42,326 nucleotides of DNA, taken from positions 1 to 42,326 of the forward strand of contig DQLG01000864.1 in the NCBI GenBank assembly GCA_015660315.1. The letters are read 5' to 3'. Position numbers and translations under genes: made by a program. The stretch's first letter is position 1. Each line of letters starts with the position of its first letter. Positions 1 to 42,326 of this stretch are shown here, in pieces. Source of the stretch: Candidatus Latescibacterota bacterium. Its GTDB lineage: Bacteria; Latescibacterota; UBA2968; UBA8231. The notes beneath the pieces were generated by a model that saw only the letters and a list, made by a program, of their open reading frames with translations, searched no databases and had not been told where the DNA came from.

Positions 1-647
1 CCAGAAGGTGCTGGATCTACTTGAATAACGGGATTTCGACACGGTGTTGATGGACGTACTGATGCCCGAAATGGACGGTATCGAAGCCACCCGCCGCGAG
101 CGCGAGCAGGCGACAAACACCCGGATCCATGTCATCGGGCTAACGGCGCATGTGATAGAAGGGACCACCAACGCTGCCTCGACGCCGGTATGGACAACTA
201 TCTCGCCAAACCCATCGTCGCCGACGAACTCTTCGCCGCCCTCGGACAGACCGACGACAAGCCGGGTGAAAGAAGGACGCCACCCCGCGCGCGCCAACGG
301 CCATCGGTCTACGCAAGGCACTCGAACGATGCAAAATGGACCGCGAGCTGCTCACAACACTAATCGAGGTTTTCCTGCAAGACGGTCCCAGTTATCTGGC
401 CCAACGGCGCAACGACCTCAAAGCCGCCGATCGTGTGGCCCTCGCGCGGTGTGCCCACACGATCAAAAGCCCGCTGGGCACACTCGGCCTCGACCTGGCG
501 TTGGCCGACGAACTGGAAAGCCTCGGCAAGCAACGGAAGTTGGACAAAGCCGCTACCGTTACCGACCGATTAGCGCGAGAGCTGGAAAGGGTTATATCAC
601 AACTGACTTCCTGGACCACTGCCATACCTGAGGAGACCGCGTCGTGA
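1..647 (+). pseudogene. Broken receiver-HPt tail of a hybrid histidine kinase (5' end outside window)
   Basis: Three reading frames together give the end of a hybrid sensor kinase. The first, from base 2, encodes the phospho-acceptor strand of a receiver domain (VLMDVLMPEMDG, Asp codon near 53) and the LTAHV segment, but has a TAA at 26-28. Near 161 the frame shifts and the receiver continues with GMDNYLAKPI. Near 300-335 it shifts again into a histidine phosphotransfer (HPt) domain, with its AHTIKSPLGTLG motif around 454-489. The last frame ends at 647 and overlaps the next gene by GTGA. One nonsense codon and two frameshifts within 650 bases indicate a pseudogene; sequencing error is less likely but possible. 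The receiver resembles the second receiver of the downstream kinase, so the two may be tandem paralogues. A short HPt protein starting at the ATG at 336 could still be made. Confidence 0.75.
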
Positions 648-3457
648 GCAAAACCCGGATTATGGTCGTCGAAGACGTGCAGATCATCGCCATTAACATC
701 ATCGACAAGCTCGAGAAAATGGGCTACGAGGTGCCCCTGCACGTGGCGACGGGCGAAGACGCCATCGCGAAGGCCGGCAGTGTAGCCCCTGACTTGGTGC
801 TTATGGACATCCAACTCGCTGGGAATATGGACGGGGTCGAGGCCGCCGGCTACATCCGCGACAAGCTGCGCATCCCGGTAATCTTTCTCTCGGCCTTTTC
901 CGACAACGCCACGCTCGAAAGGGCCAAGGCCACCGAGCCTTTCGCGTATCTGCTCAAGCCCTTCAAGGACCGCGAGCTACAGACCTCGATAGAAATATCG
1001 CTCTACAAACGCCGGATCGAGGAAGAGCTCGAAAGGGCCAACGCCAACCTCGAAATACGCGTCGCCGAACGCACCGCCGAATTGAGCCGGGCCAACGAAT
1101 CACTGCAGCTCGAAGTAACCGAACGCGAAGAGGCTGAGCAGAAACTGCGCTGGGAATACCACTTCGAAGAAGCCGAAGCCGCCATCCGTCTGCAGATCGC
1201 CGGCATGGACCAGCCCGAGGACCTGGTACGGGTGGTCCGTGAGATCCACGAGCAGCTAGAAGAACTCGGAGTAAAACCGAATACGACCGCGATCCACATC
1301 GTCAACGAGTATGGCAGCGACTTTCTCACCATCGCCCCCTCGGCTGCAGATCCCTTGACCGCCATAACCCGGCTCGTGTCGCCGGTTTCGCCGGCCAGCG
1401 ACGGTCCCTTAGAACGACCTTGGGTGATCCAGACCTGGAAAAACGGGCAAACCCACAGCCGACAACTGACCGACGGAGGCCACGCCATCGACATACCCTT
1501 CTCGCAGGGCACGTTGGCCATCGAGCGCGGACGCACCGAGACCTTCTCCCAACGCGATATCGATATCGCGACGCGTTTCGCCCAAGTGTTTTCCCAGGGG
1601 TTCCAGCGCTTCTGGGACATCGTCGACCGGCACCACAGCGCGGAAGAGCTGCAACGGGCTAAAGAGGCAGCCGAGATCGCTAACCAGTCGAAAAGCGATT
1701 TCCTGGCCAATATGAGCCATGAAATCCGCACGCCGATGAACGCCATCCTCGGCATGACCAATCTGTTGTCTCGGACCTCACTCGACGCCAAGCAACAGGA
1801 CCACCTCGATGTGGTGCACGTTTCGGCCAATACGCTGCTTGCGCTCATCGACAGCATTCTCGACCTGTCCCGTATTGAGGCCGATAAACTCACCCTCGAA
1901 ATAAAGGACTTCGCCCTGCGACGCACCCTCGGGGATACCGTCAAGATCTTCGGGCCCAGAGCCAGCGAAAAACACCTGGCCCTGACGCTTAAAGTCGACG
2001 AGGCAGTCCCCGATGTATTGCAAGGCGATGCGTTGCGCTTGCGCCAGATCGTTATCAACCTGGTCGGCAACGCCCTGAAATTCACCGAAGAGGGCGGTAT
2101 CGACATCCGCGTCACGAGCCAACAGAACAAGGAGCGCGTCGAGCTGCGCGTCGCCGTGCACGACACCGGCATCGGGCTCGACAGCGAACAACAACAACGC
2201 ATTTTCGCCGCCTTCTCCCAAGCCGACACCTCAACCACCCGCCGTTACGGCGGCTCGGGCCTAGGCCTGGCGATATCCTCGCAACTAGTCGCTCTGATGG
2301 GCGGGGAGATCTGGGTCGAGAGCACCCCGAGCAAGGGCAGTACTTTCTATTTTACCATACACTTGGCCCTCAGCAGCGGCCAACCCGTCGCCGACAGCTT
2401 ACCCGCCGAAGACGAGACGAGTCAGGGCGGACCGCCGCGCCGAATCCTGTTGGCCGAAGATGATGCACTCAATGAGAAAGTCGCCGTGGGTATACTGAGA
2501 GAAGCGGGCCACCAGCTCGTCATCGCCCGCAACGGGCGAGAAGCCGTGGAAAAACTCGCGGCAGGCGACTTCGACGTGGTACTGATGGACGTGCAGATGC
2601 CCGAAATGGACGGTTTCGCCGCCACCGCCGCGATCCGCGAGCGCGAGGCTCGGGAAGGTGGACGCGTGCCCATCATCGCCCTGACCGCCAACGCCATGAA
2701 AGGCGACCACGAGCGCTGCCTCAAAGCCGGTATGGACGACTACGCTTCCAAACCCATCCGCCGGAAGCGCTTACTGGGGCTGATCGACAAGCTAACGCGG
2801 GGAAATGAGCCGGCCGAGGACGCCCTATCGCTGATAGATGAAACAGCACTAGAACGCCTTGGGAACAAGGCCGCGCTGTTCCACCAACGGCTCGAACTAT
2901 CTTCCGAGAGTTACCCGCATCTACTCGGGCAGATGCGGGAAGGCCTGGCCAGCGCGGCGTATGATCTCCATGAAACCATTATCAACTTCGGCGCCGCGCC
3001 CGCCGTCGCGCAGACCAAGGACTTGCAAGGCCATATCTCCGCGGATGACCTGGAATCCGAAATCGAACGTCTGGCCGGCGCGCTTAACGATTTCGTGCGG
3101 ACACTAAACGACGAGAACTGCATTCTCGACGAGACGGCGCTCAACGAGCTCAAAAAGCTCGAAGAAGGGGGGTATTTTTCGCTGGATGATTTTATCGAGC
3201 AATTTGCCGAGGACGGCCAGGCGTGCGTCTCCGCCATACGCACCGCCGCCGCCGCCGGAGACACCGAAACGATGGAACGGGAAGCGCATACCCTCAAAGG
3301 CGGCAGCCTGAACCTCGGCGCCCAGACACTCACCGATCTCTGCGCCGACCTCGAACAGCTCGGCCGTGATGGTTCATTGGAGGGTACTGAAGAATTGATC
3401 GTATCGATCGAAACCGCGTTCAGACGCACGCGGGACAAATTATCTCGCCGCTTCTAA
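644..3457 (+). CDS. Hybrid sensor histidine kinase: REC-coil-sensor-HisKA-HATPase-REC-(HPt-like)-HPt
   Basis: A 937-residue cytoplasmic phosphorelay kinase with no membrane segment or signal peptide. Domains in order: N-terminal receiver (about 1-120, acceptor Asp55 in LMDIQ), coiled coil (about 125-180), GAF-like sensor region (about 180-330, a weak assignment), HisKA with His359 in [14 protein letters not shown], HATPase with an N box ([10 protein letters not shown]) and a GSGLGLAI G box (to about 575), second receiver (about 600-715, Asp649 in [11 protein letters not shown]), a degenerate HPt-like segment (about 745-835) and a terminal HPt domain with His882 in [13 protein letters not shown]. 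The GTG start at 644 is preceded by AGGAG at 631-635. It overlaps the stop of the broken kinase tail by four bases, suggesting translational coupling. The input signal is unknown. The convergent zinc-ribbon receiver protein downstream is a possible phosphorelay target, but this is only positional inference. Confidence 0.93.
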
Positions 3458-3494
3458 AGCGACAGCGTTTATTATCTCCGCAAATATCGCGTTA

Positions 3495-4061
3495 TTACCC
3501 ACCCAGGTATAACGCAAGACGTTCCTTGATCTCATCGACCGAGGCGTCCTTGAGAATATAATCAGAGGCCTGGCTGCGCAGGGCCAAGGCGACGGTCTTT
3601 GCGTCCGCCTTGGAAGTCAACATGACCATTGGCGTATCCTTGAACTGAGTGTCATTGCGCAATTCGCACAGTGTCTTGATGCCGTCGCGGTTTGGCATCA
3701 TCACATCGAGGATAATAAGATCCGGCTTGGACATCGCCGCCAGACGCAACGCCTCGTCGCCGTCTATCGCCTCAACCACTTGACAATCCATCTGCTTGAG
3801 AATCGCCCCGATCTTGCCCCGAGCCATGGTCGAGTCATCAGCCAACAGCACGCTTTTCTGCTGGGAGCGGTCCTCGCCGCCCAGCGCGGTGCCGCAGTCT
3901 GGGCATTCGCTAACCGCATCGCCAAAGGGGAAAAGGCCGCACGAGGGACATTGCTGCGCGGCTACAGCCGCAGAATCATCCGGTTCGAAGATCCCATCGG
4001 GCCCGCCGTCATCGCCAGAGGTCTCTTCAAAGGCCCTGTCCTTGTCCGTTTCGACACTCAT
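3495..4061 (-). CDS. Zinc-ribbon response regulator (C4 zinc ribbon fused to CheY-like receiver)
   Basis: A 188-residue protein with an acidic N-terminus, a two-CxxC zinc ribbon (Cys38, Cys41, Cys53, Cys56) and a CheY/PilH-like receiver from about 70 to 188. The receiver has the acidic pair at 75-76, acceptor Asp119 in LIILDVMMPNRDG, and the conserved MLTSK segment before the final helices. No DNA-binding or enzymatic output domain is present, so output is probably by protein-protein contact or through the ribbon. It lies 4 bases downstream of the citrate synthase gene on the same strand, so the two are probably cotranscribed. It is convergent with the large hybrid kinase, with about 37 bases between their stops. 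The receiver is a secure assignment; the cognate kinase is not visible from sequence. Confidence 0.9.
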   Translation of the reverse strand: MSVETDKDRAFEETSGDDGGPDGIFEPDDSAAVAAQQCPSCGLFPFGDAVSECPDCGTALGGEDRSQQKSVLLADDSTMARGKIGAILKQMDCQVVEAIDGDEALRLAAMSKPDLIILDVMMPNRDGIKTLCELRNDTQFKDTPMVMLTSKADAKTVALALRSQASDYILKDASVDEIKERLALYLGG

Positions 4062-4065
4062 ACGA

Positions 4066-5349
4066 TCAGGACCGCTCCCCTATCGGCTGATAAGTCCGCT
4101 CGACCGAGCCCGTATAGATCTGGCGCGGCCGGCTGATCTTGGTGGACTTGCTCTCCTCGTACCACTGCGCGATCCAGCCCGGCATGCGGCCGATGGCGAA
4201 GATCACAGTGAACATCTCCTTGGGAATGCCGAGGGCCCGGAGTATTACACCGCTATAGAAATCGACGTTGGGATAGAGCTTCCGCTGGATAAAATACTCG
4301 TCTTCCAATGCCACGGCTTCTAGCTCCTTGGCGATATCGAGCATCGGGTCGTCGATATGTAACTTGGCCAGAACCTCCTCGCAGCTCTTTTTGATGATAT
4401 TGGCGCGCGGGTCGAAGTTTTTATAGACCCGGTGACCGAAACCCATCAGGCGAATACCGGCCTTCTTGTCCTTGACTTGGCTGACGAAGTCGCTGACCGA
4501 CAGGTTCTCCGCGCTGATGCGTTCGAGCATCTCGACCACCGCCACATTGGCCCCTCCGTGCAGCGGCCCCCACAACGCACCGACGCCAGCGGCGACCGAG
4601 GCGAAAAGATTGGCTTCGCTGCTGCCGACCATGCGCACGGTCGAAGTGCTGCAGTTTTGTTCGTGGTCGGCGTGCAACAGAAAGATCAGGTCCAGCGCCT
4701 TGACCAAGATCGGATCGGGCTCAAACTCGTTGTAGGGCTGACTGAACATCATGTGCAGGAAATTCTCGGCGAACTTCTTTTTCGGGTGCGGATACTCGAT
4801 ATGGTGCCCCAACTGCTGGCGGTAGGAATAAGCGGCGATCGTGCGAACCTTGGACATGATCCTGGCCGAGGCTTCGGTGAAGGTCTCCTCGTCCTCGATC
4901 TCCATAAGCTCGGGATAATAACAACTCAGTGCGTTGAGCACCGAGGAGAGGACCGCCATCGGTGGCGAATTCGGCGGAAAGAGGTTGAAGTGGTGTTTGA
5001 TGCCCTCGCGCAACATCTGGTGCTTGCTGAACAGCGCGCTGAACTCCTTCAACGGCTCTTCGCTGGGCAACTCGCCCCAGATCAACAGGTAGGCGGTCTC
5101 GATAAAAGTGCTATTCGCGGCCAAGTCCTCGATCGCGTAGCCCCGATAACGCAAAATGCCTTTGTCGCCATCGATAAAGGTGATATCGCTCTGACACGAG
5201 CCGGTATTGCCGTAGCCCTGGTCCAGGGTGATATAGCCGGTTTCTGCGCGCAACTTGGAAATATCCAGTGCCTTCTCGCCCTCGCTGCCGACGACGATGG
5301 GCAATTCTACCGTCTTGTCTTCAATATTCAAGCTAGCCGTTTCCGCCAT
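4066..5349 (-). CDS. gltA: Citrate synthase
   Basis: Condenses acetyl-CoA and oxaloacetate to citrate, the first step of the TCA cycle, in the cytoplasm. The 427-residue length fits the large type II bacterial form. Visible family motifs are GYGNTGSCQSDITFIDGD near the N-terminus, LHADHEQNCSTSTVR, the active-site GPLHGGAN, the substrate-binding GFGHRVYKNFDPR and the catalytic-Asp region VDFYSG, then RPRQIYTG at the end. An in-frame ATG six codons upstream exists (5367), but the ATG at 5349 has AAGGAG nine bases before it, so I chose it. The stop is 4 bases before the zinc-ribbon receiver gene, suggesting an operon. The 5' side faces a divergent secreted peptidase gene across about 260 bases that must hold both promoters. 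Confidence 0.97.
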   Translation of the reverse strand: MAETASLNIEDKTVELPIVVGSEGEKALDISKLRAETGYITLDQGYGNTGSCQSDITFIDGDKGILRYRGYAIEDLAANSTFIETAYLLIWGELPSEEPLKEFSALFSKHQMLREGIKHHFNLFPPNSPPMAVLSSVLNALSCYYPELMEIEDEETFTEASARIMSKVRTIAAYSYRQQLGHHIEYPHPKKKFAENFLHMMFSQPYNEFEPDPILVKALDLIFLLHADHEQNCSTSTVRMVGSSEANLFASVAAGVGALWGPLHGGANVAVVEMLERISAENLSVSDFVSQVKDKKAGIRLMGFGHRVYKNFDPRANIIKKSCEEVLAKLHIDDPMLDIAKELEAVALEDEYFIQRKLYPNVDFYSGVILRALGIPKEMFTVIFAIGRMPGWIAQWYEESKSTKISRPRQIYTGSVERTYQPIGERS

Positions 5350-5607
5350 ATCCCGTTCTCCTTGCATATTGATCGTTCACCCCAATCGCATGCAGGGTAT
5401 CCCTCAATCGCGGTGGGCGTTCTATATAGGATTTGTTCCTTCATGATAGTAGTCTCTAAAAATAGCACTGTCAATATCGCGACCCTGGAACCGGCGAACT
5501 CTTCTGGCGTCGTCTTTGTCAGGCGGCGGAAAAGGATACTTGTTATCTTTAAATAAGCCATGCGCCCATACCATCTTCTCTCCGCATTATAACCGCGATC
5601 GCCCCAA

Positions 5608-8600
5608 GTGCCCCGATTGCCCTTTATCTCATTTCTGAACTTTATTCTTGCCGCGCTCTTGCTAACCGCCGCATCCGCAGATGCGACGGACCATCACGCG
5701 ATCCATGTCGTACGGAGCGATGCCCGAAGCCTGATCGTCGAATTGCGGCTGCCCGCGCAGGCCGGTTTGCAGACAGACCTGCCCCGCCTGCAAACTGGCG
5801 AGAATATGCCCGCACTGCCCTTTCTCGCGCGCATTTTCGCCACCCCGCCCGGCATAACCCCGATAGTGCGGGTCCTTGACGCAGAAAGCGTCGAGTTTAC
5901 CGATTTCGACCTAGCCGACGCACCCGTATCCGACACCTATCTGCCCTCCGAACGCGCTAAGAGCGAATACCTAGGTGTCTTGCGCGGTGTAGAGACCCAC
6001 GCCCTACGCCTCTTTCCCCAGAGCTACAACAGCGCCCGCAACACCCTGCGGGTCTATACCCGCCTATTAGTTGAGATACGGTTCTCCGGAGCCGGTGCCG
6101 CCGCGAAGACAACCGCCCCCGACCCTTTGTGGAACCCCTTGCTCAATCGCGAGCAAGCCGCCGCTTGGACGCAGACGCCGGCGGCGGCAAAGATCACCGA
6201 GGGCGCGTGGTACAACCCGGAAGCCCCGTGGATCAAACTGGAACTCGGTGAAGATGGATTATACCGGATCAGCCCCGATTGGGTCAACGCCTTTGCCAAC
6301 TCGGCAGCCATCGACCCCCGCAGCTTTCGCTTGTTCTACTTGGGCCAAGAACAGCCATTGCACGTCGAGGGCCAGGCCGATGGTCGTTTCGACGCGGAGG
6401 ACTTCCTGCTCTTTCACGGACGTTACCGCCGCGATGACCGCGATTTCAACAGCCTCTACGGCCGGCGCAACACCTATTGGCTTACTTGGGGCGGTGACGC
6501 GGGTTTGCGCTTCAGCGAGCGCTCCGGTGCTCCCGTCGCCGGCTATCCAGAAGAACGCTCCTTCTGGACCACGGCTCATATCGAACGCGATATTCACTAC
6601 GAGAGTCTCGACGCAGCGCCAGACGACGACCGCGACCATTGGTTCTGGGACCTGGTCGAAAATCGATCCGAAAGCCCAGCCTCTATTATCGCCGCCGGGG
6701 ACGTGCCCTTCGCCGATTTAGGAGAAGAATACCAGGCCCGCATCCGCGTCGCCCTACACGGTTTCACCGACCTGGGACACCATACCATCATCAAACTGAA
6801 CCAACACACCGAGATCGATGACCGCATCTGGGGCGCGCAACGGGAAGGGCAAATCGAATTGATAGTAGAGCGGGAGATACCCTCTACTACCCTGCGAAAG
6901 GGCACCAACCGGGTTTTAGTGCAGGCCATCCCCGACCAGGCCAAATTCGACTGGGTCTACCTCAACTGGTTCGCCATCGACTACCGGCGCCTCTACACCA
7001 CCCGCACCGGCCACTTAGAATTCGCGCAAACGCCCTCCGCCGGACACCGCATCAAGGTCAGCGGTCTCCGCCACCCACAAGTCGAACTGCTCGATATCGC
7101 CAACGGTTATCGCTTTACCGATGCTCTAATCGAAGGCGCGAATTCGACATATGTCGCGATTTTCGAAGATCAGCACGAGACCGACGCCCTTTATATCGCC
7201 GCAGACAGCCTTGCCCTGATGACACCCCGAGGAAGCCTCGATCTTCCATCTAGTTGGCAGCGCAGCGAACACAGCGCCGACTACCTGGTCATCGCCCACC
7301 CCGAACTTTTGCATGCTGGGCGCCGCCTCGCCATGCACCGTCAGAGCCTCGGTCTGCAAACAGCTCTCATTTCCAGTGAGGACCTTTACGACGAATTTAC
7401 CTACGGACGCCTCGACCGCGATGCCGTGCGCAACTTCCTCTCCTACGCCTACCACAACTGGCAAGGCCGCCCAACCTACGTCCTGCTCTTGGGCGACGAA
7501 ACCTGGGACTACCGCAATATCCAAGGCGGCGGCGTGCCCACTGTAGTACCGAGCCTGTTCTACCAATCCCGGGGCCGCGGCACCGCGCCGAGCGATTACC
7601 TCTACACCCTAGTTGACGGCGACGACCTGCTACCCGATTTCCACATCGGGCGGCTCGCCGCCTCCTCGGCCCAAGAAGCCGAGCAAGTCGTCGACAAGAT
7701 CATCCGCTACGACCTCGACCCGCCCGCCGGCGATTGGCGCAACCGCATGATCTACCTGGCCAACTACCACCCCAAAAACATCTTCGCCGATCCCAGCGAC
7801 TCGCTCGCCGCCCGCTTTACCAAACCCGCCGGCCTGACTTCTATCAAAGTCTACAACACCGGAGACGACCCGCTCCCCAATCCCACCGGCCGCACTTTTG
7901 TCGACACCTTCAACGACGGCGCGCTGCTGCTCAACTTCAACGGCCACGGTAGCGCGGGCACCCTGCAATTCGTCTTCAGTCTGGGCCTGCCCGATTGGGA
8001 CTATCTGAGCCAAATACAAAATGGCCGGCGCACACCACTCGTCCTAGCCCTCTCATGCCTCAATGGCCTCTTCGCCAACCCCACCGTCGAGGGCTTGGCC
8101 GAAGTACTAGTCAATGAACCCGACCGCGGTGCCGTCGCCTATATCTCGGCCAGCGCCAAGAGCTTCGTCGCCCAGAACAACCTACTCTCGAATTTTTTCT
8201 ACGAGCAGTTCTTCACGCACGGCAACTTACAGTTCGGTCCCGCGCTCGACCTCGCTAAAATCCAGGTCCTAGCCGCGCACACCAGCTGGGTCGACGCAGT
8301 ATTGACCATGCAGCTGATCGGCGACCCAGCACAAAACCTGGCCCTGGTCCCCGGTGCAGATTACACGCCCGCCTCGATCAAATTAGACGCCGACGCGGTC
8401 CGCGGCCACGCCACTCTGCAGATCGATACAGAATTGCGCAACAATGGGCGTCCGACGCTCGACAGCCTCTCGGTGGTCATCCTAGGCCACCCGGCACAAG
8501 CCTCTCCGGAGACTCTATTCGCTGCGATCGAACCACCCTTCACCGGCACCCGTACGCTCTCCTTCGCCTGGTCCGTCGGCGCCCGGCGCGGCCCCTACCG

Positions 8601-11034
8601 CCTTGAAGTTCTGCTCGACGGGGTCAAGCGGATTGCCGAATTCGACGAAACCAACAACGGCCTAATGTTGGATCTGAATATTCTTGAACCGCTCTTGCCC
8701 ACACCGCTCTTTCCCGCGCCGGGGGCCACACTACCCGGTACCGCACTGCGCCTGGAAGCCGCCGTGCCGCTCGACGGGCGCGCCTACCAGTGCGAGTTCG
8801 CCATCGCCACCGCGCCCAATTTCGTCAACGACACCATCACCGCGATGCAAACTGCCGTATACGGCTTAGCCGTATACGAACCACCCGAACTCGCCGACAA
8901 CCAGGCCTATTTCTGGCGGGTCCGCCTGCACTCCGCGCAAGCTCCTGGCCCTTGGAGCGCGACCCGCTCCTTCCGCCTGGGCGACAGAGTCTCCACGTGG
9001 AGCCAGCGAGGGGCGCAATTGTTGACCGGCACGATCGAAGATCTCGTACCCGACGATGCGGGGCACCTTTCCCCCTCGACGCGTTCGTTGCCCTTGCACC
9101 CTTCCGAAGCAACACGCGAAGACGGTTTCACGGTGCGCAAATTGCAGGGTTCCGGCGTACTCGTCAGCGACGGCACCTACCTCTACGCCAAGCGCTGGTA
9201 TAACGACGACTCGACAATCTACCCGGGCATTGACCATTTCACCCGCATCGGCACCGGTCTAAACGGCACCTTCCGCAGCGGCAATTTCGGCGTGCTCACC
9301 GACTCGACGACCGCCGGTATCTCAGCGACCTACCACAGCGACGGTTATATCTACAACGAAAGCGGCAAGGCTTTCGAGATCGAGCGCATCCGCGCCATCG
9401 ACGGCGTACTCGACACCGTCGCCGTACCCGACGGCCTGCTAGAGTGGAAATTCGGCCGGGTCGAAAACGGCCATTCGCTGATCACCTCCGATGGCACCCA
9501 TATCTACAATGTCGCGATGAGCTCGGAGAAAGGCGCCCACACCGAATGGCGGATCCGCGTCTTTGACCCGGCGCAAGACTGGTCCATAGTGCGCGAATTC
9601 ACCTCGCCGCCGACCGAGACCGGCTTCACTTTCGAATGGACCGACGGCATCCTCGCCGACGGCGAACGCCTGTATCTAGTCGAGTGGCAGGGCCAACGCC
9701 GAATTCGCATGATCGACGCCTTCGACGGAAGCTTTCTCGACGAGTGGCAGAGCGACCAAGACATAACGCGGGTCATTACCGGCCAATATGATTGGATCAA
9801 CAACAAAGTGTGGATGGGCGACCTATTGTCGTCGGCGGTGTTCCGCTATCCGGGGCTGGGCCAAGTCTCACGCGGCCAACTCACTTCGGTGCCGGTCGGC
9901 CCGGCCGCCCGCTGGGACGCGCTCTCGGTCGCGGGCAGTGGCCCACTTTCACTAGACGTGCTCGTCGCCAAAGGCGACACGTGGACAACCCACCCGCAAT
10001 TGCGCGACTTGCCGCTCGGCGACGTCGACCTCAGCGCGCTGGATGCCGCCATCCACCCGTATATTCTCCTGCGTGCGCGGTTCACCGACCCCACCGCGCA
10101 ACTCAGCAGCTGGTCGGCCGACTTTGCGCCGCGCCCCTCGCTGGCACTCAGCCGAGCGAGCAGTACACTAGGCCAAGCCGGTCTACAAATCGAACTGCAG
10201 GTGCGCAATCTCGGTGCGGCAAGCGATGGTGCCCGGTTAAGCCTCGAACAAAGCGGCCTAGACCATCCCCTACGTCAACTGACCCTCGGCCCCCTCGCAC
10301 GCGGCGAAAGCCGCACAGTGCGCTTCGATAGCCTCGACGCGCCACCATCGCGCGCGCGCCTGTTTGCCACGATCGACGCGAACCAACCCGACGCCGACGC
10401 AAAAGATAACCGCTTGGAAATCCCGCTATTCTTCCCCGGCCATATTCCGCTCGCCTTCGCGCTGTGGCCGGAAACCGGTACCTTCTTGAGCGGCGATCCG
10501 CTGCGCCTCGGCCAAGGGCTCTTGCTCGATGTCCCCGACCTAAGCAATGCACGTATAGAACTTTACCTAGACGGGCGCGCGATCGCACCGGACTCCACCC
10601 TCGACGCCTTTCCCGCACCGCCACGCCTGCTGTGGCGCCCCCACCTCGACCTAAGCGAAGGCCGCCACGAACTCGAAACCCGCCTCTTCAGCGACAACGA
10701 GGAAATCGGTCGCCACAAAATCGCCTTCCGCTTCGGCGACACCCTGCGTATCGCCAACTCCCTGCTCTACCCCCATCCGGTAAAAGGGGCCTCGGCTTTT
10801 ACCTATATGCTTTCAGGCTCCGCTGAAGTCGAGATCGAAGTATTCGCGTTGACGGGTCGCCTGATCCGCCGACTCGGGCCATTTGCACAAGAGCCGGGAT
10901 TCCAGCAAACCCCATGGGACAGCCGCGACCAATCGGGCGCCCTACTCGCCAACGGGACGTATCTCTATCGCATCGTCGCGAGAGATCAAGAGCATGTCGT
11001 GGTGTTTCGCGGAGCGTTGGTAGTGGGGCGCTGA
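5608..11034 (+). CDS. Giant secreted C25 (gingipain-like) cysteine peptidase with propeller and FlgD-like C-terminal module
   Basis: 1808 residues starting at GTG. There is a signal peptide (about 1-26), then a gingipain-propeptide-like region (about 30-150) and a beta-rich region. The peptidase C25 domain spans about 556-910 and has the His/Cys dyad: His780 in NFNGHG and Cys817 in ALSCLNG. After it come a CARDB-like adhesion domain (about 917-1025), an Fn3-like stretch (about 1030-1127), a propeller-like repeat region (about 1170-1420), a second CARDB-like domain (about 1510-1610) and a terminal FlgD/type IX-like module (about 1715-1808: TGRLIRRLG, then WDSRDQSG, then NGTYLYRI). It is therefore probably exported and surface-attached or released. 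PorU, the type IX sortase, is a C25 protein of about 1100-1200 residues; this one is longer and has inserted modules, so a degradative peptidase or a sortase variant are both possible. No strong ribosome site precedes the GTG. Confidence 0.88.
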   Translation: MPRLPFISFLNFILAALLLTAASADATDHHAIHVVRSDARSLIVELRLPAQAGLQTDLPRLQTGENMPALPFLARIFATPPGITPIVRVLDAESVEFTDFDLADAPVSDTYLPSERAKSEYLGVLRGVETHALRLFPQSYNSARNTLRVYTRLLVEIRFSGAGAAAKTTAPDPLWNPLLNREQAAAWTQTPAAAKITEGAWYNPEAPWIKLELGEDGLYRISPDWVNAFANSAAIDPRSFRLFYLGQEQPLHVEGQADGRFDAEDFLLFHGRYRRDDRDFNSLYGRRNTYWLTWGGDAGLRFSERSGAPVAGYPEERSFWTTAHIERDIHYESLDAAPDDDRDHWFWDLVENRSESPASIIAAGDVPFADLGEEYQARIRVALHGFTDLGHHTIIKLNQHTEIDDRIWGAQREGQIELIVEREIPSTTLRKGTNRVLVQAIPDQAKFDWVYLNWFAIDYRRLYTTRTGHLEFAQTPSAGHRIKVSGLRHPQVELLDIANGYRFTDALIEGANSTYVAIFEDQHETDALYIAADSLALMTPRGSLDLPSSWQRSEHSADYLVIAHPELLHAGRRLAMHRQSLGLQTALISSEDLYDEFTYGRLDRDAVRNFLSYAYHNWQGRPTYVLLLGDETWDYRNIQGGGVPTVVPSLFYQSRGRGTAPSDYLYTLVDGDDLLPDFHIGRLAASSAQEAEQVVDKIIRYDLDPPAGDWRNRMIYLANYHPKNIFADPSDSLAARFTKPAGLTSIKVYNTGDDPLPNPTGRTFVDTFNDGALLLNFNGHGSAGTLQFVFSLGLPDWDYLSQIQNGRRTPLVLALSCLNGLFANPTVEGLAEVLVNEPDRGAVAYISASAKSFVAQNNLLSNFFYEQFFTHGNLQFGPALDLAKIQVLAAHTSWVDAVLTMQLIGDPAQNLALVPGADYTPASIKLDADAVRGHATLQIDTELRNNGRPTLDSLSVVILGHPAQASPETLFAAIEPPFTGTRTLSFAWSVGARRGPYRLEVLLDGVKRIAEFDETNNGLMLDLNILEPLLPTPLFPAPGATLPGTALRLEAAVPLDGRAYQCEFAIATAPNFVNDTITAMQTAVYGLAVYEPPELADNQAYFWRVRLHSAQAPGPWSATRSFRLGDRVSTWSQRGAQLLTGTIEDLVPDDAGHLSPSTRSLPLHPSEATREDGFTVRKLQGSGVLVSDGTYLYAKRWYNDDSTIYPGIDHFTRIGTGLNGTFRSGNFGVLTDSTTAGISATYHSDGYIYNESGKAFEIERIRAIDGVLDTVAVPDGLLEWKFGRVENGHSLITSDGTHIYNVAMSSEKGAHTEWRIRVFDPAQDWSIVREFTSPPTETGFTFEWTDGILADGERLYLVEWQGQRRIRMIDAFDGSFLDEWQSDQDITRVITGQYDWINNKVWMGDLLSSAVFRYPGLGQVSRGQLTSVPVGPAARWDALSVAGSGPLSLDVLVAKGDTWTTHPQLRDLPLGDVDLSALDAAIHPYILLRARFTDPTAQLSSWSADFAPRPSLALSRASSTLGQAGLQIELQVRNLGAASDGARLSLEQSGLDHPLRQLTLGPLARGESRTVRFDSLDAPPSRARLFATIDANQPDADAKDNRLEIPLFFPGHIPLAFALWPETGTFLSGDPLRLGQGLLLDVPDLSNARIELYLDGRAIAPDSTLDAFPAPPRLLWRPHLDLSEGRHELETRLFSDNEEIGRHKIAFRFGDTLRIANSLLYPHPVKGASAFTYMLSGSAEVEIEVFALTGRLIRRLGPFAQEPGFQQTPWDSRDQSGALLANGTYLYRIVARDQEHVVVFRGALVVGR

Positions 11035-11053
11035 GAATAAGCACTTATTAGTA

Positions 11054-11084
11054 AGCCTGGCTTTGCTCCGAGCAAAGCCAGGCT
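11054..11084. repeat. Perfect palindromic hairpin (14-bp arms), REP-like
   Basis: Arms 11054-11067 and 11071-11084 are exact reverse complements (AGCCTGGCTTTGCT) around a three-base loop CCG. No U-run follows, so this is not a typical terminator. It starts 20 bases after the giant peptidase gene. The size and symmetry resemble dispersed intergenic REP-type palindromes; only one copy is visible in this window. Confidence 0.6.
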
Positions 11085-11152
11085 CTACACCATCCGCATA
11101 GACGGCACTCATCTGCAAACCATAACCGACCAGACTCGTCGCCGCGTTAAAC

Positions 11153-11189
11153 AAAAAAAGGGGACGGCCGGTGGCCGTCCCCTTTTTGC
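11153..11189. terminator. Bidirectional rho-independent terminator
   Basis: A perfect 10-bp GC-rich stem (GGGGACGGCC at 11160-11169 and its complement at 11173-11182) with a 3-base loop is flanked by seven A upstream and five T downstream. It works on paper in both directions, ending the rightward giant peptidase transcript and the leftward small helical protein gene. Confidence 0.9.
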
Positions 11190-11206
11190 AACATCCCTCT
11201 AAATCC

Positions 11207-11500
11207 CTACGGATTGCGAATCGCCTCGATCTTGGCGTCGCGTTCGGCGAAAAGCTGTTCGCGAACCCTGTGCATCTGGGTCTGCACCTGACTCTGCGCC
11301 TCGGCCCATGCCGCAGGATCCGCACCGGCCGCCTTCTCCAACTCCCCCTTCAGCGAGATCTCCTGCTCAGCCCATTTGGCCTCATACGTCTTGCGCACCT
11401 CGTCGATAGCCGCCTTCTGCTCGTCCGAAAGCCTGATCCCTTCCGCGCCCCCAACAGCCTCGTCGGCCTTTTCCATCGCCAGTTCAAGTGCCGATTTCAT
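11207..11500 (-). CDS. Small charged, helical hypothetical protein
   Basis: 97 residues, rich in Ala, Glu, Lys and Gln, with no signal peptide, no cysteine and a strongly helical, probably coiled-coil composition throughout. I do not recognise the family. The reading is well supported as a gene: AGGAGGG lies eight bases before the ATG, and the stop is followed within about 20 bases by a strong terminator. It is a single-gene transcript divergent from the YtoQ-family gene. Its role is unknown; a cytoplasmic scaffold or stress-type helical protein is a guess from composition only. Confidence 0.75.
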   Translation of the reverse strand: MKSALELAMEKADEAVGGAEGIRLSDEQKAAIDEVRKTYEAKWAEQEISLKGELEKAAGADPAAWAEAQSQVQTQMHRVREQLFAERDAKIEAIRNP

Positions 11501-11631
11501 ATAAAAACCCTCCTATAGTCAGTTGCCGCAGAAGATACGAGCTTACTATACGCAAAGCAACATTTTGCCCACACACATCCCTTAAACTACTATTGTCCAG
11601 CCTTCTACCAACACCAACAAAAGGACCAGCT

Positions 11632-12075
11632 ATGAGCAAACAATGGACCATCTACCTCTCCGGCGAAATCCACAGCGACTGGCGCCAACGCATAGAAAAC
11701 GGCGCCGATAATCTGCCCGTCACCTTCACCGCGCCGGTCACCGACCACGCCGCCAGCGACAACTGCGGCGTCGACATCCTCGGTCCGGAGGAAAATAGTT
11801 TCTGGAAAGACCACAAGGGCGCACAGATCAACGCCATCCGCACCCGCACCCTAATCCGCGGCGCCGACGTAATCGTCGTGCGCTTCGGCGACCAGTACCG
11901 CCAGTGGAACGCCGGATTCGACGCCGGATTCGCCGTCGCCTGCAATAAACCACTGATCGTGCTACACCCGGCGCAACTGCAGCACGCGCTCAAAGAGATC
12001 GATGCCGCCGCACTCGCCGTGGCCAGCGCCCCCGAACAGGTGGTTGAAATCCTGCGCTACGTTATCTGCAAATAA
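11632..12075 (+). CDS. YtoQ-family protein
   Basis: 147 residues. The N-terminus (WTIYLSGEIHSDWR) and the later GADVIVVRFGDQYRQWNAGFDAGFA segment match the YtoQ family, whose molecular function is not established. The fold resembles nucleoside 2-deoxyribosyltransferase-type Rossmann proteins (a small-molecule pocket formed by GADVIVVRFG and NAGFDAG), but no substrate can be inferred. The reading frame extends upstream without a stop, but the ATG at 11632 follows an AAGGA at about 11621-11625 and begins the family-like N-terminus, so I used it. It is a monocistronic gene, convergent with the small secreted peptide gene downstream and sharing a terminator with it. Confidence 0.85.
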   Translation: MSKQWTIYLSGEIHSDWRQRIENGADNLPVTFTAPVTDHAASDNCGVDILGPEENSFWKDHKGAQINAIRTRTLIRGADVIVVRFGDQYRQWNAGFDAGFAVACNKPLIVLHPAQLQHALKEIDAAALAVASAPEQVVEILRYVICK

Positions 12076-12083
12076 AACGACAA

Positions 12084-12116
12084 AAAAGCCCGGCCCCTCC
12101 AAGGGACCGGGCAATT
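12084..12116. terminator. Terminator hairpin, strongest for the leftward gene
   Basis: A stem of GCCCGG (12088-12093) with CCGGGC (12107-12112), extended by CCCT/AGGG around a 3-base loop with one mismatch. On the minus strand it is followed by six T, a classical rho-independent terminator for the small secreted peptide gene. On the plus strand the tail is AATTTATA, weaker but usable for the YtoQ-family gene. Confidence 0.85.
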
Positions 12117-12135
12117 TATAGCAGCGCGATGAAGT

Positions 12136-12306
12136 CTATACTTCGGCCTCGGCGCTCTGCTTCGACACCGGGCAGGACCCGCTGGCCGGACAACTCTGGG
12201 CGGGCTCTCCATCGGCCACCACCGCGCTATAGGCCGCGGGCACAGCCCACTGCAACAACACAACGAGCGCGCCACCGGCTACGAGAAATGCGATTTTCTT
12301 GCTCAT
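12136..12306 (-). CDS. Tiny secreted cysteine-containing peptide
   Basis: A 56-residue product that starts MSKKIAFLVAGGALVVLLQW, a good signal peptide or membrane anchor with cleavage likely after AYSA. The mature part would be under 30 residues, with two cysteines in the motif SCPASGSCP, then an acidic tail. The start at 12306 is chosen because GGAGG lies nine bases before it; a longer frame upstream (to 12351) has no such site and would bury the signal sequence. A terminator follows the stop. I know no family for it. The two closely spaced Cys suggest a disulphide or metal/haem contact in the periplasm, but this is inference. Confidence 0.65.
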   Translation of the reverse strand: MSKKIAFLVAGGALVVLLQWAVPAAYSAVVADGEPAQSCPASGSCPVSKQSAEAEV

Positions 12307-12375
12307 AATAATTCCTCCATTGATGGTCTTCCTACAATATACACACCGCACCCGCGCTGTCCACCCTGAACCCCC

Positions 12376-15300
12376 TTACCGCAGCAACATCATTTTTTGC
12401 CGCCCCCGGTAGGGATCGGCCTTCAGCTCATAAAAGTAAATCCCGCTGCGATGACCGGACGCGTCCCATTCGACTTCGTGCGCACCGGGTGCGAACGAGC
12501 CTTCCACCAAGCGCTCGATCTCCTGGCCCAAGGCATTGTAAATCGTCAACTGCACTTGGCTGACGATCGGCAGGTCGAAGCGGATCAGCGTCGAGGGGTT
12601 GAACGGGTTGGGAATATTCGGATGCAGCGCGTATTGCTCGGGGCGGGGTGCACCCACCACTACTTTGCCGGTGCCTTCTACACTAGTCCCCGTATCGGAG
12701 AAAACTAACAGAATATTGGCCACTGCGATAACCCAACCCTCGCCCGGCGTGTCGCTGGCGACAAAAGAGCCAGAGCGCGTGTCGATCGTGCCGATACCGC
12801 CAACAGTGTGCCAACCGAAGCTGCGCGGAACCACATTGCCGTAGCGGTCCAGCGCTTTGGCGCGGAAAGTCTGCCGCGCTCCTGGTTCGATCACAATAGA
12901 GCCAGGTTCGATCACCACTTCCACAACCGAATGCGGGGTGACGGTGATATTGTAGGTCGCTTCGGCCCCGCCGGCACGAAAAACGATATCCTCACGCACG
13001 CCCGAGACCTTCGTCAGGGTCAACGCGCCCTTCGCCGTCACCTCGCCCAACGCCGCCGGCACCTCCCATTGGTAATCGGCAATGGCGACCGGTGCGAGAT
13101 CGCTCGAATCCTCGGCACTAAAAGAAAACACCTCGAAAGTGACCGAGCGCCCCACCCTTGTCCTCAGCGGCGACAGACTCAAGCGCGCACCGGCCCGGCC
13201 CTCGATATGCAGTCGCAGCGGCGGGGGCGGCGAAAAATGCAACACCAAATCGCCCTTGCCCGCCATCTCCAACACCAACAAATCGTCTTCTGGCGAAACC
13301 CCCAACAATTCACCGCTAAAATTGGCGTCGTCGAGGGTGCGCCCCTGCAGGGGGATCGACAACTGATACCCCGTGCCCGGCCCACGCACAAAACCGGCGA
13401 AACGCTCGGCGTCCAGCTCAATACTCGTGTCGATCTTCTCGCTGGCGCTGAATAGCACTGCATCACCATTTGCCAACTCCGCCGCATCCTGTACCACGAA
13501 ACGGGCAATCGCCCCTTCGAAAGCACGCACATAACCGAAGGCGGCATCGCTTATCAAGCCCCCGGTCAGACCTGACACCGACGCGCTTTGTGCATCGGCC
13601 GCACGCACCCAAGTGATATCGTTTTGCGGGATCCCGGGCACTTCGACCAATAACGCGTTCGCCCCTGTCGCCTCAATGGTCTCGAAGTTCGCCTCCGGCG
13701 TCCCCGACACCTGCGGATAGAGCGTCGCCAAATATCGCACGTCGGTTCCCCGCTGTTGTACACGCAACATCGTGTGCGTCTGCTCTTCGAGATAGTCGAA
13801 GGAGTGAATCGTATCGCTATCGGTCGCGACAAGACCCGTATGGTCCTCAGGCAAAAAGGCAATCAGCGCCGCGCCCTCCCGCGCCCAGCGCGCCAACGTG
13901 CCGCCGCGCGAATAGGCGCCGCCGCTCGTACCGCCCCCATTGCCGTGCAGCCGCCACTCGTAGTCGTGCTCCTGACCATCAGCAGTAATCTCGTCGGCGA
14001 CGATAAAATAGCTCCGGTCGGCAAAGAAAACCCGCCGTTTCAGCTCAACGCCCCCGTAACTGGCGTCGACCTCGCAGTAGTCTCCAGCCGAGCTGGTGAA
14101 AGAATCGAGGATAAAGGCATCGTTGCCGCCGCCGATGGTCTGGCCAAACGCCGTAAAACGCGGCGGTCCCTGGCCGTCGACCAATACCACGTTGTGGTTG
14201 CGACCTTCGTTTACCTTGTCGTGGTTGCTGAAGTTTATATAACCGGCGTCAAGCGCCAGCATCTCGCCACCGGCGTAGATCAAGAAGCTGGTCTCGTCCG
14301 CATGCTCGTGCGCAAACCCTCCCGTACGAGCAACGCCGTTCTCACCCCGCAACAGCATATAGGTGGCTTCCGCCGACCAGTCGCTGCGGAAGACCGCGTC
14401 CCCGGCCCCCGGCATAAAAACCGATGGCCCGTGCGTTGGCTCGGTCGCCGCAATGCTGTCGTCGTAGAGGGCGATCGCGTCCATCTCGGAAAATTCGCGC
14501 ACATAGAGCCCATTCGCGTTGTTTTCCCAGTCCCAGCGATGTACGCCACCGTCGGGATAAACCGCCGCCAGATAGTGACCGTAAAAATCATCGAGGTGAC
14601 CATCGTCGATATTCGGCCGGCGGCCATTGGGCAGCCGCAGATTCAATGACCAATCGTGCATCTTTTTAATCTTGGGGTCGGTGAACAAATTCAAGCCGGT
14701 GCGATCTCTCAGCGCGAACATATAAGGCAGGTAGACATCGGCGGCATAACGGCTGTAAAACGGCCCCTCGGCATAACCGCCGTCCAGCGCATCGATCTGA
14801 AAATCCAGACTGCCCTTCACCAATTCGAAAGCCCGATCGGCCCAATCCTGCGGTGTGCCCTGGTCTTTAACCCCCGGATGCTCGCTCAACGCCATCGCCG
14901 CCAACCCTAGACCGCCATACGCGCGAATATGCCAATTGTCGATATGCGGCGTCTCGTGCAAGCGGAGAACGATCTTGATAATCCCCAAATCGATTTCTCT
15001 GAGTTCAATGCCTTCCCACAGGCGCCCAGCCTCTTCGGCGAGTATCGCCCGCATTTCTTTTAGGGCACCGGGATTATTGGCCGCCGCGTAAGTGTGCAGG
15101 ATATCGTAAGCGACCGCGTACTGGGCCACCACCTCGCCCTCGTTGTGCGGTTCGCCCAGATCGCCCCCTCTCGGCGGGAAGGCGACCTCCTGCATAACCT
15201 GCAAGGCCCGATCAGCGAAGGCGCTGTCGTCGGTCATCAACCAGGCGAAAGCCAGAGCCTTGGCGAAGCGAACCTTGGTGCGCTCTTCGGTGAAGGTCGT

Positions 15301-15495
15301 CGGAACGTTCTGCGCCCGATCCAGCACGGTCTGCCACCAGATAGCGTAGGGCTCCCGCTGAATTCGCTCTTTGAGTTGCGGAACGTCCTCGGCACTAAAC
15401 AATAAACCCGGATGCACCTCGGACGACAGATTTTGCGCGGAGGACGCCAGGGACGTGAGTACTGTTAAAACGGCGAAGAGAGCTAGGGCGTACAT
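12376..15495 (-). CDS. Secreted heparinase II/III-like polysaccharide lyase with FlgD/type IX-like C-terminal module
   Basis: 1039 residues. There is a signal peptide (MYALALFAVLTVLTSLASSAQ), an alpha/alpha-toroid alginate-lyase-like region (about 30-340) and a heparinase II/III-like beta-sheet domain (about 367-640). The latter has the family's GDAVFRSDW entry and the FAHEHADETSFLIYAGGEMLALDAGY segment near 390-415. Next is a bacterial Ig-like stretch (about 830-930; EPGARQTFRAKALDRYGNVV), and last the sorting module (about 954-1039: NIPNPFNPSTLIRF, then VEWDASG, then SGIYFYEL). The enzyme would cleave uronic-acid-containing or sulfated polysaccharide outside the cell; the exact substrate cannot be read. 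The start at 15495 follows GAGG and opens the signal peptide; an upstream in-frame start at 15528 would spoil it. Confidence 0.88.
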   Translation of the reverse strand: MYALALFAVLTVLTSLASSAQNLSSEVHPGLLFSAEDVPQLKERIQREPYAIWWQTVLDRAQNVPTTFTEERTKVRFAKALAFAWLMTDDSAFADRALQVMQEVAFPPRGGDLGEPHNEGEVVAQYAVAYDILHTYAAANNPGALKEMRAILAEEAGRLWEGIELREIDLGIIKIVLRLHETPHIDNWHIRAYGGLGLAAMALSEHPGVKDQGTPQDWADRAFELVKGSLDFQIDALDGGYAEGPFYSRYAADVYLPYMFALRDRTGLNLFTDPKIKKMHDWSLNLRLPNGRRPNIDDGHLDDFYGHYLAAVYPDGGVHRWDWENNANGLYVREFSEMDAIALYDDSIAATEPTHGPSVFMPGAGDAVFRSDWSAEATYMLLRGENGVARTGGFAHEHADETSFLIYAGGEMLALDAGYINFSNHDKVNEGRNHNVVLVDGQGPPRFTAFGQTIGGGNDAFILDSFTSSAGDYCEVDASYGGVELKRRVFFADRSYFIVADEITADGQEHDYEWRLHGNGGGTSGGAYSRGGTLARWAREGAALIAFLPEDHTGLVATDSDTIHSFDYLEEQTHTMLRVQQRGTDVRYLATLYPQVSGTPEANFETIEATGANALLVEVPGIPQNDITWVRAADAQSASVSGLTGGLISDAAFGYVRAFEGAIARFVVQDAAELANGDAVLFSASEKIDTSIELDAERFAGFVRGPGTGYQLSIPLQGRTLDDANFSGELLGVSPEDDLLVLEMAGKGDLVLHFSPPPPLRLHIEGRAGARLSLSPLRTRVGRSVTFEVFSFSAEDSSDLAPVAIADYQWEVPAALGEVTAKGALTLTKVSGVREDIVFRAGGAEATYNITVTPHSVVEVVIEPGSIVIEPGARQTFRAKALDRYGNVVPRSFGWHTVGGIGTIDTRSGSFVASDTPGEGWVIAVANILLVFSDTGTSVEGTGKVVVGAPRPEQYALHPNIPNPFNPSTLIRFDLPIVSQVQLTIYNALGQEIERLVEGSFAPGAHEVEWDASGHRSGIYFYELKADPYRGRQKMMLLR

Positions 15496-15653
15496 AGAAT
15501 CCTCGTAATTGTAGTGTCGCGTTGACACATAAATTCGCCCGGAGCGAATTTCGCGAATACATCAACGCATCAATGGGTACATCACGCCGAGGAGGGCAAT
15601 GGCGGTCCGGTGTGCTGCATCACTATAGACGCCCGATGCCTGGGAAGGGACAG

Positions 15654-16262
15654 CTAAAATAAGCGGCGCAGGTCAAAACCCCAAAGCAGACCTAGGGCGA
15701 TATACCCCTCGCCGAACATAAACTTGAAACCACCGGCCGACGCGTCCGGCGGATCGAAGAATACACCGATCGTCCCGTAGGCGGTTTGCGGCTTGGTATG
15801 ACGATAACCGACACCGGCAAAAAGCTTGCCCGGTTGATTGCCGATCCAGACTTCGTCGGCGATAATATAGGCCAGGTCGGCACTGGCCGATATTTGTACA
15901 TCCGTACCGCCCGAGCAGCGATAATTCGGCACGCGATAATTGTAATTCCGGTCGATACAGAGCGTACTATTGACGAAGGGACGGTAATAGCGCGTGTCGC
16001 GATTGTCGCCTTCGAGAAAGCTCAAATCGAGCAGATTCGCAGAGCTAATTAACCGGAAGCGATTGGAAACGAACTTAAACCACAGCGGTGCCCGCACACC
16101 TACCCCCCGCCCGTCTAGATTGACGAAACCGACGCCCATCGCGGCGTAATAACCGTCCTGCTGTCGTTTGGGTATTTGCTCCGGCTCCATGTCCTGGATC
16201 CGTACGGCCTCGGCTCCGCCGGCGTAAAGCAGGCAGATCAAGATCAACAATCTAAAACGCAT
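15654..16262 (-). CDS. Small exported envelope protein, possible outer-membrane barrel
   Basis: 202 residues with a clean signal peptide (MRFRLLILICLLYAGGAEA). The mature part is rich in aromatic residues and Gly with alternating hydrophobic strands (for example YYAAMGVGFVNLDGRGVGV and LGLLWGFDL) and ends in a phenylalanine, as small outer-membrane beta-barrels often do. Two cysteines (LCIDRNYN and YRCSGG) could form a disulphide. I do not recognise a named family. The ATG at 16262 is chosen because GAGG lies upstream and the signal peptide starts there; the longer frame to 16316 has neither. It is followed after about 160 bases by the lyase gene on the same strand. Confidence 0.7.
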   Translation of the reverse strand: MRFRLLILICLLYAGGAEAVRIQDMEPEQIPKRQQDGYYAAMGVGFVNLDGRGVGVRAPLWFKFVSNRFRLISSANLLDLSFLEGDNRDTRYYRPFVNSTLCIDRNYNYRVPNYRCSGGTDVQISASADLAYIIADEVWIGNQPGKLFAGVGYRHTKPQTAYGTIGVFFDPPDASAGGFKFMFGEGYIALGLLWGFDLRRLF

Positions 16263-16337
16263 ATTGGTCACCCTCGATAAAACCGCACTATTTTTGCCGC
16301 CGAGAATTGCGTCCACCTGCTCAGTTAATTCTTCTTT

Positions 16338-16592
16338 TTACGCGAGAATCTCGTCCTGCTTCTTGGTGAAGCTGCGCTTGGCGTAGCTATCCGTACCGGG
16401 GATCAGATTATCGCCGGCATGGCCGATCTACATAGTGCGCACCCCAATATCCACCAGGTGGACCATCGCCGCAAGACGTCGTGGGGCTGGTCTGCGCCGG
16501 GTGGTGGTGCGAGGCGATAGCCGTGCGCACCTCTCGGGGCAGGTCCCAATGCACCACCAGTTCGCCGCCACATTTGTGGGCTATGGGCATGA
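16338..16592 (-). pseudogene. HDOD-domain signalling protein, decayed C-terminal remnant
   Basis: Read leftward, the frame ending near 16490 encodes HKCGGELVVHWDLPREV and then TAIASHHHPAQ, the end-of-domain motif of HDOD/HD-type regulators (H..GG.L...W.LP..V..AI..HH.P). Near 16485 the frame shifts to RLAAMVHLVDIGVRTM, meets a TAG, and continues as GHAGDNLIPGTDSYAKRSF to a stop at 16338-16340, which matches the usual HDOD tail. The N-terminal part is missing: the frame joins directly to the DUF4331 remnant upstream, implying a deletion that fused two dead genes. There is no functional product. Confidence 0.65.
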
Positions 16593-17234
16593 CGGGCAAT
16601 CGGTCATCAAAGGGGAAGACGCTGACGCTGAGCAAGAGCACATCATTGGCATCGACATTGCCCGTGCCTTCGCCAAAGACTAGTTCCAATGAGAGATCGA
16701 TCGCGTCATCCGCCAGCGCCCGACCATTGGGATAGGCTGGCAGCTGCGATCTATCGATGGTCAGGATATCGGAGACACATCCGGCAAGGGGATCGATTCG
16801 CCATAATCGCGCTTAGCCCACGGCAGGCCTAGATCGAAGACGAAGGGGGCTTCCCTGCGACCGCTCCATATTTGTTTTACGTGACGTTTAAGCTAACCAC
16901 CGACGATCATATTTCTCAACCCACTAAAATCGATCCTGAGCGAGCCATCGGGCCGGGCGTCGACGTCGTGATCGACCCCAAAATTATAGCGTGCGCTGCA
17001 GTCAAAAAGCGGTCCCGCACCCGTATAAAAGGGATTGACCGTCAGCACCATTACCAAACGGTCGCCTTTGGGTCCAAGCAAACGGTCACAGATATCGGTG
17101 GCTGGGTGCGCAATGGCCAAGGGCACCTCTACGTGATCGGCGGCAAAGGTAGAAGCCATCGCGCCCAACGCGAATATCAAACGAGCGTAATTCGTTTCAC
17201 TTACTTTCCCAGTGATACGATCCTGAGGTTCCAA
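16593..17234 (-). pseudogene. DUF4331-family exported protein, decayed with internal deletions
   Basis: The leftward frame from 17234 to 16893 has a signal-like start (YARLIFALGAMASTFA) followed by ADHVEVPLAIAHPATDICD, then DRLVMVLTVNPF and ARYNFGVDHDVDA. These match the N-terminus of DUF4331 proteins (ADH.DSP...DP.ADI.D, V..VNP, Y.F.ID.D.DA). It then stops. Two further frames carry GRREAPFVFDLGLPWA (about 16860-16800) and SDILTIDRSQLPAYPNGRALADDAIDL (about 16780-16680), the middle and end of the same family, with VDANDVLLL after. Large blocks between these pieces are missing, so this is a real pseudogene and not a sequencing slip. Confidence 0.72.
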
Positions 17235-17594
17235 CTCTATTTACTGGCTCCGGAGCCGTGTATCGACCCTGATATGGCAAAGGCCGTGCCCGGAATCCAT
17301 CACTTTATCCAAAATCTTTTAAGATACTTTAAAAACAGTATCTTATAATCATATTGATTATTAATTATTCAAATGCCTCGTAGACCATAGACTAACGCGT
17401 ATTCTATACAACTCATGACGGATCTATTTAATGAGCGTCGATCAACTATGCCATAAGTAATTGTTTATAAAGATTATTTCATGTCATCAACATCAATACT
17501 GTAGATATGAATTCACACTGTTTAGTTACACATTTAACATATCGCACCATTGTTCCACCTTGCACCTCGCGCCGACTCCCGTATTTTATAGTTC
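17235..17594. other. AT-rich intergenic gap
   Basis: About 360 bases with no gene I can support. It is much richer in A and T than its surroundings. It contains a 7-bp inverted repeat (AAGATAC at 17321-17327 and GTATCTT at 17338-17344) with a 10-base loop, not followed by a U-run. It must contain the promoter of the downstream glutaminyl cyclase operon, but I could not assign convincing -35/-10 boxes among the many AT-rich hexamers. Confidence 0.6.
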
Positions 17595-18446
17595 ATGACC
17601 AAACAAAAGCTTCATATCGGTCTCGCCCTGTTCTTAGTCAGCTGCATTGCCTGCTCAGCCAAATCGGACAATGGCACCGAACCCGTCGAACCATCGGCGC
17701 AAGCCCAACCGCAAGCGCCCGCCGAGATCCCGATCTACTCCTATCGAATAGTACAGAGCTATCCGCACGACCCCAGCGCATTCACCCAGGGGCTGGTCTT
17801 TCTCGACAGCGTGCTCTACGAGGGCACCGGCCCGAATAACGGCCGCTCGGGACCTGGATCGTCGATCCGCAAAGTCGACCTGGCTACCGGCGAAGTGCTG
17901 CAGCGGCACCTCGTCGAAGCGGAGATCTTCGGCGAGGGCATCGCCCTCTTTCTCAACCGCCTGATCCAGCTCACCTGGAAATCGGGGACGGGCTTCACCT
18001 ATGCGCTGGATTCCTTCGAACCACTGAGCCAATTCAACTACCCGACCGAAGGCTGGGGCCTCACCTGCGACGGCGAGCGATTGATTATGAGCGACGGCAC
18101 CGCCACGCTCTATTTTCGCGACCCCTTCAGCTTCGAAGAAATCGGTCGAGTCACCGTCACCGCCGCCGACCGCGCAATCCGCGATCTCAACGAATTGGAA
18201 TGGGTCGAGGGTGAAGTCTTCGCCAATATCTGGGGCACCCATACCATCGCCCGCATCGACCCGGCGACGGGCCGAGTCGTCGGCTGGATCGACGTCTCGG
18301 ACATCTTGAGCGACGAGGACCGCGACGGCCGACGAGTCGATGTCTTCAACGGCATCGCCTACGACGCGAAAGAGAAACGCCTCTTCGTCACCGGCAAATG
18401 GTGGCCCAAACTCTACGAAATCGAATTAATACCCCCATCACCATGA
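17595..18446 (+). CDS. Glutaminyl-peptide cyclotransferase, lipoprotein
   Basis: 283 residues. The enzyme cyclises N-terminal glutamine of peptides and proteins to pyroglutamate. The plant/bacterial-type QC is a five-bladed propeller, and its family signature is visible as QSYPHDPSAFTQGLVFLDSV followed by LYEGTG, with EGWGLTCDGERLIMSDGT and NELEWVEGEVFANIWGT later. The N-terminus has a lipobox (LVSC, Cys17) after a hydrophobic stretch, so the mature protein should be lipid-anchored in the periplasm or outer membrane. The leader between 17 and about 45 is Ala/Pro/Gln-rich. There is no clear ribosome site before the ATG, which sits at the end of the AT-rich gap. The molybdopterin gene follows after 9 bases, so they are probably cotranscribed. 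Confidence 0.92.
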   Translation: MTKQKLHIGLALFLVSCIACSAKSDNGTEPVEPSAQAQPQAPAEIPIYSYRIVQSYPHDPSAFTQGLVFLDSVLYEGTGPNNGRSGPGSSIRKVDLATGEVLQRHLVEAEIFGEGIALFLNRLIQLTWKSGTGFTYALDSFEPLSQFNYPTEGWGLTCDGERLIMSDGTATLYFRDPFSFEEIGRVTVTAADRAIRDLNELEWVEGEVFANIWGTHTIARIDPATGRVVGWIDVSDILSDEDRDGRRVDVFNGIAYDAKEKRLFVTGKWWPKLYEIELIPPSP

Positions 18447-18455
18447 GGTATCCGC

Positions 18456-18971
18456 ATGTCTGAAGCACGTGTCCCGGTCAACATCGCCATACTCACCGTC
18501 TCGGACACCCGCGACGAATCGACCGACAAATCCGGCAAGCTCTTAGTCGAACGCCTCACTGAAGCGGGGCACACCCTGCACGAAAAGTGTATCCGGCTCG
18601 ACGATATATACCAGCTACGCGCCCAGGTATCCCAATGGATCGCCGACGACAAGGTGCAAGCCGTAGTCACCACCGGCGGCACCGGTCTCACCGGCCGCGA
18701 CGGCACGCCCGAAGCGCTCAGCGTATTATTCGACAAGGAGATCGAGGGTTTCGGCGAGGTTTTCCGCATGCTTTCCTACGAGGAAATCGGCGCCTCGACT
18801 CTGCAGTCGCGCTGCGTCGCTGGCGTCGCCAACGGTACCTACATCTTCAGCCTGCCCGGTTCCTCGGGTGCCTGCGCCACCGGCTGGGACAAACTCATCG
18901 GCCCGCAACTAGACTCCACCAACCAGCCCTGCAATCTCGTCGATCTGATGCCAAGATTATTGGAAACCTAA
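18456..18971 (+). CDS. moaB: Molybdenum cofactor biosynthesis protein MoaB
   Basis: 171 residues, the usual length of MoaB/Mog-type molybdopterin-binding proteins, which act in adenylylation of molybdopterin in the cytoplasm. Visible motifs are ILTVSDTRDESTDKSG at the N-terminus, the pterin-binding TTGGTGLTGRDGTPEA, the EEIG and SRCVAGVANGTYIFSLPGSSGA stretch, and the terminal GWDKLIGPQLD. The ATG has GAGG eight to nine bases upstream, inside the end of the glutaminyl cyclase gene, so the two genes are closely coupled. No other Mo-cofactor gene lies in the window, so the partner molybdoenzyme is elsewhere. Confidence 0.93.
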   Translation: MSEARVPVNIAILTVSDTRDESTDKSGKLLVERLTEAGHTLHEKCIRLDDIYQLRAQVSQWIADDKVQAVVTTGGTGLTGRDGTPEALSVLFDKEIEGFGEVFRMLSYEEIGASTLQSRCVAGVANGTYIFSLPGSSGACATGWDKLIGPQLDSTNQPCNLVDLMPRLLET

Positions 18972-19188
18972 CACCTGCCGCAAAAGTGGCCCGCCTCCGT
19001 CGCGGCGATGCAATCGTCGTGGTAAAGAGCCGCTCTTCAAGCAAGGCTTAAACAACTGAAAACAATGCAGAAGCTCGGCATCCGCCTTTAGGCCACTGCA
19101 TTTTGCCCTGGCGCGAGGGCGCTTTTTGCTCCATACTTGATCACTGGCCGCAACACAAATATAGCGGCCACTACAGCAACATAGATCG

Positions 19189-19366
19189 GTCCAGGTGCCG
19201 GGTGTGTAAACCCGGAGAATAGGGAAGGCAGTGCGAATCTGCCGCGGTCCCGCCACTGTGATCGGCCGACGGACATAGTCCGTCCTTGCCCCCGTTCTAC
19301 CCACTGGTCCTATGACTGGGAAGGGGGGACGCAAGAAGAGCCGGAAGTCAGGAGACCTGCCTGGAC
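19189..19366 (+). promoter_or_regulatory. Cobalamin (B12) riboswitch
   Basis: The class signature is present in order: closing stem GTCCAG (19189-19194) with CTGGAC (19361-19366); a GGAAGGCAGTGCGAATCTGCC core (19223-19243) followed by GCGGTCCCGCCACTGT (19244-19259); a side hairpin GACGGA/TCCGTC (about 19268-19284); and the B12 box AGTCAGGAGACCTGCC (19346-19361). It lies directly upstream of a BtuB-like receptor and a downstream intrinsic terminator, which fits transcriptional shut-off when adenosylcobalamin or a related corrinoid is plentiful. Confidence 0.95.
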
Positions 19367-19407
19367 GACAAGGTCGAGCATACCTTCGAAGGAAAGGCGA
19401 CTCACCG

Positions 19408-21699
19408 GTGCAAGCCAATTTTGCCCCGCCCCGCCCTCATCTGAGGCCGGGGTTTTTTTGTAAGCATATAACGCGCTGCGGCATTTTGTTGCTGCTGTCC
19501 ACGCCGGCCTCAGCCCTGCGTGGACAGGTGCGCGACGCCGACACGGGCATTGCCCTTTCCAGTGCCCTACTCCGCGTTGAGTCACTGGCCTCCGCCCTTG
19601 CACCACCTTCCCAGACCACCTACTCCGATACCGGCGGCGCATTCTCGCTACAACTGCCCCCCGGACGTTGGCGACTCAGCATCGAACATCTGGGTTATAC
19701 TGCCACCCAACGCGAGATCACAACCCCCGTCGACACCCTACTGGCCATCCGCCTCGAACCCCGCCCACTGCTAATGGACGAAATGGTCGTGCAGATTCGC
19801 CGGGCGGGCGACTCGGCCGAATCACCGGCCTTTGTCGAACGCATCGACCTCGCCAAGGAGGGTAGCGCCGGCATCGACCTACCTCGACTGCTCGAAAAAG
19901 CGGTCGGCGTGCAGATTCGCCGCTACGGCGGCCTGGGCAGCTTCAGCACCGTCTCAATCCGTGGCTCCACCGCCGAACAAGTGCTGGTCTTCCTCGACGG
20001 CATACCGCTCAACCAGGCACAGGGCGGCGGCGTAGACCTCGGCGACTTGCCACTGGCCGGCGTAGAGAGCATCGACGTCTACCGCGGGGCCGTGCCCGCC
20101 CGCTTTGGTGGCAACGCCATCGGCGGCGTGGTGCATATCCGCACCCGCGCCCCCGGCGACAAACCCCATCTGCGATTGAGCGCGGGCAATGGCTCCTTTC
20201 GCACCCGTCAGCTTGGCCTGAACATCAACGGCCGCCGCCGTGCCTATCGCTATAGCGCCCTACTCAACTACGGCGCCAGCGAAAACGACTTCCGCTTTCT
20301 CGACGACAACGGTACCGAATATAACGCCAACGACGACCAATATACCCGCCGACGCAATAGCGACTTCGCCGGCCTACGGGCCCTCAGCAAGATCCAACGC
20401 GACTGGCGCGGCCATCGCCTGCAGGCCTACGCGACTTTCGATCTCAACCACCGCGGCATCCCCGGTATCAGCAATAACCAATCGCTGCACACCCGCTACG
20501 ACACCCGCCGCCAAGCCAGCGAAGTCGAACTCTTCGGCCCACTATTCGCCACCGCGGGCTATCGCCTTAAAGCCTACCGTCTCACCCAAGAAAGCGAGTA
20601 CAAAAACCTGCACGGCGAGGTCGGCGCCGGTACCCAACACAATCGCAACACCATCAGCTCGCACGGCGTGCGTGCCGAAATCAACACCCTACTACCCAAG
20701 AGCGCGCTGCTCACCAGCTTCGCGGAAACCCGCCGCCAGACCTTCCAACCCAAAGACCTCCTGCGATCCGATCAACAGCGGCGGGAAAACCGACTAGGCA
20801 CCGAAATCGAACCGCCATTCCAACGCCTAGAGCTAGCACTCGGAAGCGAAGTCGAGGTCCCGCTCCGGCGCTTGTCGCTTATGGCCGGAGTACAGACCAA
20901 AAGGCTCGACGACCGCTTCCGCGGCCCGAATGCCTCCGTCTATAGCCAGCTAACCCCAGAGCGCGAAAAAAGCCAGTGGCTTGGTAGTTGGCGGCTGGGC
21001 TTGCGCCTGAAAATCGGCCACGGTTTCGCGCTACAAGGCCACCGCGGCCACAGCCAACGCCCCCCGAGTTTCCAGGAGCTTTTCGGCAACCGCGGCGCCG
21101 TGATCGGCAATATCGACCTCAAAAACGAACGCGGCAACAATTCCGATGCCGGGCTAGTCTATCGCGGTGCGGGATTTTTATCCCTGGCCGAGATCGCCTA
21201 TTATCGCAATTCGGTCGATGACCTGATTCGCTTTATGCAGAATTCCCAATCCGTGTCCCGCGCCCTCAATGTCGGCCGCGCCCGACTCAGCGGCGTCGAA
21301 ACTCGCCTGCAAACCCGCTTAGCCTGGACCCGGATCGATTTCAACTACACCTACCAACGTGCGGAAAACCGCTCCGGCTTCGCCTACGAACGCGGCAACG
21401 AACTACCCAACGCACCGCGCCATGCGCTTGAAGTTCGGCTGAACATCGAACAAGGCCGCCATTCCGCCCACTACGCTTTAAGCCGCGAAAGCCGTCACTA
21501 CCTGGACCGCGCAAATTTGCGCCCTGTGCCCAGACGGCTGGTGCACGGTCTCGGCGGGCGCATCGCCCTAAACACGCGCACTGCCCTAAACTGGGAAGTG
21601 CGCAACTTGACCGACAACCAGATCGCCGATCTCTGGGGTTATCCTCTGCCCGGCCGCGCCTTATTTCTCTCTATTAAGCAAAACCTATTCACTCCGTAG
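19408..21699 (+). CDS. btuB: TonB-dependent outer-membrane receptor, BtuB-like (cobalamin uptake)
   Basis: About 763 residues if read from the GTG at 19408. A hydrophobic signal segment (CGILLLLSTPASA) is followed by a carboxypeptidase-regulatory-like domain (about 36-130; RGQVRDADTGIALSSALLRV), a plug domain (about 150-255; SIRGSTAEQVLVFLDGIPLN and VYRGAVPARFGGNAIGGVVHI) and a 22-stranded-type barrel ending in an aromatic-rich strand. Under the cobalamin riboswitch its substrate is almost certainly a corrinoid. The start is uncertain: GTG 19408 has an AAAGG ten bases upstream but places the terminator inside the coding region. After the terminator no ATG or GTG precedes the signal sequence, only ATA (19468), ATT (19483) and TTG (19486). 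The secreted propeller gene follows after 13 bases. Confidence 0.9.
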   Translation: MQANFAPPRPHLRPGFFCKHITRCGILLLLSTPASALRGQVRDADTGIALSSALLRVESLASALAPPSQTTYSDTGGAFSLQLPPGRWRLSIEHLGYTATQREITTPVDTLLAIRLEPRPLLMDEMVVQIRRAGDSAESPAFVERIDLAKEGSAGIDLPRLLEKAVGVQIRRYGGLGSFSTVSIRGSTAEQVLVFLDGIPLNQAQGGGVDLGDLPLAGVESIDVYRGAVPARFGGNAIGGVVHIRTRAPGDKPHLRLSAGNGSFRTRQLGLNINGRRRAYRYSALLNYGASENDFRFLDDNGTEYNANDDQYTRRRNSDFAGLRALSKIQRDWRGHRLQAYATFDLNHRGIPGISNNQSLHTRYDTRRQASEVELFGPLFATAGYRLKAYRLTQESEYKNLHGEVGAGTQHNRNTISSHGVRAEINTLLPKSALLTSFAETRRQTFQPKDLLRSDQQRRENRLGTEIEPPFQRLELALGSEVEVPLRRLSLMAGVQTKRLDDRFRGPNASVYSQLTPEREKSQWLGSWRLGLRLKIGHGFALQGHRGHSQRPPSFQELFGNRGAVIGNIDLKNERGNNSDAGLVYRGAGFLSLAEIAYYRNSVDDLIRFMQNSQSVSRALNVGRARLSGVETRLQTRLAWTRIDFNYTYQRAENRSGFAYERGNELPNAPRHALEVRLNIEQGRHSAHYALSRESRHYLDRANLRPVPRRLVHGLGGRIALNTRTALNWEVRNLTDNQIADLWGYPLPGRALFLSIKQNLFTP
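19429..19459 (+). terminator. Riboswitch-controlled intrinsic terminator
   Basis: A stem of CCCCGCCCTC (19429-19438) paired with GAGGCCGGGG (19443-19452), with one internal C-C mismatch and an ATCT loop, runs into seven T (19453-19459). It lies 62 bases after the cobalamin aptamer and just before the receptor's signal-peptide codons, the expected place for the expression platform. Confidence 0.85.
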
Positions 21700-21712
21700 A
21701 AAGGACTCGTCC

Positions 21713-23125
21713 GTGAACATTTTATTCACCTTCATCACCTTCTCCGCCCTTAGCAGCGGTGCACTCGCGCAATCTGGACTCTTCGTGACCACCACCGACT
21801 TCGCCAGCGGTAGCGCCGCTTATTTGCCGTCGGGTGCCGCAGAAGCACAAACGAACCTGCTCAATCTGCATTCAGATACCATCGTGCGCTATTACCAAGG
21901 CCGGATCTATGTCGTCAACCGCCTCGGCCAAGACAATGTGCTAGTACTCGACGAAAGCGACCCACGCACACCGGTGATGCAGTTTTCAACCGGCAACGGC
22001 ACCAACCCGCACGACATCGCATTCGTCTCCCCGAGCAAGGCCTACATCTCGCGCTACGACGATACCCAAGTGCTGATTGTAAACCCACAGGACGGCAGTG
22101 AACTCGGCACAATAGACCTCCGCGCGTTCGCCGATGTCGACGGCGCACCGGAGATGTCACAAATGGCCGTCGTCGGCGACCGCCTCTACATCGCCTGCCA
22201 ACTGCAAGACCGCAACGCGGGTTTCAAACCCGCCGCGCAAGGCATCCTAGTCGTCGTCGACACCAACACCGACCAGCTCGTCGACATGGACCCGAACACC
22301 GACGGCGTACAAGCCTGGTTGCTATCCGCCGGCAATCCCACCAGCGTAGTCGCCGCCGGCAATCGGCTCGTTGTCGCCGAAGTTGCGGGTTTCGGCGATA
22401 TGGCCGGTGGCATCGAAGTGCTCGACCTGGCCAATGGCACTAGCCTGGGCCTCGTCATCTCCGAAGTCGCCCTCGGCGGCGATATCAACTTCCTCGATTT
22501 GGCCTCCGCCAATAAAGCCTATGTCATCGTCTCCGACGAAAATTTCGCCAACCATGTCTTTCCCGTAGATCTGGCCAACGGCACTGTTGGCGACAAACTC
22601 GCCAACCACTCCACCGGCTTCACGCCTAGTCTCGCCGTCGATGGCAAGCGCCTGATCGTCGCCGACCGCGGCACCTTCTCCGACCCCGATACCGGCGGCC
22701 TACTCTTCTACGATACCGACACCGACCAGTTCATAGCCGGTCCCATCTCTACCAGCCTGCCCCCATCGAGCATCGCGGTGCTCAGCGATGCCCCAGTGCC
22801 CGTGCCCACCGCGGTCGAAGGAGAGACGGGCCTCGCCTTGCCCGAGCGAAGCGACCTCGGGTTCGCCTTCCCCAATCCTTTCAACGCTGAAACACTGATC
22901 CCCTTCGAGATCGCCAGCGCGCATACCTCGGTCGAACTGACCGTATACGACCTCTTGGGGCGCCGGGTCCGCACACTCTTCGCCGGTGTATTGCAGGCCG
23001 GCGAGCACCGCTACACCTGGGACGGTCGAGGCGATAACGGAATTACGGCGGGCAGTGGTTCTTATTTTGTGGAATTGCGTCAAGGGGAAAGACGTCAAGC
23101 GCGGAAAATGACATTGCTTAAATAA
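21713..23125 (+). CDS. Secreted YncE-like beta-propeller with FlgD/type IX-like C-terminal module; candidate B12-capture partner
   Basis: 470 residues. GTG start with AAAGGA upstream; signal peptide MNILFTFITFSALSSGALA. Residues about 25-370 form repeated blades (VRYYQGRIYVVNRLGQDNV, then FVSPSKAYISRYDDTQVLIV, then VVGDRLYIACQLQ and so on) of the DUF5074/YncE-type propeller. The last 85 residues are the sorting module (FAFPNPFNAETLIPFEI, then YTWDGRGDNGITAGSGSYFVEL). It is the second gene of the cobalamin-riboswitch operon, 13 bases behind the BtuB-like receptor. In Bacteroides the surface propeller BtuG binds B12 and hands it to BtuB; by fold and location this protein is a candidate analogue, but with a C-terminal export module instead of a lipid anchor. 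The binding function is inference. Confidence 0.85.
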   Translation: MNILFTFITFSALSSGALAQSGLFVTTTDFASGSAAYLPSGAAEAQTNLLNLHSDTIVRYYQGRIYVVNRLGQDNVLVLDESDPRTPVMQFSTGNGTNPHDIAFVSPSKAYISRYDDTQVLIVNPQDGSELGTIDLRAFADVDGAPEMSQMAVVGDRLYIACQLQDRNAGFKPAAQGILVVVDTNTDQLVDMDPNTDGVQAWLLSAGNPTSVVAAGNRLVVAEVAGFGDMAGGIEVLDLANGTSLGLVISEVALGGDINFLDLASANKAYVIVSDENFANHVFPVDLANGTVGDKLANHSTGFTPSLAVDGKRLIVADRGTFSDPDTGGLLFYDTDTDQFIAGPISTSLPPSSIAVLSDAPVPVPTAVEGETGLALPERSDLGFAFPNPFNAETLIPFEIASAHTSVELTVYDLLGRRVRTLFAGVLQAGEHRYTWDGRGDNGITAGSGSYFVELRQGERRQARKMTLLK

Positions 23126-23201
23126 TGTAAGATGAGGAGTACACGTTGCAGATTGTTGCCCCGATTTTGCAGGACAGCAACATCAAGGCAACACCCTCGG
23201 A

Positions 23202-23221
23202 GCCCGCCAGGGATGGCGGGC
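23202..23221. repeat. Intergenic GC-rich hairpin
   Basis: GCCCGCC (23202-23208) and GGCGGGC (23215-23221) form a perfect 7-bp stem with a six-base loop. It lies between the B12 operon and the EEP gene, with no U-run after it. It may be a weak transcription stop for the operon or an isolated palindromic repeat. Confidence 0.45.
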
Positions 23222-23297
23222 GAGAATGAGCCAAGATATAGTCTTAACTGGGCCGCCCCACAGCTAGTCTACCAGAAGTGCTTATATTTACCATACT

Positions 23298-24335
23298 ATG
23301 GCCAGACGCCCAACGCGCGCACGCCCACGCCCACGCCCACGCAAAGATCACTACGAAGATAACGGCCCGCCCATCCTTCTCTGGAGCACCGCCGCCGTGC
23401 TCTTCATACTCACGGCCTTGCCCTATCTGCTCGGCAATGCCCTTATCGAACTCGAGGTCCTTGCCGCGCAGCCCTTTCTGCGCCTGATGCTACTGGTCCT
23501 CGCCGTCGCCGTCGCTGCACTCGCCATCCTGCGCGAGGAAATTCCGATCGCCATCCTGCCCGGCCTCGCCGCCTTACTAATTATCGGCGAAACCTTTAGC
23601 ACCATGGGCACTTCGCCCGCAGCTCAAGCCCCACCCGATCGCGCGGGTTACCTACACATCTACACGCAAAACATCGGCATGGAATCCCCGGAGGAATTTA
23701 TCGGGATCCTCGCCTCGGGCGATTTCGACATCGTCCTGATGCAAGAAGCCTATGTCGGCCACAGAAAGGGCTGGGAAGTGCTCGCCAAACAACTGGGCTA
23801 CCACATCTACTTTCAGATCCTGCGCCGCGACGCCGGCATGGGCAGCTTGGTCATGAGCAAAACACCCATGCAAACCCTGCCTTCCGTTCGCGCCCGTTCC
23901 TGGGCCCGCCAGATCCGCTACTTCCCGCGGGTCCGCATCAATTACGAAGAAGTGCCCGTTGACCTTTACACCGTACACCTCGAATCGTTGCCCCTAGTCC
24001 AGGGCGGGCGGGTGCTTTTCGGCTCATCCAAACTCCGTTTACAACAATCCGAGATCCTGGCCAAGGAAATAGCCGCCACCAACCATCCCGTAATCCTCGG
24101 CGGCGACCTCAACTCGACGCCGATCTACCGCTCCAACCGCCCACTGCGCGACCTGCTCAATGACGCCTGGACCGAAGCCGGCTTCGGTTTCGGCTATACC
24201 TACCACGCCTCGCTGCCCTTCGCACGTATCGACGCCGTCCTGCACAAGGGTTTTCGCACCGTCTCCGCCGAGGTCGTCAAAGTCTCGAATAGCGATCACC
24301 GCGGTTTACATGTAGTATTGGAATCGATCCGCTAA
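23298..24335 (+). CDS. Membrane-anchored endonuclease/exonuclease/phosphatase (EEP) family protein
   Basis: 345 residues. A basic Arg/Pro-rich N-terminus (encoded by a short CACGCC tandem repeat near 23319-23342) is followed by about three transmembrane segments between residues 25 and 105. A soluble EEP domain runs from about 115 to 345. Its metal and catalytic motifs are visible: TQNIG (Asn), LMQEA (Glu), TVHLES (His region), GGDLNSTP (Asp/Asn), ARIDAVL (Asp) and SDHRGLHVV (terminal Asp-His). Such proteins hydrolyse phosphodiesters or phosphomonoesters of nucleic acids, sphingolipids or inositol phosphates. The topology (basic N-terminus inside, three crossings) would put the domain in the periplasm, where phospholipid or phosphate scavenging is plausible. 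No clear ribosome site precedes the ATG. Confidence 0.85.
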   Translation: MARRPTRARPRPRPRKDHYEDNGPPILLWSTAAVLFILTALPYLLGNALIELEVLAAQPFLRLMLLVLAVAVAALAILREEIPIAILPGLAALLIIGETFSTMGTSPAAQAPPDRAGYLHIYTQNIGMESPEEFIGILASGDFDIVLMQEAYVGHRKGWEVLAKQLGYHIYFQILRRDAGMGSLVMSKTPMQTLPSVRARSWARQIRYFPRVRINYEEVPVDLYTVHLESLPLVQGGRVLFGSSKLRLQQSEILAKEIAATNHPVILGGDLNSTPIYRSNRPLRDLLNDAWTEAGFGFGYTYHASLPFARIDAVLHKGFRTVSAEVVKVSNSDHRGLHVVLESIR

Positions 24336-24404
24336 ATATTGCGCCGGCGGCACAAAAACTTTATTTGATATTCCCGTTCTTTCAATATCTACCCGAGGAA
24401 AATC

Positions 24405-25418
24405 ATGCCCAACACTCCTGCCATCCAGACCACCACCGTCGGCTCCTATCCCGTACCTGAATGGCTGCAAGCTCTGCCTTCTGAACAGGGCGTTATCGAC
24501 GCCACCCGCGTCGTCTTCGACACGCAGCGCCAGGCCGGTATCGACTTACCCACCGACGGCGAACTCTACCGTTTCGACACCAACCACCCCGACACCAATG
24601 GTATGATCGAATACTTCGTCCGGCCGATGGGCGGGACCCGCGCCGATTTCGGCCGCAGCGAGACCGAGGAGTTCGCCGCCAAGCAGAGCATGGGTTTCCG
24701 TGCCAAACCCGCTGCAGTGGTCGACAGCGAGCTTTCTGAGGGTAGCCTCGACCTACTCTCTGACTGCGCCCGCGCCGGTGCCGTCGCCGGCGGTCCGTTC
24801 AAGTTCACGCTGACCAGCCCTTATATGCTGGCTCGCACCCTACTCGACCACCATTACGGCGATTTCGAGGCGCTATTGATGGGTGTCGCCCAGGTCCTCG
24901 CCGAGCAAGTGCGCGGCCTGCCCTGCGACTGCCTCCAGATAGACGAGGCCAATATCCCCGGCAACCCCGCCGACGGCCCCCTCGCCGCCCGCGCGATCAA
25001 CGCCGTGCTCGACCAAGCCGACGAGGGCACCAAGACCGCCGTGCACTTCTGCTTCGGCAACTACGGCGGCCAAACCATCCAGCAGGGCGAGTGGAAAGCG
25101 CTATTGGCTTTTCTCAATGAATTACACACCGATCATTTGGTATTGGAATTGGCGCACCGCCCGGTAAGCGACCTCGACGTGCTAAAAGAAATAGACCCGC
25201 GCATCGGCATCGGCATCGGCGTCGTCGACATCAAGGTCAACCACATCGAAACCCCCGAAGAGATCGCCCGCTCTATCGCAGCCGCAGTCAACGCCGCCGG
25301 TCCCGATCGCATCCAGTATATCCATCCCGACTGCGGTTTCTGGATGCTCAAACGCTCGATCGCCGACCGCAAGATCGAGGCGTTAGCCAAGGGGCGGGAT
25401 CTGTACTTGGGGCTTTAG
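24405..25418 (+). CDS. Short MetE-like, cobalamin-independent methionine synthase C-terminal domain protein
   Basis: 337 residues, corresponding only to the catalytic barrel of MetE; full MetE is about 750 residues with an additional N-terminal domain. The start has GAGGAAA before the ATG. Visible features are TTVGSYPVP at the N-terminus, QIDEANIPGNP (substrate-binding acidic residues), the zinc ligands in VHFCFGNYGG (His-x-Cys) and the last ligand in YIHPDCGFWML (Cys). It probably transfers a methyl group to a thiol such as homocysteine, or acts on a related substrate, using zinc and no corrinoid. Short MetE forms are known to use donors other than folate polyglutamates, so the donor is uncertain. 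A strong terminator follows, so it is probably a single-gene transcript. Confidence 0.88.
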   Translation: MPNTPAIQTTTVGSYPVPEWLQALPSEQGVIDATRVVFDTQRQAGIDLPTDGELYRFDTNHPDTNGMIEYFVRPMGGTRADFGRSETEEFAAKQSMGFRAKPAAVVDSELSEGSLDLLSDCARAGAVAGGPFKFTLTSPYMLARTLLDHHYGDFEALLMGVAQVLAEQVRGLPCDCLQIDEANIPGNPADGPLAARAINAVLDQADEGTKTAVHFCFGNYGGQTIQQGEWKALLAFLNELHTDHLVLELAHRPVSDLDVLKEIDPRIGIGIGVVDIKVNHIETPEEIARSIAAAVNAAGPDRIQYIHPDCGFWMLKRSIADRKIEALAKGRDLYLGL

Positions 25419-25432
25419 ATCCTACAAATAAG

Positions 25433-25473
25433 AAAAAACGTGCCACCAACTTTTCAGCCGGTGGCACGTTTTT
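25433..25473. terminator. Bidirectional rho-independent terminator between MetE-like gene and hemB
   Basis: A 10-bp stem ACGTGCCACC (25438-25447) with GGTGGCACGT (25460-25469) and a 12-base loop is flanked by five more A on the left and T on the right. It can end both converging transcripts. Confidence 0.92.
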
Positions 25474-25513
25474 CTTTCTGTGTCAAAAAATTTCTCATCC
25501 ATCCAAATTGCAG

Positions 25514-26500
25514 CTAATTCCTTGGCCTCGTTTTCATCAATATCCCCGCCACCTCTTTGGCAAAATACGTCAAAATCATATCCGCTCCCGCCCGCTTAAT
25601 AGAAGTCAACATCTCCATAATCGCCTTCTCTCGATCGACCCACCCCCGCTCCGCCGCCGCCGTAATCATGCCAAATTCTCCCGAGACATTATACGCGGCG
25701 ATCGGCACATCAAAAGCCGCGCGCGCCGCCGCGATCACATCCAAGTAGGCCAACGCCGGTTTGACCATCACCACGTCAGCGCCTTGCTCGATATCGAGCG
25801 CGATCTCCACCAGCGCCTCGCGACCATTGGCGGGGTCCATCTGATAGGTCTTCTTGTCGCCCTTCTTCGGCGCCGAGTCTAACGCGCCGCGAAACGGCCC
25901 GTAAAAACACGAGGCATACTTAGCCGAATAGGCCAAAATGCCGACATTGGTATGCCCCTCTGCGTCCAGCGCCTGGCGAATACCGCCCACTCGACCGTCC
26001 ATCATATCCGATGGCGCCACCCAATCGACCCCGGCTTCGGCGTGCGACAGCGCCATCTTGCATAAAACCTCTACCGTTTCGTCGTTTATAATCTCATCAT
26101 CGACGACCAATCCGTCGTGGCCGTGGTTAGTATAAGGATCGAGCGCGATATCGGTTTGCACGCAAAGCTCGGGCACCTGCGCCTTAATGCCGCGCACTGC
26201 CCGCTGGATCAGCCCCTCCGGATCGTAGGATTTACTCGCCATATCGTCTTTCTCGGTCGAATAACCGAAGAGATTAACCGCCGGGATACCCAAATCCCTG
26301 AGCTCCTGGCATTCGGCCACCAGTTCATCGACGCTAAAACGAAATTGCCCGGGCATTGAGTCGATCGGCTCGCGCGTCTTTTGGCCTTCGGTAACAAACA
26401 TCGGATAGATCAGGTCATCGACGCGCACGCTCGTCTCGCGCACCAGGCTGCGCATAGCTTCCGAGCGGCGCAGACGCCGGGGTCTTTTAGTCAGGTCCAT
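25514..26500 (-). CDS. hemB: Delta-aminolevulinic acid dehydratase (porphobilinogen synthase)
   Basis: Condenses two 5-aminolevulinate molecules into porphobilinogen, the common step to haem, sirohaem and B12 rings, in the cytoplasm. 328 residues, the normal length. Visible family motifs are [30 protein letters not shown]-type metal-site residues, [14 protein letters not shown] and [12 protein letters not shown], which carry the two active-site lysines, and [10 protein letters not shown]. The metal site reads [10 protein letters not shown] without the three cysteines of zinc-dependent enzymes, which points to the magnesium-type HemB. Start at 26500: CTGGAGA lies eight bases before it, whereas the longer frame to 26548 has no ribosome site. 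It is convergent with the MetE-like gene and shares its terminator. Confidence 0.96.
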
Positions 26501-26597
26501 GAGTATCTCCAGTTGGATTTTATGACGCAGGCAATGTAAATACTTCACTGAGGCACAGCAACGCCGCAGCTGATTTCAGGCCATACGGAGGTAGGCC

Positions 26598-27010
26598 ATG
26601 TACCGCATCATATGCCTGTATGCAGCGTTGCTCGTATCGGCCTGCAGGAGCAAAAAAGAGCCCATCTTCCGCCCGAGTGCCCCGGCCGCAACCGACAAAA
26701 GCGCCGACTTCTCGCTGCTGACCTTCCGCGACGCAGCAACCGACAGCGTCTGGAATTTGCGCGGCGAAGCCGTCTTGGACATCAATTTTGACGACGAGGG
26801 TAGCGACTTCGGCAATACCGGCGGCCCCCATAACAACATGGTCATGTACGACCGCTACCATCCCAAAGACATGGTGCTCGGGCTGCTAGGCGAAGACACG
26901 GCCACGGTCAACGCGAGATCGTCGTCGTCTTTCAGGCAGACGTGCGCACGGCGCTGGCCTTCGACCGCCGGGTCGGCGAGCGCACGCTGAGTTTTGAACT
27001 GATCGAATAG
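26598..27010 (+). pseudogene. DUF3179-type lipoprotein, truncated and frameshifted
   Basis: The frame from ATG 26598 has a lipoprotein signal (YRIICLYAALLVSAC) and then TDKSADFSLLTFRDAATDSVWNLRGEAV, which resembles the D..TGS.WN..GEA motif of DUF3179 proteins. Near 26915 the reading frame shifts. The neighbouring frame ends with VVVFQADVRTALAFDRRVGERTLSFELIE to a stop at 27008-27010, which matches another part of the DUF3179 domain (TALAF.R.V..RTL.FE). The two pieces appear out of the usual order and the rest of the domain (over 200 residues) is gone. I treat it as dead; the family assignment is moderate. Confidence 0.55.
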
Positions 27011-27098
27011 AGCGTACGTAGTTTTAAAAGGCTTTGGCGCCAGATCACCTTCGCCATTATTATTGTTTAACTATCCACTACTTAATGCAAAGCGATCT

Positions 27099-28841
27099 AT
27101 GATAGCCAAAAGCCTAGCCGCATTTCTTTTTCTCGTCCTGCCGCTGCAAGCCAAAACCTCGATAGAAACCGCCTACGAATCCGGCGAACTCGACCTCGCA
27201 ACGGCCTTAATCTATCAAGTCCAGAGCCTGCGCGCCCCCGACGCCCTACCCACCGCCTATCGCCAAACGCATACTCGCGCCCTGTGCGGCACCCCACAAC
27301 TGGTGCAAGCCGTAAACGCCATAGCGCAGCTCGGCGTAGACGACCAACGACGGCTCAGCAAACTCGTGCAACGCCGCCCCAACAAACAGCAGGAAACGCT
27401 CTCGCCCTCCGGCTGTTTCTTGCTGCACTACGACACTGAAGGCTCCGAAGCCGTGCCGACCGAGGACCTCGACGGCAACGGCGTCTCCGACTATATCGAC
27501 CTGGCCGCCGTGATCCTCGACAGCACCTGGATCCTCGAGATCGACGAATTGGGTTATAACGCACCCCCTTCCGACAATGGCCTCAGTGGCGACGAATACG
27601 ACGTCTACTTTAGCGACCTTGGACGCGGCGCCGCCTACGGCTTCACCTATCCCGAAGAAAGCGGCAACACCACTTATAGCTATCTCGAACTCGACAACGA
27701 CTACACCAACCCGATTTACCAACAGACCAAGGGCAATGACGCGCTGCGCGTGACCATCGCGCACGAGTTCCACCATGCGATACAATTCGGCTACTACCAG
27801 GGCAATGACGGCATCTGGTGGCAGGAATCGACCTCGACCTGGATGGAGGACGTCGCCTACCCGCACGTCGACGACTATCTGCAATATCTGCCTAGCTTCC
27901 TCGATGTCCCGCACCGCGCCCTCAACTCCGGCAGTCGCCTCGGCGGTTTTCACATCTACGGCACCTCGATCTTCTCGCACTTCCTCGACCAGCGCTATGG
28001 CCGCGAGGTCAACCTGCAGATCTGGCAAGAGTTGGCCCGGCGCAGCAGCGCGCGCCTTGAACACTTCGACCAGGCCATCCGCCAGGTCGAGCCCGGCGGT
28101 TTGGGCGTAGCCATTGGCCAATTTGGCATCTGGAACTATTTCACCGGCCCCCGTTATCAAGAGGGCTTCTACGCCGAAGGCTTCAAATACTCGACCGTGC
28201 CGACTCGCGACATCACGCTCAGCGAAAACCTCGCCGTGCGCGACTCCAGCGACCTCGACGCCACCGGCAGCGATTACTTGCGCCTCGAACCGCAACTGCG
28301 CTCCGGCGGTGTCACCATAACCTTTGACGCCCGCCGCGGCGACTTCAGCCGCAGCCTGCTGCTCATCGGCCCCGACAGCGTCGAGGTCCGCCCGGTTCAA
28401 GACCCGACCGTCCGCGTCGTCGGCTGGGACCAATACGACGAGGTCGTGCTCGTCATCTCCTCCGCCGAAAACTCGGGCTTCGCCTACGATTACTTATATG
28501 AAGTGGAATTCGATCCAGATTTAACCGACGCACCCCCGGCGGTCGCCACCGCGTTGCGCCCCAACTATCCCAACCCCTTCCATCCCAACGAACACCAACA
28601 GACCCGGCTAGTCTTCGACCTCGTTTCGCCAAGCGCCGAGACCCGCCTCTCCATCTTCTCGACCACCGGGGATTTGGTCTGGCAACAAGACCTCGGCACT
28701 CGCGCCGCGCGCGAAGGCCACGCCGCCACCTGGGATGGTCGCAACCTCTCGGGCAAGCTCGTCGGCACCGGTGTCTACCATCTGCTGCTCGAAACCGACG
28801 GGCGGCGGACTACTCGTTCTTTGGCTGTTGTCCGCGACTAA
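27099..28841 (+). CDS. Secreted HExxH zinc metalloprotease (MXAN_6640-like) with FlgD/type IX-like C-terminal module
   Basis: 580 residues with a signal peptide (MIAKSLAAFLFLVLPLQA). It has a zinc-protease core with VTIAHEFHHAIQFGYY (His222, Glu223, His226) and, about 20 residues on, the WWQESTSTWMED segment whose Glu is the likely third ligand, as in the MXAN_6640-type putative metalloproteases. Upstream, DLDGNGVSDYIDL is a Ca-binding-like DxDxNG motif. Residues about 390-480 are a beta-sandwich, and the last 95 residues are the sorting module (NYPNPFHPNEHQQTRLVF, then TWDGRNLSG, then GTGVYHLLL). The start at 27099 opens the signal peptide; an in-frame TTG at 27063 is less likely. The 3' end overlaps the convergent haemoglobin gene by 32 bases. 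Confidence 0.85.
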   Translation: MIAKSLAAFLFLVLPLQAKTSIETAYESGELDLATALIYQVQSLRAPDALPTAYRQTHTRALCGTPQLVQAVNAIAQLGVDDQRRLSKLVQRRPNKQQETLSPSGCFLLHYDTEGSEAVPTEDLDGNGVSDYIDLAAVILDSTWILEIDELGYNAPPSDNGLSGDEYDVYFSDLGRGAAYGFTYPEESGNTTYSYLELDNDYTNPIYQQTKGNDALRVTIAHEFHHAIQFGYYQGNDGIWWQESTSTWMEDVAYPHVDDYLQYLPSFLDVPHRALNSGSRLGGFHIYGTSIFSHFLDQRYGREVNLQIWQELARRSSARLEHFDQAIRQVEPGGLGVAIGQFGIWNYFTGPRYQEGFYAEGFKYSTVPTRDITLSENLAVRDSSDLDATGSDYLRLEPQLRSGGVTITFDARRGDFSRSLLLIGPDSVEVRPVQDPTVRVVGWDQYDEVVLVISSAENSGFAYDYLYEVEFDPDLTDAPPAVATALRPNYPNPFHPNEHQQTRLVFDLVSPSAETRLSIFSTTGDLVWQQDLGTRAAREGHAATWDGRNLSGKLVGTGVYHLLLETDGRRTTRSLAVVRD

Positions 28842-29250
28842 GTAGGTCAGTGGGTGAGGCTGCGGGGCTGAAGATCAATCCCGTCGCCGGACCGCCTAGG
28901 ACCACTGATTCTAATACGCTGCGCATCCTGTTCGCTCGCTCGTAGATCAAAGCTGCGGTCTCCGCATCGAATAACTCACCTAGCGTCTTGGCAAATAGCG
29001 TTAGCCATCGGTCGAAATGTTCGGCGCCGACCATCAGCCCCGCATGCGCCTGCTGTGGATTGCCGTGATAGCGGCCCGACGCATTTAGCACCCCGGACCA
29101 AAAGTCGCACATGCGATCCAAATGCGGCGCCCATTGCCCCTGAAAGCGATGCTCAAAAATGTGCCCGAGCAAATCGTCTTGCCGCACAGTGGTATAAAAT
29201 GTCGTCACCATCCGCCTAATTTCTTCGTCGCCGATCTGCACCTGTTTCAT
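28810..29250 (-). CDS. Truncated haemoglobin, group III-like
   Basis: 146 residues. The group-3 pattern is visible: an N-terminal helix starting near residue 8 (EEIRRMVTTFYTTVRQDDLL), then FQGQWAPHLDRMCDFWSGVL, RYHGNPQQAHAGL, and HFDRWLTLFAKTL, which together carry the haem contacts. Such cytoplasmic globins bind O2 or NO and are linked to nitrosative or oxidative stress. A Pro/Ser-rich tail of about 25 residues is longer than usual. The ATG overlaps the stop of an NsrR-like remnant by ATGA on the same strand, so this was once, and may still be, an operon with its regulator. The 3' end overlaps the convergent metalloprotease gene by 32 bases. Confidence 0.88.
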   Translation of the reverse strand: MKQVQIGDEEIRRMVTTFYTTVRQDDLLGHIFEHRFQGQWAPHLDRMCDFWSGVLNASGRYHGNPQQAHAGLMVGAEHFDRWLTLFAKTLGELFDAETAALIYERANRMRSVLESVVLGGPATGLIFSPAASPTDLLSRGQQPKNE

Positions 29251-29453
29251 GCCGCCGCTCCTATTGCCAATAAGCCATCGCGCTTTGTCGCGATCAAATC
29301 TTCAACGCTATAGCGATCCAACTCCGCCAAAAATGCCGCCTTCGCCCCGTCAAGCGCCGTGCTCAACAAACATCCCGGTACCAATGGGCAGCTATTCTTT
29401 TCCGGCGCGAAACACTCCGCCATATCGAAATTGGGCTCTAACTGCAGTCCCAT
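29247..29453 (-). pseudogene. C-terminal half of an Rrf2/NsrR-type iron-sulfur regulator
   Basis: 68 residues matching only the effector half of Rrf2 regulators: LEPNFDMAECF, then CPLVPGCLLSTALDGAKAAFLAELDRYSVEDLI. The three cysteines (Cys-x7-Cys-x5-Cys) lie where NsrR holds its [2Fe-2S] cluster. The N-terminal winged-helix DNA-binding domain is missing. A TGA lies just upstream in frame, and another frame retains a short remnant (about 29460-29490) before the next gene begins. Without the DNA-binding half it cannot act as a normal repressor. It overlaps the globin start by ATGA, as an NsrR-globin operon would. Confidence 0.75.
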
Positions 29454-29524
29454 TGATCACCAGGCTATCAAGATAACATCGGCAAGCTGGGGGATGCCCA
29501 TCGACGCTCAAAAGCCGCACCCGA

Positions 29525-31522
29525 TCAAGAAGGCCGTATCGCTTCTACCGTCACCTCACCCTCGTCCCAAACCACAATACCCGCGCCCATCTCAGCCAAC
29601 TCGACGACATCACCAGGCACTTGCAACCTGAGCGAGGTCATCTCCGGCCCACTGTAGGCGGCAATATACCTTTTGCCCCCCGGACAAGCGCAAAGCCATA
29701 TCGGTCCCTTGTCGCAGGTGAGCGTCGCACCGCCGATGGCGACTTGCCCAGAAGCGCTCTGCCGAGCATAGGGCGACTCGTGCATCGGCCAGCTTAACGG
29801 GCCGTCCTGGGTCCAGCGCCGCTTTAACGACCACTCGAACAGATCGACCTCGATGCCGAGCACGCGGTCGTCGCGCACGTATTCTACACGCAATGCGCGC
29901 TCGCCGCCCGCGACATAGGTGGCCGGCGGAACCGCCTCGTCAACGAGCGTGCCGCTCGCTACCTTAGCGGCAAAATCGGCAGCGCTGGCATGGTCGGTAC
30001 GCTCGGCCAATTCGCAGTAGAAACCGCAGCGCGGCTGCCCCTGATAAAAAGAGCCGGGTTTGGCCATTTCCCAGAAGGTTTTCGCCGGTCCCGTATAATT
30101 GTACATCTCCAAGGCCAGATGACCGTCCAGTTCGACCAGGCGAATGGGAGCGCCGCCACCCAGGTCCGTCAGTTCCAATGGCAAGACCGCCGTCCACAAA
30201 CCACCGCTACCGACGACGACCACCTCGCCCCGAGACACCTCAGCCGGCAGCACGTCTACTTTATGTTGGCCGATCCATATCTCATCGACCTGCTCAATCT
30301 CGGCCCACACCATTACGGCCTTAGCGCTCGTGCGCCGCGTCCAGGCGTCGAGACCACGCGGTGCGTAGAGGCCAATGGCGCGCCCCCGCTCGTGCACGCC
30401 ATAGAAGTGCCCTTCTTCGGGAACGACCTGGCCCGGCTCGCGCGACGGCGTCGTCTGGAAACTGAGCCACTGATCGTCGAGTATATAGCGCGAAAAGAGC
30501 ACACCACTGCGCGCGCTGTCCGGGCGTCGATACTGCGCGTGGAATACACAGGACTGCAAGGCAATGAAAATTACTTCCTGGGTCTTCAGCTCGCAGGAAG
30601 CCACGCCCAAACTGAAAGAGGGGCTGTGATAGGTGCTCAGTGCCACCGGCTCTTCGCCGTGGGCCGTTTCGTCTATTTGCTCCGGCACGTCAGGGCGCTG
30701 TAACAGGTCGCCGATCCAGGCGGGCAATTGTCCGTCGTCCAGCCACGCACGCACATTGTCAACATTAAAAGCATCGGCATTAAAAACGGCATGGCTATAG
30801 GCGCGACTGAAAGGACCTGCCCAATTGCCAGTACCGGGGTGTATGTGCAGCGCGGCGGAAAGGCCGAGGCGAGCGAGCATGGTGCGGGCGCGGATACGGG
30901 TATGTTCGTCCTCGGTCAATTCGACCAGGCGGCCCAGCACGCGCACGGCGACGGAGGCGTAGTTGGGACTATTGTATTCGGCAGGCAAGCCGTAGGTGTC
31001 GACGTGCGCCATCCAGCGCACCAGTTTTTCCCGACCACGTCGAGCTGTGGTCTCGTCGTTCAACAACTGGCCGCCGAGGCAAGAGTTAACGATATCCTTA
31101 ATTACGATGTTGGTATAAGTCGGGGCCACGTCAATGCGCGCGATTTCCTGCAAACCCAGTGCAATGGCGCGGCGCATGGCCGCAAGCAAGTCCGGGGGCA
31201 GTGCGTCCGGTGTTTTGCACAGCACGGGAATGCAATAAAAGAGCACGAACTGCACGGCGTTGAGATCTTCGACGACTTCGTCTTCCAACTCCCAGCGAAA
31301 ATTGCCGAGGTGTGGATCGGTCTCGCGCACTTCCTGGCAGGTGAGTACCGCACGGAAAATATCGGCGGCTTCGGCGATGCCGGCGGGTGTGCCGTTGGCC
31401 ATCAGCTCAGAGGCCAGTTGGACCGCGGGTATGGTAGCGTGAAAAACGCGCCCGTGCACCTGGTGGGCGGGCATATGTGCCTGGACGTCGTAGTTTTCGG
31501 GTAGAGCCAGCGGTGATGACAA
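29525..31522 (-). CDS. Uncharacterised 665-residue protein, toroid-plus-beta-sandwich architecture suspected
   Basis: No signal peptide or membrane segment, so probably cytoplasmic. The first about 300 residues are helical, with repeated hairpins of the type found in alpha/alpha-toroid enzymes (for example DLLAAMRRAIALGLQEIARIDV and YASVAVRVLGRLVELTEDEH). The remaining about 360 residues are beta-rich (for example HKVDVLPAEVSRGEVVVVGSGG). That layout is shared by heparinase-like polysaccharide lyases and some glycosidases, but I see none of their catalytic motifs with confidence. I do not assign a function. It starts at TTG 31522 behind AAGGA. The mandelate-racemase-family gene lies upstream on the same strand with a gap of 118 bases, so a shared carbohydrate pathway is possible. 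Confidence 0.75.
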   Translation of the reverse strand: MSSPLALPENYDVQAHMPAHQVHGRVFHATIPAVQLASELMANGTPAGIAEAADIFRAVLTCQEVRETDPHLGNFRWELEDEVVEDLNAVQFVLFYCIPVLCKTPDALPPDLLAAMRRAIALGLQEIARIDVAPTYTNIVIKDIVNSCLGGQLLNDETTARRGREKLVRWMAHVDTYGLPAEYNSPNYASVAVRVLGRLVELTEDEHTRIRARTMLARLGLSAALHIHPGTGNWAGPFSRAYSHAVFNADAFNVDNVRAWLDDGQLPAWIGDLLQRPDVPEQIDETAHGEEPVALSTYHSPSFSLGVASCELKTQEVIFIALQSCVFHAQYRRPDSARSGVLFSRYILDDQWLSFQTTPSREPGQVVPEEGHFYGVHERGRAIGLYAPRGLDAWTRRTSAKAVMVWAEIEQVDEIWIGQHKVDVLPAEVSRGEVVVVGSGGLWTAVLPLELTDLGGGAPIRLVELDGHLALEMYNYTGPAKTFWEMAKPGSFYQGQPRCGFYCELAERTDHASAADFAAKVASGTLVDEAVPPATYVAGGERALRVEYVRDDRVLGIEVDLFEWSLKRRWTQDGPLSWPMHESPYARQSASGQVAIGGATLTCDKGPIWLCACPGGKRYIAAYSGPEMTSLRLQVPGDVVELAEMGAGIVVWDEGEVTVEAIRPS

Positions 31523-31640
31523 GGTGGATCCTTCTATGGATAGTGAACTGTGTATTTAGCTAAAAAGATGATGATTGTAACCATAAAAAACCTTTCCATG
31601 GATTTTATAAACTTATCACTCCACCACCTCCACTGCCCCT

Positions 31641-32765
31641 TCACGAAAAAAAGCCCAAATCCTCCTTCGCCGCCGCCTTCGCCACCCCCTCGTCCAGCGT
31701 CACTCCCAAACCAGGCTTCTCCCCCGTCGCAATATGCCCATCGACAATCAACGGCCCTTCTTTTACCAAATCCGACCAAAGCGCATTGTCCAAGTGATGA
31801 AACTCCAACGCGAGAAAATTGGGCACTGCCGCGCAGACATGCGTCATCGCAAAAGTGCCGATCGGCCCGCAGATATTGTGCGGCGCCAAAGGCATATAGT
31901 ACATATCCGCGAAATCCGCGATCCGCCGCCCCTCCAACAGCCCGCCCGCCTTGGCCATATCCGGCGAGACGATATCGGCCGCCTGCGACTGGATCAGTTC
32001 GCGAAAGCCAAAGCGCGTATAAAAGTTTTCCCCCGTGCAGATCGGCGTTTTGGTGCTGTTTTTGACCATCGCCATCGCCTCGACATTTTCCGCCGGAATC
32101 GGGTCCTCCAACCACAACAGACCCAAATCTTCGAACGCATGCGCGACTTTGAGAATGTCGACCGGCGCATAGGCCCAATGCGCATCAATGGCCAAATCCG
32201 TGTTCGAGTCCAAGGCCTCGCGCACCGCGGTGACCACCGCGACATAGTGCGCGATATCGTCGTTGCTGATACAGCGATTATACGCGTCGCGCCGCGAAGG
32301 CAGGGGATCTATGTCAAATTTGATCGCCGTAAAACCCCGCGCCTCGACCTCCTTGGCCTTTGCCGCATAAGCCGCCGGCGTCTCGTCCTTACCGGCATGG
32401 CAATCATTGTACACGCGAACTTTATCGCGAAAACGCCCGCCCAACAATTGCCAAATAGGCACCCCCACCGCCTGCCCGGCGATATCCCACAACGCCATCT
32501 CGATCCCGCTGATTGCGCTCATCACCGCCCCCTGATAATAGCCCGACGCCGACATGCCCTTCATCATATCGCGAAAACAGCGGTCGACATCGAGCGGGTT
32601 TTTCCCGATGAGTGTCTTGGTCAACCGCTCATCTACCGCAATCTGATGCACGCCCGCCCCATGATACGCCTCCCCAATCCCCACAATTCCATCATCCGTC
32701 TTCACCTTTACCAACACCCAAGGCATCGGCTGCAACAATACCGAACTAATTTCGACGATTTTCAT
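31641..32765 (-). CDS. Mandelate racemase / muconate lactonizing enzyme family (enolase superfamily), likely sugar-acid dehydratase
   Basis: 374 residues. The N-terminal capping domain (VLVKVKTDDGIVGIGEAYHGAG) precedes a barrel with the superfamily's metal ligands in DAHWAY (Asp), EDPIP (Glu) and CTGENFY (Glu). AIKFDID gives the KxD-type base, and APHNICGP gives the His-containing loop typical of the mandelate racemase subgroup. Members in this subgroup dehydrate aldonic or uronic acids or epimerise them by abstracting the alpha-proton. The particular substrate cannot be read. The ATG at 32765 follows a purine-rich GGGGGG site by a few bases; a GTG two codons earlier is possible. The uncharacterised 665-residue gene is next on the same strand. 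Confidence 0.9.
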   Translation of the reverse strand: MKIVEISSVLLQPMPWVLVKVKTDDGIVGIGEAYHGAGVHQIAVDERLTKTLIGKNPLDVDRCFRDMMKGMSASGYYQGAVMSAISGIEMALWDIAGQAVGVPIWQLLGGRFRDKVRVYNDCHAGKDETPAAYAAKAKEVEARGFTAIKFDIDPLPSRRDAYNRCISNDDIAHYVAVVTAVREALDSNTDLAIDAHWAYAPVDILKVAHAFEDLGLLWLEDPIPAENVEAMAMVKNSTKTPICTGENFYTRFGFRELIQSQAADIVSPDMAKAGGLLEGRRIADFADMYYMPLAPHNICGPIGTFAMTHVCAAVPNFLALEFHHLDNALWSDLVKEGPLIVDGHIATGEKPGLGVTLDEGVAKAAAKEDLGFFS

Positions 32766-32839
32766 AACCACCCCCCTTTATAAGGCAAAATAACCATTCC
32801 CCGAATCTATCCTAACTGCAGGCCATATTCCCTGATTCT

Positions 32840-33161
32840 ACTTAGCCGATGTCTGCCAGACGCGAAAATTCACACTGACGTCCAAAGACGAACTCGTCGT
32901 CGACGCGAGGTCCAGAGGCATCCACGTCGAAGACTGGGGCCACACTATATTCGCGTCCGCGCCAAAGTGCGGGTCGACACCGACGAAAACCGGACCAGAG
33001 AGATCGCGCGGGAGATCCGTATAGCAACGGACGGCGCAATCAAGGCGACGGGGCCACGCCGCGATTCCTAGTCGGTCTCCTACGATATCGTGGTGCCACA
33101 CAAAATGGACCTCGACCTAGTCGCCAATAACGGCGGTATCGCGGCGTACAGCGTCAAATGA
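32840..33161 (+). pseudogene. DUF4097 (putative adhesin) fragment, decayed
   Basis: Rightward frames give CQTRKFTLTSKDELVVDARSRG-type residues followed by IHVEDWG. After a frameshift near 32935 they give VRVRAKVRVDTDENRTREIA and EIRIATDGAIKATGPRR. A TAG at 33069-33071 follows, then SVSYDIVVPHKMDLDLVANNGGI to a TGA at 33159-33161. This is the repeat pattern of DUF4097 proteins (I.V.GWD...V.V.A, then VSYEI.VP...DL.L...NG.I). The C-terminal part and a start are missing. Confidence 0.65.
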
Positions 33162-33205
33162 CATTAAAAACGAGCAATGGCGGACTGCAAGTTCCGTGCA
33201 TCTGT

Positions 33206-33678
33206 TCACGGCATCGCGCTGATAGTGACTAAAGGTCGTGCTATCGTCATCCGTCGCAAAACCTGCCACCAATTTCGGCCAGCTATCGATGTCCTATTCA
33301 CGCGCCACCACGAACTGCGCGTCGTTAAGCGTGAATTCGCCGCCACTGCTGCCTTGCGCGACGATCCGCTCGAGACCGCTTCCGCATTGCCGGCCTGGTG
33401 CGCCTTGAGCAGCTTCTTGGCCTGCTTCTTTAAATGCTCCAGACTCGACTCGCCCGGCTTCTTGCACTGCGTGCCAACTGGCGAAACCGCGCTCACGAGA
33501 CACCGTTTCCAGCGTGTCGACCACACTGCTCGAAGCGAGAATCGCCGCGGCGGTAACCTTGGCAAAGCGCGGCGCGGACTTGCGGATGCGTTCACAAGCA
33601 GATGCGGGCCTTAAACAACTCGCTGGCTTCGCGCCGGATCTCGGACTCGGATTTAGTTTGGGATATTGAATTAGACAT
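33206..33678 (-). pseudogene. Remnant of a protein with ankyrin-protein-type N-terminal motifs
   Basis: The leftward frame from ATG 33678 (GGAGAGG upstream) reads MSNSISQTKSESEIRREASELFKAR and then stops. Other frames continue with ERIRKSAPRFAKV, then SSSVVDTLETVSRERGFASWHAVQEAG, then SLEHLKKQAKKLLKAHQAGNAEA, then GEFTLNDAQFVVARE, a TAG, and DIDSWPKLVAGFA. The repeated ARE.GF.SW motifs and LK.QAK.LL..H..GN are typical of the N-terminal region of many bacterial ankyrin-repeat proteins. At least two frameshifts and one stop break it, and no ankyrin repeat follows. Confidence 0.55.
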
Positions 33679-33742
33679 ACTACCCTCTCCGTGCTACGCC
33701 TGGTGCCCGCCCGATCAGGCTGAAAGAAGGTCTATGTAATTT

Positions 33743-33764
33743 GGTGGGTTAAAGGTGGGTTAAA
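33743..33764. repeat. Tandem 11-bp direct repeat
   Basis: GGTGGGTTAAA occurs twice, head to tail, with no spacer. It lies 65 bases upstream of the start of the leftward ankyrin-type remnant, so it may be a former operator; no further copies are seen nearby. Confidence 0.4.
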
Positions 33765-33955
33765 CCCTTACCGCGGGCCGGAGGCTCCCTTCAGCGCGCG
33801 TTTATTTATTTTAATCCGCGACTCTGTCCATCGCAAGTGTTTTTTATTCTTGCCGTCCATCCACCTTCCAACACCTCAATCGCTTAATTTCTATAAAAAA
33901 GCAAACACTTCGTACCCGACCTTCATTTTACAGTAAAAGCGGGTCAGAGGACAAG

Positions 33956-34142
33956 GGCCGTCGACGATTTATACGAGGAGTTTGCAAAAACACTCCAGCG
34001 CCAGACGATCAAGCTGGTGCGCAAGCCGGATGCGGCGGCGGACCTGGTCCAGGAGACCTCTATCCGCAGCCTAAACCATTTGCGACTCATAGCGCAACTC
34101 AATCGGCGACAACGCCGCACCTGGCTCGGCCAGACTTTGAAG
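33956..34142 (+). pseudogene. ECF-type sigma-70 factor, N-terminal (region 2) remnant
   Basis: The rightward frame reads DDLYEEFAKTLQRQTIKLVR and then PDAAADLVQETSIRSLNHLR, followed by RRQRRTWLGQTLKRRTL. This matches region 2 of ECF sigma factors (LY..Y...L...A..LV.D.D.AEDL.QET...AL.HL). The first codon is GTC where a start would be expected. After about 34142 the sequence matches an unrelated gene in the opposite direction, so the sigma4 domain is missing. Confidence 0.65.
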
Positions 34143-34360
34143 CGCCGAACTCTGCGACCCAATCTTGGCGAGCTCGTCGTAAACAAAATCACCGTGTTCA
34201 CCATCGTGGAGTTGTTGCAAATAATCTCGATACATCGCAAGAAAATAGCGCTCGAATTCCACATAGCGATCTATGTCACTGAACAAAGCGGCATTCGACT
34301 CCGTAAAACTACCGGTCAGATAATAACCGCGACTCCGTAGGTCATCTCGAAAACACCCAC
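34143..34360 (-). pseudogene. Remnant of an unrecognised gene
   Basis: Leftward frame open from about 34360: FRDDLRSRGYYLTGSFTESN, then AALFSDIDRYVEFERYFLAM, then YRDYLQQLHDGEHGDFVYDE. The composition and lack of stops suggest former coding sequence. It runs into the antisense of the sigma remnant after about 34142 and has no supported start. I do not recognise the family. Confidence 0.4.
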
Positions 34361-34454
34361 CACTCCGCCCTGGATCCCATCAACCCGTTCATTATCTGTA
34401 GTGTGTATTAAGGCGATATCGTGCACCATTGATCTAAATCGATAAGATCAATGT

Positions 34455-35921
34455 TCAAAAGGGCATCACCCTCGGCGCGGTCGGCATACGCGCCTGTACC
34501 GTGGCGTCAAAGCTCTTGCGCACTAGCTCCCATTTAACCGCCTGATGATCCGGTGCGTCAGCCAGGTTGTTATGCTCCCAGGGATCACTCTGTAGGTCGT
34601 AGAGTTCGTAAAGGTCCTTGCCGTGATACGAGACGAGCTTCCAGCGCCGGTCGCGGTACATCGTCGCGTGCGTCTGGTCGGGATAATCGATTGCCCCGTA
34701 GAACTCGCTGCGCACAAAATCGCGGTGGTCCTGTGTCTCACCCTTGAGCACCGGCAATAACGACTTGCCCTGCACGTAATAGGGCACTTCTTCGCCGACC
34801 GCTTCATAAAAGGTCGGCGCTAGATCCATCAATTCGACCAACGCATCCGACACCACGCCCTCGGAAAAATGCCCCGGCCAGGAGACGATCAGCGGCACCC
34901 GCGCCAACCCCTCGTAAAAACGACAGCCCTTGAAAACCAGCCCGTGGTCGCCGAGCATCTCGCCGTGGTCGCTCATAAAGACGACAATGGTGTTTTCGCG
35001 TTCGCCAGTCGCCTCCAGATGGTCGAGGATGCGCCCGAACTCGCAGTCGACCTGCTCGATCATCGCGTAATAAGAAGCCTGGAGTTTCTTGTCCTCCCAT
35101 TCGGCCGGGTCTTTCGCCTCCGACTGAAAATCGATTCCACCTGCAGCCAACCGCTGTTGCTGCTCTATGTCGCTGGCGGCAAAATGCGCGCCGGGTAGGG
35201 TCTCCGGATCATAGCGGCGAGAATACTCCCACGGCGCGTCAAAAGGCGGGTGCGGGTCGAAAGCATTGACGCTGAGCATCCAGGGCTGGTCCTCGCGGCG
35301 GTTTTTGTCGATAAATTCGATCGACTTCTCACTACACCAGCGCGTCTGGTGCAGGTCCGGCGGAATATTGTCCGCGCTTGCCGTCGGCTCGTATAAGCCA
35401 CCGAAAGTTGCGACCCGGGCGCCCTCGCGATAGTTCTTGGTCTGATAAGGGACCATAAGTTCGTCGGCGTCACCACCCTGCTGCCGCACCCACTCGGCAT
35501 AGTCGTGCCCGTAGACGCGTGCCCCCCTGTGGTCGTGGCTGTATTGGAAATAGCGATAGCCGTCGTCGACCCGGTTTTCCACTCCATGCGCCGCGCTGGC
35601 CAAGTGCAGCTTGCCGACCAACCCGCAATCGTAGCCACTTTTCGCCAAGCGGTGCGGCAGTAGCCGGCTCTCCTGTTCGCGCGGGAAAAATTCATTGCCA
35701 TTGCCGGTAACCCCGTTCGCGCCCGGATAGGTGCCGGTGAGAAAACTGGCGCGGCTCGGAGTGCAGATCGGACTTTGGCAATAGGCATGGGTGAAGGCCA
35801 CCCCTTTGCGGGCGAAAGCGTCTAAACGCGGCGTATTTATGTGCGCGTTGCCCAACGCGGCGATCGTATCAAAACGCTGTTGGTCGCTGCAATACCAAAG
35901 GATATTCGGTCGATCGGTCAT
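34455..35921 (-). CDS. Sulfatase (type I, formylglycine-dependent)
   Basis: 488 residues with no signal peptide, so probably cytoplasmic or exported by another route. The formylglycine site is Cys53 in CTPSRASFLTG (C-x-P-S-R), to be oxidised by a formylglycine-generating enzyme or anaerobic maturase encoded elsewhere. Other family features are the N-terminal metal-site NILWYCSDQQRFDT, GLVGKLHL (active-site Lys/His), the DPHPPFDAPWEY segment, and the second metal site FMSDHGEMLGDHG. The product would hydrolyse a sulfate ester, with a sulfated sugar likely given the lyase and sugar-acid enzyme nearby. The start is weakly supported (AGAAAAG before the ATG). A broken HAD gene lies just upstream on the same strand. 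Confidence 0.92.
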   Translation of the reverse strand: MTDRPNILWYCSDQQRFDTIAALGNAHINTPRLDAFARKGVAFTHAYCQSPICTPSRASFLTGTYPGANGVTGNGNEFFPREQESRLLPHRLAKSGYDCGLVGKLHLASAAHGVENRVDDGYRYFQYSHDHRGARVYGHDYAEWVRQQGGDADELMVPYQTKNYREGARVATFGGLYEPTASADNIPPDLHQTRWCSEKSIEFIDKNRREDQPWMLSVNAFDPHPPFDAPWEYSRRYDPETLPGAHFAASDIEQQQRLAAGGIDFQSEAKDPAEWEDKKLQASYYAMIEQVDCEFGRILDHLEATGERENTIVVFMSDHGEMLGDHGLVFKGCRFYEGLARVPLIVSWPGHFSEGVVSDALVELMDLAPTFYEAVGEEVPYYVQGKSLLPVLKGETQDHRDFVRSEFYGAIDYPDQTHATMYRDRRWKLVSYHGKDLYELYDLQSDPWEHNNLADAPDHQAVKWELVRKSFDATVQARMPTAPRVMPF

Positions 35922-35957
35922 GGTCTTTTCTTTTTTTGAGGATGTGCCCGAAAAGTT

Positions 35958-36477
35958 CTAGTCCACTAAATCCATCAAATCGCTGAGCGCCGCGACCCGC
36001 GGCCCCTGCCAACTCGCCGCTTTCGGTTTGCAATGCCCTTCCCGCGAGGAGAATAGCACCATATCGACGAGCGGGGCGAAGGGCATTTCGCTCCATAACA
36101 TCGGCACTTCGAGGCCGCAATCGCTGATCAGCGCGGTTTTCAGACCCAAACTTTCAGCCGTGTCAGTGTCTCGACCGCATCATCGCGGGGGCGTAGATTC
36201 GCACAAATACAACTGACGCGCAACTCCACCGCCGCTTCGATACGCTCCGCGTCGACTTGCGTGCCCAACACATTGCAGATATGCGTCAGACATTCTTCCA
36301 GCGTGGCAAAACCACCCGTCGTCCGTCGGTTTCCCACCTGCGCCACCCAGCAGAGAAACCATCTGCAGACAGCAAAAGCACCGCCGCCATCTGCCGCAAC
36401 AGCGCATCATAGCCGTCGCGCCCCAGATCTTCGATCAACGTGCCATAGAGATCGAATACGAAGGCCCGAATGCTCAT
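35958..36477 (-). pseudogene. HAD-superfamily hydrolase, twice frameshifted
   Basis: From ATG 36477 the leftward frame has MSIRAFVFDLYGTLIEDLG, HAD motif I with its Asp nucleophile and DxxGT, and continues to near 36350. It then shifts to GFATLEECLTHICNVLGTQV and AVETLTRLK, and near 36145 shifts again to GLKTALISDCGLEV (motif II Ser) and SREGHCKPKAASWQG (motif III Lys). It ends at 35958 without the expected DD motif IV. Two frameshifts plus a missing fourth motif make it non-functional. It may once have shared an operon with the sulfatase. Confidence 0.75.
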
Positions 36478-36545
36478 TGAACTGGTGCGCGGAAATCGCC
36501 AACTCGGTCTATTAATCGCAAAATAAGAAAGCTCATAGCGCCCGC

Positions 36546-39290
36546 CTAATCGGCAAAGTCGAACACCGCTTTCCACCCCTCATCCAACTTCAGACGCGCA
36601 TCAAACTTACTGCCTTTGCGGCTTTTAAAGCCTTTGATCAATCCCGTCTTACCCTTGGCGATCAAGGTCTGAATTTGTTTTTCAGTCAGCTTCTTGCTCG
36701 CGATTTCCTTCCACACGACAAAGTCGCAACCCTCGCGATAGCGGTTGCAGCCGAATCCGCGCTTGCCCTCGATGATCTGGCCCTGATTGCACTTGGGACA
36801 TGAGAGGTCTCCGGACGTTCTTATCGCCGCTTTGCGGGGCGACGGCTGCTGTTGAGAGAGTGCCTCCACAGGCGGCGAAGGCGAGTGCGCAGAAGACGGC
36901 GAAGCGTCGCGGGCAAATGCATTCGACGCAGGTGCCGCGGAATTATCGCCATGTGCAGGTGGCGGTCCCTGCTCTTCGGGATACGGCGCCCCTAATGGTG
37001 GTGGCTCTTGGTCCTCTGGATACGGCGGCGGCCCTTGATCTCTCACCGATGCTCGTCCTTCACGCCGCGGCATGCCCGGCGCGGCACCGGACCGCCCCTT
37101 AGCTTGCCCCCCCGCAGCCCCGTTCCTCGGGCCGTCGTCAAATTCAAAAACCACTTTGAAATTGTCGTCAAACTTGAGCCGCGCCTCGAACTTCTTACCT
37201 GCTTTGGAAGTAAAACCCTTCATCTGCTCCGTGCGGCCATTGGCCATTAGCAACTGCGCCTGCTTCTCCGACAGCTTCTTTTTGGCCACCGTCTTCCAGA
37301 TCGTAAAATCGCAACCTTCGCGATAGCGGCTGCAACCATAGGCCTTGGCGTTTTCTGCGACCTTACCCTCCTTGCATTTAGGACATGAACCAATCTCTTT
37401 ACCCGGACCTTTCTTACCGCTTTTGCCCCTGCCGCCACCCTGTTCCGCCCGTGCCTGCGCCGCCTGCTCGGGCGACAACGCTGGACCCTGTTGGATCTTG
37501 GGCACCAGGTCGCGCACAAAATCGGCGATACCTTCGTAGAATTCGGCAACCGGGCGCTGGCCATCCTCGACCTCTTTGAGCTGCTGTTCCCACTCGGCCG
37601 TCAATTCTGGGCTGCGCATCGGCTCGGCCACCAAACCGATGAGCGCTTTGGCCTTTTCGGTCGCGTTGAGCGACTTCTTCTCGCGCAGTACATAGCCGGT
37701 GCGGATCAATTTTTCTATCGTTTCGGCTCTAGTCGCCGGAGTACCCAAGCCCGATTCCTTCATCGCCTCGGCCAACTCGTCGTCCTCGATTTCACGACCG
37801 GCATTTTTCATTGCCGCCAAAAGCGTGGCGTCGGTATAGGGCCGGGGCGGCTTCGTTTCTTTTTCGACCACGTCCATGTTTTTGATATGGACTTCCTGGC
37901 CCTGCTCTAAAGACGGAATCGCCTGGCGCTGATCCTCGTCCTCCCCCTCCTTATCACTCCCCTTGCTTTTCTCCTCGCCCCCGCGCCGTGATTCGACAAC
38001 CTTCCACCCTTCCTCCAACACCACCGACCCTTTGGCGACGAAAATCGCGCCGCCGATATCGACGGTCACCGTCGTCTCCTCGACGACCTGGTCGGGCAGA
38101 AACACACCGACGAAGCGCGCCACCACCAAATCGTAGACTTTTTTCAAGGCCGGTGACAAATTGGGCGCAGCTCGTTGTCCTGTGGGGATTATCGCATGGT
38201 GATCGGTGAGTTTTGTGCGGTCGACATAAGCCTTACCGAGCTTGTGGCCTCCTCGCAAGCGCGCCAGCGCGGCTGGGGCCTGCGGATGTTCGAGCTTTTG
38301 CAGGATACCCGGCAACTCGGGCACCATATCCTCGGAGATATGACGGCTCTCGGTGCGCGGATAGGTAATGAGCTTGTGCGTCTCGTAGAGAGCCTGCGCG
38401 TATTCGAGAACCTGCGCCGCGGTAAAACCGAAACGACGGTTGGCGTCGCGCTGCAGGTTGTTGAGGTCGTAGAGCGCGGGAGGCCGGTGCTTTTTGATCT
38501 TCTTCTCGACCTTGAGCACCTTGCCCATCTTATTCGGGCTGAGCTGGCGGTGCAACCGTTCCGCCTCTTCCTTCTTCTCGATCCGGGTCTGGCCGTCCTT
38601 GGTATATTTGGCCGCGAAGCCCTCCTCAAACCCGGCGACCAACTCGTAAAAATAGACCTTCTTGAAATCGGCGATCACCGCGTCGCGTTTGACGATCATC
38701 GCCAAGGTCGGCGTCTGCACCCGGCCTATCGTGCACAGCACATTGTTGTGCACGGTGTAAGCGCGGGTCAGGTTCATGCCCATCAGCCAATCGGCCTGGC
38801 CCCTGGCCCGGGCGGCGTCGGCCAGTGCGTCAAAAGCAGCCCCCTCTTGCAAGGCGGCAAAACCGCCCTGGATCGCCTCGTCGGTCAAACTAGAAATCCA
38901 CAATCGCTTGAAGGGCTTTTTGCAGCGGGCGTGCTGGTAGATCAGCCGGAAAATATTCTCGCCCTCGCGACCGGCGTCCGTTGCGCAGACCACTTCCTTG
39001 GTCTCGGCGTCGTTGAGCAACCTTTTAACGATCTGGAATTGATCGGCCGTCGAGCCCGAGGTCTTGAGCTTCCACTTCTCGGGAATCATCGGCAATTGCC
39101 CGAAGGACCACCGCCCTTTCCAGGGCGGACCGTACTCGTCCGGTTCGGCGAATTGCACCAGATGGCCCAAGGCCCAGGTGACGATATAGCCATTGCCTTC
39201 GAGATAGCCCTGGCCGCGTTTTTGCGCACCTAGGATGCGGGCGATATCGCGCGCGACGCTGGGTTTTTCACTGAGAATAAGAGTCGCCAT
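36546..39290 (-). CDS. topB: DNA topoisomerase III-type (type IA) with duplicated zinc-ribbon/C-terminal repeat tail
   Basis: 914 residues. Type IA topoisomerase that relaxes or decatenates DNA through a 5'-phosphotyrosine. A TOPRIM-like N-terminus (SEKPSVARDIARILG, then ATDAGREGENIFRLIY) is followed by the active-site Tyr310 in LITYPRTESRHIS and by GLGTPATRAETIEKLI. The C-terminal third carries two copies of a C4 zinc ribbon (Cys at about 635-660 and 830-855; the second begins CPKCNQGQ), each followed by a short beta repeat (ARLKFDDNFKVVFEF and ARLKLDEGWKAVFDF). They are joined by a Pro/Glu/Gly-rich linker of about 100 residues. TopB of E. coli is about 650 residues; the extra tail is the difference. 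The start is ATG 39290. Confidence 0.95.
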   Translation of the reverse strand: MATLILSEKPSVARDIARILGAQKRGQGYLEGNGYIVTWALGHLVQFAEPDEYGPPWKGRWSFGQLPMIPEKWKLKTSGSTADQFQIVKRLLNDAETKEVVCATDAGREGENIFRLIYQHARCKKPFKRLWISSLTDEAIQGGFAALQEGAAFDALADAARARGQADWLMGMNLTRAYTVHNNVLCTIGRVQTPTLAMIVKRDAVIADFKKVYFYELVAGFEEGFAAKYTKDGQTRIEKKEEAERLHRQLSPNKMGKVLKVEKKIKKHRPPALYDLNNLQRDANRRFGFTAAQVLEYAQALYETHKLITYPRTESRHISEDMVPELPGILQKLEHPQAPAALARLRGGHKLGKAYVDRTKLTDHHAIIPTGQRAAPNLSPALKKVYDLVVARFVGVFLPDQVVEETTVTVDIGGAIFVAKGSVVLEEGWKVVESRRGGEEKSKGSDKEGEDEDQRQAIPSLEQGQEVHIKNMDVVEKETKPPRPYTDATLLAAMKNAGREIEDDELAEAMKESGLGTPATRAETIEKLIRTGYVLREKKSLNATEKAKALIGLVAEPMRSPELTAEWEQQLKEVEDGQRPVAEFYEGIADFVRDLVPKIQQGPALSPEQAAQARAEQGGGRGKSGKKGPGKEIGSCPKCKEGKVAENAKAYGCSRYREGCDFTIWKTVAKKKLSEKQAQLLMANGRTEQMKGFTSKAGKKFEARLKFDDNFKVVFEFDDGPRNGAAGGQAKGRSGAAPGMPRREGRASVRDQGPPPYPEDQEPPPLGAPYPEEQGPPPAHGDNSAAPASNAFARDASPSSAHSPSPPVEALSQQQPSPRKAAIRTSGDLSCPKCNQGQIIEGKRGFGCNRYREGCDFVVWKEIASKKLTEKQIQTLIAKGKTGLIKGFKSRKGSKFDARLKLDEGWKAVFDFAD

Positions 39291-39336
39291 ATTTATAGGC
39301 TAATAAGCGACTACAACCGGCGCAACGTCCCATTCT

Positions 39337-40254
39337 TCATGATCCCGCCCGCTTCGCCAATTTCTCGAACAAATCGCGAAAGATCACATCGCGCCGCACA
39401 GTGCGCGCTACCCGCATAAAATGCCGCGAAGGCTTGTGACTCCAGGTGTACTGATCCGTCAATATCGGGCTATGCACCACATCGCTCGGCACCCATGACG
39501 CGTCGAGTAGCCAGGCGGTTGCCGAGATGTCCCAAATGACCTTGGAATAAGCGAAGTGGTCCTTGGAATAGGCCGTGAAAATCTCGACCAAATAATCGCC
39601 AATGGCCCCCCTCCCCTGCACAAAACGCTCCAACTCCGCCAGCGTCGTCAGCAGATGTGAGGCCACCGGGAAACAGGGGATCTGCACAAAGGGCACACCG
39701 CTGTCGAAAACCACCTGCGCCGCCTTGAGATCACCCTGCAAATTAACCTCGTGTGCCGTCGGCCAAGAATGCGCATGACCGCCGAGCCAAACCACGACGA
39801 TCCGCTCGACGATCGACGGATCTTTCAACAGCGCCGAGGCCACATTGCTAATCGCGCCGATCGCGACCACATAGAGTGGGCTGTCGCCCTCTTTCGACTT
39901 GGCGATCATATCGTCAACCGCCTCACTCTCTAGCGGCTCTTCCCCCCGCAGGATATCCGTCGAACCGCGAAAGACAAAACCATCCGGCGAAACATCCAAA
40001 CGATCCAACAGCCGCAAGATCTCCTGGTAGCTCTTCTCCATCCCGTCGCCTGGCCCCGAGGATCGATTATTGTCAAAAGGCGCAGCATAAATCGCCTCCA
40101 CCGCAAGCCTATCGGGCGAAATCAGCGCTTGCACGACAGCAAACTGATCATCAATCTCATTATACGTATCGGTGTCGAGCACCATACGCGCCTTGCCCGT
40201 AGGTGGCGCCAACCGCTCCAGCATCAACGCCGGATCCAACTGAGGAAAATCCAT
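39337..40254 (-). CDS. Inosine-uridine preferring nucleoside hydrolase family protein
   Basis: 305 residues, the usual length. The family's calcium-binding motif appears as VLDTDTYNEIDDQFAVVQAL (consensus DTDxGxDDAxA), where the residue after the second Thr is Tyr, not Gly. YVVAIGAISNVASALLKDP matches the TLGPLTNLA-type second motif. LGGHAHSWPTAHEVNLQGDLKAAQVVFDS matches the N-x-x-x-D-P-A-A segment. It would cleave the glycosidic bond of ribonucleosides or a related substrate in the cytoplasm. The start was chosen at ATG 40254: AAAAGGA lies nine bases before it, while the ATG three codons earlier (40263) abuts that same site and leaves no spacing. It is downstream of a gap shared with the divergent PhyH gene. 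Confidence 0.9.
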   Translation of the reverse strand: MDFPQLDPALMLERLAPPTGKARMVLDTDTYNEIDDQFAVVQALISPDRLAVEAIYAAPFDNNRSSGPGDGMEKSYQEILRLLDRLDVSPDGFVFRGSTDILRGEEPLESEAVDDMIAKSKEGDSPLYVVAIGAISNVASALLKDPSIVERIVVVWLGGHAHSWPTAHEVNLQGDLKAAQVVFDSGVPFVQIPCFPVASHLLTTLAELERFVQGRGAIGDYLVEIFTAYSKDHFAYSKVIWDISATAWLLDASWVPSDVVHSPILTDQYTWSHKPSRHFMRVARTVRRDVIFRDLFEKLAKRAGS

Positions 40255-40524
40255 AATTGACATTCCTTTTATTAAAGTGGATTTTCAATCTGTTTATTTA
40301 TAATAGCAGAAACCACTCAAGTTACCCAGGTCCAGTTTCGGAGTGCGACACAGGGCGTTGGGGGGAGCGGGGTGGTGGAAAAAGGGCCTGGTCGAACAAG
40401 GTGGGGCAGTGGTCGCGAAGGCGACCTGAGGGGCGATGGTCTGGGGGTCTAAAAACGCCCGGATCTCGCACCTCAAAACCGGACCGCCCGCACTCAGCTT
40501 TAGTTATTTAATAAGGAAAATAAT

Positions 40525-41493
40525 ATGCCATTCTTAAGCCGCGAACAACTCGCCCACTTCAAAGAAGAAGGGTATTTATTGGTCCGGGGCATGCTCGACG
40601 TCGAAGAGGTCATCCAGCCCATCATCGACGAATACCACGGCGTTCTCGACAAGCTCGCACATGAGCTCCATGCAGCCGGGCACATCGAATCCACCTACAA
40701 CGACCTACCCTTCGGCAAACGCCTGACGCAAATCGTCGTCGACAGCGGCGAAGTGCACGCGCAGTATTTCGATTTCTCGCTGCCGCAAAACGGCATCGAG
40801 GCCGACACGCCCTTCTGGGCCGGACCGGCCGTCTTCCGCTGCCTGAGCAACCCGGCCCTGCTCGACGCGGCTGAATCTATCGTCGGCCCTGAGATCTGGT
40901 CCAACCCCGTGCAGCACGTGCGCATCAAGCCGCCCGAACACCTGGTGCCCAAAGACCACAACAGCCAAGCCCTGGTCACTGCCACCAGTTGGCACCAAGA
41001 CAGCGGCGTGGTCCTTCCCGAAGCCGACGCGTCTAATGTGCTGACAGTGTGGTTCCCGCTCAACGAAGCAACAATCGAAAACGGCTGTCTGCAGATCATG
41101 CCCAATAGCCACCGCCAAGGAACGTACACCCACTGCCCGGGCCACCGCGGCCTGCGCGTCCCCGAACAGGTGATGGATATGGACTCGGCGATGCCGTTGC
41201 CGATGCAACCAGGCGACGTGCTCTTCCTAACCCGCCATACCATCCACGGTTCGCTTTCGAACCATAGCGACGACGTGCGCTGGAGCTTCGACCTGCGCTA
41301 CAACCCCATCGGCCAAACCACCGGCCGCGATATCTTCCCAGGCTTTATCGCCCGCAGCAAGGCACAACCCCAAAACGTATTAAGCGACCCCGTCGCATGG
41401 GAGCAACTCTGGCGCGACACCCGCGACCGGCTGGCCTTGGAAGAACAGGTCGTCTTCAACCGCTGGAGCGCCGACGCGGCTGTCTGCGCATAG
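40525..41493 (+). CDS. Phytanoyl-CoA dioxygenase (PhyH) family Fe(II)/2-oxoglutarate oxygenase
   Basis: 322 residues. The N-terminus LSREQLAHFKEEGYLLVRGM is the classical PhyH opening. The iron triad is His157 and Asp159 in TSWHQDSG and a distal His (His241, in RHTIHGSLSNHS); Arg251 or Arg257 in RWSFDLRYNP probably binds 2-oxoglutarate. The enzyme would hydroxylate a small organic substrate; despite its name the family is not restricted to lipids. A start with AAGGAAA upstream is well supported. Its stop lies 3 bases from the stop of the convergent carboxypeptidase. The substrate is not readable. Confidence 0.93.
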   Translation: MPFLSREQLAHFKEEGYLLVRGMLDVEEVIQPIIDEYHGVLDKLAHELHAAGHIESTYNDLPFGKRLTQIVVDSGEVHAQYFDFSLPQNGIEADTPFWAGPAVFRCLSNPALLDAAESIVGPEIWSNPVQHVRIKPPEHLVPKDHNSQALVTATSWHQDSGVVLPEADASNVLTVWFPLNEATIENGCLQIMPNSHRQGTYTHCPGHRGLRVPEQVMDMDSAMPLPMQPGDVLFLTRHTIHGSLSNHSDDVRWSFDLRYNPIGQTTGRDIFPGFIARSKAQPQNVLSDPVAWEQLWRDTRDRLALEEQVVFNRWSADAAVCA

Positions 41494-41496
41494 GAT

Positions 41497-42326
41497 TCAA
41501 GCCATCCATTCCAGTGTTGCGAGCACCGCCATAATCTGTAACCGCACCTGATCCTCCACCGGAGTCGCCGGATTGTTGTTTTGCACCTCGGTGACGATGT
41601 GGACCATCCGCTCGCAAATCGGTCGCCATACAGCATTCAGCAAATTGCGCTGCACGTCATTGTTGCGATAGGGAATCTCGGCCCGCTCGCGCGGCCGGGC
41701 GCCGGCCTGCCGCCAGCAGGCCATAATCTCCTCAGCCAACGAAAGATGCTCAGTCTGCATCCCCAGCGACAGTTCTTCCTGACAAGTCGGTAGGAAAAGT
41801 GCGGTGTTACGGTCGGAGCTTAGAAACTCGGTCTGGTGCAGATCTAGCCAGACATCGTAGGTGGCCGCCTCATCCAGTGTGAAGAAGGAGCGGAAAAACG
41901 TTGAGCGATAATCGCGGTTTGGCTCGACATAGAGAAACTCTTCTAATTGCTCGTAGGCGATTCCGATTAGCGCGGGGGCCACGACCTCGCGCATATCCCA
42001 AGCGTCCACCCGCGGGAAACGCGCACCCTTCTGCTCCCCCGATTCCCCGAACATCCACAGGAAAAACTGCTCATTCGCAATCTCCGTACCATCCCAAAAT
42101 TCAACCGGCGCGCGCGCACTGCCGCCGGGATTGGCGTCCGGTACTAGGGTGATTGAGAAATGCGCTAAAACCCATGCTCGCCAAGCCGCGTTGCGCACAC
42201 CATAATCGCGCCAACCCGCCAATGCCTTAGCCAGTTCCATACAGGCGGCGGCACCGGCGGGTTCGTGCGCGTGCGGGCGGGAGATGAAGAGTCGCTTTTC
42301 GCCCCGACCAAAAGTCAGCGCGTATA
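41497..42326 (-). CDS. M14-type zinc carboxypeptidase-like protein (5' end outside window)
   Basis: The leftward frame is open to the window edge at 42326 and is therefore partial. I do not use the ATG at 42240 as the start because the conserved zinc site lies upstream of it. ISRPHAHEPAGAAAC holds the M14 H-x-x-E motif (42262-42273). VPDANPGGSARAP corresponds to the NPDG...R substrate-binding segment. WLDLHQTEF supplies the third zinc ligand (His codon at 41836-41838), and VHIVTEVQ near the C-terminus is where the catalytic Glu lies in this family. It probably trims a peptide, an N-acyl amino acid or another amide. Only about 276 residues are visible. It ends 3 bases from the convergent PhyH gene. 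Confidence 0.82.
   Translation of the reverse strand, partial: YALTFGRGEKRLFISRPHAHEPAGAAACMELAKALAGWRDYGVRNAAWRAWVLAHFSITLVPDANPGGSARAPVEFWDGTEIANEQFFLWMFGESGEQKGARFPRVDAWDMREVVAPALIGIAYEQLEEFLYVEPNRDYRSTFFRSFFTLDEAATYDVWLDLHQTEFLSSDRNTALFLPTCQEELSLGMQTEHLSLAEEIMACWRQAGARPRERAEIPYRNNDVQRNLLNAVWRPICERMVHIVTEVQNNNPATPVEDQVRLQIMAVLATLEWMA

Follow-up and report, generated by a model that had tools for sequence, protein, structure and literature searches.

A B12 uptake operon of a Latescibacterota bacterium with a probable type IX-delivered, BtuG-like propeller as partner of BtuB

Organization of the locus

The window analysed here, a stretch of 42,326 nucleotides from a Latescibacterota bacterium, carries a cobalamin riboswitch followed by the genes of a TonB-dependent receptor and of a beta-propeller protein. 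The features, all on the forward strand, are as follows:

19176..19378, +, full-length cobalamin riboswitch aptamer, RF00174 (cmscan)
19428..19459, +, intrinsic terminator, a GC-rich hairpin plus a T-run (RNA folding)
19468..21699, +, BtuB-like TonB-dependent receptor with an N-terminal carboxypeptidase-regulatory-like domain (Pfam, TIGR01779, structural model)
21700..21712, +, 13-base gap with the Shine-Dalgarno-like AAAGGA (sequence)
21713..21769, +, signal peptide of 19 residues with a GTG start, type I by eye, without lipobox (sequence)
21770..22792, +, BtuG-like beta-propeller (PDB profile search, AlphaFold model, Foldseek)
22868..23110, +, C-terminal FlgD_ig / type IX type A sorting-like domain (TIGR04183, PF13860)

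The aptamer spans model positions 1-189 of RF00174 with 112.8 bits (cutoff 31.5) and is the sole cobalamin riboswitch detected in this genome, which is about 84% complete. The terminator was recognized by RNA folding, with pairing at 19428-19453 and a U-run up to 19459; the folding z-score of this region, taken over a 93-nt stretch, is only -1.05, and a simple pattern scan did not pick it up. A hairpin plus T-run was read by eye at the equivalent place in the related loci L059-L061, L063, L065 and L075. A first reading of the window from its letters (here, the sequence-only reading) had proposed a riboswitch and a terminator ahead of a BtuB-like receptor, with a propeller gene 13 bases later, and cmscan, folding and ORF coordinates agree with this layout: the last base of the receptor frame is 21699 and the first of the propeller ORF 21713, leaving a gap of 13 bases in which AAAGGA stands just upstream of the GTG start of the propeller. 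The start of 19189 given by that reading did not hold, as the aptamer begins slightly upstream, at 19176.

In the receptor, the Pfam plug, barrel and CarboxypepD_reg domains were matched, and its best NCBIfam model is TIGR01779, although below cutoff (151.8 bits versus 599.7). Profile searches returned, in this order, XusA, BtuB1 of B. theta and E. coli BtuB, and the receptor model (pLDDT 79.7) has as nearest structure BtuB1 of the BtuB1G1 complex, followed by E. coli BtuB. An ORF of 795 residues opening at ATG 19312 was rejected as the real gene, since it passes through the riboswitch and therefore cannot mark the true start of btuB. No obvious ATG or GTG start for btuB is seen at 19459-19490. 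At 19468-19473, in place of the ATGATG of a 97%-identical relative (L059), ATAACG stands in the window, and the candidate starts are the ATA at 19468, which aligns with the ATG of L059, and the TTG at 19486, the nearest standard in-frame start. In two genus mates (L060 and L061) the btuB frame opens straight after the T-run of the terminator, likewise without ATG.

Linkage to btuB and the riboswitch in related genomes

Homologs of the propeller were present in 55 of 100 related genomes; public records list the named close relatives under Latescibacterota or Gemmatimonadetes. Among the 56 loci fetched around propeller matches, btuB was found in 54, the two misses lying at contig edges, and a same-strand riboswitch upstream of btuB in 46; eight of the ten loci lacking it have too little upstream contig, and the other two (L057 and L058) hold second-copy lipoproteins near another receptor. 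A scan of a species-level genome collection that was blind to btuB gave 116 relatives, of which 80, partly overlapping with the previous set, were kept. Of these named loci 76 had btuB at the locus, whereas three of the four misses start less than 240 bases from a contig end and L153, the remaining one, is a second copy. Moreover, the riboswitch lies 2.1-2.9 kb upstream of the propeller in 33 of 40 further loci, nearly all of them outside the 56-locus set, six others being truncated by contig ends. A chance operon was rejected, given that the scan blind to btuB still recovered it in 76 of 80 loci. A propeller mostly distant from btuB and the riboswitch was looked for as the contrary result and was not seen, whereas the recurrence of the gene pair behind cobalamin riboswitches that the sequence-only reading had suggested looking for in related genomes is borne out by both sets of loci. 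Seen from the side of the riboswitch, a propeller locus stands downstream of at least 46 of the 70 cobalamin riboswitches that 63 related genomes contain, and one genome of the same family (G011) has riboswitches and no propeller match.

The content of these operons varies. One locus (L140) has the order riboswitch-propeller-btuB, and others also hold CobT, CobS and CobU (L048), a BtuF-like gene (L080), BtuF-BtuC-BtuD-like genes (L056) or CbiZ (L170). In the second-copy lipoproteins L057 (4822-5910) and L058 (5017-6138), acidic residues follow the cysteine (CSDDDD and CSDKND), and their ligand may differ.

Secretion signals and surface anchors

The propeller protein (ORF 21713-23125, + strand, GTG start) has 470 residues, and its N-terminus, MNILFTFITFSALSSGALA^Q, was read by eye as of the signal peptidase I type. 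The absence of a lipobox and the FlgD/type IX-like C-terminal module noticed at first reading both stood up: no cysteine follows the signal peptide in the sequence, and the tail matches PF13860 (FlgD_ig) with 48.9 bits and TIGR04183 with 29 and 32.1 bits (cutoff 23), whereas PF18962 gives only 18.8 bits (cutoff 27). BtuG is a lipoprotein lid for which, in B. theta, the lipidated N-terminal linker was proposed to provide the hinge (PMC10404256); as the window propeller has no lipobox, this lipidated hinge is missing from it.

The genome encodes type IX components, including SprA (603 bits summed, cutoff 200) and PorV-family proteins (256 bits, cutoff 90), and 59 type A tail matches were found at E up to 0.001, most of them over cutoff. 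Within the window, a C25 peptidase of 1808 residues (5608-11034, + strand) resembles the type IX sortase PorU, although its 268 bits to NF033707 are below the cutoff of 420, and it ends in a FlgD_ig domain of its own. A heparinase II/III-like protein at 12376-15528 (- strand) also bears a type IX type A tail.

Complete members of the propeller family fall into classes with a type IX/FlgD tail, with a dockerin/EF-hand-like tail, or with a lipobox and no tail. With classes assigned by regular expressions and, in one case (L056), by eye, 68 members have a tail only, 13 a lipobox only, four both and seven neither (Fisher p 6e-8, without correction for relatedness). Lipobox matches on the tailed proteins L075, L129, L161 and L165 were judged false by eye, the cysteine lying within a longer signal peptide. 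On a tree with 54 type IX, 20 dockerin-like, 13 lipobox and seven untagged rows, nine label changes are needed; this tree is quick and has long branches, so that the number of swaps is approximate, and the N-terminus of the untagged rows is uncertain. In this tree the lipoproteins L130 and L157 are placed within a type IX-tailed Eisenbacteria group, and the dockerin/EF-hand-like tail is confined to one clade (families f2-f4). Members of these families (e.g., L080, 2642-3913) carry that tail in place of the type IX one, though their genomes hold SprA.

A tail without a lipid anchor leaves room for another role, in which the propeller would be set free to scavenge corrinoids as a diffusible protein, either shared or recovered at BtuB, instead of staying as a tethered lid, and type A tails do occur also on proteins freed after processing. 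However, the one-to-one pairing with a receptor and the lipoprotein versions within the family suggest tethering at the surface, which makes such a release improbable.

Relationship of the propeller to BtuG

For the window protein, the FlgD_ig tail was the sole confident Pfam match. When a profile of 43 sequences (that of the window plus 42 homologs, propeller part only) was compared with the PDB, nine BtuG sequences headed the list (E 3e-14 to 1e-12) and the first match other than BtuG was NirF (1e-5), placing BtuG about seven orders of magnitude ahead of every other propeller, whereas E. coli YncE was absent at E up to 0.1. In agreement with this, seven of the 43 family members matched PF16819 (DUF5074), the Pfam family of BtuG, at E up to 0.01, one of them (L045) with 29.2 bits over a cutoff of 27.2; no such match was obtained for the window protein. 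The AlphaFold model of the propeller (mean pLDDT 90.5), in which seven blades were counted from the strand order, gave BtuG entries at Foldseek ranks 2-14, many with bound cobalamin and with TM-scores by target of 0.72-0.79, after an archaeal surface-layer propeller of poor rmsd at rank 1. Solved BtuG structures include PDB 3DSM, 8BMX and 8BMY, and BtuG2 is BT1954. Structure prediction of the propeller alone, one of the checks proposed at first reading, hence points to BtuG, as do its fold and its operon place under riboswitch control, which had been described as right for a BtuG-type partner of BtuB. A generic YncE propeller was rejected, the E. coli protein not being returned by the profile and its fold match being worse.

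Since the best PDB profile matches are all BtuG and the model resembles BtuG-cobalamin structures, we read the window propeller as a distant but specific homolog that would have diverged from BtuG, not as an independent invention. Regarding the earlier wording of an independent or diverged solution, the BtuG-first profile matches together with the relatives in PF16819 favour divergence and leave independence unsupported. As the lipobox is absent, the window protein is not filed as BtuG proper; it is probably a BtuG-like homolog working like BtuG.

Conserved residues are enriched in top-face loops relative to bottom-face loops (p 0.002) but not relative to strands, a placement that weakly supports a ligand face. 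On the other hand, Trp194 of BtuG2, an aromatic residue that narrows the B12 cavity and the only pocket residue placed on the family, appears aligned with a conserved Gln, as read by hand from the profile alignment with a 31-residue offset and not from a structural superposition. This residue bears on whether the propeller, although co-regulated with BtuB, might bind no corrinoid and play a structural part beside the receptor, or bind a carrier or another surface molecule. At least one pocket residue of BtuG2 thus seems not conserved in the profile alignment, and the sequence divergence from BtuG is large. However, the propeller is a homolog of BtuG, which binds B12 (PMC6143338), and it is strictly coupled to the riboswitch and btuB across several phyla, so that a non-binding role is considered unlikely. 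Independent recruitment of a generic YncE-type propeller beside btuB, for which the identity to BtuG of only ~17% in the fold alignment and the propeller partners of other receptors (e.g., XusB, also among the fold matches) would speak, is still less probable in view of the wide lead of BtuG in the profile search, the absence of YncE from it and the PF16819 matches of relatives.

Proposed mechanism and corrinoid supply

Altogether, the locus is very likely a B12 uptake operon with a type IX-delivered, BtuG-like propeller that captures corrinoids for BtuB. At low intracellular cobalamin, the riboswitch would let transcription proceed past the terminator, and the BtuB-type outer-membrane receptor and the seven-bladed propeller would be made together. 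The propeller would then be exported by Sec and, via its C-terminal FlgD/type A domain, passed by the type IX system through the outer membrane, to stay held at the cell surface, where it would capture corrinoids and hand them over to BtuB; bringing them into the cell would finally be the task of a BtuFCD-type ABC importer, whose genes lie elsewhere in the genome. We infer that the propeller binds corrinoids, touches BtuB as a lid, is in fact secreted and is anchored through its tail. A BtuD-BtuF-BtuC-like ABC cluster, whose neighbours were read by eye, is present on another contig (C260). A search of this genome and of 45 relatives found no CbiC, which is required for corrin ring synthesis, so the cells probably scavenge corrinoids; for the class tested, the host and its relatives are probably dependent on this supply.

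Comparison with known systems and distribution

The closest system by profile and by fold is BtuG of Bacteroides, with which the window protein shares a seven-bladed propeller, the place beside btuB, a cobalamin riboswitch and export. It differs in having a C-terminal type IX/FlgD domain instead of the lipobox and N-terminal lipid linker, in its low identity and seemingly unconserved pocket Trp194, and in its occurrence outside Bacteroidota. The XusAB pair of Bacteroides (9GBC, 9HQK) likewise joins a TonB receptor with a propeller lipoprotein, and XusA is the top profile match of the receptor; its ligand is, however, a siderophore, a cobalamin riboswitch is not part of its description, and XusB comes after BtuG in the fold search (Foldseek 3e-10 versus 3e-15). 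BtuJ and the DUF4465 proteins are also surface B12 scavengers beyond gut Bacteroides (PMC13398666) but belong to another Pfam family, and a relationship was rejected, no DUF4465 match being found in these propeller proteins.

In 2018, a survey of narrow scope, covering 313 human gut genomes, reported BtuG in Bacteroidetes and in no other phylum (PMC6143338), whereas here the pair of receptor and propeller, likewise behind a cobalamin riboswitch, extends over several mostly uncultured phyla, namely, by the labels of the metagenome-assembled genomes, Latescibacterota, Eisenbacteria, Krumholzibacteriota, Fermentibacteria, Gemmatimonadota and Deltaproteobacteria. In the open-access literature we found no BtuG described from outside Bacteroidota, nor one bearing a type IX tail. 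Part of this wider distribution may already be implicit, as DUF4465 genes, of a family that spans eight clades, often lie near TonB receptors and PF16819 propellers (PMC13398666). It seems somewhat favoured that BtuG-type capture is old and widespread beyond Bacteroidota, and that the propeller was kept while its anchor was exchanged among an N-terminal lipid, a C-terminal type IX domain and a dockerin-like tail. If so, since a lid tethered at its C-terminus could not hinge as in B. theta, the hand-over to BtuB would not need a lipidated N-terminal linker. With these natural swaps of the anchor one could test whether the passage of B12 from catcher to receptor depends on the tether, and the gene pair could serve as a marker of corrinoid scavenging in environmental genomes.

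Two further PF16819 propellers were observed. A different lipoprotein propeller over the cutoff of this family (L188, genome G051, contig C72, 1704-2732) is flanked by a TonB receptor on one side and by a histidine-phosphatase gene, CobC-like by eye, on the other, and may represent another BtuG-like lineage within the same phylum. Finally, a propeller lipoprotein (L190, genome G156, contig C2) adjoins a TonB receptor in a small phylum of nine genomes, and BtuG-like genes may therefore reach further lineages.
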